64,000 nucleotides of DNA from Arthrobacter beigongshangensis (GTDB taxonomy: Bacteria > Bacillota > Bacilli > Bacillales_A > Planococcaceae): NCBI RefSeq assembly GCF_016820585.1, contig NZ_JADHDX010000005.1, positions 62,001-126,000 of the forward strand. The letters are read 5' to 3'. Made by a program: the position numbers and the translations under genes. The notes beneath the pieces were generated by a model. The model did not search any database, was not told where the DNA came from, and saw only the letters and a list, made by a program, of their open reading frames with translations. This document shows, piece by piece, positions 1 to 64,000 of the stretch (positions are counted from its first letter, which is position 1; every line of letters begins with the position of its first letter).

Positions 1-2
1 AA

Positions 3-1700
3 GAGAATTTAGAAGCTACTCTTAAGCAACAATTATTGAAAGAAGAACATAATCAAGCTTTATTGGAAGATAGTTTTTATAAAAACCTATCATTTGGCAC
101 GGCAGGTCTTCGTGGTGAACTTGGATTCGGTACGAATCGAATGAATATTTACACAGTAAGAAAGGCAGCGCAAGGGCTTGCTTTATATATTGAGAATTTT
201 GGTGAAGCAGCAAAAAGTAGGGGAGTCGTCATTGCATATGATTCAAGACATCAGTCAGCAGAATTTGGCCTTGAAGTAGCAAAAGTTCTTGGATGGCACG
301 GTATTCGTTCTTTTTTGTTCGATGAACTGCAATCAACACCATTGTTATCCTTCGCAATACGAGAGCTGAGCACATTCTCAGGAGTTGTTATTACGGCAAG
401 TCATAACCCTGCGGAATATAATGGACTGAAAGTGTATGGAGAAGATGGTGGACAAGTTACATTAGAGGCGGCAACTGCCATTACAGCTTATACGGAGGGT
501 ATTGAAGATCTCTTTTCAGTAGAGGTCATGGAAGAAGCTAGTCTTTTAGCAGAAGGATTATTGATATATTTGGATCAGGACATGAGCAATAGATATCTAA
601 AGAAATTAGATGAAATTTTATTAGATGGCGAGCTGGATAAGCGCTTATCAATTGTTTTCTCACCACTACATGGGGCAGGCGGGAAATTGGTTTCTAAAGG
701 GCTAGAGGTAGCTGGGTTTTCCAATGTAACGCTGGTGAATGAGCAATCCATTCCCGATCCCGATTTTGCAACCGTTAAGTTTCCGAACCCAGAAGAGGCA
801 CAGGCCTTTGACTTAGCGTTGGAATATGGTCAGAAGGTGACAGCAGATTTACTGATTGCTACAGATCCAGATGCAGACCGTATGGGTGTGGCCGTTCGGG
901 ATGAAGAAAATAATTATGTGTTTCTAACAGGCAATCAAATTGGTGCACTGCTTGTACATACATTGCTGGAGGATAAATCGAACCGTGGTAAACTCCCTGT
1001 CAACGGTGTTGTATTAAAAACGATTGTAACTTCTGAACTTGGTCGGGCCATTGCAGATAACTATGGCATTCAAACAATTGATGTGCTTACAGGGTTTAAA
1101 TTTATTAGTGAAAAAGTGTTGGAGTTTGAAAGAAGTGCAGCGTCAACTTTCCTAATTGGTTACGAAGAAAGCTATGGCTACTTGATTGGTGATTTCGTGC
1201 GGGATAAAGATGCAGTACAAGCTTCAGTTTTAATAGCTTCAGTTGCTGCTCGGTATAAAGCAGACGGTCAAACTCTACTGGAAGGGCTACACGCTATATA
1301 TAAGCAGTATGGTTTTTACCAGGAAGGATTGGAGTCGATTCAGCTAAAAGGTAAAACTGGAATGGGGAAAATTGACACAATCATGAACCATTTCCGTTCT
1401 GCATCATTTGGGGGGGAGTTTGCTCAACCACTGGATCTTATTGAAGATTACTCAAACGGTTATGCTATCTATATAAAGACAGGAATACAGCAAACACTCG
1501 ATTTACCTATAGCAAATGTGTTAAAATTCAAACTAGCGGATGGGACATGGTTTGCCATTCGTCCATCTGGAACTGAACCCAAAATCAAATTTTATTTTGG
1601 TGTAAAGGCAAACACACAAGCAGAAAGTGACAAACGTCTATTGGCAATAAAAACGGATGTCATGACGATTGTAGAAAAAATTTTAGCTGGATCATTATGA
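3..1700 (+). CDS. pgcA: phospho-sugar mutase (alpha-phosphoglucomutase), 5' end cut by window
   Basis: Alpha-D-phosphohexomutase interconverting glucose-1-phosphate and glucose-6-phosphate in the cytoplasm. The sequence shows the family's active-site serine loop (TASHNPAEYNGLK, roughly residue 120), the Mg-binding loop DPDADR near residue 280, and the C-terminal phosphate-binding loop RPSGTEPK. The frame is open to base 3 with no stop, so the TTG at 36 is not the true start and about 10-20 N-terminal residues lie outside the window. The gene ends 21 bases before the pgi start and probably shares its transcript. Placed beside two GH65 phosphorylases, it would link alpha-glucose-1-P to glycolysis, although those enzymes release the beta anomer, which needs PgmB instead. 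PgcA of Bacillus subtilis is the closest named relative I know; the exact sugar specificity is inferred. Confidence 0.93.
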   Translation, partial: ENLEATLKQQLLKEEHNQALLEDSFYKNLSFGTAGLRGELGFGTNRMNIYTVRKAAQGLALYIENFGEAAKSRGVVIAYDSRHQSAEFGLEVAKVLGWHGIRSFLFDELQSTPLLSFAIRELSTFSGVVITASHNPAEYNGLKVYGEDGGQVTLEAATAITAYTEGIEDLFSVEVMEEASLLAEGLLIYLDQDMSNRYLKKLDEILLDGELDKRLSIVFSPLHGAGGKLVSKGLEVAGFSNVTLVNEQSIPDPDFATVKFPNPEEAQAFDLALEYGQKVTADLLIATDPDADRMGVAVRDEENNYVFLTGNQIGALLVHTLLEDKSNRGKLPVNGVVLKTIVTSELGRAIADNYGIQTIDVLTGFKFISEKVLEFERSAASTFLIGYEESYGYLIGDFVRDKDAVQASVLIASVAARYKADGQTLLEGLHAIYKQYGFYQEGLESIQLKGKTGMGKIDTIMNHFRSASFGGEFAQPLDLIEDYSNGYAIYIKTGIQQTLDLPIANVLKFKLADGTWFAIRPSGTEPKIKFYFGVKANTQAESDKRLLAIKTDVMTIVEKILAGSL

Positions 1701-1721
1701 AAAGAAATGAGGAATGTTGAA

Positions 1722-3026
1722 ATGGTATCACCAGTAACACTCAACCAGTCGCTAATGGCGATAAGTGAGTTGGAAAAAGTATTTGGAGAACGAGTGAAAA
1801 ATATTCATGATGCAATGGCAAATGGGACATCTCAAGGTGCTGACTTTTTGGGGTGGCGTAATCTTCCAGATGAGGCACTAGCAAATGATTTGGAGAGTGT
1901 GCTAGCAGTAGCAGAGAAGTTACGAAAAGCTGCTGAAGTAGTAGTTGTCATTGGTGTGGGTGGTTCGTATTTAGGTGCAAAAGCGGTACAAGATGCACTT
2001 TCGTCTTATTTTGAAAAAAGTACAGATGATCCTGAAGTCATTTTCGCTGGTCAGAATTTAAGTGGTACGTATATGAAACAATTGCTACAGTACATCAGCG
2101 ACAAAGAAGTTGCGGTAATCGTTATTTCAAAATCAGGAACAACGACAGAACCAGCAATTGCTTTCCGTATCCTATTGGAGTATATGGAAGGTCGTTACGG
2201 GGCTTCCTCTAGTGAAAGAATCGTTGCGATTACGGATAAATCAGTGGGAGCATTGAGAGAATTGACGAATCGTTCAGGATTTGCATCTTTCGTTGTACCA
2301 GATGATGTAGGCGGCCGTTTTTCAGTGTTTACTCCTGTAGGACTGCTTCCACTAGCAGTCGCTGGAATCGATATTAAGCAATTGTTAAGCGGTGCAAAAG
2401 ATGCGGTGCAAGAGTTTTCGAGTTCAGATATTGCATCGAATAGTGCCTATCAGTACGCAGCATTACGCAATAATTTGTTAAATGAAGGCTATAATATCGA
2501 AATTTTAGCAAGCTTTGTACCACGTTTTGCAACATTCCATGAATGGTGGAAACAGTTATTTGGTGAAAGTGAAGGGAAGGATGGAAAGGGAATTTACCCA
2601 GCGTCCGTAGCGTACCCAACTGATTTACATTCAATGGGACAGTATGTGCAGGATGGAAGACGTGAAATTTTTGAAACGTTTGTCCAGTTTGTGGAGTCTA
2701 TGGAGGACAGTGCAATCCCAACTTCTGCTGAAAATTTAGATGGACTAAACTATCTTGCTGATAAAACAATGAATGAAATTAATGAAGTGACACTAAAAGC
2801 GACGATGCAAGCACATGAAGTGGGCGGCGTACCCCTTATTTTACTGAACGTTGGTAAGCATGATGCTTATCATATCGGTTATCTAATTTATTTCTTTGAA
2901 ACGGCATGTGCAATGAGTGCATATTTACTAGGCGTCAATCCTTTTGATCAGCCAGGAGTAGAAGAGTATAAGAAAAATATCTTTAGAATGTTGAAGAAAC
3001 CAGGTTTTGTTGATGAGCAACAATAA
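1722..3026 (+). CDS. pgi: glucose-6-phosphate isomerase
   Basis: Cytoplasmic glycolytic enzyme converting glucose-6-phosphate to fructose-6-phosphate. The protein has the short (about 435-450 residue) Bacillus-type form, with the N-terminal SIS-like motif VIGVGGSYLGAKA, the PGI signature GGRFSVFTPVG near residue 200, the ESEGKDGKG active-site loop near residue 290, and the C-terminal GKHDAYHIGYLIYFFE segment. An in-frame ATG at 1707 exists, but only the ATG at 1722 has a ribosome site (TGAGGA, 8 bases upstream), so I prefer 1722. It follows the phosphoglucomutase by 21 bases and is closed by a strong terminator, making a two-gene glucose-phosphate unit upstream of the disaccharide phosphorylase operon. 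Confidence 0.95.
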   Translation: MVSPVTLNQSLMAISELEKVFGERVKNIHDAMANGTSQGADFLGWRNLPDEALANDLESVLAVAEKLRKAAEVVVVIGVGGSYLGAKAVQDALSSYFEKSTDDPEVIFAGQNLSGTYMKQLLQYISDKEVAVIVISKSGTTTEPAIAFRILLEYMEGRYGASSSERIVAITDKSVGALRELTNRSGFASFVVPDDVGGRFSVFTPVGLLPLAVAGIDIKQLLSGAKDAVQEFSSSDIASNSAYQYAALRNNLLNEGYNIEILASFVPRFATFHEWWKQLFGESEGKDGKGIYPASVAYPTDLHSMGQYVQDGRREIFETFVQFVESMEDSAIPTSAENLDGLNYLADKTMNEINEVTLKATMQAHEVGGVPLILLNVGKHDAYHIGYLIYFFETACAMSAYLLGVNPFDQPGVEEYKKNIFRMLKKPGFVDEQQ

Positions 3027-3036
3027 TAAGTAATAG

Positions 3037-3076
3037 AGAACGCCTGTATACAAACGTATACAAGCGTTCTTTTTTT
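3037..3076 (+). terminator. Rho-independent terminator after pgi
   Basis: AGAACGC plus TGTATAC (3037-3051) pair with GTATACA plus GCGTTCT (3056-3070), with one unpaired base in each arm, followed directly by six T residues. It separates the pgi unit from the next promoter. Confidence 0.92.
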
Positions 3077-3100
3077 GTATATCGAAAAATGAAAATATGA

Positions 3101-3129
3101 TTGACAACTATAAAATCATCGTCTATACT
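3101..3129 (+). promoter_or_regulatory. sigma-A promoter of the GH65/ABC operon
   Basis: A perfect -35 TTGACA (3101-3106) and -10 TATACT (3124-3129) are separated by 17 bases. This is the only strong promoter seen before the GH65 gene at 3277, leaving a leader of about 140 bases that contains the operators. Confidence 0.85.
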
Positions 3130-3133
3130 ACAA

Positions 3134-3147
3134 TGTAAGCGTAACCA
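3134..3147 (+). promoter_or_regulatory. cre-like CcpA site
   Basis: TGTAAGCGTAACCA matches the catabolite-responsive element consensus (TGWAANCGNTNWCA) at 12 of 14 positions and lies at the expected transcription start of the promoter at 3101-3129. Repression by CcpA during growth on glucose would fit a disaccharide operon. The assignment is by consensus only. Confidence 0.5.
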
Positions 3148-3173
3148 AAATGCACCTATTATTTTTTAACCCA

Positions 3174-3256
3174 AAACTAAAACGTTTTCGTAATTAATTT
3201 TGAAAATTTTTACAAGTAAAATAGATTTTTTTGCTCCGAAACTAAAACGTTTTCGG
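3174..3256 (+). promoter_or_regulatory. paired LacI-family operators
   Basis: Two copies of AAACTAAAACGTTTTCG occur, each centred on the palindrome AAAACGTTTT (3179-3188 and 3244-3253), 65 bases apart centre to centre. A CG-centred palindrome of this type is typical of LacI/GalR regulators. The likely ligand-responsive protein is the LacI-type regulator encoded inside the operon at 8862. Both sites lie downstream of the promoter, so binding would block elongation or form a loop. Confidence 0.75.
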
Positions 3257-3276
3257 AAAATGGAGGTAGCTATATC

Positions 3277-5646
3277 ATGATGGATTATTCAAGGGGGAAA
3301 GAAGAATTCAAAAACTGGATTGTTTCTGAAATAGCCTTTTCTCCAGACACGCTTGGCAAAAATGAAGCAGTCATGTATCTTGGCAATGGCTATATGGGGC
3401 TAAGATCTGCAATGGAAGAATCCTATAATAAAGAACATAGAAATTTGTTTGTTAGTGGTACATTCAATAAAGCTCAGGTGAATGAAGTAACCGAGTTACC
3501 TAACTTAGCAGATGTCACAGCCATTGACCTACGAGTAGATGGTGAACGATTCAGCCTTGAATTCGGAGAAACAAAGAAATACATACGCCAACTAAATTTA
3601 AAAATGGCCGAGTTGTCCAGAAGCTTTGAATGGACATCGCCAGCAGGAAAAAAATTACGTTTTCTTTTCAAACGCTTTGTCTCACTGGATCATTTGCATG
3701 TAATCGGAATGACAATGGAGATTGAAAGCCTAACACACCCAGTTCATATTGCCTTCGACTCAGGCATCAATGCACAAATGGCTAATTCTGGCTCACAGCA
3801 TTGTCTTGAAGGTGAGCGAAGAATTTTTGACAATCGATTTATACAGTTAATCCAAACGACGAGTGAGTCGAACATTGATATTGTCATGAATACGGCACAT
3901 AACATCCGTATTAACGGTGTAGGAAGCTCCGATATTCCTGCTGATATGAACATGAGCCGGCGTAAAGTGTGGCTAACGTATGATTTTAATCTTCAGCCTA
4001 CTGATACGCTTAACGTGGAAAAGATAACGACAGTCTATACAAGTAGGGATAAGGAAATTGACAATACACAGTACAATCTTCAGCAACTACGGGAGCTTTC
4101 TTTACAAGAATTAAAAAAATGTGTTGATAAAGGCTATGATTCACTGTTCCTTTCGCATCAGAGGACATGGCGGAACAAAATCTGGAACGCTTATAATATC
4201 GAAATTATGAGTGACGATGGGTTTGATGAACTAGCTATGCGTTTTTCACTTTATCATTTAACGATTATGACCCCCGCACATGATGACCGTATGGGCATCG
4301 CTGCGAAAGCATTGAGTGGCGAAGGCTATAAAGGGCATTCGTTTTGGGATACAGAATTATTCATCCTACCGTTTTTTACTTTTTCAAATCCAGAAGTGGC
4401 AAAATCTCTCTTACTCTATCGCTATCATGGCCTCGTGGGGGCCCGAAAAAAAGCTGCTGACAATGGGTATGCGGGTGCGATGTATCCGTGGGAAATGGCT
4501 TGGCCAACAGATGGGGAAGTAACGCCTATCTGGGGGGATATTGATATTGTAACAGGGGAACAAACGAAAATTTGGTCGGGCTTTATAGAACAGCATATTT
4601 CAGCAGATATCGCTTTTGCCGTCTATCAATACGCTAGTGTGACAGGTGATCAGGCATTTATGGAACGCTATGGTTATGAAATGGTGTTTGACACGGCAAG
4701 GTTTTGGGCGAGTCGTCTTGAATGGAACGAAGAAAAAAGGCACTACGAGATTACGAATGTCATCGGTCCTGATGAGTACAAGGAGCATGTTAATAATAAC
4801 GCGTTTACGAATTATATGGCGTATTTTAATATGAAACTTGCCATTCGCTACTATGAGGAGATAGAACGTGAAAATCCAGCGTTCCTTCAACAATTAGTCG
4901 AATCAATGGATATAACGAATGCCTACGAACAGTGGCAATCAAAAACAGAAAAAATTTACTTGCCAAATCCACGTGTAGAGGACTTAGTCATACCGCAGGA
5001 TGACACGTATTTGCAGTTAAAGGAAATTGATCTTACGAAATATAAAAATCAACAACAGGTGAGAACCATCTATCGAGATTATAACCCTGAGCAAATAAAT
5101 ACGTTACAAGTAACTAAACAGGCGGATACATTAATTCTATTCTATTTATTGCAACAAACATTTTTACATGATGATAAACGTCTTTCAAAGGCTGTAAAAC
5201 AGGCCAATTTCGATTACTATGAACCACGAACATTGCATGATTCATCACTTAGCTTAGTAACACATGCCATACTCGCAAACGATCTTGGCAAGACAGATCT
5301 GGCTTACGAACTATTTAAAAAATCTTGCGAAATTGATCTCGGCCCACTGATGGATACATCAGATGATGGTATTCATGCAGCCTCAATCGGCGGGATTTGG
5401 AAATCGGCTATTTTTGGTTTTGCAGGCATCAGGCTTGTTGATGGGAAATTGCATATAAACCCAAGAATACCAAAATATTGGCAGAAGATGGTGTTTACGA
5501 TTCAGTGGTATGGTCAACCCGTCACAATAGTCATCACACCTTCTTTATTAACTGTCACCGTAAGGAATAACGAACAAATCGGGTTTGAAACAGATGGAAC
5601 AGCGTATATATGTAATGACTCTGTTGAAATACCTATACAAAGCTAG
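3277..5646 (+). CDS. GH65 disaccharide phosphorylase (kojibiose/nigerose/trehalose-type)
   Basis: Glycoside hydrolase family 65 enzyme, an inverting phosphorylase releasing beta-glucose-1-phosphate and glucose (or another acceptor) from an alpha-glucoside in the cytoplasm. The protein is 789 residues, usual for the family, with an N-terminal beta-sandwich and a central (alpha/alpha)6 barrel. Visible motifs are GEGYKGHSFWDTE near residue 350 and VIGPDEYKEHVNNNAFTNY, in which Glu500 is the expected general acid. The barrel sequence reads more like kojibiose phosphorylase than like the maltose phosphorylase at 10591, but specificity among kojibiose, nigerose, trehalose or glucosylglycerol cannot be fixed by eye. 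The ATG at 3277 is 10 bases after GGAGG; an ATG directly follows at 3280. It is the first gene of the operon and is under the paired operators. Confidence 0.88.
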   Translation: MMDYSRGKEEFKNWIVSEIAFSPDTLGKNEAVMYLGNGYMGLRSAMEESYNKEHRNLFVSGTFNKAQVNEVTELPNLADVTAIDLRVDGERFSLEFGETKKYIRQLNLKMAELSRSFEWTSPAGKKLRFLFKRFVSLDHLHVIGMTMEIESLTHPVHIAFDSGINAQMANSGSQHCLEGERRIFDNRFIQLIQTTSESNIDIVMNTAHNIRINGVGSSDIPADMNMSRRKVWLTYDFNLQPTDTLNVEKITTVYTSRDKEIDNTQYNLQQLRELSLQELKKCVDKGYDSLFLSHQRTWRNKIWNAYNIEIMSDDGFDELAMRFSLYHLTIMTPAHDDRMGIAAKALSGEGYKGHSFWDTELFILPFFTFSNPEVAKSLLLYRYHGLVGARKKAADNGYAGAMYPWEMAWPTDGEVTPIWGDIDIVTGEQTKIWSGFIEQHISADIAFAVYQYASVTGDQAFMERYGYEMVFDTARFWASRLEWNEEKRHYEITNVIGPDEYKEHVNNNAFTNYMAYFNMKLAIRYYEEIERENPAFLQQLVESMDITNAYEQWQSKTEKIYLPNPRVEDLVIPQDDTYLQLKEIDLTKYKNQQQVRTIYRDYNPEQINTLQVTKQADTLILFYLLQQTFLHDDKRLSKAVKQANFDYYEPRTLHDSSLSLVTHAILANDLGKTDLAYELFKKSCEIDLGPLMDTSDDGIHAASIGGIWKSAIFGFAGIRLVDGKLHINPRIPKYWQKMVFTIQWYGQPVTIVITPSLLTVTVRNNEQIGFETDGTAYICNDSVEIPIQS

Positions 5647-5659
5647 ATATTTGGTAGTT

Positions 5660-5682
5660 ATAAAATGACTTGCTCATTTTAT
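5660..5682 (+). other. intercistronic hairpin before the sugar-binding lipoprotein gene
   Basis: ATAAAATGA pairs perfectly with TCATTTTAT around a five-base loop. No T-run follows, so it is probably an RNA processing or stability element setting different levels of the GH65 enzyme and the binding protein rather than a terminator. Confidence 0.45.
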
Positions 5683-5720
5683 TCACTATAGCAGTACAAA
5701 ATAGAAGGGGAGGAATTGAC

Positions 5721-6998
5721 ATGAAATTACAAAAAAGAACATTTGGTAGTCTGTTACTCATCGCATTACTACTTCTTTTAGCTGCATGTGGTGGCGCGAA
5801 AGATGGTGGGACGACACCGGACAAAGAAAGTACTGGAGGCGCTGATAAGGTTGATGAAGTAACTGATCAAAAAATTACAATTTTCCAAAGTAAAGTTGAA
5901 ATTTCTGATCAGCTAGAGGCGCTTGCAAAGGAATACACAGCAGAAACAGGTGTTGAAGTAGAGGTTTGGGGAACGACAGGTGATGACTACTTCCAACAGC
6001 TACAAATTCGTTTGAACAGTAATCAAGGACCATCTATTTTTAGCCTTCAACATGTATTGGAAGCTGAAAAATTGAAGTCTTATGTACATGATTTATCGTC
6101 TGAAGAATATGTGGGCTACATTGCTCCTGGTATGGAATTAAAGCTTGACGATAAAATTGTGGGAGTTCCATATGGCGTTGAAGGATTTGGCTTAGTATAC
6201 AACAAAGATTTAGTGAAACCAGAAGATGTTGCTGACTATGCATCATTTGTGAAAACAATGGAAAAATTTAATGCTGAAGGTATTAATGGACTTGGTCTTG
6301 CAAAAGACGCTTATTTCTTAATTGGTCATATTAGTAACTATCCGTTCTCTATCCAACCTGATCACTACGCGTTTATCGACAAATTGACGAGTGGTGAAGT
6401 AACAATGGCAGATACAAAGGAATTCCAAGAGTTTGGAGATTTCATGGAAACAATTAAAAACAATACACCTAGTCCACTAGATGTAACGTATGATAAAGAA
6501 ATCGGTGATTTTGCGGCAGGTAAAACGGCAATGATTCACCAAGGAAACTGGGCTTACGGAATGCTTTCAGAATTCGATTTCGATTTTGAAGTTGGAATGC
6601 TACCATTCCCATTATTGGGCAATGACAAAATGGCTGTAGGTGTAGGGAATAACTGGGCAATCAATGGTACAAAAGATGAGGCAGAAGTAAAAGCAGCCAA
6701 TGACTTCTTAAATTGGATGTCAACAAGTGAAATTGGTCACCGTTATATTGTAGAAGAGTTCGGGTTTGTACCGGCTCTAACGAATATTGATGCTGGCGAC
6801 CTAGATCCACTATCACAAGATGTGTTAGATGCTTCGAATAATGGTCAAACGATTCCTTGGGCACAAAACTACTTCCCAGCGAATATTGTGCCAAATGATT
6901 TTACACCTGTTGCACAAGAATTTTTCTTATCTAAAGATATGACAGGGAAAGAATTGATCGACAAGTTAGATGATGCTTGGAAAAATGCAGTAAAATAA
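5721..6998 (+). CDS. extracellular sugar-binding lipoprotein of ABC importer
   Basis: Family 1 solute-binding protein of a carbohydrate ABC importer, anchored outside the membrane by a lipid on Cys23 (lipobox LLAAC after a hydrophobic signal peptide). It is about 425 residues, standard for maltose/oligosaccharide-binding proteins. The open frame extends upstream to 5670, but AGGGGAGGAATTGAC just before the ATG at 5721 fixes the start and the signal peptide. It lies between the GH65 gene and the two permease genes, so the substrate is probably the alpha-glucoside cleaved by the adjoining phosphorylases. A 12-bp hairpin follows the gene. No ATPase gene is linked; MsmX (28261) is the likely energy source. 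Confidence 0.9.
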   Translation: MKLQKRTFGSLLLIALLLLLAACGGAKDGGTTPDKESTGGADKVDEVTDQKITIFQSKVEISDQLEALAKEYTAETGVEVEVWGTTGDDYFQQLQIRLNSNQGPSIFSLQHVLEAEKLKSYVHDLSSEEYVGYIAPGMELKLDDKIVGVPYGVEGFGLVYNKDLVKPEDVADYASFVKTMEKFNAEGINGLGLAKDAYFLIGHISNYPFSIQPDHYAFIDKLTSGEVTMADTKEFQEFGDFMETIKNNTPSPLDVTYDKEIGDFAAGKTAMIHQGNWAYGMLSEFDFDFEVGMLPFPLLGNDKMAVGVGNNWAINGTKDEAEVKAANDFLNWMSTSEIGHRYIVEEFGFVPALTNIDAGDLDPLSQDVLDASNNGQTIPWAQNYFPANIVPNDFTPVAQEFFLSKDMTGKELIDKLDDAWKNAVK

Positions 6999-7018
6999 TG
7001 ATAAAAATACGGTGAATA

Positions 7019-7048
7019 GCTGGGCATACTTGGAGAAGTATGCCCAGT
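7019..7048 (+). other. strong hairpin after binding-protein gene
   Basis: CTGGGCATACTT (7020-7031) pairs perfectly with AAGTATGCCCAG (7036-7047) around a GGAG loop. It is not followed by a T-run, and transcription should continue to the permease genes. Such hairpins behind binding-protein genes commonly stabilise the upstream message and lower downstream expression. Confidence 0.6.
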
Positions 7049-7156
7049 AATTCTTTACAGATGAAGTTGATCTTCCCTGTAAAGCACCTTCGTTTGAATA
7101 GAATTTCCACTCACAAGCTCAACTAGTATATCTACGAGAAAGCGGTGATTTTCGTG

Positions 7157-8029
7157 ATGAAAAAAGGAAATACAGGCTGGTATTTATTATTTACTGCTCC
7201 ATTAGTAATCATTTTTACGACAGTAGTCATTATTCCTTTTATAATAGGGATCTATTATTCTTTTTTCCAATGGGATGGAATTGCGGCAAATCCGAAAGTC
7301 TTTGTAGGGCTAGATAATTTCCTACGGTTATTCGATGATGCACGTTTTCTTAAATCTACATGGATAACAATCGTTTTTACAGTATTGGCTGTTATTTCGG
7401 TGAATATCGTAGGCCTTACAGCGGCAGTCCTCGTTACATCTAAACTTCGAGTAGCGAACGCAGCGCGAACGATGATATTCATGCCTTATTTAATCGGCGG
7501 GTTAATACTTGGGTATATTTGGCAATTTATCTTTTTAGATGTCTTTACGCTAATCGGTACTGTCACAGGGTTAGACGGACTATTTTTCAACTGGTTGATG
7601 GACATGGATTATGCGTTATACGCAATGGTATTTGTCTTTACATGGCAGATGGCGGGATATGTCATGATCATCTACATTGCAGGGATTCAAGGCATTCCGA
7701 ATGATGTCATTGAAGCAGCAAAAATTGACGGGGCAACTGGCTGGCAACGTTTCAAAAAAATTACGGTACCTTTGCTAATGCCTGCGTTTACAATTAGTCT
7801 ATTTTTAACACTATCCTCTGCTTTTAAAATTTACGATGTCAACTTGTCATTAACAGGTGGCGGTCCAGCTAACGCTACAGAAATGTTCGCGATGAATATT
7901 TATAATGAAATTTTCGGCTATGGTAATTATGGATTTGGTCAAGCGAAAGCAATTATTTTCTTCTTTGTTGTTGCAGCTATTACGTTGACTCAAGTATATA
8001 TTACGAAGAAGAGGGAGGTAGAAATGTGA
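7157..8029 (+). CDS. sugar ABC transporter permease (MalF/UgpA type)
   Basis: Inner-membrane component of a CUT1-family sugar importer. About six hydrophobic segments are visible, with the conserved EAA loop EAAKIDGATGWQRFKKITVPLL near residue 190, which docks the ATPase. The ATG at 7157 is preceded by GCGGTGATT; GTG codons at 7145 and 7154 are in frame but less likely. It follows the binding-protein gene after a 158-base spacer carrying a hairpin, and its stop overlaps the start of the next permease gene, indicating translational coupling and a heterodimeric channel. Confidence 0.9.
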   Translation: MKKGNTGWYLLFTAPLVIIFTTVVIIPFIIGIYYSFFQWDGIAANPKVFVGLDNFLRLFDDARFLKSTWITIVFTVLAVISVNIVGLTAAVLVTSKLRVANAARTMIFMPYLIGGLILGYIWQFIFLDVFTLIGTVTGLDGLFFNWLMDMDYALYAMVFVFTWQMAGYVMIIYIAGIQGIPNDVIEAAKIDGATGWQRFKKITVPLLMPAFTISLFLTLSSAFKIYDVNLSLTGGGPANATEMFAMNIYNEIFGYGNYGFGQAKAIIFFFVVAAITLTQVYITKKREVEM

Positions 8030-8865
8030 TGAAAATATTTAGTAAGTACTCAAGGGAAGTATTACTTTTTCTTGCAGCTCTTGTCTTCTTATCTCCTATT
8101 TATATCATCATTGTGAACTCCTTTAAAAACCGTCAAGAACTCTACGACAATGCGCTAGCGTTGCCTGAAAAATTTAGTTTTCAGTATTATACAGAAGCGA
8201 TGGAGAAGATGGGTTTTTTAAGCGCACTCGGGAACTCTTTGTATATTACTATACTTTCAGTTCTTATTATCGTTGTGCTTTCTTCCATGACAGCATGGAT
8301 GTTAGCTAGAACGGATAATAAGCTGAGTAAAATTATTTTTATGACGTTTATCGCTACAATGCTCATTCCGTTTCAAACACTAATGATGCCTTTAATGCAA
8401 TTAATGGGGACAATTACGAATGAACTACATATTCCGATGTTTAATACGCGTGAAGGATTAATTTTCATGCATGTGGGATTCAGTTCAAGTATTTCTGTCT
8501 TTTTATATCACGGTTTCATTAAGTCGATTCCGATTACGCTAGAGGAAGCGGCAACGATAGACGGCGCTTCAAAGTTCGGTGTATTTTGGCGAATTATTTT
8601 CCCGATGTTAAAGCCGATCACAGTAACTGTGATGATCTTAAACGTGATTAACATTTGGAATGATTATCTATTACCATCGTTAACGTTGACTGATAAAGGC
8701 TTACGAACGATTCCGCTATCTACTTTTTACTTCTTTGGTGAGTTTACGATTAAGTGGAATTTAGCAATGGCAGGTTTGATGTTAACGATTATTCCCGTTG
8801 TTATTTTCTATGTGCTGGCACAAAAGCATATTATTAAAGGAATTGGAGAAGGGGCGGTCAAGTGA
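8026..8865 (+). CDS. sugar ABC transporter permease (MalG/UgpE type)
   Basis: Second CUT1 permease subunit, with six membrane segments and the EAA motif EEAATIDGASKFGVFWRIIFPML near residue 185. It starts at GTG 8026 or ATG 8029, 7-10 bases after GGGAGG, overlapping the stop of the first permease by up to four bases. Its own stop overlaps the GTG of the LacI-type regulator, so the three genes are translationally coupled. With the binding protein at 5721 it forms an importer lacking its own ATPase. Confidence 0.9.
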   Translation: MMKIFSKYSREVLLFLAALVFLSPIYIIIVNSFKNRQELYDNALALPEKFSFQYYTEAMEKMGFLSALGNSLYITILSVLIIVVLSSMTAWMLARTDNKLSKIIFMTFIATMLIPFQTLMMPLMQLMGTITNELHIPMFNTREGLIFMHVGFSSSISVFLYHGFIKSIPITLEEAATIDGASKFGVFWRIIFPMLKPITVTVMILNVINIWNDYLLPSLTLTDKGLRTIPLSTFYFFGEFTIKWNLAMAGLMLTIIPVVIFYVLAQKHIIKGIGEGAVK

Positions 8866-9875
8866 CGACGATAAAAGATGTTGCGAAGCAAGCAGGCGTA
8901 TCCATTGGTGTTGTGTCAAAAGCATTTAATAATTACCCAGATGTCAGTGAGAAAACGAAAAAACGGATTTTTGAAATTGCAAAAGAATTAAATTATACAC
9001 CAAATGTCATCGCTAAAAATCTATCGTCAAAAAAACAAATGACCATTGGACTAATCTCATCGGGTGTTTTTAATGATAATGAGAAGGATAATAATGCATT
9101 TGATATATTCAAAGGAGTTTATTCTGCGGTTTCTGCGGGTCCGTTTGAACTGTCAATTTACTTAATTGATTCACAAGAGCAAAAGCAAAAAAGCTATGTC
9201 CAATATTGCCGAGAACGTAATATTGGGGGAGCATTGTTGCAGGGCATTCGGATAGATGATTCTTATTATAAGGAATTGATCACTACGAATATACCGTGTG
9301 TTGTGCTGGATATTATGACCGAAACGAATAATGGCTTGATTGGTAGTGTGTCGATTGATAATGCGGTGGCTGGCAAGGAAATAGCTGCTCATTTATTGGC
9401 AAATAATCATCGTGACATTGTCGTTATGGCTGGAACAAAGGAAACGTATGTCAATGCAGAGCGTATGAAAGGTGTACAACAGGCCTTTGAAACAAATGGT
9501 TTAGAGTTAAGTGAGGATAAAGTGCTGTACGCACAATTTTCTGAGCAGGATGCGTATGAATTGGCGAAGGAATATTTGCGAACGAAAGAGCCAACAGCCT
9601 TTTTATGCTTTAGCGATTTGATGGCATTCGGTGTCATGAAAGCAGTCAATGAAGCTGGTTTAAGGATTCCGGAAGATATTTCGGTGACGGGGTTTGATGA
9701 TTTGGTCATTAGCGCGTACACGCAACCGCAGTTAACAACTATTCGACAGAACTTTATGGAGGTTGGCAAGGTGGCCGCCTTATTACTGCAAGATTTGATG
9801 GAAAATAAGCTGGAACGACAGCATGTCTACGTGGAACATCAGTTAATGGAACGACAAAGCGTTCGAATGATCTGA
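8862..9875 (+). CDS. LacI/GalR-family transcriptional regulator
   Basis: DNA-binding regulator of 337 residues. The N-terminal helix-turn-helix plus hinge (TTIKDVAKQAGVS, then VVSKAFNNYPDVS) occupies residues 2-55; the rest is a periplasmic-binding-protein-like effector domain. It begins at GTG in a GTGA overlap with the permease gene, which is uncommon for a regulator and puts it under its own operon's control. The two AAAACGTTTT operators upstream of 3277 are its most likely targets. The inducer is probably the imported sugar or a phosphorylated product; that is inference. Confidence 0.88.
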   Translation: MTTIKDVAKQAGVSIGVVSKAFNNYPDVSEKTKKRIFEIAKELNYTPNVIAKNLSSKKQMTIGLISSGVFNDNEKDNNAFDIFKGVYSAVSAGPFELSIYLIDSQEQKQKSYVQYCRERNIGGALLQGIRIDDSYYKELITTNIPCVVLDIMTETNNGLIGSVSIDNAVAGKEIAAHLLANNHRDIVVMAGTKETYVNAERMKGVQQAFETNGLELSEDKVLYAQFSEQDAYELAKEYLRTKEPTAFLCFSDLMAFGVMKAVNEAGLRIPEDISVTGFDDLVISAYTQPQLTTIRQNFMEVGKVAALLLQDLMENKLERQHVYVEHQLMERQSVRMI

Positions 9876-9893
9876 TTGGAAAGGAAGAGAATA

Positions 9894-10574
9894 ATGTCAC
9901 AATACCCAAAGGCCTTTATTTATGATTTGGATGGAGTCATTACAGATACGGCAGAGTTTCACTTTTTAGCCTGGCAGAAGTTGGCGGATGAACTTGGGAT
10001 AGCGATTGACCGTCAGTTTAATGAACAGCTGAAAGGAATTAGCCGCATGGAGTCTTTGGAGAAAATCTTAGCTTTGAAGCCAGCTCTGTTGGCGCTGGAA
10101 AATGATGAAAAGAACAGGCTAGCTAATCAAAAAAATAGTCATTATTTAGAGCTGGTAGAAACCGTTAATACGGATGATATTTTACCAGGCATTGAGCAGT
10201 TATTACAGAAAAATAAAGAACATCACATAAAAATCGCGCTTGGTTCAGCAAGTAACAATGCGAAAAATATAGTAGATAAGCTAGGACTTGCACATTATTT
10301 TGACTATATCGTCGACGCATCACAGGTGAAAAAAGGGAAACCAGATCCTGAAACCTTTACAACGGCTGCAGATTTCTTAGGGATATCCTATGAAGAATGC
10401 ATTGGAATTGAAGATGCAGAGGCAGGAGTAGCGGCGATTAACGGTGCCAAGATGTTTTCAGTAGGTGTTGGATCTGTTGAACAACTGGGACAAGCAGATT
10501 ATTTAGTAGCAGACACTTCACAATTGATTTTTGAAGAAATTATTAACTGTTATTTAGAAAAAAAGAGTAAGTAA
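9894..10574 (+). CDS. pgmB: beta-phosphoglucomutase
   Basis: HAD-superfamily phosphomutase converting beta-glucose-1-phosphate, the product of inverting GH65 phosphorylases, into glucose-6-phosphate. The sequence shows the HAD nucleophile motif with Asp11 and Asp13 (YDLDGVITDTAE), the Ser/Asn motif LGSASNN near residue 115, and the KGKPDPE lysine motif near residue 145. It is 226 residues, the normal length. The frame extends upstream to a TTG at 9876, but the ATG at 9894 follows an AAGGAAGAG ribosome site. It sits between the regulator and maltose phosphorylase and would serve both GH65 enzymes of the locus. Confidence 0.94.
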   Translation: MSQYPKAFIYDLDGVITDTAEFHFLAWQKLADELGIAIDRQFNEQLKGISRMESLEKILALKPALLALENDEKNRLANQKNSHYLELVETVNTDDILPGIEQLLQKNKEHHIKIALGSASNNAKNIVDKLGLAHYFDYIVDASQVKKGKPDPETFTTAADFLGISYEECIGIEDAEAGVAAINGAKMFSVGVGSVEQLGQADYLVADTSQLIFEEIINCYLEKKSK

Positions 10575-10590
10575 GCAGGGAGAGAGAAAC

Positions 10591-12882
10591 ATGAGCTGGA
10601 CATTAAAAAAGTCAGGGCTAGATAATGACAACCTTTTGCAAAATGAAAGCCTATTATCTTTAGGAAATGGCTATTTGGGTGTAAGAGGGAATTTTGAAGA
10701 AGGCTATCCACAGACATATAAATCGATTCGAGGGACATACATAAATGCCTTTCACGATGAAATAGAGTTGCAATACGGGGAAAAGTTATTTGGATTCCCT
10801 GATATTCAGCAAAAAATAGTCAATATTATTGATGGGCAAACGGTTCAAATTTGGCTAGATGATGAAGCCTTTTCTTTGTTTGAAGGGGAGGTTATTCACT
10901 TCGAACGGAATTTGCATATGGATAAAGGATTTGCAGAACGTATCATTCATTGGAGGTCGCCGAAAGGGCGTGAAGTTCAGCTCCATTTCAAACGGCTCGT
11001 TTCTTTTATCACCAAAGAATTACTTGCGATTGATATTAAAATTGTTCCTGTAAGTCCGATTCAACAAATTAAAGTGATTTCAACTGTGAATGGTGACGTA
11101 TCTAATTTTGTCGATAAAACGGACCCGCGAATTGCTTCAGGTCATGCAAAGCGGCTTCACGTAATAGAAGCTCATCAGCAGGAACAATGGAGTATTGTTA
11201 AAAATCGAACATACGCAACGGAACTGGAAGTAGCTTGTGTTGCTTCATCGCAGGTGACACAAGGGAACTATCAGTATGAATGTAATTCAACGGATAATAG
11301 CGTGGAGCAGACTTATCTATTTGAAGGCAATGAGGCGATTCATTTTACCAAGTATAGTGTGTACACCGATACACTACGACATGGCGAGGCAGTTGTCGAA
11401 AAAGCGATTGCCGTTCAACAGCAGCTTTCAGCAACAACCTTTGAGGATCTTCTGCTAGAGCAAAAAGACTATTTAGATCATTTTTGGAGCAAATCCGATG
11501 TAGCAATAGATGGAGACACACGATTGCAAGAAGGTATTCGCTTTAACCTGTACCAATTATTACAATCTGTTGGGAAAGACCCTGTCAGCAATATCGCGGC
11601 AAAAGGCTTATCGGGTGAAGGCTATGAAGGTCATTATTTCTGGGATACCGAGATTTATATGTTCCCCGTATTTTTAATGACCAATCCAGAAATTGCAAAA
11701 AATCTATTGCTACATCGTTATTCTATTTTAGATAGTGCAAGAGCAAGGGCCAAGGAGCTCGGCCATACAAAAGGAGCACTATTCCCATGGCGGACGATCA
11801 CAGGACCAGAAAGCTCGGCATTTTTCCCAGCTGGAACAGCCCAGTATCATATTAGTGCAGATGTGGCGTATAGCTATATTCAATATTATTTAGTCACACA
11901 GGACGAAGCCTTCTTAAAGGATTATATGGCAGAGGTTCTTTTTGAAACAGCACGCTTATGGGCAGATGCAGGTCATATGCATGAAGAACAATTTAGAATT
12001 GATAGCGTAACAGGTCCGGATGAATATACATGTATCGTGAATAATAATTACTATACAAATGTCATGGCCAAGCATAATTTACTGTGGGCAGCGAAGGTGT
12101 ATCGTCTTCTGAAAGAAAAGGATAGCAAACATCTTCAACAATTAATTAACCAGTTAGAACTAACCGAACAAGAAGTTCAGGAATGGGTAGATGCAGGAGA
12201 AAAGATGTATCTTCCCTATGATGAAACATACAAAATAAACGCACAAGATGATAGCTTTTTACAAAAGGCTCGTTGGGATTTAGAAAATACGCCGAAAGAT
12301 AAATTCCCACTCCTGTTGAATTATCATCCACTAACACTCTATAGGTATCAAGTATGTAAACAAGCAGATACTGTATTGGGGCATTTCCTATTAGAGGACG
12401 AACAAGATTTTGAAACGATGAAAAATTCCTATGATTACTATGAGGAAATTACAACCCATGATTCATCATTATCTAGCTGCGTATATAGTATAATGGCTTC
12501 TAAATTGGGCTATAAAGAAAAAGCTTATAATTACTTTATTGAAACGGCTCGATTGGATTTGGACAATACACATGGCAATACAAAAGATGGTTTGCATATG
12601 GCTAATATGGGCGGTACATGGCTAGCCATTGTCTATGGATTTGCCGGGTTACGAGTGAAAGAAAGTGGGCTATCCTTCGCACCTACATTGCCTGATGGGT
12701 GGAATTCCCTCGAATTTCATGTGCAGTACCAGGGCAGATTGCTAAAGGTTCACCTAGAAAGTAATGCGGTCAGTTATGCAGTTGTAGAGGGAGAAGCACT
12801 GAGTATTTTGCATAATGGAACTGCGGTTTATCTTGAAAAAGGGCAGAAAGTTAGGCTTAATAGTGCAAAATTAAGTTTTTGA
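10591..12882 (+). CDS. mapA: GH65 maltose phosphorylase
   Basis: GH65 phosphorylase splitting maltose with phosphate into beta-glucose-1-phosphate and glucose. It is 763 residues, the usual length for maltose phosphorylase. GEGYEGHYFWDTE (near residue 345) and VTGPDEYTCIVNNNYYTN, with Glu478 as expected general acid, are present; the TCIVNNNYYTN form is the one I associate with maltose phosphorylases, unlike the KEHVNNNAFTN of the enzyme at 3277. The ATG is 17 bases after pgmB with an AGGGAGAG site. Placement directly after beta-phosphoglucomutase is the common arrangement in Firmicutes. A terminator follows. Maltose specificity is inferred from motif and context. Confidence 0.88.
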   Translation: MSWTLKKSGLDNDNLLQNESLLSLGNGYLGVRGNFEEGYPQTYKSIRGTYINAFHDEIELQYGEKLFGFPDIQQKIVNIIDGQTVQIWLDDEAFSLFEGEVIHFERNLHMDKGFAERIIHWRSPKGREVQLHFKRLVSFITKELLAIDIKIVPVSPIQQIKVISTVNGDVSNFVDKTDPRIASGHAKRLHVIEAHQQEQWSIVKNRTYATELEVACVASSQVTQGNYQYECNSTDNSVEQTYLFEGNEAIHFTKYSVYTDTLRHGEAVVEKAIAVQQQLSATTFEDLLLEQKDYLDHFWSKSDVAIDGDTRLQEGIRFNLYQLLQSVGKDPVSNIAAKGLSGEGYEGHYFWDTEIYMFPVFLMTNPEIAKNLLLHRYSILDSARARAKELGHTKGALFPWRTITGPESSAFFPAGTAQYHISADVAYSYIQYYLVTQDEAFLKDYMAEVLFETARLWADAGHMHEEQFRIDSVTGPDEYTCIVNNNYYTNVMAKHNLLWAAKVYRLLKEKDSKHLQQLINQLELTEQEVQEWVDAGEKMYLPYDETYKINAQDDSFLQKARWDLENTPKDKFPLLLNYHPLTLYRYQVCKQADTVLGHFLLEDEQDFETMKNSYDYYEEITTHDSSLSSCVYSIMASKLGYKEKAYNYFIETARLDLDNTHGNTKDGLHMANMGGTWLAIVYGFAGLRVKESGLSFAPTLPDGWNSLEFHVQYQGRLLKVHLESNAVSYAVVEGEALSILHNGTAVYLEKGQKVRLNSAKLSF

Positions 12883-12892
12883 AAAGCCATAT

Positions 12893-12931
12893 AAAAAAAC
12901 GCTGAGTGGAGAAATCCCTTGGCGTTTTTTT
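12893..12931 (+). terminator. Rho-independent terminator after mapA
   Basis: AAAAAACGC (12894-12902) pairs with GCGTTTTTT (12922-12930), giving a hairpin with a T-rich tail that closes the alpha-glucoside operon. Confidence 0.85.
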
Positions 12932-13206
12932 ACTTCTCATAATGATTGAAATCCGACGTTTTTTTTGAATTAATAGGTTCCATTACAATAAGTACACTTT
13001 GTTATCTTGAAAGTGCTTGAGGAAAATAAGAAAGTGAAAAAGAAAAAATTCCATACGCCATTGTAAAGAATTTCGAACGAATAGATTTTTGAAAACCGAC
13101 GATTCCTATGTTCATTTGAGCCCTACTTGAAAAGAAATTATATCGAGTATCCTGTAAAGGAGTACATGGAATTGGGGGACAAACTTTCCATTATATGTTA
13201 AACAAA
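12932..13206 (+). other. non-coding spacer between convergent units
   Basis: About 275 bases of AT-rich sequence between the mapA terminator and the araR terminator. I see no gene with a ribosome site and no recognisable RNA; the short frames here are not convincing. Confidence 0.5.
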
Positions 13207-13237
13207 GAAAGACCGGGCGATGTTTACCCGGTCTTTC
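13207..13237 (-). terminator. terminator of araR
   Basis: GAAAGACCGGG and CCCGGTCTTTC form a perfect 11-bp stem around a nine-base loop, placed just beyond the araR stop codon on the minus strand and followed there by a T-rich stretch. Confidence 0.85.
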
Positions 13238-13241
13238 ATAA

Positions 13242-14363
13242 TTAGATTCGTTTTTTTGTTGAGTTTCGAATAACCAGTTTGGGTTCATATATGATTTGAT
13301 CTTGTTTTCCGCTATCATTTTTTTCGATGGAATCAATAATCCATTTAGCAGCATCAACCCCCATTTGCGCTTTTGGGTGTGTTAAAGTTGTCAATTTCAC
13401 ATCGGATGCCTCAGATAAATTCGAATCATCATAACCTACTACAGAAATATCGTCAGGTACATTATAGCCGCTTGTACGCAAAATATTGATAACAGCTAAA
13501 GCGTTAGCATCGTTATAGCAAACAATACCGGTAGGTTCATTATTTGACTGTGTAAATAATTTTTTTAACTGATTAGCTAAACGTTCATGCATATTTTCTG
13601 TTGTGTAAGAAAGGATTGTATCATTTAAAAAAGGAATATTATTTTCACGGAATGCTCGGATAAATCCTTTCATTCGGTATACACCTTGCATATCATCAGT
13701 TTTAAAAACCCCAATAATTTTTTCATGCCCTAGATCAATTAGATGTTGTGTAGCCAAAAAACCACCTTTTTCATCATCAATAACAATATGAGGGGAATTT
13801 AGTTGTGAGTAGTATTGATTAATCATTAGGTATGGTATACCCTTCCTCTCAAGTTCCATATAGTAATGAATATTTGGATTGTAGCTACTACTTTTTGTAG
13901 GTTCAACAATTAGCCCATCAATATTTCGACTTAGCATGGCTTCAAGACATTGTTTTTCTTTTTCTTGATCATTATCTGTGGATGTAATGATAAGTGAATA
14001 ACCTTTCGAAGTCAGGTATGATTCCATCCCCCTAATAATTGTTGGGAAAATGTAATCGGATATATAGGTTGTAATTAAACCGATATTTTTACCTGAAATC
14101 TGTGTAGGTGGCTCACTTGTCAAAAAGTTATCCGATTGTGCAGGTAGTGATGTTGAGCAAAATGTGCCAGATCCCTGTTCCCTGTAAAGAAGTCCCTCAT
14201 GAACAAGCTGGCCAATCGCTTGACGAATTGTATGCCGGCTAACGTTAAACATTTTTGCTAATTCATTTTCAGAGTAAATTTTATCGCCTGGATTTATTTT
14301 TCCAAGGGTGATCCATTCTTTGATTGCATCGATTACAACCATGTATTTTGCGGGTTTATCCAT
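13242..14363 (-). CDS. araR: arabinose operon repressor, GntR-LacI chimera
   Basis: Repressor of arabinose utilisation genes. The N-terminal 70 residues are a GntR-type winged helix (YSENELAKMFNVSRHTIRQAIGQLV), and the remaining 300 are a LacI/GalR-type sugar-binding domain (IDGLIVEPT, VGYDDSNLSE). This chimeric build and the 373-residue length match AraR of Bacillus subtilis (about 362). It is transcribed divergently from the arabinose cluster at 14977, with a palindromic site downstream of its own -10 and another in the cluster promoter, as expected for autorepression and L-arabinose-relieved control. A hairpin terminator follows the gene. Confidence 0.93.
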   Translation of the reverse strand: MDKPAKYMVVIDAIKEWITLGKINPGDKIYSENELAKMFNVSRHTIRQAIGQLVHEGLLYREQGSGTFCSTSLPAQSDNFLTSEPPTQISGKNIGLITTYISDYIFPTIIRGMESYLTSKGYSLIITSTDNDQEKEKQCLEAMLSRNIDGLIVEPTKSSSYNPNIHYYMELERKGIPYLMINQYYSQLNSPHIVIDDEKGGFLATQHLIDLGHEKIIGVFKTDDMQGVYRMKGFIRAFRENNIPFLNDTILSYTTENMHERLANQLKKLFTQSNNEPTGIVCYNDANALAVINILRTSGYNVPDDISVVGYDDSNLSEASDVKLTTLTHPKAQMGVDAAKWIIDSIEKNDSGKQDQIIYEPKLVIRNSTKKRI

Positions 14364-14395
14364 AAAATCCCTGCTTTCGACATATTCATTGTGAG

Positions 14396-14425
14396 AGTTG
14401 TAAGTACAACTTTATTTTTATTATA
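14396..14425 (-). promoter_or_regulatory. araR promoter -10 and AraR box
   Basis: On the minus strand a TATAAT -10 (14420-14425) is followed by the 16-base palindrome AGTTGTAAGTACAACT (14396-14411), which differs from perfect symmetry only at its two central bases. It resembles the TTGTAC/GTACAA core of AraR operators and lies where binding would block araR transcription. Confidence 0.65.
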
Positions 14426-14808
14426 CATGAAATTTGGTACAAGTGTATAAAATTTTATGTTTGTTCTTAAATAGGATGGGGGAAATCAACAGCTTTATAA
14501 GAACAGACTCTTGAAAATAGAACTTATTTTAAGTGTAGAAGATTTTATCTTTCGTAAAGTTCGCAAGTTTAATATAAATCAAATATCTGTAAAACCGCAA
14601 TGAAATAACCTTTTTCTAGTGACGATTGTCATAATTCAGGCTAGAAGGTATTACGTCTTCATTGAGGAAATCTATCTGAATGTCATCCGATTTGCTGGTC
14701 GTTTTTATTTGAATTGGATCAAAATAAAATCGAGAAAGAAGCGCCTATTACATAATAGGGTTGTCGCATCAACCATTCATGCATTCAAAATCTTTACAGG
14801 ACTATAAA
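14426..14808 (+). other. non-coding part of the araR/arabinose divergent region
   Basis: About 380 bases without a convincing gene. A 62-codon frame starting with GTG at 14619 lacks a ribosome site and family features. A partial AraR-like half (GGTACAAGTGTATA, near 14436) is visible, but the region is unusually long for a simple divergent promoter. Confidence 0.4.
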
Positions 14809-14822
14809 TGAAAGCGCTATTA
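14809..14822 (+). promoter_or_regulatory. cre site upstream of the arabinose operon
   Basis: TGAAAGCGCTATTA matches the CcpA cre consensus at 13 of 14 positions, eight bases upstream of the -35 element. It implies glucose repression of the arabinose operon. Confidence 0.65.
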
Positions 14823-14829
14823 AAATAGC

Positions 14830-14887
14830 TTGCCAAAATATAGTCTCGTAGTATATAATCAAAATAATTCGACTTATACGTACAAGT
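14830..14887 (+). promoter_or_regulatory. arabinose operon promoter with AraR box
   Basis: TTGCCA (14830-14835) and TATAAT (14854-14859), 18 bases apart, form a sigma-A promoter. Thirteen bases on lies the near-perfect palindrome ACTTATACGTACAAGT (14872-14887), the best AraR operator candidate in the window. The layout predicts repression by AraR at the transcription start. Confidence 0.8.
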
Positions 14888-14976
14888 TGGAGCTGAGGGG
14901 TGATAAGTTGTAAGTAAGTTGTTGCGAAGCGAGGAGAACGAAGGAAATTAAAAAATGATGCGAAGGAGACAATACC

Positions 14977-16248
14977 ATGTTAAGAAAAAAAATAACAATC
15001 TATCTGTCACTGATTACGCTTGCATTATCTATATTCCTGATTGGTTGTTCTAGTAAAGATGAAAGCACTGGGAAAGAAAATAATGGAGAAAAAGTTACAA
15101 TTCGATTTAGTATGTGGGATACATTAAAAGAAAGTGAAACTGAATTTATTCGAGCTTTTGAGAAGAAATATCCAAATATAAAAATTGAATTAGTAAATAT
15201 TCCAGATGATTACTCACAAAAGATTAATTCAATGATTATCGGTGGAACTGCTCCGGACGTTATTTTAGCGTGGGAAGCTGATATTCCAAGGTTCTCGGAA
15301 AATGGAGCAATTGAAGCGTTAGACCAATACCTTGAAAATACTGATGAATTCACAATGGATGATTTTATTCCGGCCATGGGTGAGTTAAATAAAACAGGAG
15401 ATAAAGTATTTGGATTACCGTGGGTGTATGCGACAGAGTTTTTATATTACAACAAAGATATGTTTGATGCAGCCGCTATTGGATACCCAAATGCTGATTG
15501 GACATGGGATGATTACGCAGATGCAGCAAAGAAATTAACGATTAAAGATGGAAACAAAACAACTCAATGGGGGACGGATGCGATTTCATTTCCGGGTATC
15601 TGGTATTCGATGATTGGTGCTGCTGGTGATGACGTTGTAGATGCCGATGGGAACTTTTCTTTAGGTGAAGGTTTGCGAAAAACACTTGAATTTCAAAACA
15701 AGCTAACAAATATTGATAAGGTTTCGCCAGAACCATCTGGTTCAGGTGAAGTAGCTGATTTATTTAGTGCTGGAAAAGCGGCAATGACTCGCCAAGGTAA
15801 CTGGTATATAAGGAGTTATCAAGATGCTGAATTCAATTGGGATATTGCACCTCTTCCTAAAGAGGAAAGATCTTACGCTTCTCTTCATACAGGTTTCTTC
15901 TCAATCAATAGTAAGAGTAAGCATAAAGACGAGGCTTGGAAATTTATTGAGTTTATGATGGGTGATGAAGGACAACCACTTTTAAGCAAGATGTCGAATA
16001 ACCCGTCGGCACGTCCAAGTATTGCAGCAAATGAAGATTACCGTGTTGAAGGAAAAAATGGTCCAACGAGTTGGGAAGTGTTTAATCAATCAGCGGAGTT
16101 CTCGAGGTTTGGTTATGTTTTACTCAATCCAACAATTACAGATGATCTTGTAAAACAATTTAATGCTGTTTTATTGGGACAAAAAACAATTGATGACGTA
16201 ATTAATATTGAAGTTCCAAATGCCCAAAAGCAATTAGAGGCACAGTGA
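14977..16248 (+). CDS. arabino-oligosaccharide-binding lipoprotein (AraN-like)
   Basis: Family 1 extracellular solute-binding protein of 423 residues, with a signal peptide and lipobox ending in Cys24 (FLIGC). The start is fixed by AAGGAG upstream of ATG 14977. As first gene of the arabinose operon, before two permeases and two arabinofuranosidases, it most likely captures arabinose oligosaccharides as AraN does in Bacillus subtilis. The sequence itself shows only a CUT1 sugar-binding protein; the ligand is inferred from neighbours. A long hairpin separates it from the permeases. Confidence 0.87.
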   Translation: MLRKKITIYLSLITLALSIFLIGCSSKDESTGKENNGEKVTIRFSMWDTLKESETEFIRAFEKKYPNIKIELVNIPDDYSQKINSMIIGGTAPDVILAWEADIPRFSENGAIEALDQYLENTDEFTMDDFIPAMGELNKTGDKVFGLPWVYATEFLYYNKDMFDAAAIGYPNADWTWDDYADAAKKLTIKDGNKTTQWGTDAISFPGIWYSMIGAAGDDVVDADGNFSLGEGLRKTLEFQNKLTNIDKVSPEPSGSGEVADLFSAGKAAMTRQGNWYIRSYQDAEFNWDIAPLPKEERSYASLHTGFFSINSKSKHKDEAWKFIEFMMGDEGQPLLSKMSNNPSARPSIAANEDYRVEGKNGPTSWEVFNQSAEFSRFGYVLLNPTITDDLVKQFNAVLLGQKTIDDVINIEVPNAQKQLEAQ

Positions 16249-16322
16249 AAGCAATAAGAAATATTTAAGGTGCCACTTTGCTTTTTGGTCCAGTCGGAAT
16301 AGTGTGGAAATTTTAGAGAAAC

Positions 16323-16377
16323 AAACTTTTAAACATTAATCGGTAGGGGGGATGCTCCCCCCGCTGATTGAAAGTTT
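16323..16377 (+). other. large intercistronic hairpin after binding-protein gene
   Basis: GGGGGG (16346-16351) pairs with CCCCCC (16357-16362), and outer segments AATCGG/CTGATT and AAACTTT (16323-16329)/AAAGTTT (16371-16377) can extend the stem. No T-run follows. It parallels the hairpin behind the other binding-protein gene at 7019 and probably sets the binding-protein to permease ratio. The whole 313-base gap to 16562 has no other gene except the mini-frame at 16548. Confidence 0.6.
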
Positions 16378-16547
16378 ACTTATGTCTAGTCTTTAGACAC
16401 CATTCGAATTTGTTCTTGTAAGTACTTGAAGAGAAAGTTTCATGATTGTTTTTGTTGCTAAGACGAAACTTTTATGGTTTTTTATTTAGCTAAAGATGAA
16501 TGGATTGCAATTATTTCTTTGAAAAACCTACCTATCAAGGAGATAGA

Positions 16548-16565
16548 ATGGACGTGAGCATATGA
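16548..16565 (+). other. five-codon leader frame coupled to the permease start
   Basis: AAGGAG (16538-16543) is 4-5 bases before an ATG at 16548 that encodes MDVSI and stops at a TGA (16563-16565) overlapping the permease ATG by ATGA. The permease start itself has no ribosome site within usual distance, so it may be reached by re-initiation after this frame. Confidence 0.45.
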
Positions 16566-17458
16566 AAAAGAAAGTAAACGGATTTAAGGAAAGCTTGTCT
16601 GCGTATGGATTTTTGTCGCCATGGTTTATTGGTTTGATCGTTTTTACTGGGGGACCAATCATTGCTTCTTTTGTTTTAAGTTTAATGAAATGGAATTTGA
16701 TTAGCTCACCGGAATTTGTTGGCCTTGATAACTTCAAGGCACTATTTGATGGAAGTACAGATTTTCTAAATTCGTTAAGAGTAACGTTGATATTCACAGT
16801 TATTAGTGTAGTAGTCACTTTGTTTTCATCGTTGTTTTTAGCAACATTATTGAACTTTAAAATAAGGTTTATGGGAATATTTCAGTTTTTTTACTTTATT
16901 CCCGCTGTTATGCCCAGCGTTGTTATGGCCTTTGTTTTTAAATTAATGTTTAACAAAGAGTTAGGGATTGTGAACTATGTGCTTTCATTTTTCGGAATTG
17001 ATAGCCCACCTAACTGGTTAAATGATACATTTTATGTTTGGCCAACATTAGCAATAACATGCATATTCACTTATGCAACAGGTCAAATGATGTTAATTTT
17101 TAGTTCTGCATTAAAAGAGGTCCCTCAAGAGTTATATGAAGCATCAGATATTGATGGAGCTAGTTTTTCTCAGAGATTTTTCCATGTGACGCTGCCGGCG
17201 ATTTCTCCAATTATTCTGTTTAACCTAGTCGTGGCAACGGTTAACTCATTCAATAGTTCTTTTACGCTTCTTTATCCACTTACAAATGGAGGACCTGGTG
17301 CTGAAACTGAAGTGCTTAGTTTAAATATTTATAAATATGCATTTAAGCTCTTTGATATGGGGTATGCTTCGGCACTAGCCATTGTATTATTTGCTATTGT
17401 CGGTGTAATTGCATTCCTGCAGTTTTATCTGTCAAGGAAATCGGTTCACTATAATTAA
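16562..17458 (+). CDS. araP: sugar ABC transporter permease, AraP-like
   Basis: CUT1-family membrane subunit of 298 residues, with six hydrophobic segments and the EAA loop YEASDIDGASFSQRFFHVTLP near residue 195. It pairs with the permease at 17476. The ATG at 16562 is 18 bases from the nearest AAGGAG, which instead serves a five-codon frame ending in an ATGA overlap. Operon position between the AraN-like lipoprotein and GH127/araBDA supports import of arabinose oligomers. The symbol follows the Bacillus subtilis araNPQ arrangement and rests on context. Confidence 0.83.
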   Translation: MKKKVNGFKESLSAYGFLSPWFIGLIVFTGGPIIASFVLSLMKWNLISSPEFVGLDNFKALFDGSTDFLNSLRVTLIFTVISVVVTLFSSLFLATLLNFKIRFMGIFQFFYFIPAVMPSVVMAFVFKLMFNKELGIVNYVLSFFGIDSPPNWLNDTFYVWPTLAITCIFTYATGQMMLIFSSALKEVPQELYEASDIDGASFSQRFFHVTLPAISPIILFNLVVATVNSFNSSFTLLYPLTNGGPGAETEVLSLNIYKYAFKLFDMGYASALAIVLFAIVGVIAFLQFYLSRKSVHYN

Positions 17459-17475
17459 AAGGGGGCGGGAGTACA

Positions 17476-18342
17476 ATGAAAAAACAACACAAGGTAAGCA
17501 AGATGAAGAAAAGTACGAAAATAAAAATAATTCAATACGCAGTTTTAGTTACAACCGCTCTTTTTATGGCATTTCCGATTTACTGGATATTTTCAAACTC
17601 TTTAAAAACACTAAATGGTATCAGTCAATATCCACCAGAACTTTTTCCAAGCAATCCGCAGTTCCAAAACTATTTAACAGTATTAAAGGATAGCAATACG
17701 CTAATTTATTTCCGAAACACAATTATTTTAATTATTGGGAATACGGTCGGAACGCTCGTTTCTAGTTCATTGGTAGCCTATCCATTATCAAGAATGAATT
17801 TTAAGGGTAAAAAATTAATATTCGCCATTATTCTTGCTACTATGATGGTCCCAACTGTAACTACAGTTATCCCTCAATTCATTATCTTTCGCCAATTAGG
17901 TTGGTTGGATAGCTTTTTGCCATTGATTGTACCAAGTTTTTTCGCATTTCCATATAACGTCTTTTTGTTTAGACAATTCTTTATGACGATACCGAAAAGC
18001 ATTGATGAATCAGCAATGATTGATGGTTGTAACCGTTGGCAAATATTTATTAAAGTGTTAGTGCCAATCGCTAAACCAATCTTCATTACTGTGGGTGTAT
18101 TATCAGCAGTGTATTGGTGGAATGAACTCTTTACACCATTAATCTTTATTGACTCAGATAACTTAAAGCCGTTAACAATAGGTGCATTGTCATCGTTTAA
18201 AGTAGCGGGTGCGACAAACGTTACGGCTTGGAATTTGCAAATGGCTATGGCGATGATTATGGCTATTCCTCCGATGATTTTATATCTATTTGCCTCACGT
18301 TATTTAGTAGAAGGAATTAAAACATCCGGATTAAAAGACTAA
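17476..18342 (+). CDS. araQ: sugar ABC transporter permease, AraQ-like
   Basis: Second CUT1 permease, 288 residues, MalG type, with the EAA motif DESAMIDGCNRWQIFIKVLVP near residue 180 and a C-terminal membrane segment. It starts 17 bases after araP behind a GGGGGCGGGAG ribosome site. Together with araP and the lipoprotein it makes an importer that needs a shared ATPase such as MsmX. Specificity is inferred from the surrounding arabinose genes. Confidence 0.85.
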   Translation: MKKQHKVSKMKKSTKIKIIQYAVLVTTALFMAFPIYWIFSNSLKTLNGISQYPPELFPSNPQFQNYLTVLKDSNTLIYFRNTIILIIGNTVGTLVSSSLVAYPLSRMNFKGKKLIFAIILATMMVPTVTTVIPQFIIFRQLGWLDSFLPLIVPSFFAFPYNVFLFRQFFMTIPKSIDESAMIDGCNRWQIFIKVLVPIAKPIFITVGVLSAVYWWNELFTPLIFIDSDNLKPLTIGALSSFKVAGATNVTAWNLQMAMAMIMAIPPMILYLFASRYLVEGIKTSGLKD

Positions 18343-18371
18343 AATATCTATATAAATTATGGAGGGTAACT

Positions 18372-20315
18372 ATGAGCAATCTTACAAGTATTTCTTTAGA
18401 TAATATTAAAATTAATGATGATTTTTGGAATAACTATCGATCATTACTAAAGTCTACAGTCATTCCATATCAATATGAGGCATTGAATGATCAGATTCCT
18501 GATGCAGAGCCAAGTTATTCAATTCAAAACTTTAGAGTGGCAGCAGGAGAAATTAGTGGAAAATTCCAAGGAGCAATTTTTCAAGATAGTGATGTTGCTA
18601 AATGGCTGGAAGCTGTCGGCTATTTATTGGCAAATCAAAGGGATTTGGAACTTGAGAAAAAGGCTGACGACTTAATCGATTTAGTTGCACGTGCACAAGC
18701 TCCAGATGGATATTTACATACGTATTATATCATCGAAGCACCTGATCAGCGCTGGACAAATCTGTATGATTGTCATGAATTATATTGTGCTGGTCATATG
18801 ATTGAAGCCGGTGTTTCTTATTATAAGGCTACTGGGAAAAGTCAGTTGCTCGATGTTGTATGCAAGTTAGCTGATCACATCGATTCAGTGTTTGGTGTAA
18901 CAGAAGGGAAATTAAAAGGCTATGATAGTCATCCAGAAATTGAATTAGCTTTAGTAAAACTATATGAAGTAACTAATAATGACAAGTACCTCTGTTTAAG
19001 CAAATATTTTATTGACCAACGCGGACAGGAGCCTAATTTTTTCTATGAAGAATGGGAGAAACGCGGTAGAACGCTTCATGAAAGTAGTGTATTTAAAGAA
19101 CCAAATTTGTATTATAATCAGAGTTTTTCTCCAGTAAGAGAGCAGGAACATGCAACAGGTCATGCCGTCAGAGCGGTCTATTTATATACAGCAATGGCAG
19201 ATTTAGCACGTTTAACGAATGACTCGGAGTTACATGTAGCGTGTCAAAAGTTATGGAATAATATCACACAAAAACAGATGTACATTACCGGTGGTATCGG
19301 TTCAACTGAAATTGGAGAGGCATTTACTTTTGATTATGATTTGCCTAATGACTCAATGTATGCTGAAACGTGTGCCTCGATTGGCTTAATATTTTTTGCG
19401 AAACGAATGTTGCTGATGGAGACGGATTCCAAGTATGCAGATATTATTGAGAAGGCACTTTATAACATTGTATTAGAAAGCATGGCACTTGATGGAAAGC
19501 ATTATTTCTATGTAAATCCGTTGGAGGTATCACCTGATGCAAGTGAAAAGAATCCTGGTAAAACACATGTAAAGAGTACGCGTCAAAAGTGGTTCGGTGT
19601 TTCATGTTGCCCGCCAAATGTCGCGAGATTGTTAGGTTCACTTGGAGATTATTTATATACAGTGACGGAAGATGAAGTTTATAGCCATTTATATATTGGT
19701 AGTCACGCGAATTTAACAATGAAACAGACTGATGTGGAATTAATCCAAGTATCTAATTTACCATGGGATGGAAATGTGAGTCTTGAGGTAAGGGTCGAAA
19801 AACCTATTAACTTTACAATCGGTTTGAGAATTCCACGTTGGACAAAAGGTGAATTTGAATTAATGGTCAATGGAACTGCGGGAAGTTACACGATGAAGAA
19901 TGGTTATGCAATGATTAGAAATGATTGGGAAACCGGAGATATAATTGAAATTATTTTCCCAATGGGAGTCAAGCTGATGCAAGCCCATGCAAGTGTTAAA
20001 GCTAATTCAGGTAAAATTACAATTGAACGTGGTCCATTGATTTATTGCTTGGAAGAAGAGGATAATGGAAAAAACTTAAACACAATTATCGTAAATCCGG
20101 ATCGGAACTGGAATGTTATTGAAGAATATATGGATGGGATTGGAAAGATTATCGCTTTAGAAACAGATGCGGATATAGATGCACCAGTTCAAGTGAAAGA
20201 ACTTTATAGTGAATTCCAACATCATCGGACGAATAAAAGAATAAAAGCGATTCCTTATTTAGTTTGGGGAAATCGAGGAGCAGGAGAAATGTGTATTTGG
20301 TGTCGACATCATTGA
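18372..20315 (+). CDS. GH127 beta-L-arabinofuranosidase
   Basis: Glycoside hydrolase family 127 enzyme of 647 residues, removing non-reducing beta-L-arabinofuranose from oligosaccharides. The residues that in HypBA1 of Bifidobacterium form the zinc-thiolate active site (Glu338, Cys340, Cys417, Cys418) are matched by Glu332 and Cys334 (YAETC) and Cys412-Cys413 (SCCPPN), so the retaining cysteine-nucleophile mechanism is conserved. No signal peptide is present, so it acts on imported oligosaccharides in the cytoplasm. It begins with ATG after GGAGG, 29 bases behind araQ. It complements GH51 at 24510, which handles alpha-linked arabinose. Confidence 0.92.
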   Translation: MSNLTSISLDNIKINDDFWNNYRSLLKSTVIPYQYEALNDQIPDAEPSYSIQNFRVAAGEISGKFQGAIFQDSDVAKWLEAVGYLLANQRDLELEKKADDLIDLVARAQAPDGYLHTYYIIEAPDQRWTNLYDCHELYCAGHMIEAGVSYYKATGKSQLLDVVCKLADHIDSVFGVTEGKLKGYDSHPEIELALVKLYEVTNNDKYLCLSKYFIDQRGQEPNFFYEEWEKRGRTLHESSVFKEPNLYYNQSFSPVREQEHATGHAVRAVYLYTAMADLARLTNDSELHVACQKLWNNITQKQMYITGGIGSTEIGEAFTFDYDLPNDSMYAETCASIGLIFFAKRMLLMETDSKYADIIEKALYNIVLESMALDGKHYFYVNPLEVSPDASEKNPGKTHVKSTRQKWFGVSCCPPNVARLLGSLGDYLYTVTEDEVYSHLYIGSHANLTMKQTDVELIQVSNLPWDGNVSLEVRVEKPINFTIGLRIPRWTKGEFELMVNGTAGSYTMKNGYAMIRNDWETGDIIEIIFPMGVKLMQAHASVKANSGKITIERGPLIYCLEEEDNGKNLNTIIVNPDRNWNVIEEYMDGIGKIIALETDADIDAPVQVKELYSEFQHHRTNKRIKAIPYLVWGNRGAGEMCIWCRHH

Positions 20316-20424
20316 AATTTACCTTTGATTGATAGAAGTTTTTAATATCTTTTGGTGCTAAAAAGAAGTTTAATCCCTTAGTCCAGATGAATACAAAAGG
20401 TATCTTAAGTAATCTTGATGGAAA

Positions 20425-20457
20425 TCTGACCAACACGCTAGGGTGTGTTTGGTCAGA
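20425..20457 (+). other. hairpin between GH127 and araB
   Basis: TCTGACCAA plus CAC pair with GTG plus TTGGTCAGA with one bulged T. It lies in the 185-base gap ahead of araB and lacks a T-run, so it may be a processing or stability element. Confidence 0.5.
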
Positions 20458-20500
20458 GATTGATAAAAGCAAGCTTTATATCGAGGATGAGGTGAGTTTT

Positions 20501-22168
20501 GTGGCGAAATATACAATTGGTGTGGATTATGGAAGTTTATCTGGTAGAGCGGTGCTTGTTGAAATTGCCACTGGAAAAGAAGTAGCGACAGCGGTGAAAG
20601 AATATACCCACAAGGTGATGGATGAATATTTACCTGATCAGACAACTAAGTTAGCGCCGGACTGGGCATTACAGCATCCGAGTGATTATTTAGAAGTACT
20701 AGAACTGACAATCCCGCAAGTATTAAAGCAATCAGGTGTGTCTGCCGATGATGTCGTTGGTATTGGGATAGATTTTACTGCTTGTACGGTCATGCCGATT
20801 AAAACAGATGGTACACCATTGTGTATGACTAATGAATGGAGTAAGAACCCACATAGTTATGTGAAGCTCTGGAAACATCATGCTGCACAAAATGAAGCAA
20901 ATCGCTTAAATGAAATTGCTGAAGCGCGAGGCGAGGAATTCCTACAGCGTTATGGTGGGAAGATTTCTTCGGAGTGGATGATCCCGAAGATATGGCAAAT
21001 TTTAAATGAAGCACCAGAGATTTACGAAGCAGCAGATCAAATACTTGAAGCAACAGATTGGATTGTTTCGCAATTGACTGGTGAAATTAGTAGAAATAGT
21101 TGTACAGCTGGGTATAAGGCCATTTGGCATAAACAAGATGGTTATCCCACAAAAGAATTCTTCAAAGCATTAGATCCACGATTGGAGAATGTCGTAGAAG
21201 AGAAGTTATCAAATGAAATCTTTTCAATTGGCTCAAAAGCGGGTGAGATTACGATTGAAGCGGCTAAACTAACAGGTCTAAACCCAGGTACAGCCGTTGC
21301 TGTGGCGAATGTGGATGCACATGTGTCAATCCCGGCAGTGGGAATTACTGAACCTGGGAAATTACTAATGATTATGGGAACATCTACTTGTCACATTCTA
21401 CTAGGCGCGGAGGAAAAGATTGTCCCTGGCATGTGTGGTGTTGTTGAAGATGGTGTCATTCCAGGTCTTATGGGTTATGAAGCAGGTCAGTCTTGTGTCG
21501 GTGATCATTTTGAGTGGTTTATCGAAAACTGTGTGCCGGAAAGTTATGAACAAGAAGCAGTAGATAAGGGAATGAATATTCACGAACTTTTAACCGAAAA
21601 GGCAAATGCGCTTCAAGTAGGTGAAAGTGGTCTTTTGGCACTAGACTGGTGGAATGGTAACAGATCAACACTTGTCGACGCCGACCTTACCGGGGTGTTG
21701 ATCGGGGCGACATTATTAACCAAGCCGGAGGAAATATATCGGGCACTTATAGAAGCCACAGCCTTTGGAACAAGGATGATCGTTGAAGCGTTTCGCAATA
21801 ATGGTGTTCCTGTTGACGAAGTATATGCATGTGGGGGAATTGCAGAAAAAAATAAGCTGATGATGCAAATTTATTCGGATGTTTTAAATATGGAAGTTAA
21901 AATTTCTGCGTCGTCCCAAACACCGGCACTTGGTTCGGCGATGTTTGGTGCGGTAGCAGCTGGTGCTGAGCGGGGAGGGTATACAACCATTACTGAAGCG
22001 GCGAAAGTGATGGGAAGGGTAAAAGCTGAAACATACAAACCGATTGTGAAAAACACGAGTATCTATGAAAAGTTATTCGCGGAATATGGAAAGTTATATG
22101 ATTATTTCGGTCGTGGCGAAAATAATATAATGAAAATATTGAAGGAAATTAAAATGAATAGTCTCTAA
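20501..22168 (+). CDS. araB: L-ribulokinase
   Basis: FGGY-family kinase phosphorylating L-ribulose to L-ribulose-5-phosphate. The N-terminal nucleotide-binding motif [17 protein letters not shown], the GIDFTACT segment near residue 90 and the C-terminal FGGY ATP-binding region (ACGGIAEKN near residue 450) are visible. The frame continues 38 codons upstream, but ribulokinases begin just before KYTIGVDYG, and the GTG at 20501 follows GAGGTGAG, giving the usual 555 residues. It is the first of the araB-D-A catabolic genes; araD starts 21 bases after it. Confidence 0.95.
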
Positions 22169-22189
22169 TTTTGGTGAGGAGGAATCATC

Positions 22190-22903
22190 ATGCTTGAATC
22201 GCTAAAGTACGAAGTATTACAAGCGAATTTGCAATTGCCTAAGCATGGGCTTGTCACTTTCACTTGGGGAAATGTAAGTGGAATTGATCGTGAGAAAGGT
22301 CTTGTTGTCATTAAGCCTAGTGGAGTTATCTATGAGGAATTACAACTTGAAGATCTTGTCGTGATTGACATGGAAGGGAATATTGTCGAAGGTGATTTAC
22401 GTCCATCTTCTGATACAGCAACGCATCTTGCGCTTTATAAAGCATTTACTGAAATAGGTGGGATTGTGCATACTCATTCGCCTTGGGCGACAAGTTGGTC
22501 GCAGGCTGGTAAAGCGATTCCAGCGCTTGGTACGACACATGCGGATTATTACTACGGTGAAATACCAGTTACTCGCCCACTGACACATAAAGAAATTGAC
22601 GGTGCTTACGAATTGGAAACAGGCAATGTCATTATTGAAACGTTCCATCAACAAGCGCTTAATCCTATGGTAATGCCAGGTGTACTAGTCGCAGGTCATG
22701 CACCATTTTGTTGGGGGGAAAGCCCTAATGAAGCTGTTCACAACGCAGTCGTTTTGGATGAAGTCGCAAAAATGGCATTCTATACGCTTCAGCTAAATCC
22801 ACAGATAGATGAAATCGATCACTTCCTTTTAGACAAGCATTATCTGCGTAAACATGGAGCGAAGGCCTATTATGGGCAAAATAACGTAGTAGGGAATGAT
22901 TGA
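22190..22903 (+). CDS. araD: L-ribulose-5-phosphate 4-epimerase
   Basis: Zinc-dependent class II aldolase-fold epimerase converting L-ribulose-5-phosphate to D-xylulose-5-phosphate, feeding the pentose phosphate pathway. Metal ligands are visible in [10 protein letters not shown] (near residues 95-97) and AGHAPFCWG (near residue 170). It is 237 residues, close to the usual 231. GGTGAGGAGGA precedes the ATG. It overlaps the longest possible araA frame by a few bases, but the preferred araA start at 22929 lies after its stop. Confidence 0.95.
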
Positions 22904-22928
22904 TAAAAATCAGCTAGGGGGAATTTCT

Positions 22929-24401
22929 TTGTTAAAAATAAAAGCATACGAATTTTGGTTTATAACGGGCAGTCAAATGCTGTATGGAGAAGATGTACTT
23001 AGTCAAGTAGAAAAACATTCGAAGGATATAGTTGCTGGAATAAATAGCGCAGGTTCTGTTTCTTACAAGCTTGTTTTCAAGTCGGTAGTCAAAGATTCTG
23101 ATTCGATTCGTAAGTTAATGCTTGAAGCGAATGCAGACGGAAATTGCGCAGGGGTCATCACATGGATGCATACATTTTCCCCATCTAAAATGTGGATTTT
23201 AGGTTTAAAAGCTTTAACGAAACCGATGTTGCATTTACATACTCAGTATAATCGTGATATTCCTTGGGGAAATATTGATATGGATTTCATGAACTTAAAT
23301 CAATCCGCACATGGTGATCGAGAATTTGGATTTATAAATAGCAGAATGAATATTACTCGAAAAGTCATTGCAGGTCATTGGCAAAGTGATGAAGTGAGAG
23401 AACGAATCGGCGGCTGGATGAGAACTTCGGTTGCATTCAATGAAAGTCAAAACCTGAAAGTAGCTAGATTTGGTGATAATATGCGTCATGTTGCGGTTAC
23501 GGAAGGTGATAAAGTAGAAGCGCAAATTCAATTAGGTTGGACTGTGAACGGTTATGGTATAGGGGATCTTGTTGAACGGCTGAATCTCATCTCTGATCAA
23601 GAAGTAGATAACCTCATGGATGAGTATCATGAAAGGTATAACATAACCGGTGGAGAGGAAACAATTCAATCGATTCGTTACCAAGCGAAGATTGAAATTG
23701 GCCTAAAATCCTTTTTAGAAGAGGGTAACTACACTGCTTTTACCACTACGTTTGAAGATTTGCATGGGATGAGACAACTTCCTGGGCTGGCTGTTCAGCG
23801 ATTGATGGAGCAAGGTTATGGTTTTGCAGGTGAGGGTGACTGGAAAACGGCCGCGCTTGTTCGATTGATGAAAGTTGTTGCTGATGGTAAGGGTACTTCG
23901 TTTATGGAAGATTATACGTACCACTTTGAACCTGGTAATGAGCTCGTTCTTGGTTCGCATATGCTTGAAGTTTGTCCGACAATTGCTACCTCGAAGCCTA
24001 CAATCGAGGTACATCCGCTAGGAATCGGTGATAAGGAGGATCCGGCGAGAATGGTATTTAACGGGGCAAGTGGGCATGCACTAAATGCAACAATTATTGA
24101 TATGGGCCACAGATTCCGCCTCGTTATTAATGAAGTAGAAGCGGTGGAAGTAGAGAAGGATCTGCCGAATTTACCAGTTGCGCGAGTACTTTGGAAACCG
24201 CAACCATCATTGAATAAGGCGGCTGAAAATTGGATTATCGCTGGTGGTGCGCATCATTCCTGCTTCTCTTATGTTGTAACGCCAGAACAGCTTATGGATT
24301 TTGCAGAGCTTGTTGGAATAGAGTCTGTCCTCATTAATAATGATACGAACTCAAAGGAATTCAAAAATGAATTACGTTGGAATAGTCTTCTATATAGGTA
24401 A
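22929..24401 (+). CDS. araA: L-arabinose isomerase
   Basis: Manganese-dependent isomerase of L-arabinose to L-ribulose, the first intracellular step of arabinose use. Family hallmarks include EFWFITGSQMLYGE at the N terminus, GVITWMHTFSPSKMW, HLHTQYNRDIPW, and the C-terminal AGGAHHSCFSY. The frame opens at ATG 22896 inside araD, but TTG 22929 follows AGGGGGAA and starts the protein at the same point as Bacillus subtilis AraA, giving about 491 residues. It is the third gene of the araB-D-A block. Confidence 0.95.
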   Translation: MLKIKAYEFWFITGSQMLYGEDVLSQVEKHSKDIVAGINSAGSVSYKLVFKSVVKDSDSIRKLMLEANADGNCAGVITWMHTFSPSKMWILGLKALTKPMLHLHTQYNRDIPWGNIDMDFMNLNQSAHGDREFGFINSRMNITRKVIAGHWQSDEVRERIGGWMRTSVAFNESQNLKVARFGDNMRHVAVTEGDKVEAQIQLGWTVNGYGIGDLVERLNLISDQEVDNLMDEYHERYNITGGEETIQSIRYQAKIEIGLKSFLEEGNYTAFTTTFEDLHGMRQLPGLAVQRLMEQGYGFAGEGDWKTAALVRLMKVVADGKGTSFMEDYTYHFEPGNELVLGSHMLEVCPTIATSKPTIEVHPLGIGDKEDPARMVFNGASGHALNATIIDMGHRFRLVINEVEAVEVEKDLPNLPVARVLWKPQPSLNKAAENWIIAGGAHHSCFSYVVTPEQLMDFAELVGIESVLINNDTNSKEFKNELRWNSLLYR

Positions 24402-26015
<1,614 letters not shown>

Positions 26016-26236
26016 TTTATGTGTAGCTTCCACTAGAGTTGTGTGAAGTGAAAAAAATTATAGGGTCCCCAATTCTTCAAAATTTAATGATTACAAAAGA
26101 AAAAGTCCTTTATAATGGTTTGTACAGGAAGTACCTGTCAAAATCCAATTACAGAAGAAATGAAAAGGTTAGTACTGTTTTATACGAATGAAGTCCACCA
26201 GGAGATTAATTGGGTTATCAAGTAGCAATTTATCAT
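26016..26236 (+). other. untranslated tail of the arabinose operon
   Basis: About 220 bases between abfA and its terminator. I see no gene with a ribosome site; the length suggests decayed coding sequence or an untranslated tail. Confidence 0.4.
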
Positions 26237-26275
26237 AAAGATACCAAAGGGGAAAATCCTCTTCGGTATCTTTTT
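26237..26275 (+). terminator. Rho-independent terminator of the arabinose operon
   Basis: AAAGATACC pairs with GGTATCTTT, with an inner stem AAGGGGA/TCCTCTT, and five T residues follow. Confidence 0.9.
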
Positions 26276-26368
26276 ACATTCTATCATTAATGACCAAAGG
26301 AATTAGTGTGGTAAAATTATTATAGAAACAATAATCCAGATAAATTGAACAGTTGAATATCTAAATTA

Positions 26369-26470
26369 ACTGAGCGAAGGTGCCTTAACGGGTTTAGCCG
26401 AAGCTTTAAGGCTGACGGGAAAATCTGGCTTGTGGTGGGAGGCGTCCCTTAGCGCTGCGGCGGATTCAGT
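26369..26470. other. GC-rich structured element upstream of the yxkF-like gene
   Basis: A 102-base segment, visibly richer in G and C than its surroundings, is bounded by ACTGA and TCAGT. Inside, GCCTTAA (26382-26388) pairs with TTAAGGC (26406-26412) enclosing CGG/CCG, and GGGA/TCCC form a second small stem. It could be a structured leader RNA of the next gene or a dispersed repeat; I recognise no riboswitch class. Confidence 0.4.
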
Positions 26471-26521
26471 GATATTCTTTAATCAATTACAAGAGTTCTT
26501 TTTAAAGAAAGAGGTATTTCA

Positions 26522-27409
26522 ATGATCAATCAACTGCGTAAAATCTATCCTTCCCTCATTGTGTATACCGAAGGTCAGGATTATGTAAATCTTACATATA
26601 AGTGGTTTGTTATGAATGATGACATTATTGGCATTCATGAAGATGAGCTGACTGCAAAAGATGCATCCTTATTAGCCACTTTTATAGTCCCTTACAACAT
26701 CAATTTCCCAATACCTACGGATGAAGAACAAAAGTGGAGTGCGGTCATCCATGCGACTAATGCAAGTGCTAGCGCTAGCCTGAAATGGCTAAACCCTTAT
26801 CGTTTTGTTTACTTTTCAATAAAGAAAAATGAAGTTGATCCGATTGTCTTTAAAAGTGCGGTACAGGAACTTTTTACTAAACCGGTCCCTATTTTATGGG
26901 CTAATGGCTATGAAGGCATTATTATTGAGGAACAAGTAACAACTGAGGAAAGTACTTCCTATGAACAAATCATAGATTTATTAATGAGTGATTTATATGT
27001 CAAAATCAACTTCTTTGTGGGCCCTTATCGACAAGGGGAAGAGGGGATTGCACAACATTATCAATCTTTATTCAATGCTGCTAAAAGCGTATTTGTCTAT
27101 TCGAATAAGGCAGTTGTTACCTATATAGATGCTGTCCCTTATTTACTGCTCCATCAAACAGATCAAAACTTCCGGTCCGATATGAGTCAAACCATTTTAC
27201 AAGTATATAGGGATGACGAAGAAACGCTAAAAATGATTGAAACGTTTGTACATTGTAATTTGAATCTATCGGAAACGGCAAAAGCCTTACATATGCATCG
27301 CAACAGTTTACAATATCGATTGGATCGTTTTTTGGAGAAGACGGGCATAGATATTCGCCAATTTCACCAAGCAATGACCGTATATTTGGCCTTATTAGCG
27401 AGAAAGTAA
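26522..27409 (+). CDS. PucR/CdaR-type transcriptional regulator, YxkF-like
   Basis: A 295-residue protein with a C-terminal PucR-family helix-turn-helix (LNLSETAKALHMHRNSLQYRLDRFLEKTGIDIR, split over residues 245-280). The N-terminal part has no motif I can name. In Bacillus subtilis a gene of this type, yxkF, lies beside msmX, and here it is also the gene before msmX, though separated by 850 bases. AGAGG precedes the ATG. A role in controlling msmX or sugar uptake is a guess from position. Confidence 0.75.
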   Translation: MINQLRKIYPSLIVYTEGQDYVNLTYKWFVMNDDIIGIHEDELTAKDASLLATFIVPYNINFPIPTDEEQKWSAVIHATNASASASLKWLNPYRFVYFSIKKNEVDPIVFKSAVQELFTKPVPILWANGYEGIIIEEQVTTEESTSYEQIIDLLMSDLYVKINFFVGPYRQGEEGIAQHYQSLFNAAKSVFVYSNKAVVTYIDAVPYLLLHQTDQNFRSDMSQTILQVYRDDEETLKMIETFVHCNLNLSETAKALHMHRNSLQYRLDRFLEKTGIDIRQFHQAMTVYLALLARK

Positions 27410-27564
27410 CCTTAAAACATATCCATTTACTTGTATAAATCGCAAGTAAGCAAAGACTTGAAACTAGCTTGTTAACTGAATCATTTCCGGTTCGCTTTCG
27501 GCTAACTATTCAAGACATAATTACCAAGGAGGAATGGAGGTTCATTCCTCCTTTAGGAGCAAGC

Positions 27565-27605
27565 GTGGCTAGAAACGCCTTCGTCATTTCTAGCCACATC
27601 TTTTT
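27565..27605 (+). terminator. terminator downstream of the yxkF-like gene
   Basis: GTGGCTAGAAA (27565-27575) pairs with TTTCTAGCCAC (27587-27597), followed by ATCTTTTT. It lies 155 bases after the coding end. Confidence 0.8.
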
Positions 27606-28228
27606 CGGTCATCTTGCTATGAATAGTTGTCTGTCGCAAACCTACAATGTTTAAGTGATAAATGTAACTGCTTGGAAAGAAAAGAATAAATGTCTTTCTT
27701 TAAAGAGTGTAAGTGCCCGAAGATGCAATTTCGGGCACGCTTGCACTTTGTACAAGGTGTTTCTACTTTACTTTTAGCAAGCTTTATAGAAAGCGACACT
27801 TCCTAAAATAAAAATGGAAAAGACCATGGGCAAGGCTTCGGCCGCCAAAATTTCATCTTTGGCGGCCCTCTCCAGTTAAGAAGCCCTCTATTTGCTCGTC
27901 CCCAAAAGCATTAGTACTTCATGTATCTGCGTTTTTGGAGAGCGACGGATGAACGACTACCATATGATTACCGAACAGAATGTATAGGGATGCGGCGAAG
28001 TCGCATCCCTATACATGAAAATAGTACGGTTATTGTATAGAAGTCGTTCAATCTAAAGCGAATCCAAAGTGATTGAACATAGAGTAGATCTAGTATTTTA
28101 TTAGGTTGTTTTTTTTGTTAATCAACAGACGTAACCCTATATGTAAATATGCACGAAGATGATACAAATCTTTGTGCATATTCACCATTACTCAAATAGT
28201 TAAACTATTGTATGCTGTTAATAGTTAA

Positions 28229-28242
28229 TGAAAGCACTTACA
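28229..28242 (+). promoter_or_regulatory. cre-like site before msmX
   Basis: TGAAAGCACTTACA fits the CcpA cre consensus at 13 of 14 positions and lies just upstream of the msmX ribosome site, where CcpA would block transcription in the presence of glucose. Confidence 0.6.
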
Positions 28243-28260
28243 TATTGAGGGGGAAAGAAA

Positions 28261-29358
28261 ATGGCAGATTTACAATTAAAGAATATACGAAAAGTTTATG
28301 ACAAAGATGTTGTCTCTGTAAAAGATTTCAGTTTGGAAATTAGGGATAAAGAATTTCTAGTATTGGTAGGTCCATCGGGTTGTGGGAAATCAACGACACT
28401 TCGAATGATTGCTGGTTTGGAGGAAATAACAGATGGAGATCTTTTCATCGGCGGCAAACGCGTAAACGATGTACCACCAAAAGATCGTGATATCGCGATG
28501 GTGTTCCAAAACTATGCACTTTACCCGCATATGAACGTTTACGATAATATGGCATTTGGTCTAAAGCTTCGTAAATTGAAAAAAGATGAAATTAAAAAAC
28601 GCGTAGACAATGCGGCTAAAATTTTAGGATTAGAAGATATGTTAACACGTAAACCGAAAGCGTTATCAGGTGGACAACGTCAGCGTGTAGCTTTAGGACG
28701 TGCGATTGTTCGGGATGCTGAAGTATTCCTAATGGATGAGCCATTATCGAACTTGGATGCGAAATTACGTGTACAAATGCGTGCAGAGATTCAAAAATTG
28801 CACAAGCGTTTACAAACAACAACTGTCTATGTAACGCATGACCAAACGGAAGCGATGACAATGGCAACGCGCCTTGTAGTTATGAAAGATGGTATTATTC
28901 AACAAGTAGGGGCTCCTAAAGAAGTGTATGATGAGCCGAATAATGTGTTTGTTGGTGGGTTTATCGGTTCACCAGCTATGAACTTCTTAAATGGTAAGCT
29001 GGAAGGCGAACATTTTGTTATGGGAGAAGTAAAAGTTCAAGTCCCTGGTGGGAAATTGAAAGTGCTTCGTGAGCAAGGCTATGTTGGAAAAGAAGTTATT
29101 CTTGGGATTCGTCCAGAGGATATTCATGATGAGCCACTATTCATAGAATCTTCTCCTGAAACAAAATTCCGAGCATCCATAGAAGTTGCGGAATTGATGG
29201 GGGCAGAAATTATTCTTTATTCTAAAGTTGACGGGCAGGATTTTGTTGCGCGCGTCGATGCTCGTTTCAACGTTAAAGCTGGAGAATCAGTGGACTTAGC
29301 ATTTAACTTAAGCAACGCACACTTCTTCGATTGCGATACAGAAGAACGTATTAAATAA
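28261..29358 (+). CDS. msmX: shared sugar ABC transporter ATPase MsmX
   Basis: CUT1-family ATP-binding subunit of 365 residues, cytoplasmic and membrane-associated. Walker A GPSGCGKST (near residue 37), the Q-loop in VFQNYALYPHM, the signature LSGGQRQRVALGRA near residue 135, Walker B VFLMDEPLSNLD, and the H-loop VTHDQTEA are intact; a C-terminal OB-type regulatory domain follows. In Bacillus subtilis MsmX energises several sugar importers that lack their own ATPase. Here two importers (5721-8865 and 14977-18342) lack one, and this is the only such ATPase in the window. TTGAGGGGGA precedes the ATG, and a terminator follows. Confidence 0.95.
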   Translation: MADLQLKNIRKVYDKDVVSVKDFSLEIRDKEFLVLVGPSGCGKSTTLRMIAGLEEITDGDLFIGGKRVNDVPPKDRDIAMVFQNYALYPHMNVYDNMAFGLKLRKLKKDEIKKRVDNAAKILGLEDMLTRKPKALSGGQRQRVALGRAIVRDAEVFLMDEPLSNLDAKLRVQMRAEIQKLHKRLQTTTVYVTHDQTEAMTMATRLVVMKDGIIQQVGAPKEVYDEPNNVFVGGFIGSPAMNFLNGKLEGEHFVMGEVKVQVPGGKLKVLREQGYVGKEVILGIRPEDIHDEPLFIESSPETKFRASIEVAELMGAEIILYSKVDGQDFVARVDARFNVKAGESVDLAFNLSNAHFFDCDTEERIK

Positions 29359-29367
29359 GGGTTGGGT

Positions 29368-29406
29368 AAAACCGCTAGGGGAATGGACTTTCCTTTGGCG
29401 GTTTTA
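29368..29406 (+). terminator. terminator after msmX
   Basis: AAAACCGC (29368-29375) pairs with GCGGTTTT (29398-29405), with an inner AGGGGAA/TTCCTT stem. Confidence 0.85.
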
Positions 29407-29471
29407 TATGTGAAACGTTTGTATGATAGAATGTAAGACAATTGAATGGATGAAATAAGGGTGGAGATTGT

Positions 29472-30239
29472 GTGGAAGAATTAAAGCGACAGTTAACGAA
29501 AGAGCTACAACAGGATTTGAATGTGAAGATTTTGGACTCCTTATCATGGGGCTTGCCTGTCCATTCTATTGAGATTGCATTTCAAACGGTAAAGCGTACA
29601 CAAATGGATATTTTAATGAAGATGATGTTGATGGCTTTCCAAACGGAAGCCATTGCTGATGCAGAAGAATTAAGTGACATATTGCTAGTTGAACAGTTGT
29701 TTATCAATGATTTGATTGACAAGATGTCAAGAACTGGTGTCCTAGCCAACAAGGGAAGTTCTTTTGCATTGACCGAGGCGGGGATTCAGCAACTGGAAAG
29801 CGGTATTTTTGTCCATGAACCGGAGGATGATTCTAAAAAAGCGCTGTATAGTCCGTGTCATGAAGCTTTTCTGACAGGAAATGTTGAGGAGCTTTCATCA
29901 GATGAAGAACAAGAAACATACCGTCATCATAAGGAATTTGTTGATTGGACGGTTAAGTCTCTCGCAAAAATAGATGCAATTACTGCGTTACAATCACTTG
30001 GGGTAGAGTCGAGCGAAGGAAATGTTCAAATTGTGATTTCTAAAATAGTATCGGCTACGAATGTTCAAACAGATGCAGTGCCTTGTCTTGAATTTCGACT
30101 GTACAATAAGAATGAGGACGTGCTGTATACAAGGGTTTGGAATACGCTGTTAGGGCATTGGGATAAAGTGCTCGAAGCACAGTTAAATGAACGAGAACGG
30201 ATGGAATGGCGTGAGAAATATTTATCTGAATCCAGATAA
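29472..30239 (+). CDS. hypothetical protein, possible winged helix
   Basis: A 255-residue soluble protein that I do not recognise. It begins with GTG five bases after GTGGAG. The first 100 residues are mainly helical and contain a segment (DILLVEQLFINDLIDKMSRTGVL followed by LTEAGIQQLESG, written here in parts) that could be a winged-helix DNA-binding fold. The C-terminal part is acidic with no motif. There is no signal peptide or membrane segment. It stands alone between msmX and a convergent protease gene. Confidence 0.7.
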   Translation: MEELKRQLTKELQQDLNVKILDSLSWGLPVHSIEIAFQTVKRTQMDILMKMMLMAFQTEAIADAEELSDILLVEQLFINDLIDKMSRTGVLANKGSSFALTEAGIQQLESGIFVHEPEDDSKKALYSPCHEAFLTGNVEELSSDEEQETYRHHKEFVDWTVKSLAKIDAITALQSLGVESSEGNVQIVISKIVSATNVQTDAVPCLEFRLYNKNEDVLYTRVWNTLLGHWDKVLEAQLNERERMEWREKYLSESR

Positions 30240-30251
30240 AGCTTCCGGACG

Positions 30252-30317
30252 CAATCACGCCTTGGCGTGATTGATGAAAGTGAACAAGAGACTACTCGTT
30301 GTGAGAAGTCTCTTGTT
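30252..30317. terminator. bidirectional terminator region between convergent genes
   Basis: Two hairpins: CAATCACGCC/GGCGTGATTG (30252-30273), and AACAAGAGACT/AGTCTCTTGTT (30283-30317) with A- and T-rich flanks suitable for both strands. They separate the gene ending at 30239 from the protease gene on the other strand. Confidence 0.75.
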
Positions 30318-31102
30318 TATTCATCCACCTGCTGGTCATAATATGCGTCAATTGGTACAAAAAGCCCAACTTTCCCGTATGTTTCATGCTCTAACGTAGC
30401 AAACACAACTCCGATTACTTGACCATCATGATTGAGGACAGGACTCCCGCTATTTCCACGGTAGACGGGTGCTTTCATCATTATGACGGGCTCATCCCAA
30501 TCGCTTAATTGATGATAATCAATAATGGTTCCTTCATTAGCAATGCCCGTAAATTTTAAAGGATTACCAATGAAGTAAATAGGCTCGTCAGTTGAAAACG
30601 TCGTTTGGCTAGCTAGCTCCAAATAGGGCAAGTTTTCTCCGTCTATTTCCAATACAGCCAGATCGATGGAAGGGTATGTATGGACAACATCGGCGGTGAA
30701 CACACCTTCCCCTGGGAAAGAAACCGTCACCTTCTTATTGCCTTCAACTACATGATTATTCGTTAAAAGGGTGCCGTCACTGGAGATGGAGAATCCCGTA
30801 CCTTTGCTATCAGCTGTTGTAATGACGACTACGGATTTTTTATAGCTAGCAATATCATCTTGTGCCGATAATCTCGCGGAAGTTTTGACGAATTCAATCG
30901 CCGGAATTGAAAAGACCTCAAAAATTACTGCAAATGTATTGAAGGTCATCATCACTGCAATTAGCCAAAACAACCATTTAGGGAACGGCTGTTTCGGCTT
31001 GTGCTGCTCTTGCCCAACGTTAGCGAGTGCCTGTCGCTGTGCCTCCAACACGAGCTCTTGCAGCTCATCATCATCTATTTCTTCCTGTTCGTTGTCGTTC
31101 AA
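30317..31102 (-). CDS. membrane-anchored trypsin-like serine protease (HtrA/S1C type)
   Basis: A 261-residue protein with an acidic cytoplasmic N terminus, one membrane segment near residues 45-65 (FPKWLFWLIAVMMTFNTFAV), and an extracellular trypsin-like domain. The triad is visible as His in NNHVVEG, Asp in SIDLAVLEID and Ser in YRGNSGSPVL. It has no PDZ domain, unlike full HtrA/DegP. The frame opens with an ATG at 31120, but TTG 31102 follows GGGGTGTGA at normal distance and gives MNDNEQEE. It is a single gene that probably degrades or senses misfolded secreted protein; its substrates are unknown. Confidence 0.85.
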   Translation of the reverse strand: MNDNEQEEIDDDELQELVLEAQRQALANVGQEQHKPKQPFPKWLFWLIAVMMTFNTFAVIFEVFSIPAIEFVKTSARLSAQDDIASYKKSVVVITTADSKGTGFSISSDGTLLTNNHVVEGNKKVTVSFPGEGVFTADVVHTYPSIDLAVLEIDGENLPYLELASQTTFSTDEPIYFIGNPLKFTGIANEGTIIDYHQLSDWDEPVIMMKAPVYRGNSGSPVLNHDGQVIGVVFATLEHETYGKVGLFVPIDAYYDQQVDE

Positions 31103-31234
31103 GGAAATCACACCCCACATGTCAATGAAATCGATTGTACGATTTTATTATACATGAGGATACCTTAACTTTTTTGAAAAAGATTTAGCGTGATATAATG
31201 AGAGAAAGATTTTACTGAAATGGAGGCCTTCGAG

Positions 31235-31459
31235 ATGAGTAGATGTACAGTGGATCATTCACTTGAGGATGTAAAAAACAAGTTAAATGAACAGAGCACA
31301 TTTTTGCCACAAGAATTATACAAACACTGCAAGCTATTTTTAGAAAAATCACTGGATCAAGTGACATTAAATGAAGTTTTTCATTTGTTGAAGAAGTATG
31401 ATTTAGCTTCTGATGAAGTAAAGGAACAAAAAAATGTAGGTTTGCGAAAGCTTATTTGA
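31235..31459 (+). CDS. small hypothetical protein
   Basis: A 74-residue, lysine-rich, probably helical cytoplasmic protein that I do not recognise. The ATG at 31235 is eight bases after GGAGG (31222-31226), which makes this start firm and the gene real. It contains two cysteines (positions 4 and about 32) and no membrane segment. It lies 29 bases before the MATE exporter gene on the same strand, so the two may be cotranscribed. Confidence 0.7.
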   Translation: MSRCTVDHSLEDVKNKLNEQSTFLPQELYKHCKLFLEKSLDQVTLNEVFHLLKKYDLASDEVKEQKNVGLRKLI

Positions 31460-31488
31460 AAATTGTATATAGAAAAGAAGGCGTTTGA

Positions 31489-32862
31489 ATGGCAACAAGC
31501 ACTGCAAAAAAAGCTCCCGTAAAGCAGCTGAATTTATTTCATCTGACATGGCCGATTTTTTTTGAAGTTTTTCTTTTTATGTTAATGGGTATCGCGGATA
31601 CATTCATGTTAAGCGCTGTATCTGATGATGCTGTATCAGGCGTTGGAGCGGCAAATCAGTATGTACATATTGCAATTCTCATTCTTGAAGTTGTCGGCAA
31701 CGGGGCTGCCATTGTTGTATCACAGTATCTAGGTTCGAAAAGATATCTCGAGGCCTCTAAAATTTCAGCATTAGCTGTGACGTTGAATTTAGTAGTTGGC
31801 GTTATGATGAGTCTAATTTTCATCGTCTTTTCTAGACATATGATGGTTGCTATGAATTTGCAGGGTGAGGTACTAGAGCACGCTTCGAAATATTTAGTCA
31901 TTGTGGGCGGAGCAATTTTCTTACAGGCTATTATCAATTCATTGTCAGCTATTATTCGTGTGCATGGTTTTACCAAGCAGACAATGTACGTGTCGCTTGG
32001 TATGAATATTATTCACGTAGTCGGCAATTATGCATTAATTTTTGGGAAATTTGGTTTCCCAGAACTAGGTGTGCAAGGGGCTGCGATTTCGTCAGTTGTC
32101 AGCCGTTTCTTGGCGTTACTTGTGTTCTTCTGGTTGCTGTACCGGGTGATGGAGTATCGTGTGGAGTGGCGCTATTATATTACTTTGTCGAAAGAATACA
32201 TTCGTAAAATATTACAAATTGGTATTCCATCTGCGTTTGAGCAAGTGATGTACCAAGGCTGTCAAATTGTCTTTTTGTATTATGTGACGTATTTAGGCAC
32301 AGAATCTTTAGCAGCCAGGCAATACGCCGTGAATATTTCGATGTTTACGTACTTATTTGCCATTGCGATTGGCATGGGGACAGCGATTATCGTTGGACGG
32401 TTTGTGGGGGGGAATGAAAAAGACAACGCCTATACAAGTGTTTGGTCCAGTGTAAAATGGGCTCTTCTATTTACGGTCACAATGGTAACACTCGTCATTC
32501 TATTCCGCTATCCATTAATGGGGTTATTTACGAATAATGAGGACGTTATTAAAATAGGTGCATCCGTATTAGTGCTCAGTATTTTACTGGAAACGGGACG
32601 GACGATTAATATTATCGTTATTTCCTCATTACGTGCAGCTGGAGATGCGAAGTATCCAGTCATTATCGGAGCCTTTTCAATGGTTGCGATGAGTTTGCCG
32701 TTAGGTTATTTCTTAGTGTTCGAATTAAATATGGGACTCGTTGGCGTCTGGCTAGCTATTGCAGCCGATGAGTGGGCACGTGCGGTTATCATGTATTTCC
32801 GCTGGAAAAGCAGAAGATGGGAAAGATATGCCCTGGTGTCTCCAAATAAAAATCGAGGGTAA
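31489..32862 (+). CDS. MATE-family multidrug efflux transporter
   Basis: Integral membrane antiporter of 457 residues with about 12 hydrophobic segments in two MatE repeats. Motifs such as TWPIFFEVFLFMLMGIADTFMLS at the N terminus (spanning about residues 18-40), GVQGAAISSVVSR near residue 195 and GLVGVWLAIAADEWARA near the C terminus are characteristic. It exports cationic compounds with sodium or proton exchange. AAGAAGG precedes the ATG. The substrate cannot be told from sequence. Confidence 0.92.
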   Translation: MATSTAKKAPVKQLNLFHLTWPIFFEVFLFMLMGIADTFMLSAVSDDAVSGVGAANQYVHIAILILEVVGNGAAIVVSQYLGSKRYLEASKISALAVTLNLVVGVMMSLIFIVFSRHMMVAMNLQGEVLEHASKYLVIVGGAIFLQAIINSLSAIIRVHGFTKQTMYVSLGMNIIHVVGNYALIFGKFGFPELGVQGAAISSVVSRFLALLVFFWLLYRVMEYRVEWRYYITLSKEYIRKILQIGIPSAFEQVMYQGCQIVFLYYVTYLGTESLAARQYAVNISMFTYLFAIAIGMGTAIIVGRFVGGNEKDNAYTSVWSSVKWALLFTVTMVTLVILFRYPLMGLFTNNEDVIKIGASVLVLSILLETGRTINIIVISSLRAAGDAKYPVIIGAFSMVAMSLPLGYFLVFELNMGLVGVWLAIAADEWARAVIMYFRWKSRRWERYALVSPNKNRG

Positions 32863-32947
32863 TACTTTTGTACTGAAAGGATAATCAATTTAACCGATAT
32901 TGTATATAAGGATGTAAATGCGACTTTATATGCGAGAGGGTGAAAAT

Positions 32948-33502
32948 ATGAAAATCAATGGAAGTCCAGCTTATGTGAAAATGGTTAAAGGGTTAATTGA
33001 TCATCAGAAAAAGTCTTTTGAAGGTACGTTAAAGCCTAACAATAAGTTCTTTAAAGAGTCATCTGTTGAACTACCTCCTGAAATCCAACAAATGCGCAGA
33101 TTATTGGAGGATAAGAAAAAAGCACTAGAAAAGTTAGATGTCGATCAAACTGCTAAGAAAATTGCGCGTGGTGAAATGATAACTGAAGATGAACGGGAAA
33201 AATTGCGTGCAACTGATCCTGAAAAGCTAAGAAAGGCAGAAGAGGCAAATGAAAAGCGTGCATCTGTTAGTAGGCGACTGGCAAATGCTAAAACTAAAAC
33301 GGAAGTACAGTCGATTCTTGCCGGTGAAAAATCAATGGCGCTTATGATTTATGATAAAGGTGATCAGGTACTCGGTGAATTATATTTAGAGGCAGTTGGA
33401 AAAGCAGAAATCGATTATTACCAGGGAAAAAAATCTAATTCCGCTGCATTTCGAACTGATAATGTTACTAAACGAGCCTATTTATTTGATATGCGCTTGT
33501 AA
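32948..33502 (+). CDS. hypothetical protein, charged and helical
   Basis: A 184-residue protein that I do not recognise. The ATG at 32948 follows GAGAGGGTG; an upstream in-frame ATG at 32918 has no ribosome site. The central part (residues 50-115) is rich in Lys and Glu and likely forms a helical hairpin or coiled coil. The C-terminal 70 residues look globular (AGEKSMALMIYDKGDQVLGELYLEA, over about residues 128-152). There is no signal peptide or membrane segment. It stands between the MATE and yunC genes. Confidence 0.7.
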   Translation: MKINGSPAYVKMVKGLIDHQKKSFEGTLKPNNKFFKESSVELPPEIQQMRRLLEDKKKALEKLDVDQTAKKIARGEMITEDEREKLRATDPEKLRKAEEANEKRASVSRRLANAKTKTEVQSILAGEKSMALMIYDKGDQVLGELYLEAVGKAEIDYYQGKKSNSAAFRTDNVTKRAYLFDMRL

Positions 33503-33559
33503 CAGATGAACAACTTAGATGCCCTTTCCATATGTATAGAAAGGAAAGGGGCGGGTAAG

Positions 33560-33862
33560 ATGATTACATCAGCATCCATCGATATTGAAGGTCACTCATT
33601 TACAGCGGTAACAGTGTATTTACCAAAAACGACCTTGTTAACAGTATCTAATGACAACGGCTATATTATGTGTGGCGCATTAGATGTTGGGCTTCTCAAC
33701 ACGCAGTTACAGGATCGGAAAATAATTGCGGGGCGTGCAGTTGGCGTCAAGACGATTGAGCAATTGCTGCAAGCACCACTGGAGTCAGTTACACTGGAAG
33801 CAGAGCGACTTGGTATTCATGCAGGAATGACTGGGGAGAAGGCTTTGCTGAAAATGGCATAA
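33560..33862 (+). CDS. yunC: YunC family protein (DUF1805)
   Basis: A 100-residue cytoplasmic protein of the DUF1805/YunC family, with the characteristic GYIMCGALDVGLLN and IAGRAVGVKTIEQLLQAPL segments. The frame continues upstream to 33506, but ATG 33560 follows AAAGGGGCGGG and gives the family's standard length. The function is unknown. It is followed by a 138-base gap and a YitT-family gene. Confidence 0.85.
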   Translation: MITSASIDIEGHSFTAVTVYLPKTTLLTVSNDNGYIMCGALDVGLLNTQLQDRKIIAGRAVGVKTIEQLLQAPLESVTLEAERLGIHAGMTGEKALLKMA

Positions 33863-34000
33863 ACAATGAAGAAGATACTTTCCCGAAAAATTAGTATTTG
33901 GGAAGATATCTTCTTTATTTTGATAAATATCCATATATTCAGTATAATTAGTATTTAACGTCAGTAATTTATTGTTAATTAGGTTCACGGGAGGTTTCTT

Positions 34001-34861
34001 ATGTTTTTCATCGAGGCAAAACGGATTATTGTTGTTATTTTTGGTTCATTATTAGTGGCTATCTCATTGAACTTTTTTTTGATCAATGCCAATGTGTACG
34101 CAAGTGGCTTTGCAGGTGCGGCACAGTTGACATCCAGCGTATTTATGGATTTTCTAAACATCAATGTCAGCACGGGAATTCTATTGCTGTTATTCAATAT
34201 TCCAGTTTTTATATTGGGATGGTTTAAAGTAGGGAAAGGCTTCACCATTTATAGTATCGTTTCTGTTATTTTTGCTACATTGTTTATGGAAATCTTGCCC
34301 GTACTGTCTGTGTCGAATGATATTATTTTAAATGCAGTATTTGGTGGTGTGATTGCTGGAGTTGGTGTTGGAGTATCCTTGAAATTAGGTGCCTCAACTG
34401 GTGGGATGGATATTGTTGCGATGGTTTTATCGCGTTTACAGGATAAGCCGATTGGCACGTATTTTTTACTTCTAAATGGTGTGATTATCGTGTTAGCTGG
34501 CATTGTTTATGAGCCAGAAAATGCTTTATATACGATGCTTGCTTTATACGTAACGACAGCAGTCATCGATATGATCCACACCCGCCATGAAAAAGTAACA
34601 GCCATGATTGTGACAGGTAAAGTTGATGAATTGCAGCTGGCCATTCATCAAAAAATGGTACGTGGTATAACAATTCTTCCGGCAAAAGGTGCTTATTCAA
34701 AGGAAGATAAAAGTATGCTGTACCTTGTGATTACACGCTATGAGTTATATGATTTGGAGACAATTATAAAGGACGTTGATCCGAATGCTTTTACAAACAT
34801 TGTTCAAACAGTAGGGATTTTTGGCTTCTTTCGTCGCGAAGGAGAAGTCGTCGTCAAGTAA
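34001..34861 (+). CDS. YitT family membrane protein (DUF161/DUF2179)
   Basis: A 286-residue membrane protein with five or six hydrophobic segments in its first 200 residues, including LKLGASTGGMDIVAMVLSR in a glycine-rich stretch near residue 130, and a C-terminal soluble DUF2179 domain (ending TNIVQTVGIFGFFRREGEVV). Bacillus genomes carry several paralogues, such as YitT, YpjC and YvjA, of uncertain transport function. GGGAGG precedes the ATG. No paralogue-level symbol is justified. Confidence 0.88.
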   Translation: MFFIEAKRIIVVIFGSLLVAISLNFFLINANVYASGFAGAAQLTSSVFMDFLNINVSTGILLLLFNIPVFILGWFKVGKGFTIYSIVSVIFATLFMEILPVLSVSNDIILNAVFGGVIAGVGVGVSLKLGASTGGMDIVAMVLSRLQDKPIGTYFLLLNGVIIVLAGIVYEPENALYTMLALYVTTAVIDMIHTRHEKVTAMIVTGKVDELQLAIHQKMVRGITILPAKGAYSKEDKSMLYLVITRYELYDLETIIKDVDPNAFTNIVQTVGIFGFFRREGEVVVK

Positions 34862-34932
34862 CAAACCCGAGTCACAATAAAGTATCATTCTCTCCGAATT
34901 TGCTCATCCTATCTACAAGGAGGTGTGATACG

Positions 34933-35088
34933 ATGGCTCAAGAAATCCTTTGCGAAGTGAATAATTGTAAGTTTTGGAGTGCTGGGGACAAATGCAGTGC
35001 AAAATCTATTTATGTCGTCAGCCAAAAAGGTAAAAAGGCAACAAGTAGTGAAGAAACGGATTGTAAAACATTTGTACCGAGGGACTAA
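34933..35088 (+). CDS. DUF1540 domain protein
   Basis: A 51-residue protein with the conserved cysteine pattern of DUF1540 (CEVNNCKFW, then KCSAKSI, and DCKTFVP near the end), probably a small metal-binding fold. The ATG at 34933 follows a strong AAGGAGGTG site, so the longer frame from 34900 is not used. Related genes in Bacillus are often sporulation-associated; that link is family knowledge and is not shown here. A strong terminator follows. Confidence 0.85.
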   Translation: MAQEILCEVNNCKFWSAGDKCSAKSIYVVSQKGKKATSSEETDCKTFVPRD

Positions 35089-35114
35089 GGGTCACCATTC
35101 ATGCCCCAACAATG

Positions 35115-35151
35115 CTCCTTCTACGAAAGCTAGTCGTAGAAGGAGTTTTTT
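35115..35151 (+). terminator. Rho-independent terminator after the DUF1540 gene
   Basis: CTCCTTCTACGA pairs perfectly with TCGTAGAAGGAG (12 bp) and six T residues follow. Confidence 0.95.
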
Positions 35152-35279
35152 GTTGAATTATTTTTTAATAAAGTAGAATGATGAATATTGTGACTGTTTA
35201 AGATGACTTAAAAATATGTCTAACCCCTTATGAATCATGTATAATCATAAAGAATGTACTAATTAAAGGACGTGTTTTT

Positions 35280-36266
35280 GTGGTAGGACGTAACGAGCCA
35301 TGCCCGTGTGGCAGTGGCAAGAAGTATAAAAAATGCTGTGAATCGAAAGCGGCATTGTCAATAGAAGAAGTGAAGGTAGAAGAGTTGGAGCGTATTTTGC
35401 AAGTTTTCTATGAAGAGTATCCTGAAAGACGTGACGTAGGAGAGTACTTGCAAGTAGCGAACAAGTGGAAAGAGTCGCTACAGACCTATTTATTAGAAGA
35501 AATGATTGAAGCGATTGCAGTAGATGAATTCTTTTTCCATCATAGACCAGAGATTTGGACGGGCTATTTAGAAAAGCAACGTAAAAAAGCACTTCGTCCC
35601 TCAGTTGTAAATATTTTAGAAACTTGGAGCCATCCACGTGCTTTCATCGGAGAAGTCGTTGCAGTAGATGAGGTCTATCTAACTGTAAAAAGTATTTTCG
35701 AGGATGAAACTATCCAGTTAAGACGTGAAAGTGAGAAACCAGTCCCAGTAGGGGTGCATCTCTATTGCTTCATCTTGCCAGATGGAACGGCAAAGGAAAA
35801 TCATTATTTAGCAATATCGAGTTTACTATTCTTCCCAACAGACCATCAACAAGTATTTAAACAGTTTGCGAAGCAGTTTGAAGTACAACAAAACCCCGTT
35901 TCAATATTTTTAAAAGAAAACGGTATTGCATTTTGGCAACTGCTTGGTGAAGATGGCTATGGTGGAGGAGAATTTACCAATTTTGAGGCAGGTGTCCTAC
36001 TCGAAGTCATCGATTTTTTAGAGAAGAATGAGCGGAAGTCTGAAAAGTTAGTAGAAGTATTGGAAGATTATTTGGTGGAGCAACAGCCGAGTGCTCGTAA
36101 AGAAGTAGCGATTGCAGCTGGAGCGATTCGTTTTGGTCAGGAAAATGGATTATTTGAGCCGCTACCATTGACTATTAAAGAAATTGCAGAGTGGTTTGAA
36201 GTTTCTACCTCTACTTTGAATAAATACTATAATGATCTAAATGGGTATTACGCAAGCAAGGAATAA
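35280..36266 (+). CDS. SEC-C metal-binding domain protein
   Basis: A 328-residue protein opening with the zinc-binding SEC-C motif GRNEPCPCGSGKKYKKCCES (residues 3-22), like that at the C terminus of SecA. The middle is helical without a known motif, and the C terminus holds a possible helix-turn-helix (IKEIAEWFEVSTSTLNKYYND, about residues 300-320). It starts at GTG 35280 behind AAAGGACG. It may be a nucleic-acid or ribosome-associated protein, but the function is not established. A terminator follows. Confidence 0.85.
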   Translation: MVGRNEPCPCGSGKKYKKCCESKAALSIEEVKVEELERILQVFYEEYPERRDVGEYLQVANKWKESLQTYLLEEMIEAIAVDEFFFHHRPEIWTGYLEKQRKKALRPSVVNILETWSHPRAFIGEVVAVDEVYLTVKSIFEDETIQLRRESEKPVPVGVHLYCFILPDGTAKENHYLAISSLLFFPTDHQQVFKQFAKQFEVQQNPVSIFLKENGIAFWQLLGEDGYGGGEFTNFEAGVLLEVIDFLEKNERKSEKLVEVLEDYLVEQQPSARKEVAIAAGAIRFGQENGLFEPLPLTIKEIAEWFEVSTSTLNKYYNDLNGYYASKE

Positions 36267-36275
36267 ATAGAAAAC

Positions 36276-36317
36276 ATCTCACTTACTGGAGCAATTCAGT
36301 TGAGTGGGATTTTTATT
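36276..36317 (+). terminator. terminator after the SEC-C gene
   Basis: ATCTCACT (36276-36283) pairs with AGTGGGAT (36303-36310, one G-U), with inner ACTG/CAGT, followed by TTTTTATT. Confidence 0.8.
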
Positions 36318-36424
36318 ATATCGAAAAGGAACTTCGAAATCCTTTTTTTATAAATGTATTTCAAGATTAATCCGATAATTGCTGATATAATAATATGAAA
36401 AACCTTTTGAAAGGATAAAAGGAT

Positions 36425-36892
36425 ATGAAACTACATTTTTATCAGCCAGAGTTTGATAAACATATCGAAACATATCTATTAACGGATGAACAGCTTCAGT
36501 TCACAGGCATACCGAAGGAATCAATTGAGTTTTCAAAGGCGGAAGATAATCACTACCCCATCTTAGTACTAGAAAACGACCAGCTAGTTACATTTTTTGC
36601 TTTACATACATGCGAGGGCGTAGAGCCTTACTCAGAGAATGCGAATGCAATACTAATCAGAACTTTTTCAACCGATTTTCATCACCAGCGTAAGGGGTAT
36701 GCGCAGCAAGCATTATCGCTTGTGCCGGAATTTGTCACTGAACATTTTGCAGGGATTAATGAAATTATTCTAGCTGTCAATGTAAGAAATAAGCCAGCGC
36801 AAGCTTTGTATGCGAAATGTGGGTTTGTCGACAAAGGTGTTCGAGCGATGGGGCGAAGAGGAGAATTAATTGTATTGAGCTATTATTTGTAG
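36425..36892 (+). CDS. GNAT family N-acetyltransferase
   Basis: A 155-residue acetyl-CoA-dependent acyltransferase. Motif A is seen in FSTDFHHQRKGYAQQALSL (near residue 85) and motif B in AVNVRNKPAQALYAKCGFVDKG (spanning residues 117-138), typical of the Gcn5-related fold. AAAGGATAAAAGGAT precedes the ATG. The substrate is unknown. It lies upstream of cutC with a 39-base gap and may be cotranscribed. Confidence 0.9.
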   Translation: MKLHFYQPEFDKHIETYLLTDEQLQFTGIPKESIEFSKAEDNHYPILVLENDQLVTFFALHTCEGVEPYSENANAILIRTFSTDFHHQRKGYAQQALSLVPEFVTEHFAGINEIILAVNVRNKPAQALYAKCGFVDKGVRAMGRRGELIVLSYYL

Positions 36893-36931
36893 GGTTCATA
36901 TAGTGTTTTTAATTCATAGGAGGTAAATAAA

Positions 36932-37630
36932 ATGATGTTAGAAATTATTGCAACGAGTGTAGCAGATGCGATTGCTGCGGAGCGAAGTGGTGCAGATCGG
37001 TTGGAGCTTTGCGCAGCCTTGTCTGAAGGCGGGCTAACGCCGAGTTTAGGTTTGGTGGAAGCTGTTGTGGAAGCGGTTAGTATTCCGGTCCATGTTATTG
37101 TTCGACCACATAGCAGAACTTTTCAATATGACGAAAGTGATTTAACTGTCATGCTCGCAGATATTAGGTATATTAAGCAGGCGGGAGCTGCGGGTATTGT
37201 AATTGGTGTATTGAATGAGGATAACGAAGTCAATACGAGAGCTTTATCACGTTTATTGACAGAGGCAGGGGGAATGAAAGTCACCTTCCATCGCGCATTT
37301 GACGATATCGCTAATCAGCTGGAGGCGTTAGAAGTTATTGCTAGTTTCCCGCAAATTCAACGGATTTTAACTTCTGGTGGGCAAGCGCCCGCGCCAGAAG
37401 CAGCTGAACAGTTGAAAAAATTGGTGGATAAGTCCCGTAATACTTCAGTTCGTATTTTGGCGGGTAATGGCATGAGCCCTGAAACGTTATCTACATTGGT
37501 GAGGGTAACAGGGTTGGAAGAGGTTCATTTTGGCTCGGCTGTTCGCGTGAATCGAAGCTTCATGTATCCGATTGATGAGGCGGTTATTGCTGGGGTGAAA
37601 AGTGAGCTTATGCAGTTGGGTGAATCGTAA
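36932..37630 (+). CDS. cutC: CutC family protein
   Basis: A 232-residue TIM-barrel protein of the CutC family. Recognisable segments are EIIATSVADAIAAERSGADRLELC at the N terminus (residues 4-27), VHVIVRPHSRTFQYDESD near residue 55, and KVTFHRAFDD near residue 120. CutC was named for copper homeostasis, but its biochemical role remains uncertain. The ATG follows AGGAGG, and a second ATG at 36935 is equally possible. A terminator ends the unit. Confidence 0.9.
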   Translation: MMLEIIATSVADAIAAERSGADRLELCAALSEGGLTPSLGLVEAVVEAVSIPVHVIVRPHSRTFQYDESDLTVMLADIRYIKQAGAAGIVIGVLNEDNEVNTRALSRLLTEAGGMKVTFHRAFDDIANQLEALEVIASFPQIQRILTSGGQAPAPEAAEQLKKLVDKSRNTSVRILAGNGMSPETLSTLVRVTGLEEVHFGSAVRVNRSFMYPIDEAVIAGVKSELMQLGES

Positions 37631-37655
37631 GGAAAAGACACATAGGCGGTTTAAC

Positions 37656-37697
37656 AATACCAGATCATAGCAAATTGCTGTTGATCTGGTATTTTTG
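37656..37697 (+). terminator. Rho-independent terminator after cutC
   Basis: AATACCAGATCA (37656-37667) pairs with TGATCTGGTATT (37682-37693), with inner AGCAA/TTGCT, and T residues follow. Confidence 0.95.
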
Positions 37698-37813
37698 TGT
37701 TGTAAAGGATGTGCGGTAAGAAATGTCCTCCACTATTGTCATGTTATTTTGATGCTGCATATTGTAATAAGTGTGGCAAAAATTCGAAGGGAATCCTCTT
37801 GTGTTCTTTTTTT

Positions 37814-37854
37814 CTTGTTATTTATTGACAAGGAAATAACAAGTTCAGTAAGAT
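37814..37854 (+). promoter_or_regulatory. glmS promoter framed by an inverted repeat
   Basis: A TTGACA -35 (37825-37830) and TAAGAT -10 (37849-37854), 18 bases apart, precede the ribozyme leader. The -35 hexamer lies inside the 10-base loop of a perfect inverted repeat, CTTGTTATTT (37814-37823) and AAATAACAAG (37834-37843), which could be a protein-binding site. Confidence 0.6.
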
Positions 37855-37950
37855 AATAAAGTTGATCCGTAACTGCTTTGAATGAAAAGCCTAATGATCA
37901 CCGCGTGGAAGGGAGTGAACAATACGCGTTACACATAAATCGGAAAACAG

Positions 37951-38120
37951 TTAAAGCGCCAGTGCTGAAAAAATCGGAAGCTATCTATTTTCAGCAGACG
38001 AGGTGGAGGAGTATCGAATCTTCGGCGGAAGCCTCCCGATCGCAATTGCCCGGTTGTAATTTTTGCTAGCAAATCGTTTGAGTAATCGAACGGACAAAGA
38101 AGCAAAAAGGCAAAGTTCTT
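37951..38120 (+). ncRNA. glmS ribozyme-riboswitch
   Basis: Self-cleaving leader activated by glucosamine-6-phosphate. The conserved cleavage-site element AAGCGCC (cleavage expected between 37955 and 37956), the core GACGAGGTGGAGG (37997-38009), ATCGAA with CTTCGGCGG (38013-38028), and GCCTCCCG (38031-38038) match the glmS ribozyme consensus. P2 is formed by TGCTGAAAA/TTTTCAGCA. The 3' boundary is approximate. Cleavage lowers glmS message when its product accumulates. Confidence 0.93.
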
Positions 38121-38202
38121 AAGTAATATGCAAGTACACTTCGCTCATGTAGCTGGGGTGTAGTTAAGTGTTGCTAATTTTGCAAACATCGGAGGAAACG
38201 AC

Positions 38203-40005
38203 ATGTGTGGAATTGTTGGTTATATTGGATCAGTAGATGCAAAGGAAATCTTGTTAAAGGGACTTGAAAAATTAGAGTACCGTGGCTATGATTCAGCTGG
38301 CATCGCGCTTCGCAATGAACAAGGCATCACGGTTATAAAGGAAAAGGGACGCATTGCAGACCTACGTGCAGCCGTAGATACAGCTATTTTAGCGTCAACG
38401 GGCATTGGTCACACACGTTGGGCAACCCACGGCGTTCCCAATCAAACAAATGCACATCCTCATCAAAGTGCATCAAGCCGATTTACCCTTGTGCATAATG
38501 GTGTGATTGAGAATTATAGTTCTTTACAAAAGCAATATTTGCAAGATGTTTCAATGAGCTCTGATACAGATACAGAAGTTATCGTGCAGCTGATAGAAAC
38601 ATTCGTCGCAGGCGGAATGACAACGGAAGTGGCTTTCCGCCATACGTTAGCCTTACTGCATGGTTCCTATGCGATTGCCATGTTGGATGCTGAAGCAGCA
38701 AACACTATATTTGTTGCAAAAAATAGAAGTCCGTTGCTAATTGGCCTGGGCGAAAACTTCAATGTTGTGGCCTCTGACGCAATGGCGATGCTGCAAGTGA
38801 CAGACCGCTATGTAGAACTACATGATCAGGAAGTCGTCATTGTTCGCCAAGACACGATTGATATTATGACATTGGATGGTGCGAAAATAGCACGCGATCC
38901 ATATGTAGCCGAGCTTGATATGAGCGACATTGAAAAGGGGACCTATCCTCATTTCATGCTGAAGGAAATAGACGAACAGCCAGGTGTTATTCGGAAGATT
39001 ATTCAAATGTATGAAAATGAGCAAGGCGAACTGTCAGTGGACGCCGCTATTGTCAATGCGTGTAAGGAAGCAGACCGTTTATATATTATTGCGGCAGGTA
39101 CTAGCTATCATGCGGGTTTGATTGGCAAGCATTATTTTGAAAAAATAGCTGGCATTCCAGTAGAAGTGCATATTTCAAGCGAGTTTGGCTATAACATGCC
39201 TTTGCTGTCGGAAAAACCTTTGTTTTTATTCATTACTCAATCAGGCGAAACTGCAGACAGCCGCCAAGTATTAGTGAAAATGAAAGCACTAGGCCATCCG
39301 ACAATCACGCTAACTAACGTTCCAGGGTCGACACTTTCTCGTGAAGCAGACCATACATTACTGCTACACGCAGGTCCAGAAATTGCGGTAGCGTCGACAA
39401 AAGCCTATACTGCCCAAGTAGCTGTTCTAGCGATAGTCGCTGATGTGGTTGCACAAGGACGTGGAAAAGCGGTAGATTTTGAGTTGAAAAAAGAGCTAGC
39501 CATTGTCGCAAATGCCATTCAAACACTTGTAGATTCAAAAGAAGAGCTGGCACAAATCGCACATGAATTTTTAGCTGTGTCACGAAATGCGTTCTTCATC
39601 GGCAGAAGTCTCGATTTCTACGTAAGCTTGGAAGGCGCACTAAAGGTCAAAGAAATTTCCTATATTCAAGCAGAAGGCTTTGCTGGTGGAGAATTAAAGC
39701 ATGGGACGATTGCCCTGATCGAACAAGGCACCCCTGTTGTTGCATTAGCTACACAACAAGCCGTAAGCCCCAATATCCGTGGAAATGTCAAAGAAGTCGT
39801 TGCCAGAGGAGCTATTCCATGCATTCTATCAATGGAAGGGCTGGAAGAGGAGGGCGATCGCTTTGTACTACCAAGAGTCCATGAGTTGCTTGCACCACTT
39901 GTAGCAGTAATTCCTATGCAACTTATTAGTTACTACGCAGCACTTCAAAAGGGCTGTGACGTTGATAAGCCGAGGAATTTGGCGAAGTCAGTTACGGTGG
40001 AATGA
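38203..40005 (+). CDS. glmS: glutamine-fructose-6-phosphate aminotransferase
   Basis: Makes glucosamine-6-phosphate from fructose-6-phosphate and glutamine, the first step of cell-wall amino-sugar synthesis. The N-terminal glutaminase domain begins with the catalytic cysteine in [10 protein letters not shown]; two SIS sugar-isomerase domains follow ([14 protein letters not shown] near residue 305; [14 protein letters not shown] near residue 345). The C terminus [15 protein letters not shown] is the conserved end whose codons form the TnsD recognition site. It is 600 residues, the normal length. The ATG follows CGGAGGAAACG. No terminator lies between the stop and the transposon end 25 bases later. 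Confidence 0.97.
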
Positions 40006-40029
40006 GGTTTGGTGCAGGAGGACTATAGC
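39967..40029 (+). other. attTn7-type insertion site
   Basis: The last glmS codons, which TnsD-type proteins recognise, are followed by 24 bases (40006-40029) and then the TGT of the transposon end. This spacing is as in Tn7 insertions. If TGT at 40030 is the terminus, the five-base target duplication should be ATAGC (40025-40029). Confidence 0.75.
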
Positions 40030-40040
40030 TGTTAAGTTAC

Positions 40041-40140
40041 AAAAAAGATGTATACTGGACAAAAAAGATGTATACCGGACAAAAAAGATGTATACTGGAC
40101 AAAAAAGATGTATACTGGGCGAAAAAGATATATAGTAACT
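40041..40140 (+). repeat. tandem 20-bp TnsB-binding array at the transposon right end
   Basis: Four contiguous copies of AAAAAAGATGTATACTGGAC (40041-40060, 40061-40080, 40081-40100, 40101-40120; copies differ at one position or none from the first) are followed by a degenerate fifth (40121-40140). With the preceding GAC of the neighbouring copy, the unit resembles the Tn7 TnsB site (GACAATAAAGTCTTAAACTG) as I know it. Close packing is typical of the Tn7 right end. Confidence 0.8.
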
Positions 40141-40151
40141 AAAAAAAGTGT

Positions 40152-40194
40152 AAAATCGTATTTAAAAGGGTATCCTTTTAAATACGATTTTTTT
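40152..40194 (+). terminator. long hairpin terminator between the transposon end and tnsA
   Basis: AAAATCGTATTTAAAAGG (40152-40169) pairs perfectly with CCTTTTAAATACGATTTT (40174-40191) around GTAT, followed by more T residues. Only about 27 bases separate it from tnsA. It can end glmS transcription and would also attenuate transcription entering tnsA from upstream. Confidence 0.85.
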
Positions 40195-40220
40195 ATATGG
40201 GGTAAAGGGGGGATTTTGTT

Positions 40221-41057
40221 ATGGCAAAACGGAGGAACAGTTGGACAGAGGAAAAAATTGCACGGTATATAAAAGAAGGAAGAGGAAAAGGAGAGTTGTC
40301 AGAATATATCCCGTGGCTGAAAATACAAGATTTTTCAACGAATGGAAATGCGTCACGTTTTGTAGGATGGAAAACGAAAAGGCAACATGAATTTCTCTCG
40401 AATTTGGAAAGGGATCTTTTCCTCTTATTAGAATGGGAACCCAGTGTAATCGATATTAGGGAACAATTTCCCTTAAATCGGGAAGAAACAATTTCTATTG
40501 CCGAAGCGAAAGGGATCAAACATTCAATAAATAATATTACGGATACTTTTATCGTAATGACGACAGATTTTTTTGTTACGGTAAACCAAGGTGATCATAT
40601 AGAATATATTGCGCGAACTGTGAAACCTAGTGAATCTTTGGAAGATAAAAGGGTCGTTGAAAAATTTGAAATTGAAAGAGAGTATTGGATGTCAAAAGGT
40701 ATAAATTGGGGGATTGTAACCGAAAAAGAGTTACCTAAAAATTTTTCGAGAAATATCTTATGGGCCCATAAGTACTTTTATTTAGATGATAAAGAGGATG
40801 AAAAATACGCGTTGATTTTTCTGAATATATTGACAAATAAACGCGGGAATGATGAAAATTTATTAGATGTTTGTAATCAATTTGATGCAGATTATAACAT
40901 AGAAATTGGTTCAGCATTATCCTATATAAGACACTTTGTAGCTAGGAAATTGATTTCAGTCGATATGGAAGAAATAATTACTGCAAGTAATTTAACTATT
41001 AAAGAACTGAAGATGAATGTTAGTGGGGTGGATTATTTTGATTATATTGGCAGTTAA
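40221..41057 (+). CDS. tnsA: Tn7-like transposase subunit TnsA (endonuclease)
   Basis: Restriction-enzyme-like endonuclease that cuts the 5' ends of the transposon, allowing cut-and-paste excision together with TnsB. It has 278 residues (Tn7 TnsA 273). The catalytic triad is visible as Glu63 (NLERD), Asp116 (TTDFF) and Lys135 (RTVKPSE), almost the numbering of Tn7 TnsA (Glu63, Asp114, Lys132). A C-terminal winged-helix part that contacts TnsC follows. AAAGGGGGG precedes the ATG. It is the first gene inside the right end, and its last bases overlap the tnsB start. Confidence 0.93.
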   Translation: MAKRRNSWTEEKIARYIKEGRGKGELSEYIPWLKIQDFSTNGNASRFVGWKTKRQHEFLSNLERDLFLLLEWEPSVIDIREQFPLNREETISIAEAKGIKHSINNITDTFIVMTTDFFVTVNQGDHIEYIARTVKPSESLEDKRVVEKFEIEREYWMSKGINWGIVTEKELPKNFSRNILWAHKYFYLDDKEDEKYALIFLNILTNKRGNDENLLDVCNQFDADYNIEIGSALSYIRHFVARKLISVDMEEIITASNLTIKELKMNVSGVDYFDYIGS

Positions 41058-43188
41058 TGAACTAATTAAGGATATGGATTCTGATAAAACCTTTAGATTA
41101 CTTTGGATTGATGAAAATAATTTTTTTTCATATGCAATTGATATAGAGGATAAAAAAGCGTTACCCTTTGTACTTGGTGTAAAAGAAATTAGTCAGGGAT
41201 TGATAGATAAAACATATACCAAACTAGATTACGATAATTCTGCTACCGCGTTATACAATTTAGATTTAACTGATAAGGAGTTAATGTATAGGGATAATTC
41301 ATGGAACATTATTAAAGATTTGGTACAAGATGAACCATCTATATATAGACAAAAGGAGCGTGGGCAATATATTAAAAAACTTGTTGAGGAGAATGTTTGT
41401 ACCAAAAGTACTGCATATAAGTATTTAAGAAGATATTGGCAAAAAGGAAAGACTATTAATTGTCTTATACCAGACTACAGTAACTCCGGAGGTAGGAATA
41501 TAAATAAAAAAAGTAGTGATTTAAAGAGGGGGGTCCCACGAAAAAGTAATAGTATTGGAATTAATGTTACAGAAGAGACCAGGGAAATCTTCAAAAAGGC
41601 AATAAAAAAATATTACTTTAGTGATAAAAAAAACTCCATGGCATACGCATATAAAATGATGATTAAAGAATTTTATGCTTACCAAGTTCGTTATGAAAAT
41701 GGTGTAAAACATGTTGTAATAGAAGATGAAAACAAAATACCTACAATTCGCCAATTTAGATATTGGTATAACAAGGAATTTGGTATTAAGCAAACAATAG
41801 TTAATCGCCAGGGGAAAAAGAAGTTTGAACGTGATCACAGACAAGTGCTCGGTTCATCTACATACGAGACCATTGGACCGGGATCAAGATACCAAATTGA
41901 TGCAACAATTGGTAATCTGTATCTTATTTCTAGCTATAAATCGGATTGGATAATTGGTAGACCCATTATTTACTTTGTTGTTGATGTTTTTACGCATATG
42001 ATCACTGGAACATATATTGGACTAGAAGGACCCTCATGGGCGGGGATGATGATGGCAATTGAAAACGCAACAACCGATAAGGTCGAGTTTTGTAGTAAAT
42101 ATGGTATCGAAATAACTAATGAATGGTGGCCATCAGCACATTTGCCGGAAATTATAGTAGGTGATAGGGGTGAATTAGAGGGCTATCAGGTTAACAATAT
42201 AATAAATGGACTGAATGTTTCAATTGAAAACAACCCATCATTTCGTCCCGATTGGAAAGGTATAGTCGAAAAGTTATTTGATACCTCACAAGAAAAGATT
42301 AAACCATTTTTGCCTGGATATATACAAACTGATTTTGGGGAAAGGGGTGCCGAAGATTATAGGTTACAAGCAAAATTAACACTGGAGCAATATACAAAAA
42401 TTATCATCAATTTCATTCTGCATTACAACAAAAATTACTATATGAAAGATTATCCAAGGGATGTATCCATGATTGAAGCTGACGTTAAACCAACACCAAA
42501 TGAGATTTGGAAATGGGGAATTAGAAATAGGGCTGGAAAGTTAAGAAAAGCGGATACCGATACGGTTAGATTTTACCTGATGCCAAGGGATAAGGCAACC
42601 GTCACCCCTAAAGGGATTAGATTTAAAGGAATGCTATATAGTTGCGAGACTGCCATAAAAGAATCATGGTTTATAGTTGCTAGAAATAAGAGGAGTTGGA
42701 AAGTCGATATATCTTATGATCCGCGGAATGTGAATAATATCTATATTCATACCCAAAATGAGAATCTGTTTGAACTGTGTTCGCTTTTAGAACACCAAGA
42801 TAGATATAAAGACAAGATAATCGAAGAAGTTGAACAACTAATAGATACTGAAGGAAATAATTTTAAAAACGAGGCACATAATCTGCTTCAAGAGGAAATT
42901 AACTTATATAGCAGCATTGAATCAATAGTTGAGAATTCAATAAAAAGTGCGAATGAAACCCAAACTAGAATGTTAACTAAAGCGCAAAAAACCAAAAGTA
43001 TTCGCGAGAATAGACAAATTGAAAAAACACTTCAACGGAGTAAAGAAGCCTTTCATCTGACAATGGCCAATGAAAATTACGAAGAAGAAACAATTGAATT
43101 TAATGATGTTAGTGAAAATAATAGTGAACTCAAAAATCAGTCGATTATGGATTTATTTAATAAAAAAAGAGGGGAAAAAAATGAATAA
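41038..43188 (+). CDS. tnsB: Tn7-like transposase subunit TnsB (DDE integrase)
   Basis: RNase H-fold transposase that binds the end repeats and joins 3' ends to the target. From the TTG at 41038 the DDE residues are Asp288 (YQIDAT), Asp376 (IVGDRG) and Glu411 (KGIVEK); the spacings of 88 and 35 are the same as in Tn7 TnsB. The frame opens at ATG 41017 with an odd hydrophobic lead; GGGGTGG (41026-41032) instead points to TTG 41038 or TTG 41047. It is about 716 residues (Tn7 TnsB 702). It overlaps tnsA upstream and tnsC by eight bases downstream. N-terminal helix-turn-helix and C-terminal TnsC-binding tail are expected. Confidence 0.93.
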   Translation: MIILAVNELIKDMDSDKTFRLLWIDENNFFSYAIDIEDKKALPFVLGVKEISQGLIDKTYTKLDYDNSATALYNLDLTDKELMYRDNSWNIIKDLVQDEPSIYRQKERGQYIKKLVEENVCTKSTAYKYLRRYWQKGKTINCLIPDYSNSGGRNINKKSSDLKRGVPRKSNSIGINVTEETREIFKKAIKKYYFSDKKNSMAYAYKMMIKEFYAYQVRYENGVKHVVIEDENKIPTIRQFRYWYNKEFGIKQTIVNRQGKKKFERDHRQVLGSSTYETIGPGSRYQIDATIGNLYLISSYKSDWIIGRPIIYFVVDVFTHMITGTYIGLEGPSWAGMMMAIENATTDKVEFCSKYGIEITNEWWPSAHLPEIIVGDRGELEGYQVNNIINGLNVSIENNPSFRPDWKGIVEKLFDTSQEKIKPFLPGYIQTDFGERGAEDYRLQAKLTLEQYTKIIINFILHYNKNYYMKDYPRDVSMIEADVKPTPNEIWKWGIRNRAGKLRKADTDTVRFYLMPRDKATVTPKGIRFKGMLYSCETAIKESWFIVARNKRSWKVDISYDPRNVNNIYIHTQNENLFELCSLLEHQDRYKDKIIEEVEQLIDTEGNNFKNEAHNLLQEEINLYSSIESIVENSIKSANETQTRMLTKAQKTKSIRENRQIEKTLQRSKEAFHLTMANENYEEETIEFNDVSENNSELKNQSIMDLFNKKRGEKNE

Positions 43189-44818
43189 ATCTAAAACCGT
43201 GGTATTAGACAGTGGAATAGAAGTTCCAGTAGCTATGTATCAGGAACAAGGGTTAATTGACTATAAAGGAAATCCGCTTATAGAAGCATTACCATTCATT
43301 TTATCCAGGGAAGAGGCATTTGACCAACTAAGTTTTTTACCCCCGTATCATAAGAATGAAAGAAATTTATCTATACAACATCGTTATCACGCTTTATTGC
43401 GTTTGACCCAATTTTTTCAGCCAATAGGGCAAACTTTGGAGTTAGAGCAGAGGTTTTCCCGACTTATTCGATATGGCTATGTGAATAGGAATCCATTACA
43501 AAAGCAGCATATTCAAGTTCTGAATGAACTACACGATAAATTGATAAATAAGGATGAACTTGTATTATCTCCAGATATTCGTACATCGGCTTCAAGTTTT
43601 ACACTAATAGGATTTCCAGGAATCGGTAAAACGTCTGCAATTGAAAGGATAGTCTCTCTGTATCCTCAAGTGATATTACATCAGCATCCAATAAATATTA
43701 TTCAAATTGTTTGGCTTAAGTTAAATTGTCCTCATGATGGTTCGTTGAAAACACTATGCATGAACTTCTTTCAAAAAATAGATATGTTGATTGGGACAAA
43801 TTATTATGAGCGGTACGGTAGGAAAATTAACTCAATAAGTTCTATGGTAATAAGAATGGGGCAAATTGCACGTTTACATTCAATTGGAGTCTTAATTATC
43901 GATGAAATTCAGCATTTATTATCTGCAAAAGGGAGTGCATCTGAGCCGATGATGAACTTCTTTGTAACGTTGGTTAATGAAATTGGTATTCCAGTTATGT
44001 TTATAGGAACAATGAAGGCAAAGGCTTTATTGCAAAAGGATTTTAGGCAAGCCCGCAGAAGTAGTGGACAAGGTGATATGGTTTGGCAACAAATGAATAA
44101 AGATGACAATTGGAATGTTCTTATCACTAGTATGTGGGACTATCTATGGACTAAGGAATCAGTGGAGCTTAACGAAGAAATGAACGAAATCATATACAAA
44201 GAAAGTCAGGCAATTATAGATGTCGCAATTAAACTATTTATACTGGCACAATCAAGGGCTATTGAAAGTGGTATGGAAAAAGTAACACCTCAATTAATTA
44301 GAAAGGTTGCAAAAGAGGATTTAATGATTATGCGACCCTTGTTGGATGCCCTTGAATCGGGGAATGTAAGTGAAATCGCTAAATATGAAGATATTATTCC
44401 CATGGATATCGAAGAATATATAGAAAATCGAATTCCGATTATAGATATTAAACAACAAGCACAAATCAAGAAAGAAAAAATTAAACAAACTGGGTTAATG
44501 AAAGAAGTTACAAATCAAGAAAAACTAATTATATCTTTAGTTAGTATGGGGATAGATGCGGAAATTGCGGAAAATGCAACTAAGTATGTAATGAAAAAAT
44601 CTCCCGATTTAACAATCAAGGAATTAATGATAGAAGTAATTCAGTATATAGATAGGATGGACGAAAAAAAACAAAGTAAAAGAAATATCAAAAACAAACC
44701 AGCAAATAATAAATTACAAATAATAATTGAAAATGGGAAAAAGAATAAAAAGTCCGCTTATGAGGCATTAATGGATAAGGGGTATATAAAGAATCCTTTC
44801 AATGACTTTATAAGTTAG
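43181..44818 (+). CDS. tnsC: Tn7-like transposition regulator TnsC (AAA+ ATPase)
   Basis: ATP-dependent matchmaker between the target selector TnsD and the TnsAB transposase. Walker A GFPGIGKT lies at residues 144-151 and Walker B VLIIDEIQ with Asp241/Glu242. It has 545 residues (Tn7 TnsC 555). The frame extends to 43070 inside tnsB, but ATG 43181 follows GAGGGG and overlaps tnsB by eight bases. The C-terminal 100 residues are lysine-rich with low-complexity stretches. It is followed by tnsD after 14 bases. All residues needed for ATP hydrolysis appear present. Confidence 0.93.
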   Translation: MNKSKTVVLDSGIEVPVAMYQEQGLIDYKGNPLIEALPFILSREEAFDQLSFLPPYHKNERNLSIQHRYHALLRLTQFFQPIGQTLELEQRFSRLIRYGYVNRNPLQKQHIQVLNELHDKLINKDELVLSPDIRTSASSFTLIGFPGIGKTSAIERIVSLYPQVILHQHPINIIQIVWLKLNCPHDGSLKTLCMNFFQKIDMLIGTNYYERYGRKINSISSMVIRMGQIARLHSIGVLIIDEIQHLLSAKGSASEPMMNFFVTLVNEIGIPVMFIGTMKAKALLQKDFRQARRSSGQGDMVWQQMNKDDNWNVLITSMWDYLWTKESVELNEEMNEIIYKESQAIIDVAIKLFILAQSRAIESGMEKVTPQLIRKVAKEDLMIMRPLLDALESGNVSEIAKYEDIIPMDIEEYIENRIPIIDIKQQAQIKKEKIKQTGLMKEVTNQEKLIISLVSMGIDAEIAENATKYVMKKSPDLTIKELMIEVIQYIDRMDEKKQSKRNIKNKPANNKLQIIIENGKKNKKSAYEALMDKGYIKNPFNDFIS

Positions 44819-44832
44819 GAGCGATTTAAAAT

Positions 44833-46653
44833 ATGTTAGCTTATTTTCCAACTATATATAAAGATGAACTCATATATAGCATGCTGAGTAGATATCACCA
44901 TCGTTCGGGGAACGGAACCCTTAAGGAATCTACAATGGATTTATTTGGAGAAAGTAATGCGTATATTATTCCCGACTTAACAACTAAGTTAAGGGCGTTA
45001 GTATGCAGGGTTGGTCAATTTCATAAAGTAAACATCGACGATTGGATTAATAATCACACTTTATATAATTATTATACAAATTTTAACACTAAAAATATTA
45101 AACAGGCTGTTAGGTTTTATATGGTAAATGGTGATGGAGAAAATAAATTACATTATTTAACTGGTCAAATGGCGACTACTATAAAAGAACCCCTATTTTT
45201 TCGATATTGTCCTGAATGTCTAAAAATAGATATACAAAAAAATGGGGAAACTTATTGGCGAACATATCATCAATTACCCAGTGTATTTGTTTGTCTTGAA
45301 CATGAAGTTCCATTAGCGGATAGTAAAGTAAAGATTAGACCAGATAATTCAATACTTTCCCATCCTAGTATTGAAAATTGCCAAACTAAGTATGAACATG
45401 ATTTCATAAAGCTCAAAAGTTTATGGTTTTACATAATTGGTGAGGAAAGTTATAAAGTAACAATCAAAAATTATGACTTCGACCAGATAAAATTATTTGG
45501 AATTTACCATTATCTTTTGCGGAAAAAGGGATATATGAAATCTAAAGGAACAACTAATCAAATTAAATTAAGAGAAGATTTTATTAACTTTTTTGGAATA
45601 GAATTTTTAGAAATGATGCAATCATTACCATGCGGTGTTGATGGAAAGTGTTGGTTGAAAGCTATAACCAGAAAACACAGAAAATCATTTCATCCAGTAA
45701 GGCACTTATTATTAATCCACTTTTTAGGTGAATCAGTAGATACAATTTATCAAAATGCAAATAAGTTATATCATCCATTTGGTGAAGGTCCATATTTATG
45801 TTTAAATCCCGCGGCAAATCACTATCTTATGCCTGTTCTATTAAATTTAAAGGTGACATGGTGCAAAGATACTAAAAGACCAGTTGGCACCTTTTCCTGT
45901 ACATGTGGCTTTGTTTATTCCCGTAGAGGACCTGATGAAATGCCAGGTGACAAAACAAAAATAGGACGTATTAAAGAATTCGGCGAAATATGGTTGGAAG
46001 AACTACAACAATTAGTTGAAAAAGAAAAGTTGAGTTATCGTGCATGTTCAAAAATACTAAAGGTTGATATCAACACAATCATTAAGTATTCTAAGCCTCG
46101 AAAAAATAAACCTATTGGTGTGAAAATTATCACGACATGTAATTCAAAGCAACAATGGCTAGACTTAATAAAACATTATCCATCATTATCAAAAACTGAA
46201 CTCAGAAAAAAGAATCCAGCAATTTACATGCGGATTTATAGGAATGATAAGGAATGGTTGAAAAATAATTCGCCAGTTACTAATGTAAATGTTATTACTA
46301 CCAACAGAGGAGATTGGATAAATAGGGATCTCCAAGTACTGGATGAAGTAAAAAAAGCATTAAAAGATTTATACTCTAAAGAAAAGCCTGTTAGAATAAC
46401 TGTAAGTAGTATTGGAAAAGCGATTAATCAGAAATCCCTTTTGGAGAAAAAAGCAGATAGGCTGCCATTGACAATGGAATTCATTGATACCGTCAAAGAA
46501 ACCGTAGAGGATTTTCAAAAAAGACGAATTAAATGGGCGGTGAACCAGTTAGCGGATGAGAAACTTGAAGTATGGAAAATAATGCGTAGAGCCGGTCTGA
46601 AGAGTGAATTTTATCCCAGTTTGGCAGATGAAATATTACATTACTTAAAATAA
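44833..46653 (+). CDS. tnsD: Tn7-like target selector TnsD (TniQ family)
   Basis: Sequence-specific DNA-binding protein that directs insertion to attTn7. The N-terminal TniQ domain begins FPTIYKDELIYSMLSRYHHRSG, and a CCCH zinc finger is formed by Cys126, Cys129, Cys154 and His157 (CPEC, then CLEH). A second cysteine cluster SCTCGFVYSRR lies near residue 360, and helix-turn-helix-like segments follow. It has 606 residues, longer than Tn7 TnsD (508). Location immediately downstream of glmS fits a glmS-targeting TnsD. GGAGCG precedes the ATG. No tnsE follows. Confidence 0.92.
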   Translation: MLAYFPTIYKDELIYSMLSRYHHRSGNGTLKESTMDLFGESNAYIIPDLTTKLRALVCRVGQFHKVNIDDWINNHTLYNYYTNFNTKNIKQAVRFYMVNGDGENKLHYLTGQMATTIKEPLFFRYCPECLKIDIQKNGETYWRTYHQLPSVFVCLEHEVPLADSKVKIRPDNSILSHPSIENCQTKYEHDFIKLKSLWFYIIGEESYKVTIKNYDFDQIKLFGIYHYLLRKKGYMKSKGTTNQIKLREDFINFFGIEFLEMMQSLPCGVDGKCWLKAITRKHRKSFHPVRHLLLIHFLGESVDTIYQNANKLYHPFGEGPYLCLNPAANHYLMPVLLNLKVTWCKDTKRPVGTFSCTCGFVYSRRGPDEMPGDKTKIGRIKEFGEIWLEELQQLVEKEKLSYRACSKILKVDINTIIKYSKPRKNKPIGVKIITTCNSKQQWLDLIKHYPSLSKTELRKKNPAIYMRIYRNDKEWLKNNSPVTNVNVITTNRGDWINRDLQVLDEVKKALKDLYSKEKPVRITVSSIGKAINQKSLLEKKADRLPLTMEFIDTVKETVEDFQKRRIKWAVNQLADEKLEVWKIMRRAGLKSEFYPSLADEILHYLK

Positions 46654-47061
46654 TGCAATGTCTAATCCGTAAAGTTGCATACACTGTAGATTCAATTAAG
46701 GACAGTACTGTTGTAATCATATTTACTTTAACCCAAAAGGGAATTTTTCAGTGTTGGGCTCCCTATTCAGTATCGTAGATTTGCACTGTACAAGGCAAGG
46801 AAGGAGCGCGAAAATCATATTTGCTGTATTCAATAAGTTCCAGTTCTAAATTTGGGTAACAGCGTTTAGATCTTTAACTGCTGTCTAGTTACATTATAAT
46901 TGGTAATTTGACATTATAGTTGGTCCCAATTGCACCTTCAAAAGGAGTAAAAAAATTTTAAAAGCCTAACAAAATCAGTTAGATGGTTAGTAAATCACAA
47001 ATTTAAGCTAGAAACTGACTACCGATATTATTGTCGGTTATTTTACTATAAAGCTGCGTAT
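46654..47061 (+). other. non-coding junction between tnsD and cargo
   Basis: About 400 bases with no convincing gene. It contains two 14-base near-identical segments, ACATTATAATTGGT (46891-46904) and ACATTATAGTTGGT (46911-46924), exactly 20 bases apart. A small hairpin ACCGA/TCGGT lies near 47020. No copy of the glmS-side TnsB unit is seen here. Confidence 0.45.
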
Positions 47062-47109
47062 AAAAAAATCGTTTTCAAGGGGTTCATTTCTCCTGAAAAC
47101 GATTTTTTT
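47062..47109. terminator. strong bidirectional terminator
   Basis: AAAAAAATCGTTTTCA (47062-47077) pairs with TGAAAACGATTTTTTT (47094-47109), with an inner AGGGG/CTCCT stem. It can end tnsABCD transcription on the plus strand and the ResA-like gene on the minus strand. Confidence 0.9.
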
Positions 47110-47205
47110 ATTTCTAACTGTTTTGAAAATCGAGAAATAAAGAAAATAAATCCCCTTTTGTTATTATTTACTAGTCTTTAACTGACAATACCGAAATAAA
47201 GGTAG

Positions 47206-47742
47206 TTAACCGGGTTTAATCTGCTCCATATAACCTTTAATATCGTTTTCCGACATTTCCCCTGTTATTATTTTTTCAATCTTACCTTCCGGGTTGATAA
47301 GTAAGGTGGTAGGCAAAGGTTTGACATTATACGCCTGCATTACACTTTTTGTTGTATCAATTAAGGTCGGAAACGTCATGCCATATTGTTCGACGAATGC
47401 CTGGACTTTCAAATCAGATTCAGCAATATTTACAGCTAATATTTGAACTCCTTGATCTTTATATACCTCATACTGACGCCCCATGGCAGGCATTTCCTTT
47501 TTACAAGGAGCACACCAAGTACCCCAAAAGTTTAAAAAGACCCCTTGTCCCTTATACTCTGATAACTGATGTTCTATCCCATCCAAATCAACAAGCGCAA
47601 AGTCTGGAGCATAATCACCGACCTCTAAAACATCATATTTCTCTTTTGTCACACTTGTGTATATTGTAAAGACAATGGCTGCCGCCAGAACGGACAATAT
47701 TATGATACGGGTAATAAAACGGTTCCTTTTTTTGTCATTCAT
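47206..47742 (-). CDS. ResA/TlpA-like thiol-disulfide oxidoreductase
   Basis: A 178-residue protein with an N-terminal membrane anchor (residues 10-28) and an extracytoplasmic thioredoxin-like domain of the TlpA/ResA class. The redox site is WCAPC (Cys77, Cys80), and the cis-proline is in KPLPTTLLI. ResA of Bacillus subtilis reduces apocytochrome c. The frame extends upstream to 47817, but ATG 47742 follows AAAGGGG. It is divergent from the two-component genes, with mirrored promoter sites between them. In this cargo it would use reductant from the CcdA-type proteins at 50979 and 51793. Confidence 0.88.
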   Translation of the reverse strand: MNDKKRNRFITRIIILSVLAAAIVFTIYTSVTKEKYDVLEVGDYAPDFALVDLDGIEHQLSEYKGQGVFLNFWGTWCAPCKKEMPAMGRQYEVYKDQGVQILAVNIAESDLKVQAFVEQYGMTFPTLIDTTKSVMQAYNVKPLPTTLLINPEGKIEKIITGEMSENDIKGYMEQIKPG

Positions 47743-47818
47743 TATTATATGCCCCTTTCGAGACCCTTCAGGACACCAATCGCACGCCTGGGATGTCTTC
47801 GTTATGATTATAACCACT

Positions 47819-47932
47819 ACTATACCGAAGATTTATGAAAAAAGTATGCAGACACAAAGAAGTCATGAATTCAAGTGAACTCCTTGATTTGACTTACGTC
47901 TGCATACATTTTCCACAATTTTTTTCTATACT
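47819..47932. promoter_or_regulatory. mirrored divergent promoters with identical sites
   Basis: Plus strand: GTCTGCATAC (47898-47907), 19 bases, then TATACT (47927-47932). Minus strand: the same GTCTGCATAC (47844-47853 complement), 19 bases, then TATAGT (47819-47824 complement). Neither has a good -35, and TGACTT precedes each site at similar distance. This suggests activator-dependent control, most simply by the response regulator at 49345. Confidence 0.7.
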
Positions 47933-47962
47933 AATTGCATGAGGAGAGGAGTACGAACTGGT

Positions 47963-49324
47963 ATGAATAAGATTTCGAAAAAACTGGCTGCTTACTTTAT
48001 CGTTTCTTTCCTCGTACTGGAAACAGTGCTGATGATGTATTTACACCAAAATATCATTCATACAAGAGTGGATGAAGAATATGCCCGCTTATTAGCGAGT
48101 GGTTCGAACCACCGAAATGTTCTAATAGACCATTATTCAGCTGAAACAATCACGCACATTGTTTTAATGGAAGCTGAAGGGGACAGAGGCGTTATCATTA
48201 CTGGAAAGAACGGTGAGGTTATCCAGAGTTCGGATAAAAAATTAGAAAATCTAATGCCTTCCTTGTCTTTCCTACAAAACTCCACTATTCAAAATGATCG
48301 AGTTGTCATGACGGATTGGGAAGATTCGCCATATATCGTAAGCGCCCATCCATATGAGATAGATGAGGATAGAACAGGATTTGTTTTGATGTTCCAAAGC
48401 AGCGCCCCAATTGAACGGTTGGTTGGGAAACTGAACTTTCACTTCAGTTTGGCGGGGGGAGCAATTATCATCATCCTTTTTGTCATCTATTCGATTCTAT
48501 CCAAATTTCTTACACGACCATTGATACGCATGAAAGAAGCGACGGAGAAATTAAGTGAAGGGAAATTCAATGTAAGCCTTCCGGCAGGGGGGAATGACGA
48601 GCTTGGCGAATTATCAGTCGCAATTCGGAAGTTGGCAACCGATTTGGAAAGGATGAAAAAGGAGCGTAATGAGTTTCTTGCATCCATCTCCCATGAATTA
48701 AGTACTCCGATCACTTATTTAATAGGGTATTTAAAAGTCGCGATGAGACCTGAGCTGACTGAAAAGGAAAGAAATAGTTATCTAACGATTATTGAAGAAG
48801 AATCAAATCGGATGAAAGATCTCGTGAAAAACTTAATGGACTTGGCGAAAATGGATGAAATGACGTTCACTGTATCTAAGATGCATTTCTCAGCCCAACA
48901 ATTTATTGAAGATATTTATCGTCTTGTCGTTCCTTCTTTTGATTTGAAAAATGTAAAGTTGAATGTGATATGTACAGAGAATTTTCAAATCGATGCAGAT
49001 CCACTACGACTGGAACAGATTGTACTGAATCTATTGGATAATGCTTTAAAGTATTCAGAGCAAAATACAACGGTAAAGGTGGAAATTTCCATGGAAAACC
49101 AACGAACTCTCATTTCTGTCAAAGATGAAGGGATTGGAATTCCAGCAGAACAAATCGATCTGATTTTTGAAAAGCTTTTTAGAGTTGAAAAATCCCGTTC
49201 CAGAACCTATGGCGGATCTGGTCTTGGTCTAGCGATTGTAAAAGAATTGGTGGAAGCACATGGAGGAACGATAAAAGTAAAAAGTGAGTCGGGAAAAGGG
49301 AGCCTATTCACGATAAAGATATAA
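47963..49324 (+). CDS. sensor histidine kinase
   Basis: Membrane sensor kinase of 453 residues. Two membrane segments (about residues 8-28 and 150-175) enclose an extracytoplasmic sensor region, followed by HAMP, the HisKA dimerisation helix with the phospho-acceptor His in SISHELSTPITYL (near residue 240), and an HATPase domain (N box NLLDNALKYS, G1 DEGIGIP, G2 GGSGLGLAIVKEL). The H-box reads HELSTP where HELRTP is usual. ATG 47963 lies after GAGGAGAGGAG; an ATG at 47939 has no site. It is paired with the OmpR-type regulator 20 bases downstream. The signal is unknown; metal or thiol stress is suggested by neighbours. Confidence 0.92.
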   Translation: MNKISKKLAAYFIVSFLVLETVLMMYLHQNIIHTRVDEEYARLLASGSNHRNVLIDHYSAETITHIVLMEAEGDRGVIITGKNGEVIQSSDKKLENLMPSLSFLQNSTIQNDRVVMTDWEDSPYIVSAHPYEIDEDRTGFVLMFQSSAPIERLVGKLNFHFSLAGGAIIIILFVIYSILSKFLTRPLIRMKEATEKLSEGKFNVSLPAGGNDELGELSVAIRKLATDLERMKKERNEFLASISHELSTPITYLIGYLKVAMRPELTEKERNSYLTIIEEESNRMKDLVKNLMDLAKMDEMTFTVSKMHFSAQQFIEDIYRLVVPSFDLKNVKLNVICTENFQIDADPLRLEQIVLNLLDNALKYSEQNTTVKVEISMENQRTLISVKDEGIGIPAEQIDLIFEKLFRVEKSRSRTYGGSGLGLAIVKELVEAHGGTIKVKSESGKGSLFTIKI

Positions 49325-49344
49325 ATCGGTAAGGAGTTGAGAAA

Positions 49345-50022
49345 ATGCGAACGATTTTGCTTGTAGATGACGAACACAGGATGCTCGATTTGCTGGAGCT
49401 GTTTTTGGAGCCTCATGGATTCAATTGTACAAAAGCGGATAACGGAAAAAAAGGACTAGAAATAGTAGAACAAGAAAAGGTCAATCTCGTTTTATTAGAT
49501 GTGATGATGCCGGATATGGATGGTTGGGAAGTGTGTAAGAAAATACGTGAAATTTCGACTATCCCGGTGATTATGCTAACTGCGAGGTCGGACAAGGCAG
49601 ACCTAGTAAAAGGGCTTGAATTTGGGGCGGATGATTATATCACGAAACCGTTTGATGAGAGGGAACTTGTGGCGCGGGTAAACGCATTGCTACGCCGCAC
49701 TACAAGTAATAAAGAAGATACTAGCAACCCAGTGTATGGCGACTTCTTATTGAATCGGGATTCTTATTCGTTGCATTACAAAACCCTAGATGTGCAACTT
49801 ACTTTGAAAGAATTTTATATTATAGAGGCGTTAATTACCAGTCCGAAAAGGACATTTACACGGGAACAGCTATTACGCACAGCATGGGATTTTAACACAT
49901 TCACAGATATTCGAACAGTGGACTCACATATACGAAATTTAAGGGAGAAGTTGAAAAATGCGGGATTCCCGATGGATGACTTTTTAAAGACAGTGTGGGG
50001 AATCGGCTATAAATGGAGCTAA
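49345..50022 (+). CDS. OmpR/PhoB-family response regulator
   Basis: A 225-residue regulator with an N-terminal receiver domain (acidic pocket Asp8/Asp9, phospho-acceptor Asp52 in LLDVMMPDMDG, conserved Lys in ITKPFDERE) and a C-terminal winged helix (LTLKEFYIIEAL, and TVDSHIRNLREKL). AAGGAGTTGAG precedes the ATG. It partners the kinase at 47963. The mirrored GTCTGCATAC sites in the divergent promoter are likely targets, which would make the operon self-activating and coregulate the ResA-like gene. Confidence 0.95.
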   Translation: MRTILLVDDEHRMLDLLELFLEPHGFNCTKADNGKKGLEIVEQEKVNLVLLDVMMPDMDGWEVCKKIREISTIPVIMLTARSDKADLVKGLEFGADDYITKPFDERELVARVNALLRRTTSNKEDTSNPVYGDFLLNRDSYSLHYKTLDVQLTLKEFYIIEALITSPKRTFTREQLLRTAWDFNTFTDIRTVDSHIRNLREKLKNAGFPMDDFLKTVWGIGYKWS

Positions 50023-50038
50023 AGGAGATATGAATAGG

Positions 50039-50956
50039 ATGAAGAAGTTCAAAGTTATTGTGGGATTGCTATCACTGGTCGCCATCATGTCGGCCTGTAA
50101 TAAAGAAAGTGAACCGTATGCGTTTGACAAAGTGAAGAATGGTACTTTTGAGCACTTACATGGTTTGGGATATATCAATGGAGGCCCAGAAATTGTGATT
50201 TCAACGCATGATGGGCTTTATGAATATGGCAAAGACGGTTGGAAAGAAGCAAACAGTGAAAAGCATGATTATATGGGTTTTCAAGCCATACGTGACGGTT
50301 TTTTCTCAAGTGGTCACCCAGAACCGGGATCCGACTATAAAAATCCACTCGGTTTAGTTAAAAGTACGAATCGGGGAGCTAGTTTGAATAAATTGGCGTT
50401 CTATGGAGAAATTGATTTTCATTACCTAGCCGCAGGATATGATTCAAACGCGATTTATGTACTCAATGAAATGCCGACCAAAGAGATGTCAGATGGTTTC
50501 CATTATACGCTAGATGAAGGGACGACTTGGGAAAAGGCTTCGATGTCTGGATTCAAATCTGATTTTATTTCGAACTTGGCTGCACATCCTTCCGCTAAGG
50601 AGCTGATTGCCATCGGGAGTAAAGATGGGATATTCCTTTCGAAAGATTACGGTGAAAGTTTCAATTTGTTTAGTAATGCAAAAATGGTCATTTATGTGAC
50701 GTTGACTGAAATCGGAGGATACTATTCGAGTTATGAAAATGAAATAGCTCAGCTCAAGTCATTTACATTTAGTGACGATGAAGAAACGACTATTCAACTA
50801 CCTAATGAAAATATAAGTCCTATCGTTTTTATCGCGGTTAATCCGGATGATGAGAAAGAAATTGTTATCGGAACCTATACGAACGATATTTATGTGACGA
50901 AAGATGAAGGAGTCAATTGGGATATGCTCGCGGTAAATGGTGAATTAGCGAAATAA
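50039..50956 (+). CDS. lipoprotein with sortilin/BNR-like beta-propeller (F510_1955 type)
   Basis: An exported lipoprotein of about 305 residues with a lipobox at Cys20 (IMSAC). The mature part contains repeated propeller-like blades with Asp-box forms such as SKDGIFLSKDYGESF, TLDEGTTWE and VTKDEGVNWD. It resembles the proteins annotated as F510_1955 family glycosylhydrolases, whose activity is unproven. Either ATG 50030 or 50039 may be used; 50039 has better spacing to AAAGGAG. It lies directly after the response-regulator gene and before a CcdA-like gene, so it is likely under the same two-component control. Confidence 0.75.
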   Translation: MKKFKVIVGLLSLVAIMSACNKESEPYAFDKVKNGTFEHLHGLGYINGGPEIVISTHDGLYEYGKDGWKEANSEKHDYMGFQAIRDGFFSSGHPEPGSDYKNPLGLVKSTNRGASLNKLAFYGEIDFHYLAAGYDSNAIYVLNEMPTKEMSDGFHYTLDEGTTWEKASMSGFKSDFISNLAAHPSAKELIAIGSKDGIFLSKDYGESFNLFSNAKMVIYVTLTEIGGYYSSYENEIAQLKSFTFSDDEETTIQLPNENISPIVFIAVNPDDEKEIVIGTYTNDIYVTKDEGVNWDMLAVNGELAK

Positions 50957-50978
50957 GATAATGGATGGTGCTTCATAG

Positions 50979-51713
50979 ATGTATGGATTGATGTCGAAAA
51001 TCAGTCAAACGATAAGTGAACCGCTTACGATACTTGTACATTCTTTTGCAGATGTTCCACTAATTTATGCACTTCTATTGGGATTAATAGGTGCAGTTGC
51101 GCCTTGTCAGTTGACTGGAAATATGAGTGCGATCACTTTTTATGGGAATCGTACGGTTCAAATAAAGGCAGATTGGGTAGAAATTCTTTTCTTTATTGCC
51201 GGGAAAGTTGCAGTCTTTAGCTCTCTTGGACTTCTGGCATGGCTATTTGGCCAATCGTTTGAAACAAAAATGACAGAGTACTTTCCAATGTTCCGAAAAG
51301 CGATTGGTCCACTTATTATTATGACAGGACTTGTTTTGATAGGGGTTCTAAAACTAGGATTTCTTCAACGCATAACAATGCGGATCCCGATGAAGTTGCG
51401 TGAGGGAAAGTTTGGTTCCTTTTTGTTGGGAGCTAGTTTTTCGCTTGCCTTCTGTCCGACTATGTTTGTCATATTTTTTCTTTGGCTTATGCCCGTCGTT
51501 GTAACGACATCGTATGGTTTAGTTCTGCCAGCCGTTTTTGGTATTGCAACTTCACTCCCTCTCCTATTACTGTTCTTTTTAATATGGTTTTTTGATGCGA
51601 AGCGCTTAATTATGAAGCGAAGCATGAAAATAGGAAGAGTTATACAACGTTCTGCTGGCTTTGTATTAATCGTAATTGGAGTTTTGGATACAATTACTTA
51701 TTGGGCGATTTGA
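50979..51713 (+). CDS. CcdA/DsbD-like cytochrome c biogenesis membrane protein
   Basis: A 244-residue protein with six or seven membrane segments. The two conserved cysteines of the CcdA/DsbD transmembrane family are in GAVAPCQLTGN (near residue 43) and SLAFCPTMF (near residue 158), so it probably carries electrons from cytoplasmic thioredoxin to extracytoplasmic partners. GGATGGTG precedes the ATG. It is followed 79 bases later by a second, shorter CcdA. Two such carriers next to a ResA-like protein are notable. Its exact partner is unknown. Confidence 0.82.
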   Translation: MYGLMSKISQTISEPLTILVHSFADVPLIYALLLGLIGAVAPCQLTGNMSAITFYGNRTVQIKADWVEILFFIAGKVAVFSSLGLLAWLFGQSFETKMTEYFPMFRKAIGPLIIMTGLVLIGVLKLGFLQRITMRIPMKLREGKFGSFLLGASFSLAFCPTMFVIFFLWLMPVVVTTSYGLVLPAVFGIATSLPLLLLFFLIWFFDAKRLIMKRSMKIGRVIQRSAGFVLIVIGVLDTITYWAI

Positions 51714-51792
51714 TTCGCCAGATTAGTGCACCAATCGTGCGTAAAATAGTCTACGCTGTTCTTTGGTATTTTGAAAAAAGGAGCCTAAATAG

Positions 51793-52503
51793 ATGTTTGC
51801 GGATTTGAACCTATTTCTTGCGTTTGGTGCAGGATTTTTGAATTTTATATCTCCTTGCACATTACCGTTATATCCAGCTTTTATATCTTACATAACGGGA
51901 ATGTCGCTTGATGAACTTAAATCAGATAAAAAGAGATTTAGGAAAAGCGGGATCTTACATACAATTTTTTTTCTAATCGGATTTTCAGTAATTTTCATCT
52001 TTCTCGGTTATAGCTCATCACTTGTCGGTACATTCTTTTATCAGTACCAGGACCTTTTACGACAGATAGGTGCGATTTTCATTGTTATCTTCGGTTTGAT
52101 GATTTTAGGTTTCTTCACACCTAAGTTTCTTATGCAGGAGAAAAAATTACAATTTAAAAATCGTCCAGCCGGTTATTTTGGTACGTTCCTCATAGGACTT
52201 GCATTTGCAGCGGGATGGACCCCATGTACAGGGCCTATCACGGGGGCTGTTTTCATGATGGCGTCTCAAAACCCAGGCTCGGGTGTATGGTATATGGGTG
52301 CGTACGTTCTTGGATTCGCAATTCCATTTTTCCTTATGTCCCTATTTATAACCCGAGTTTCATGGATACAAAAACACAACCGGGTAATTACGAAAGTTGG
52401 GGGATATATCATGATTGCGATGGGCGTACTGCTCTTCTTTGATGGTTTGACGTATATTATTATTTGGCTAAGTCCTTTTTTTGGCGGTTTTATGGGGTTT
52501 TGA
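51793..52503 (+). CDS. ccdA: cytochrome c biogenesis protein CcdA
   Basis: A 236-residue membrane protein with six hydrophobic segments and paired cysteines in FISPCTLPLYPAF (near residue 22) and GWTPCTGPITGA (near residue 142), the standard CcdA pattern. It shuttles reducing equivalents from thioredoxin across the membrane to ResA-type proteins. AAAAGGAGCC precedes the ATG. It lies between the other CcdA-like gene and lgt on the same strand. Confidence 0.9.
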   Translation: MFADLNLFLAFGAGFLNFISPCTLPLYPAFISYITGMSLDELKSDKKRFRKSGILHTIFFLIGFSVIFIFLGYSSSLVGTFFYQYQDLLRQIGAIFIVIFGLMILGFFTPKFLMQEKKLQFKNRPAGYFGTFLIGLAFAAGWTPCTGPITGAVFMMASQNPGSGVWYMGAYVLGFAIPFFLMSLFITRVSWIQKHNRVITKVGGYIMIAMGVLLFFDGLTYIIIWLSPFFGGFMGF

Positions 52504-52621
52504 TGTTATTGGAGAAATATAGTGCGAAGTTTTGAAAGGGAAATATCTCGTGGATACTTTTTAGGTGGCTAATCAAACGATAGATTTGTAATCGTGTGGG
52601 ATATGGAAAGGGGATAGATCT

Positions 52622-53434
52622 ATGTTTAATATTCTTGCAATAAATCCGTTTGCATTTTCGCTTGGGTCATTCGGAGTCCGTTGGTACGGGATTTTGATAG
52701 CACTCGGCATCGTTCTAGCATTTATTGTCGTTCAGAAGGAAATGAAGAAACGTGGCATGCATCCGGATTTTTTGACGGATTTACTTGTGTGGGCGATTCC
52801 AATTTCCATCATCAGTGCACGGATCTATTACGTCATTTTCTCTTGGGATTACTATAAAGAAAATCCAGGGCAAATCATTCAAATTTGGGAGGGTGGCATC
52901 GCCATCCACGGTGCGTTGTTTGGTGCTTTTATTACGACATATATTTACACGAAGCGTCGCGGTGTTTCGTTTTGGAAAACGGCGGACATAGCAGCTGCTG
53001 GACTTCTGATAGGTCAAATAATTGGACGATGGGGCAATTTCATGAACCAAGAAGCGCATGGCGGTCCTGTATCGGAAAAGTTTCTTGAAACGACAATCAT
53101 TCCGGATTGGATCATGAAACAAATGACGATTGAAGGCGTGACATATCATCCTACATTTCTTTACGAATCGCTGTGGAACATTGTGGGGCTTATCATCATA
53201 ATTTTGCTGCGCAGAGGAAACTTGAAGCGTGGCGAAATGTTCTTGTTTTACCTCGTTTGGTATTCCACTGGACGGCTCTTCATCGAAGGGATGCGGACGG
53301 ATAGTTTGTATATCATTGGTGAACTTCGGGCGGCACAACTTGTATCCGTTACGGCTATTGTCGCTTCAATCGTTCTATTTATTATCAGACGTTATGTTCG
53401 GAAAGTGAATGTGAATTATCGGGATGAATACTAG
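52622..53434 (+). CDS. lgt: prolipoprotein diacylglyceryl transferase
   Basis: Membrane enzyme attaching diacylglycerol to the lipobox cysteine of prolipoproteins. The Lgt signature [14 protein letters not shown] (near residue 140) and the C-terminal [13 protein letters not shown] are present, with seven membrane segments over 270 residues. GGAAAGGGG precedes the ATG. An lgt copy is also expected near hprK on the chromosome, so this may be a second, mobile copy accompanying the lipoprotein at 50039. That chromosomal copy is outside the window and is assumed. Confidence 0.93.
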
Positions 53435-53475
53435 GGGACTATTGCCAGGTAAATAGAATTTGGAGGCAGATATTT

Positions 53476-55191
53476 ATGTTTCGCTTATTAGATAATTGGT
53501 CGATAAGGCTGAAGCTTTTTATCAGCACGACAATCATTTTAATAGTTTCATTCGCTATATTAGGTTATCAACAAGCGAATAATGTGATATCCATTATCGA
53601 GGGAGAAGCGCTGGAAAAGGCTCAATCTGATTTGCAAATGGGATTAGCAGTTATTGATTATAAATATCCTGGTGAGTGGAAATTGGAAGGAGAGAATTTA
53701 TTTAAGGGATCAGTAGTAATGAATAATAATTTCGAGATTGTTGATTTAATTGAAGAATTAACGAACGGAGATACAGCGACATTATTCGCAGGTAATACGA
53801 GTATCACATCTAGCGAGATGTCCGCGGGCGAACGAGGAATTGGGACTAAAGCTATAAAAAAAGTTGCAGATCAAGTATTGACTAAAGGCGAAATATTCCA
53901 CATAAAGGCCGAAGTACTTGGTCATACTCACCAAACGGTATATGCACCATTAAAAAATGGAAGTGGTGAAATTGTTGGAATTTGGGCTGTTGGTGCCCCT
54001 GATGCATCAATCCGTATTCAAGAAATAAAGAATGCAACTGCTTTAAGTGTCTTCATTTCAACAGTGCTTATTTTAATTGTTTCACTCATTATTTATTATT
54101 TATTGACGAGGCCAATTATAAATCGAATTAAGCTTGCGTCTACTTCACTTGTAAGAGTGGCAGATGGGGATTTATCTTATAAATTACAGGAATCTACGAG
54201 CAATGATGAGACTGCTGTTTTATTGAACGCGGTGAATCGAATGATTGCTCAATTAAAGTTTTTGCTGGATCAAACAAAAAAGGTGTCTATGCAAGTGGCT
54301 AGTTCTTCAGAACAATTAACGGCCAGTACATATGAAAATACGAGGGCTGTGGAACAAATAACCGCAACTTCAGAAGCAGTAGTGAAAGGAGAGCAAGAGC
54401 AACTGAGGAATGTTGAAGAAGCCATTTCCATTGTCGCGACTATGTCGGATGGGATTGACCAATCGATTACGAAGAGTGAAGAAGTGGCGACATTGGCTCA
54501 AGAAGTTTCAGTTGCTTCATCAAAGGGGATGGAGGCAATCGGAATTGTGCTCAATCATATGGAGGGAATCGACAGCAACGTTGCAGAAACATCTATTATT
54601 ATTAAAAACTTGAACGAGCGATCCCAAGAAATCAACGATATTATTTCAATTATTACAGGTATTGCGAGCCAAACGAATTTGCTTGCACTAAATGCAGCTA
54701 TCGAGTCAGCACGCGCGGGCGAAATGGGGAAAGGTTTTGCAGTCGTGGCTGATGAAGTGCGTAAACTTGCTGAACAATCATCGCAATCATCAGAGAGGAT
54801 TGCCCATCTAATTATTGAGATTCAAAGGGAAACAGAAGAGGCAGTGAACTCAATGGCAATCGGAACGAACAAGACAAAAGCCGGAATGATTGAAACCGAG
54901 CAGGCGAATAACATGTTTATCCAGGTGAATGCATCCATTGCAGATGTAACACCGAAAACAGCGGAAGTTTCACGCTATATTCAAGAGATGGCTAGGCAAA
55001 GTAAACAATTGGTGCAGTTAATCGAAATGATTGGTGCCAAGGCGAATGATGGAATTATAATCAGTCAACAAAACAACACTGCGACAGAAGAACAATTTGC
55101 TGTGATGAAAGAAATTGCTTCCTCTGCAACAAACTTATCTCAGCTGTCAGAAATGATGACGCAAACGTTTGAGAATTTTAAGACAGAGTAG
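53476..55191 (+). CDS. methyl-accepting chemotaxis protein
   Basis: A 571-residue membrane chemoreceptor. A first membrane segment (residues 11-32), an extracytoplasmic Cache-like sensor (about 35-190), a second segment (about 192-212), HAMP, and a long coiled signalling domain with the conserved hairpin tip [21 protein letters not shown] (residues 395-415) are visible. TTGGAGGCAG precedes the ATG. Partner Che proteins are not encoded nearby, so it would plug into the host's chemotaxis system. Its ligand is unknown. A terminator follows. Confidence 0.93.
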
Positions 55192-55307
55192 GTAAGAGCG
55201 ACAGACACATTTGTAATCACGGAATTTTTACCCAACATTATTGTTGCAGTGTTGGTATTAAATATGAATTGAATCCATTTATGCAACACAATTGTTTATA
55301 AAGCATA

Positions 55308-55343
55308 CAAAAACTCCATGGAGAATTTTCCTTGGAGTTTTTG
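55308..55343 (+). terminator. terminator after the chemoreceptor gene
   Basis: CAAAAACTCCA (55308-55318) pairs with TGGAGTTTTTG (55333-55343). T- and A-rich arms allow function on both strands. The rest of the 288-base gap to cadA shows no gene. Confidence 0.85.
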
Positions 55344-55479
55344 TGCCTGAAAAAGTTATTCAATTATCATCACTACATCAAAGTTTCAATAACCGTGCAT
55401 TAATCGCAAAATAACGTTTAAAATAACTCCTTAAGTGACAATGGATGTATGGACACAAGTAGAATTAGTTTGTAATTTA

Positions 55480-57588
55480 TTAATACTTAGAACGCATTAA
55501 TCGAAGAGAATTCAGTACAACAATGACAGTAGCACCCATATCCGCAAAAATCGCCATCCATAACGTTAACCAACCTGGAATAATCAGCAGTAGGGCTATT
55601 AATTTAAGACCTAATGCGAATGAAACATTCTGCAAAATAATGTTTAGCGTTTTGCGGCTTAGACTGATGGTATAAGGCAACTTTTCTAAGTCGTCAGCCA
55701 TTAGAGCAATGTCAGCGGTTTCCAGTGCAGTATCAGTACCAGCGCCACCCATCGCAATCCCTACAGTTGCACTGGCTAAGGCAGGTGCATCATTGACACC
55801 GTCACCGACCATGGCAACATTTCCGTATTGGTTGCGGAGAGACTTGATTGTATCCAATTTATCTTGTGGCATCAATTCAGCTTTAACTTCAGAAAGGCTA
55901 AGTTGGCTACCAATGGCAGTTGCCGTAGCCAGATTATCTCCAGTGAGCATAATCGTTTTTTGTATACCTAATTGATATAACTTCTGTATAATCGTCAAGC
56001 TACTTTGTCGAACCTGATCTGCGACTGCGATCAAGCCTTTCACATCATTACCGATGCCTAACAACATCACTGTTTTACCTTCTTTTTGAAGTGTTTCAAT
56101 CTGGTGTTCGTATTGTTCGGGCAGGGATAACAATTCCCTGAACATATTAGGGCTCCCGATATGGACAAGATCATTGTTAATAGTTGCTTTTGCACCTTTA
56201 CCCGTTATTGATTGAAAATCATCAATAGGAACTAATTTCAAATTTTGTTTTTCGGCATCTCTGATGATAGCAGAAGCTAATGGATGCTGCGAGAATTTTT
56301 CAATAGATGCTGAGATACGAAGAATTTCATCGGTACTCATATCTGTCAATTGAACGATATCCGTTACTTCTGGCGTACCTTGTGTCAATGTTCCTGTCTT
56401 ATCAAACGCCACCACTTTTAAACGTCCCGTTTCTTCCAAATGGATACCGCCTTTTATGAGAACGCCATTTCGTGCAGCATTTCCAATTGCCGTCACAATT
56501 GCAACAGGGGTTGAAATTACTAACGCACAAGGACAACCGACAACCAGAACCGCAAGACCTCTATAAATCCATTCGTTCCAGACACCACCGAAAAATAGAG
56601 GTGGCACTACAACAATCAAGAGGGAAATGATCAATATGGCAGGTGTATAGTACTTCGCAAATTTATCCACAAATTGTTGGGAAGGTGCCTTTTCTGCTTG
56701 AGCTTCTTCGACTAAGTGGATAATCTTGGCGATTGTAGTATCTTCTACTCGTTTTGTTACTCGTACTTCTAGGGAACCTTCTTCGTTAATTGTTCCCGCA
56801 AATACCTCGTTACCGAGAGTTTTATGGACGGGAACAGATTCACCTGTAATGGCTGCCTGGTTGATGGAAGAATCACCTTTTACAACCTCTCCATCCATCG
56901 CAATCTTTTGACCAGGCTTAATGATCATAATGTCATTAATTAGAATATCATTTACGTCAATTTCGAACTCATTGTTACCGCGTCGAATGGTAGCTGTGCT
57001 TGGGGCGATATCCATTAGAGAACGAATTGAATTACGCGCTTTGTCCATCGAATAACCTTCGAGAGCTTCACTTATAGCAAAAAGGAAGACAACAAGGGCA
57101 CCTTCGCCCCACTCGCCGATAATAGCAGCTCCAATAACAGCAATTGTCATAAGGGTATTCATATCGAACTGCAATTTAGTTAGATTTACCAATCCAACCT
57201 TGAATAGACTATACCCTCCAACGAGAATGGCTGAAGCAAAGAGAACGATAGCTAGTATACTTTCTTCTCCCTTATAAAATGAAGCTATATAGCCAAGAAT
57301 TAGCAGGAATAGGGATACAACGGTCGTCTGATTCTCCCGTTTTTTCCAGAATGGCTCTTTCACTTCAACAATTCGTTGCTTTTCAGGATAAACCTTGATT
57401 CCATCAAAGGCTCCAGCCTTTTCTAATTGTTCTACGGATGCATCTCCTAACACAGTTATTTTTGACGCACCGAAATTCAATTGTACATCGTCAACTGTCT
57501 TTATCTCACGAATGTTTTTTTCAAACTTTGCAGCACAATTGGTACAAGATAGGCCTTGCAGTCTATAAACATTTTTGTCTGAACTCAT
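55480..57588 (-). CDS. cadA: cadmium/zinc-exporting P1B-type ATPase
   Basis: Membrane ATPase of 702 residues exporting Cd, Zn and similar divalent ions. It has an N-terminal heavy-metal-associated domain with [10 protein letters not shown] (Cys15, Cys18), the actuator motif TGESVPV, the metal-channel CPC in [14 protein letters not shown] (near residue 350), the phosphorylation site DKTGTLTQG, and [11 protein letters not shown]; the C terminus [16 protein letters not shown] is typical of CadA rather than CopA. The frame opens at an ATG at 57597, but ATG 57588 overlaps the cadC stop as ATGA and has AGAAGG nine bases before it. It is translationally coupled to cadC. Confidence 0.95.
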
Positions 57589-57971
57589 TTGTGCCATCCT
57601 TCTTTCGAATGCGCGAGCGCAATATTCACCAATTGATGGACGTGTTCGTCAACCAAGGAATAAAAGACAAGCTTTCCTTTTTTCTTGGAAGCAGCAATTC
57701 CCATATCGCGTAAATAACGCAAATGGTGGGAGGCGTTTGCATTGGATGTCTTCAAGACATTGGCAACATCACAGACACACATTTCCTCTTCTAGTGTAAG
57801 CGCATAGGCGACTTTCAAGCGATTGGCATCTGCAAGGGCTTTAAATAGTAATTCGACACCACTGATTTCGTCTATCCGCTCGTTGACGCGTTTAACGACT
57901 GCTTCGTTGTAACAAAATGTTTCACATGTATCTGTTGCAGTAGAGCCAATTATTTCTTTGATTTTTTCCAT
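57585..57971 (-). CDS. cadC: ArsR/SmtB-family metal-responsive repressor
   Basis: A 128-residue winged-helix repressor released by Cd, Pb or Zn. The metal-site cysteines of CadC are present: Cys16 and Cys20 (CETFC) and Cys65 and Cys67 (MCVCD), and the recognition helix [14 protein letters not shown] and C-terminal zinc-site region [14 protein letters not shown] are conserved. It is the first gene of a cadC-cadA operon, overlapping cadA by four bases. AAGGGATAATGG lies before the ATG. A palindromic operator is upstream. Confidence 0.95.
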
Positions 57972-57988
57972 TATCCCTTCACCTCATT

Positions 57989-58040
57989 CAAATATTCATT
58001 TGATTATACTTATCATATTCAACAGTTGAAAAATTGTCAA
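57989..58040 (-). promoter_or_regulatory. cadC promoter and cad operator
   Basis: The palindrome TCAAAT-ATTC-ATTTGA (57989-58004) has the same TCAAAT...ATTTGA arms as the CadC operator of staphylococcal plasmid pI258 as I know it. On the minus strand TATAAT (58004-58009) and TATGAT nearby serve as -10 candidates, with TTGACA near 58035-58040. Confidence 0.75.
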
Positions 58041-58137
58041 TTATAATATTCAAATGGCTGTTTTAATGAGTGGCTTTTCTGTTACAATAAATTTGAATTA
58101 AAAAGTATCGCCATCGCTTTAGAGAGGAAGAGAAGAA

Positions 58138-58680
58138 ATGAAGAGGATTATTAGTGCAACACTTATTTTGTTGTTCGCATATACAAGCACTGTCTCTGCA
58201 CATACCGGTTTAACGAGTTCATCACCGGCTAATGGGGAAGAAGTGGCTGAAGAAGTCTATGAAATTGTAATGGAATTTAATTCGAAAATCGAATCGACAA
58301 GTACAGTGAAAGTCTTTAATGAAATCAAAGAGGAAATCATCATCGGTAATACGCAAGTGACTGATAACGTGATGACAGGTGGTTTCATGTCGCCGTTAGA
58401 GAATGGTACATACACAGTGGAATGGAAGATTATTGGTGCGGATGGCCACCCAATCGAGGGAACTTATTCATTCATAGTAAATCAAGAAGAATTAGAGGAT
58501 CCGTCAAAATCCGAAGAATCTCGAGAAACACCTGCTGAGCCTATTGAAGACCCAGTAGAGCAGCTAGTTGAAGTTCCATCAAAAGTAGCTTCAAATGATG
58601 TCCTTGTTGTCATCCTTGTCGCTTTGTTTACGATAGCTGGCGGATTTTTTGGCTGGATCATAGGAAGAAGGCACAAGTAA
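58138..58680 (+). CDS. CopC-domain copper-resistance protein with membrane anchor
   Basis: A 180-residue exported protein: signal peptide ending near Ala20 (TVSAHTGL), a CopC beta-sandwich domain with the N-terminal His expected in copper binding and the DGHPIEGTYSF motif near residue 102, an acidic linker (about 118-145), and a C-terminal membrane segment. This is the YobA/YcnJ type of CopC. AGAGAGGAAGAGAAG precedes the ATG. Its stop abuts the start of the CopD-like gene, so the pair form one unit for copper handling. Affinity or direction of copper flow is not shown. Confidence 0.87.
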   Translation: MKRIISATLILLFAYTSTVSAHTGLTSSSPANGEEVAEEVYEIVMEFNSKIESTSTVKVFNEIKEEIIIGNTQVTDNVMTGGFMSPLENGTYTVEWKIIGADGHPIEGTYSFIVNQEELEDPSKSEESRETPAEPIEDPVEQLVEVPSKVASNDVLVVILVALFTIAGGFFGWIIGRRHK

Positions 58681-59772
58681 ATGATTTGGGTTTATATTTC
58701 TGAAAGTTTATTGTATCTATGTTTTTCACTATTGATGGGCGCATTCATCATTCAATTCATTCCGGAACGGTTGAAACCTGAAATTCGTATTTCTAAACGG
58801 TTAATTCAGTTGGCGGTGTTAGGTGTTGTGTTCTTTTCGGTTGCACCTGTGATCAGGATTATCCTATTTCTTTATGAAGATATCGGTCTGATGTTGACTA
58901 TACAAAATGTTTTAACGGGCTTTGAAGTAGGAAAGGCATGGAATTTCACGGTCATACTTGCAATTTTCTTTTACTTGTTTGTATCGTTGTTCCCGGTATT
59001 GAAAAGCAAAGTACTTTCTGGCATTTCATTGGCTTTCACCATCGTTCTGCTCCTTGCTTTAGGATGGGCGAGTCACGCAGCATCGCTTACCGAATGGAGT
59101 GGATTCATCTATCACTCATTGCACTTTTTAGCTGTTACCATATGGATCGGTATACTCCTTGTCGTCGGTTGGTGTTCAAAAAACCAAGAGAATTGGCTTT
59201 CTTATTTAAGATGGTTTACCCCTCTGGCAATCATGTGTTTTCTTACGATTGCGGGAACTGGATTATTTCTTATGACATTGGTAATTGATGTAAACGAATA
59301 TGCGGACGCATGGATGATACCCTATGGCCAAGCCTTATTAGTGAAGCATCTGACCATCATACCTGTTTTATTTTTTGCTTTTATAAATGGGTTCTGGATT
59401 AAACACAAATTGAAAAAACAAGAGCAAATCAATCCATTACCGTGGCTGAAGTTCGAAAGCGTTCTTCTATTCTTTACGTTCGTTTCGACAGGGGTACTGG
59501 GACAACAGGAACCTCCTCATAGTATCGAGATAACTCTCGCAGGCAACGGTCCTTCAGCTATATTTGATTACTTTTATTCAGGGGTCATTGAACCTTCAAT
59601 GAGTTTGCAATTTGGATTCAATACAATAAATACATTATTTTTCGTAGTGGCGATCATCTTCATGTGGCTGATCGTGTACAGCTTTAGGAAAAAGACGCCC
59701 GCAGTTGTTCCATTTTTCATGGGGATGTTCAGTTTCCTTTCGCTCTATTTTGGATTAATGGCTAGCATTTAA
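58681..59772 (+). CDS. CopD-domain copper transport membrane protein
   Basis: A 363-residue membrane protein with about nine hydrophobic segments. The CopD-type core is visible in SHAASLTEWSGFIYHSLHFLAVTIWIGILL (residues 127-156) and IAGTGLFLM near residue 200, with conserved histidines that may bind copper or haem. The ATG starts directly after the copC stop, and the ribosome site lies within copC (AGGAAGAAGG). Together with CopC it likely imports or moves copper across the membrane. Confidence 0.87.
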   Translation: MIWVYISESLLYLCFSLLMGAFIIQFIPERLKPEIRISKRLIQLAVLGVVFFSVAPVIRIILFLYEDIGLMLTIQNVLTGFEVGKAWNFTVILAIFFYLFVSLFPVLKSKVLSGISLAFTIVLLLALGWASHAASLTEWSGFIYHSLHFLAVTIWIGILLVVGWCSKNQENWLSYLRWFTPLAIMCFLTIAGTGLFLMTLVIDVNEYADAWMIPYGQALLVKHLTIIPVLFFAFINGFWIKHKLKKQEQINPLPWLKFESVLLFFTFVSTGVLGQQEPPHSIEITLAGNGPSAIFDYFYSGVIEPSMSLQFGFNTINTLFFVVAIIFMWLIVYSFRKKTPAVVPFFMGMFSFLSLYFGLMASI

Positions 59773-59799
59773 TAATAAATATTAGAGAAGAGGTATTTT

Positions 59800-60474
59800 A
59801 TGAAGCAGAATAAGAATTCAAAGATGAAAATGGCGGTAGTTTTGACACTCGTGGTCGTAGTTATATTGGCAGCAGTCGTCGTATTTAGCAATAAACAGGA
59901 AGCCTTACCAACTGACATAAAGCAAATCGATATCACTGGGCAGCCCTTACTTGGGGAGAAAGATGCACCTGTCACAGTAGTTGAATTCGGTGATTTTAAA
60001 TGTCCTGCATGTAAAGCGTGGGGTGAAATGATTTATCCGAAATTAGTTAATGATTATATCGAAACAGGTACAGTTAAATTTGCATTTGTAAACGTATTAT
60101 TCCACGGTAAAGAATCTACGTTAGGATCGATTGCCGCTGAATCGGTCTTTAAGCGGAATCCAGGTGTGTATTGGGATTTTCATCAAGCATTGTTTGATGC
60201 ACAGCCAACTGAAAATCATGATGCACAATGGATAACTCCAGAAAGAATTCTTGAAATTGCAGTCGGATTGCCTGAGATTGATCAAACACATTTAAAAGAA
60301 GACATGGAACAAGAAGCGACTATGGATAGCGTTAAGCTTGACGAAGATTTAGTAAGAGAAGTTGGCGTATCTTTGACTCCGACCATTGTTATAAACGGAA
60401 AAATGATGGAGGACCCATTTGATTATGAAGCCATTAAGACGGCAATAGAGCAAGCGACGAAGGATGCAGAATGA
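59800..60474 (+). CDS. bdbD: DsbA-type thiol-disulfide oxidoreductase (BdbD-like)
   Basis: A 224-residue extracytoplasmic oxidoreductase with an N-terminal membrane anchor (residues 11-30), redox site FKCPACKAW (Cys68, Cys71), an inserted helical domain, and cis-proline in SLTPTIVING. It introduces disulfides into secreted proteins. GAGAAGAGG precedes the ATG. It overlaps the bdbC start by four bases. In Bacillus subtilis bdbD-bdbC lie beside cadA and copA, an association repeated here. Confidence 0.9.
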   Translation: MKQNKNSKMKMAVVLTLVVVVILAAVVVFSNKQEALPTDIKQIDITGQPLLGEKDAPVTVVEFGDFKCPACKAWGEMIYPKLVNDYIETGTVKFAFVNVLFHGKESTLGSIAAESVFKRNPGVYWDFHQALFDAQPTENHDAQWITPERILEIAVGLPEIDQTHLKEDMEQEATMDSVKLDEDLVREVGVSLTPTIVINGKMMEDPFDYEAIKTAIEQATKDAE

Positions 60475-60914
60475 TGGAGAATAAAGAAAATAAATCCAAG
60501 CCGCAGGGATTCTTATTATATATTGCATGGGTTGTCTCTTTAATCGCCATGTTCGGAAGCCTGTACTTCAGTGAAATCAAAGGATATATTCCATGTGAAT
60601 TATGTTGGTATCAACGTATTCTTATGTACCCACTTACTTTGATATTGGGGATTGGGACTTTCCAGAATGACATTTCCGTTAAAAAGTTCGTACTCCCGTT
60701 ATCCATAATTGGGGGAAGCATATCGTTCTTGCATTATTTAGAGCAGAAGATACCCGGTTTTGGGGGCATCAAGCCATGCGTAAGCGGTGTGCCTTGTAGT
60801 GCACAGTATATTAATTGGTTCGGGTTCGTTACGATACCATTTTTGGCATTAGTGGCATTTGTGATTATTGCTACCTGTATGTTTTTTATAAAATCGAAAA
60901 AGTCAGTTGAGTAA
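60471..60914 (+). CDS. bdbC: DsbB-type disulfide reoxidation protein (BdbC-like)
   Basis: A 147-residue membrane protein with four hydrophobic segments and two redox cysteine pairs, CELCWYQR (near residue 43) and CVSGVPCSAQY (near residue 103), which reoxidise BdbD using menaquinone. It starts at ATG 60471 (ATGA overlap with bdbD) or ATG 60474. A hairpin follows the gene. Confidence 0.93.
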   Translation: MMENKENKSKPQGFLLYIAWVVSLIAMFGSLYFSEIKGYIPCELCWYQRILMYPLTLILGIGTFQNDISVKKFVLPLSIIGGSISFLHYLEQKIPGFGGIKPCVSGVPCSAQYINWFGFVTIPFLALVAFVIIATCMFFIKSKKSVE

Positions 60915-60925
60915 AGAATAGTATT

Positions 60926-60972
60926 AAAGAAGCCAAAAGAAGCCGCAGTTGTCACTCCTCTGGCTTCTTTGC
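60926..60972 (+). terminator. terminator after bdbC
   Basis: AAAGAAGCCA (60926-60935) pairs with TGGCTTCTTT (60961-60970). The T-run is short, so termination may be partial. Confidence 0.65.
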
Positions 60973-61005
60973 GTTTGAAAATACTCTTGTTAGGGGGATA
61001 AATTT

Positions 61006-62052
61006 ATGCAGTATGAGGCAATTGTTATAGGGGCTGGTCAAGCTGGACTGGCGATGGGTTATTATTTAAAACAAAGTAATAAGAGGTTTTTAATTATTGA
61101 TAAAGGGCAGGCTTTGGGTGAGGTGTGGAAAAACAGGTATGACTCCTTAAAGTTATTTACACCTAGGATGTATAGTTCATTGCCTGGTCTTATCCTAGAT
61201 GGAGAACAACAGGGGTTTCCCTCAAAAGATGAAATCGCAAATTACATAAAGCACTATACGGAAATATTTGCATTACCTGTTGAATTGAATACTGAGGTTA
61301 TTTCCGTAACAAAAAATGAAGAAGGTTTTTGTGTAGAAACAACAAAAGGAATATTTAACACATCGAATGTTGTGGTTGCCACAGGTCCATTTCAAAAGAA
61401 GCTGATTCCCGCATTTTCGGATTCCTTTAGTAAAAATATCTTACAGCTACATTCATCTGAGTATAAGAATCCTAGTCAACTTAAACAGGGAAATGTGCTT
61501 ATTGTTGGAGGTGGTAATAGTGGCGCTCAAATAGCGGTTGAGTTGTCGGAAGATAAAGATACATATTTGGCTATAAGTAAAAGGCCAAGCTATTTCCCAT
61601 TAACGATTGGTGGAATGAGTGTGTTTTGGTGGTTAGATAAATTGGGAATACTAAAAGTGACGAACAAGTCATTCATCGGGAATTTATTGCAAAAAAAGGG
61701 CGATCCTATCTTCGGTAGTGAATTAAAAAAAGCCATAAAAGATTGGGAAGTTACGTTAAAAGGGAGGGTCGTAAATGGGGGGTACGATCATGTTGTATTT
61801 GAAGATTCAACTACCCTTGAAGTGAAAAATATTATTTGGGCAACTGGATTCCAACAAGATTATGAATGGCTAAATGTGGATGGTGTAGTTGGTCAGCAGA
61901 AAAAGATTAATCACAACAGGGGGATAAGCCCGGTAAAAGGCTTATACTTTTTAGGTTTACCATGGCAATCACGTAGAGGATCTTCATTGCTTCAGGGAGT
62001 AGGGTTTGATGCTAGGTATATAATGAAACATATGAAAAATACAACTACATGA
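61006..62052 (+). CDS. czcO: FAD/NAD(P)-dependent flavoprotein (CzcO-like)
   Basis: A 348-residue flavoprotein with an N-terminal FAD-binding Rossmann motif (VIGAGQAGLAMGYYL), a second dinucleotide motif (VLIVGGGNSGAQIA near residue 165), and the ATGF motif (IWATGFQQDYEWL near residue 280), as in flavin-containing monooxygenases. In Bacillus subtilis the related czcO is an operon partner of czcD; here czcD follows after 13 bases, in reversed order. TTAGGGGGATAAATTT precedes the ATG. Its reaction in metal resistance is not established. Confidence 0.82.
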   Translation: MQYEAIVIGAGQAGLAMGYYLKQSNKRFLIIDKGQALGEVWKNRYDSLKLFTPRMYSSLPGLILDGEQQGFPSKDEIANYIKHYTEIFALPVELNTEVISVTKNEEGFCVETTKGIFNTSNVVVATGPFQKKLIPAFSDSFSKNILQLHSSEYKNPSQLKQGNVLIVGGGNSGAQIAVELSEDKDTYLAISKRPSYFPLTIGGMSVFWWLDKLGILKVTNKSFIGNLLQKKGDPIFGSELKKAIKDWEVTLKGRVVNGGYDHVVFEDSTTLEVKNIIWATGFQQDYEWLNVDGVVGQQKKINHNRGISPVKGLYFLGLPWQSRRGSSLLQGVGFDARYIMKHMKNTTT

Positions 62053-62065
62053 AGGGGGCCCTTGA

Positions 62066-62971
62066 ATGGGGAGCCATGAGCATAATCATTTTGCGGAAAA
62101 ACGAGAAGGGAATAAGCGGGGGCTCATCATTGCCTTATCCATTACAACACTCATTATGCTATTGGAGTTTTTCGGGGGGCTGTTCACAAATAGTTTAGCA
62201 CTGTTATCAGATAGTGGTCATATGCTATCGGATGCAAGCTCGATGGCTCTAAGCCTCGTGGCAATTTGGTTTGCAAGTAGACCGCCATCTCCGAATAAGA
62301 CGTATGGGTATTATCGATTTGAAATCCTCGCCGCTTTATTTAATGGCGTTACGTTATTTGTAGTTGCCGGGTTTATCGTCAATGAAGCAATACAACGGTT
62401 AAATGAACCGCCAACAGTCGCAAGTGGAACGATGATGATCATTGCATTCATCGGATTAGCGGCAAATCTTCTTAGTGCTATGGCTCTTCTAAAAAAAGCA
62501 GATGTAAAAGGGAATATTAACTTAAAGAGCGCGTATATACACATAATCGGTGACGCTTTAGGTTCGGTTGGTGCAATATTAGCTGGTCTGCTCATGCTCC
62601 TATTTGACTGGTATATTGCAGATCCGATCATTTCAGTGATAGTCGCTTTATTGATATTGAAAAGTGCATGGGGAGTGCTTAAGCAGAGTATTCATGTCTT
62701 AATGGAAGGCTCACCCTTGATGATTAATAAAGCAGAAGTTTTAGCTGAATTTGAAAATATTGAAGGTGTGAAAAATGTCCATGATCTTCATATTTGGACG
62801 ATTACATCGGGGCTGGATATGTTAAGCTGTCACATTCTAATTGAAGAGGAGAAGGATGAACAAGAAGTACTTCAACAGGCAATCAATCTGATACGTGAAA
62901 CTTACAAAATTGAACACACTACGATTCAAATTGAAAAATCGGATCTTCAGCATCAAGAATTAAATATATAG
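62066..62971 (+). CDS. czcD: cation diffusion facilitator, Zn/Co/Cd exporter
   Basis: A 301-residue CDF-family antiporter with a short His-bearing N terminus (GSHEHNHF), six membrane segments, the metal-site motif SDSGHMLSDASS (near residue 48) and its partner HIIGDALGS (near residue 160), and a C-terminal cytoplasmic metal-sensing domain (VKNVHDLHIWTI). It exports Zn, Co or Cd against protons or potassium. GAAGGGGGCCC precedes the ATG. It is coupled to the czcO-like gene. Confidence 0.93.
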   Translation: MGSHEHNHFAEKREGNKRGLIIALSITTLIMLLEFFGGLFTNSLALLSDSGHMLSDASSMALSLVAIWFASRPPSPNKTYGYYRFEILAALFNGVTLFVVAGFIVNEAIQRLNEPPTVASGTMMIIAFIGLAANLLSAMALLKKADVKGNINLKSAYIHIIGDALGSVGAILAGLLMLLFDWYIADPIISVIVALLILKSAWGVLKQSIHVLMEGSPLMINKAEVLAEFENIEGVKNVHDLHIWTITSGLDMLSCHILIEEEKDEQEVLQQAINLIRETYKIEHTTIQIEKSDLQHQELNI

Positions 62972-63086
62972 GAAATGAAATTCAATGTAGATTGAACTTA
63001 CATTGAACTTACATACAAAATTCAATATCATAATTGATAGTCAACGACCATATAAACATATAGACAAACAACTGAAGGATGGTTTA

Positions 63087-63806
63087 TTGACGCATGTCTG
63101 GTTTATCGGTTTTTTATCAACTTTTGCTGGAATTGGCGTAGGTGGAGTTATTGCAAGTTTTATAAATGGTTTTAAGAAGAGTATTGGTACCATCTATGCT
63201 GTATGTACTGGGCTAATCTTAGGGTTAATAAGTTTTGAAATCGTACCCGAAGCCATACAACTAGGTAATTGGGTTGTTTTTTTCTTAGGTTTCTTTGCAG
63301 GAGTTATTTTATTCAAGCTTATTCATTCAGGGTTTCGTAATACCCCTGAAGGTTCAACATCACGTAAACAACAGAATGTAAGAATAGGTTTATTCTTAGC
63401 TGTAATTATTTCTATTCACAATTTTCCTGTAGGGGTGGTTCTAGGAACTAGTGAACACTCTCAATTTAGCACTGCCTTATTACAAGCGTTAATATTGCAC
63501 AATATTCCCGAGGGAATGATATTATTTACTCCATTATTTATTGCAGGAATTAGATTTCATATATTGTTTCTCCTTTCTATAATCGTTGCTATTCCCGTTG
63601 CACTTGGGGCATTAATTGGAGAGATGATAGGTCAGCAAAACAATCTAATATGGGCATTCCTAATAAGTTTGACAGTCGGAACAATTTATATGGTTACGAT
63701 AAAGGAAATCCTAATTGAATCAATTAGGCAATCATCCAATAATTATAGCTTACTGGTTGCTTTAATTGGTTTTTGTCTTATGGGTGTGTATCTAATTTAT
63801 TTATAA
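63087..63806 (+). CDS. ZIP-family metal transporter
   Basis: A 240-residue membrane protein of the ZIP family with seven or eight hydrophobic segments. Metal-binding histidines are in ISIHNFPVGVVLG and ILHNIPEGMILF, the paired ZIP motifs. The frame opens at TTG 63003 with 28 unusual polar residues; TTG 63087, nine bases after GAAGGA, starts right before the first membrane segment (THVWFIGFLSTFAGIG) and is preferred. It follows czcD on the same strand; direction (uptake or export) and metal are not determined. Confidence 0.85.
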   Translation: MTHVWFIGFLSTFAGIGVGGVIASFINGFKKSIGTIYAVCTGLILGLISFEIVPEAIQLGNWVVFFLGFFAGVILFKLIHSGFRNTPEGSTSRKQQNVRIGLFLAVIISIHNFPVGVVLGTSEHSQFSTALLQALILHNIPEGMILFTPLFIAGIRFHILFLLSIIVAIPVALGALIGEMIGQQNNLIWAFLISLTVGTIYMVTIKEILIESIRQSSNNYSLLVALIGFCLMGVYLIYL

Positions 63807-64000
63807 AGGGATTCAAAGTTGTTATTATCTTTGTAACAGCGTTTCTGTGTAGTGTAATTTTCGGTAGTAATCTTCGGATTGCTCATAAAAGTCGTCCTTT
63901 CTTTGATGGTAGTTTCGTCATCTCCATCTTACTAGATTGGGCTATTTTTTTGTACTCGGATCATCTCAGTTATTGGAGTGGAAGAAGAGGTGAATCCCGT
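63807..64000 (+). other. right-edge sequence with an open frame
   Basis: One plus-strand frame stays open from about 63773 to the edge and encodes a hydrophobic stretch (FKVVIIFVTAFLCSVIFGS), but no start with a ribosome site is seen. It may be the beginning of a membrane protein or chance. No transposon end or terminator was recognised here. Confidence 0.25.

Follow-up and report, generated by a model that had tools for sequence, protein, structure and literature searches.

Mirrored promoters of a putative copper-type two-component regulon within a Tn7-like element

In the 64-kb window (the whole stretch of DNA that was analysed), two divergent promoters with the same upstream site separate a gene for a ResA/TlpA-type thiol-disulfide oxidoreductase from a gene for a sensor histidine kinase (HK). 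With good confidence, this promoter pair can be assigned to a two-component regulon of the copper type, whose divergent control region it would form and which would be run by the adjoining response regulator (RR). Both promoters are very probably part of a small circuit for copper and thiol-redox defence, which is carried here by a Tn7-like transposon. As judged by sequence comparison, the shared site is most likely a PhoB-type operator of this regulator, the whole forming a copper/thiol-redox regulon of the LcoRS type.

The ResA/TlpA-type gene (47206..47742, minus strand) scored 249.4 bits against NCBIfam NF002854 (cut-off 170), and the divergent HK gene (47963..49324, plus strand) encodes the Pfam domains HAMP, HisKA and HATPase_c. 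The proposed activator, an OmpR/PhoB-family regulator whose closest named relatives are found in Sporosarcina (85-86% identity), is encoded on the same strand at 49345..50022, with the Response_reg receiver (PF00072, 118.5 bits) and the winged-helix Trans_reg_C domain (PF00486, 74.6 bits) above their cut-offs. Likely members of the same operon, which we infer to be transcribed as a single unit, follow on the plus strand: an F510_1955-family protein with a lipobox recognized by eye, 7 nt behind the RR gene (50030..50956; NF045728, 258.7 bits, cut-off 175), a DsbD_2/ArsG-like membrane protein (50979..51713; PF13386, 68.2 bits, cut-off 24.9), a CcdA/DsbD-TM-type thiol transporter (51793..52503; PF02683, 50.4 bits, cut-off 27.1) and the prolipoprotein diacylglyceryl transferase Lgt (52622..53434; TIGR00544, 249 bits, cut-off 118.9). 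A methyl-accepting chemotaxis protein gene (53476-55191), which starts 41 nt after Lgt, looks like the last gene of this operon. Further copper and thiol cargo occurs at 58138-60914, with CopC-like, CopD-like, thioredoxin-fold and disulfide oxidoreductase genes, the CopC and CopD matches being below their cut-offs.

The 10-mer GTCTGCATAC is present between the ResA/TlpA and HK genes in two exact, inverted copies, at 47844-47853 (minus strand) and 47898-47907 (plus strand), each located exactly 19 nt from a -10 hexamer, TATAGT at 47824-47819 (minus strand) and TATACT at 47927-47932 (plus strand). These are the only exact copies in the window, and eight occur in the genome including these. The first-pass annotation had described this mirrored arrangement together with poor -35 elements, and both descriptions proved accurate: the best -35 matches at a spacing of 16-18 bp reach 3/6 on the HK side and 2/6 on the ResA side. 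Taken alone, the 10-mer pair is weak evidence: when the AT-rich intergenic region of 220 bp was shuffled 5000 times with dinucleotides preserved, a separated inverted exact 10-mer arose in 338 cases. This test scored inverted 10-mers alone and not their common distance from a -10 hexamer. Conservation in other genomes is what raises the pair above the level of chance.

This conservation was assessed with 45 loci of regulator homologs (up to 10.7 kb each) from congeneric and class-level genomes, to which the window was added as row 46, the counts including near-identical strains. The motif, with its -10 in a fixed register, precedes the kinase gene in 40 of the 46 rows, window included. The six rows lacking a regular-expression match before the kinase were L056, L057 and L069-L072. 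In L056 (genome G051), there is no site before HK, and a site instead precedes an oxidase gene that itself precedes HK (L216); in L057 (G029), GTGCATAA replaces CTGCATA and the sequence profile described below still detects both sites; the regulators of L069-L072 exhibit only 46-55% identity. L057 is also the sole exception on the opposite side, where the regular expression recovered the mirrored ResA-side site in 19 of the 20 rows that have a TlpA gene in divergent orientation. The idea that orthologous loci should retain the site was thus borne out within the genus, while in more distant homologs the site was often not found.

Alignment of these loci revealed conservation of a tandem direct repeat, composed of TTCTGCATA and, 11 bp on, TTTTCATA, with the -10 nine bp further and no -35; the exact 10-mer was therefore rejected as the unit. 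On the ResA/TlpA side (minus strand), the upstream half-site GTCTGCATA(C) at 47844..47853, which corresponds to a G(T/A)CTGCAYA kept in divergent-TlpA loci, is followed at 11 bp by the second half-site TTTTTCATA (47834..47842) at the -35 place and by the -10 (47819..47824). On the HK side (plus strand), the upstream half-site GTCTGCATA(C) at 47898..47907, whose CTGCA occurs in 40/40 aligned rows (CTGCA being the search word for these rows), is similarly followed at 11 bp by TTTTCCACA (47909..47917) at the -35 place and by the -10 of the two-component operon promoter (47927..47932). Both second half-sites were recognized by autocorrelation and alignment, and both -10 registers are conserved. 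Half-site identity at a shift of 11 bp was 0.65 on the HK side and 0.58 on the TlpA side, against means of 0.30 and 0.27, and this was the sole peak. Among the TGCA-TGCA distances of 34 non-redundant oxidase promoters, 11 occurred in 6 pairs and 38 in 5, with at most two pairs at each of the other distances from 4 to 36 and at most two at 11 in mononucleotide shuffles.

The first-pass annotation had also placed a TGACTT motif upstream of both promoters. The motif does occur twice, but not in mirror positions, the distance from its first base to that of the 10-mer being 12 nt on the ResA side and 8 nt on the HK side, and only the ResA-side copy is conserved. There, TGAC is found in register in 19 of 21 rows and marks a third half-site, TGACTTCTTTG, on the outer flank, 11 bp upstream of the first (47855..47865, minus strand); on the HK side, TGAC within 14 nt occurs in the window row only. 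The HK-side TGACTT (47890..47895, plus strand), being unconserved, is probably due to chance, and the motif is not supported as an element common to the two promoters. In several oxidase promoters, the proximal site is preceded by a further run of TATGCA/TATGAC half-sites in steps of 11 bp (e.g. L206:9019-9051), which suggests an extended operator there.

Direct repeats about 11 bp apart over a poor -35, as in operators of the OmpR/PhoB family, were found at both promoters, and the layout of the site is that of PhoB-type activator operators. In E. coli, PhoB binds the direct repeats of the pho box head to tail, over the -35, and contacts sigma in a structural model (PMC3348028, excerpt), and the M. 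tuberculosis PhoP site is a 7-bp repeat with a 4-bp spacer (PMC4832192, excerpt). Target genes and presumed signal are different for E. coli PhoB and the regulator studied here. The half-site sequence of the pho box also differs from the half-sites described here. By analogy, the regulator encoded at 49345 would bind as a head-to-tail dimer to tandem 7-bp half-sites (TTCTGCA-like) at a spacing of 11 bp, and it could recruit RNA polymerase in the manner of PhoB, because the operator takes the -35 place, 9 bp before a good -10. The opposite sites would drive ResA/TlpA in one direction and HK-RR-F510-DsbD_2-CcdA-Lgt in the other, and a third site would drive a multicopper oxidase elsewhere in the same element. 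Since one site stands before the HK-RR operon itself, positive autoregulation is proposed.

The same regulator might conceivably act as a repressor, bound at about -41 to -22 (as counted from the -10) and blocking the polymerase until a signal releases it, as the operator extends from the -35 into the spacer, where repressors sit too. We regard this as very unlikely. In the 39 promoters from which the profile was built, the best -35 match is 3/6 or less in 38 and 4/6 in one (mean 2.03/6, versus 2.56 in shuffled sequences), while the -10 matches 4-6 of 6 positions, which fits the need for an activator. Overlap with the -35 is itself compatible with activation, as illustrated by PhoB, and the 1999 paper on lcoRS refers in its title to copper-inducible transcription (cited in PMC5152845, excerpt). 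Activation by the adjoining regulator is thus the reading retained hereafter.

Co-occurrence of site and regulator points to the same protein. A sequence profile of 35 positions was derived from 39 sites (27 HK-side and 12 TlpA-side) and run on 101 genomes under strict filters, which weak sites can escape and which missed the oxidase site of the genome under study. Regulator orthologs were those with an E-value of 1.2e-88 or lower, the other matches in the 61 congeneric genomes being at 1e-51 or weaker, or missing. A site at E <= 2e-4 was detected in 36 of the 37 congeneric genomes with the regulator versus 0 of the 24 without it (61 in total, own genome included), these genomes being related and not independent. 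In this strict-filter scan, the 24 genomes without the regulator had no site below 1e-3, with a best value of 0.00136. Matches on the HK and TlpA sides are partly circular, because the profile was trained on those promoters; the absence of sites from the 24 genomes and the new targets presented below are non-circular evidence.

A different regulator, either that of a second OmpR-type pair in the element or a copper regulator of the host, might instead bind the site, the adjoining pair being merely one of its targets. This second pair was observed inside the element about 20 kb from the locus (L206:5164-6917), and two genomes would agree with such a scheme: G026 (75% complete) has both the site and the oxidase with no regulator found, and in G021 a DsbD_2 gene is preceded by a weak site and a good -10 (L122, G021:C23:193164), likewise with no regulator ortholog found. 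However, the regulator of the second pair was restricted to 9 of the 61 congeneric genomes, versus 36 with strong sites, and it was rejected on this basis as the regulator of the site. A host regulator, for its part, should have left sites in the 24 genomes mentioned above, where the strict-filter scan showed none below 1e-3. Control by a different regulator is thus unlikely, and the first-pass proposal that one OmpR-type activator, in the simplest case the adjoining regulator, serves both promoters is favoured by the distribution of the site (36/37 vs 0/24), by the 11-bp repeats at the -35 place and by the occurrence of further sites before copper genes. We infer that the adjoining regulator binds these sites.

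These further sites broaden the set of candidate targets. Among the extra sites of the profile scan, 26 were examined, 19 of which precede a multicopper oxidase frame of about 500 aa, truncated in two cases (L108 and L113). Another precedes a gene for CueP (L109; NF038094, 192.9 bits, cut-off 60), in L107 two mirrored sites lie at another divergent CcdA/TlpA pair, and L111 has a site before an apparent further kinase start, as read by eye. The matches in L110 and L123 fall within opposite-strand ORFs and are likely false. With a weight matrix, a site (score of about 13 or more) was identified in 25 of the 34 non-redundant oxidase promoters, the remaining nine scoring -10.8 or less, and a score of 13 was reached at 1 of 206,680 positions of control sequence. 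According to gene order, six of the nine site-less oxidase genes lie directly behind the RR, F510 or DsbD_2 gene of the kinase operon, and that of L228 lies behind an apparent ResC end read by eye; L215 and L230 are oxidase copies with neither a site nor an operon position to excuse its absence. The oxidase (E <= 1e-100) was found in 35 of the 37 congeneric genomes with the regulator versus 1 of the 24 without it.

In the genome under study, the oxidase gene starts at C45:135139, on the same contig and 9.1 kb beyond the end of the window. Its promoter has a TGCATA 69 nt before the start (L206:9070), with a profile score of 15.0 bits (E 0.0015 in 39.8 kb). A laxer whole-genome scan and a short pattern recovered this oxidase site and ranked the two sites of the window first, and every operator of this genome that could be recognised in them fell within the Tn7-like element. 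Outside the element, the three best candidates of these two whole-genome scans, which weaker sites may escape, were unlike promoters: C46:140479, an exact match to the short pattern, is located in an ORF and has no -10 in register; C4:31113 falls in an opposite-strand ORF; and C1:629026 is without TGCA, with no gene found behind it. Within the window, a weight-matrix match of 18.1 at 55958, inside cadA, was taken as chance, an overlapping stretch scoring 5.8 bits in the profile.

The element that carries these genes is a Tn7-like element of 43,351 bp downstream of glmS, extending from window position 40030 to L206:19380 (C45:102030-145380), with inverted TnsB-type repeats at both ends and a flanking 5-bp duplication, ATAGC. 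Its genes include what we take by eye to be TnsABC-like products, followed by a TniQ-like one (44833-46653), and presumably a second TniQ-like product by the left end (L206:17178-19022). With the locus inside this element and an inverted TnsB unit loosely similar to the 10-mers, the latter might be stray TnsB-type units, a reading that the first-pass annotation had mentioned. The resemblance did not withstand comparison with shuffled sequence, as identities to the 20-bp TnsB unit (13/20 and 12/20) were also reached in 122 and 265 out of 500 shuffles, respectively. In addition, the exact TnsB unit was present in 1 of the 234 loci searched, which is the element's own left end, and a search of the relatives' 45 loci (up to 10.7 kb apiece) found no match over 40% of TnsA, TnsB, TnsC or TniQ. 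A transposon-end origin of the 10-mers is thus extremely improbable.

As for the regulon itself, the closest known parallel is LcoRS. The regulator shares 48.7-50.4% identity with five Lactobacillales plasmid regulators and falls, together with lactococcal copper-plasmid regulators, in a 39-row clade (support 100/99) apart from other OmpR-type rows, in a tree built with 58 of 92 regulators after removing by number 34 more distant rows, which thinned the outgroup. The stretch that we presume to be the recognition helix is identical in the lactococcal plasmid regulators. Two Lactococcus plasmids, matched to lcoRS by gene content and not by lco annotation, have Lgt and multicopper oxidase genes beside the regulator; both genes are also linked to the regulator in the element studied here. 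In both plasmids, TTCTGCA-N4-TTCTGCA precedes lgt with a TATAAT at the same distance, the profile score being poor (E 0.52), and this sequence is suggested as a candidate LcoR box. No box was found in three Lactobacillaceae plasmid stretches, nor in the promoter of the Lactococcus lcoR itself. The lactococcal systems differ from the present one in their RR-HK order, in lacking a divergent ResA arm, in having a single box where two are mirrored here, and in their second half-site, TTCTGCA in place of TTTTCATA. The lcoRS genes are described as regulating lcoABC in copper resistance (PMC5152845, excerpt).

The CusRS, PcoRS and CopRS copper systems of Gram-negative bacteria also pair a membrane kinase and a response regulator over periplasmic copper proteins, including a multicopper oxidase among the PcoRS targets (PMC7558416, excerpt). 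In contrast, membership of the CusRS/CopRS families was not indicated, with 166.6 bits for the HK (cut-off 292.55) and 161.7 bits for the RR (cut-off 279.2) against TIGR01386/TIGR01387. A description of this operator or regulon was not found in the titles or abstract openings searched, subscription papers being outside the scope of the search.

The signal is most likely an excess of copper outside the membrane, which would be sensed by the kinase. In the outer domain of the latter, His50, His65, Met69, Glu70 and Met143 are invariant in an alignment of 21 sequences and could be copper ligands. The predicted structure of the sensor (pLDDT 86.9) has the WalK receptor domain as its best PDB match, which is not a copper sensor; the WalK-like fold gives no pointer to the ligand. 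The multicopper oxidase, the thiol-disulfide proteins and Lgt, as lipoprotein anchor, would together detoxify copper and maintain exported thiols in the reduced state. As the signal, redox stress on thiols or the envelope, or another metal, has a minor though appreciable probability, a reading that concerns the signal only and otherwise overlaps the preferred explanation. ResA, CcdA, DsbD_2, ResBC and Lgt predominate in the main operon of the window and its relatives, Cd-type CadA/CadC genes are nearby, and no copper-named gene was found in the stretch seen of two plasmid neighbourhoods, one of them from Bacillus methanolicus with redox genes present. However, targets in trans include CueP and the CueO-like multicopper oxidase (413.7 bits, below the CueO cut-off of 525), LcoRS serves copper, and the regulator is accompanied by copper ATPases, copper chaperones or multicopper oxidase on several relatives' plasmids. 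Copper is thus retained as the probable signal.

In this circuit, a copper-type response would be tied to ResA/CcdA thiol-redox genes and Lgt, and the Tn7-like element apparently has a complete regulon as cargo. There is perhaps an even chance that the element is a self-contained, operator-tagged regulon, with copper sensor, regulator, mirrored promoters and a distant oxidase promoter, that is switched on as a module in a new host; if so, copper oxidation, thiol repair and lipoprotein anchoring would arrive together. The operator, TTCTGCATA, TTTTCATA and the -10, also offers a search pattern for extracytoplasmic copper regulons in Gram-positive bacteria, for which CopY and CsoR are the copper regulators named in a review (PMC7558416, excerpt).

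Beyond the genus, few kinase genes were preceded by the site. In the wider clade, where 40 of 80 loci were scored and 18 of these are named (L132-L148 and L190), a site before the kinase at E < 0.001 was found in 3 of the 18 named loci, namely those of Bacillus sp. 7884-1 (L132), Siminovitchia terrae (L135), with another site at 0.0016 before CcdA, and Cytobacillus kochii (L143). A weak match precedes the kinase in L137 (0.24), and in Psychrobacillus (L126) the site precedes a CcdA-TlpA-HK-RR run. Among the plasmid records, 10 of 37 were opened. In Bacillales plasmids outside Sporosarcina, a site before the kinase was present in two of four, those of Priestia megaterium and Cytobacillus firmus (L223 and L226; L224 and L225 were without). 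On the Priestia plasmid, the gene facing away from the kinase gene is that of a multicopper oxidase instead of ResA, with tandem TGCA boxes in both directions. The Sporosarcina psychrophila plasmid pSP10-266k carries much of the operon, together with CopC, CopD and disulfide genes, and has both sites, at 30.7 and 27.4 bits.
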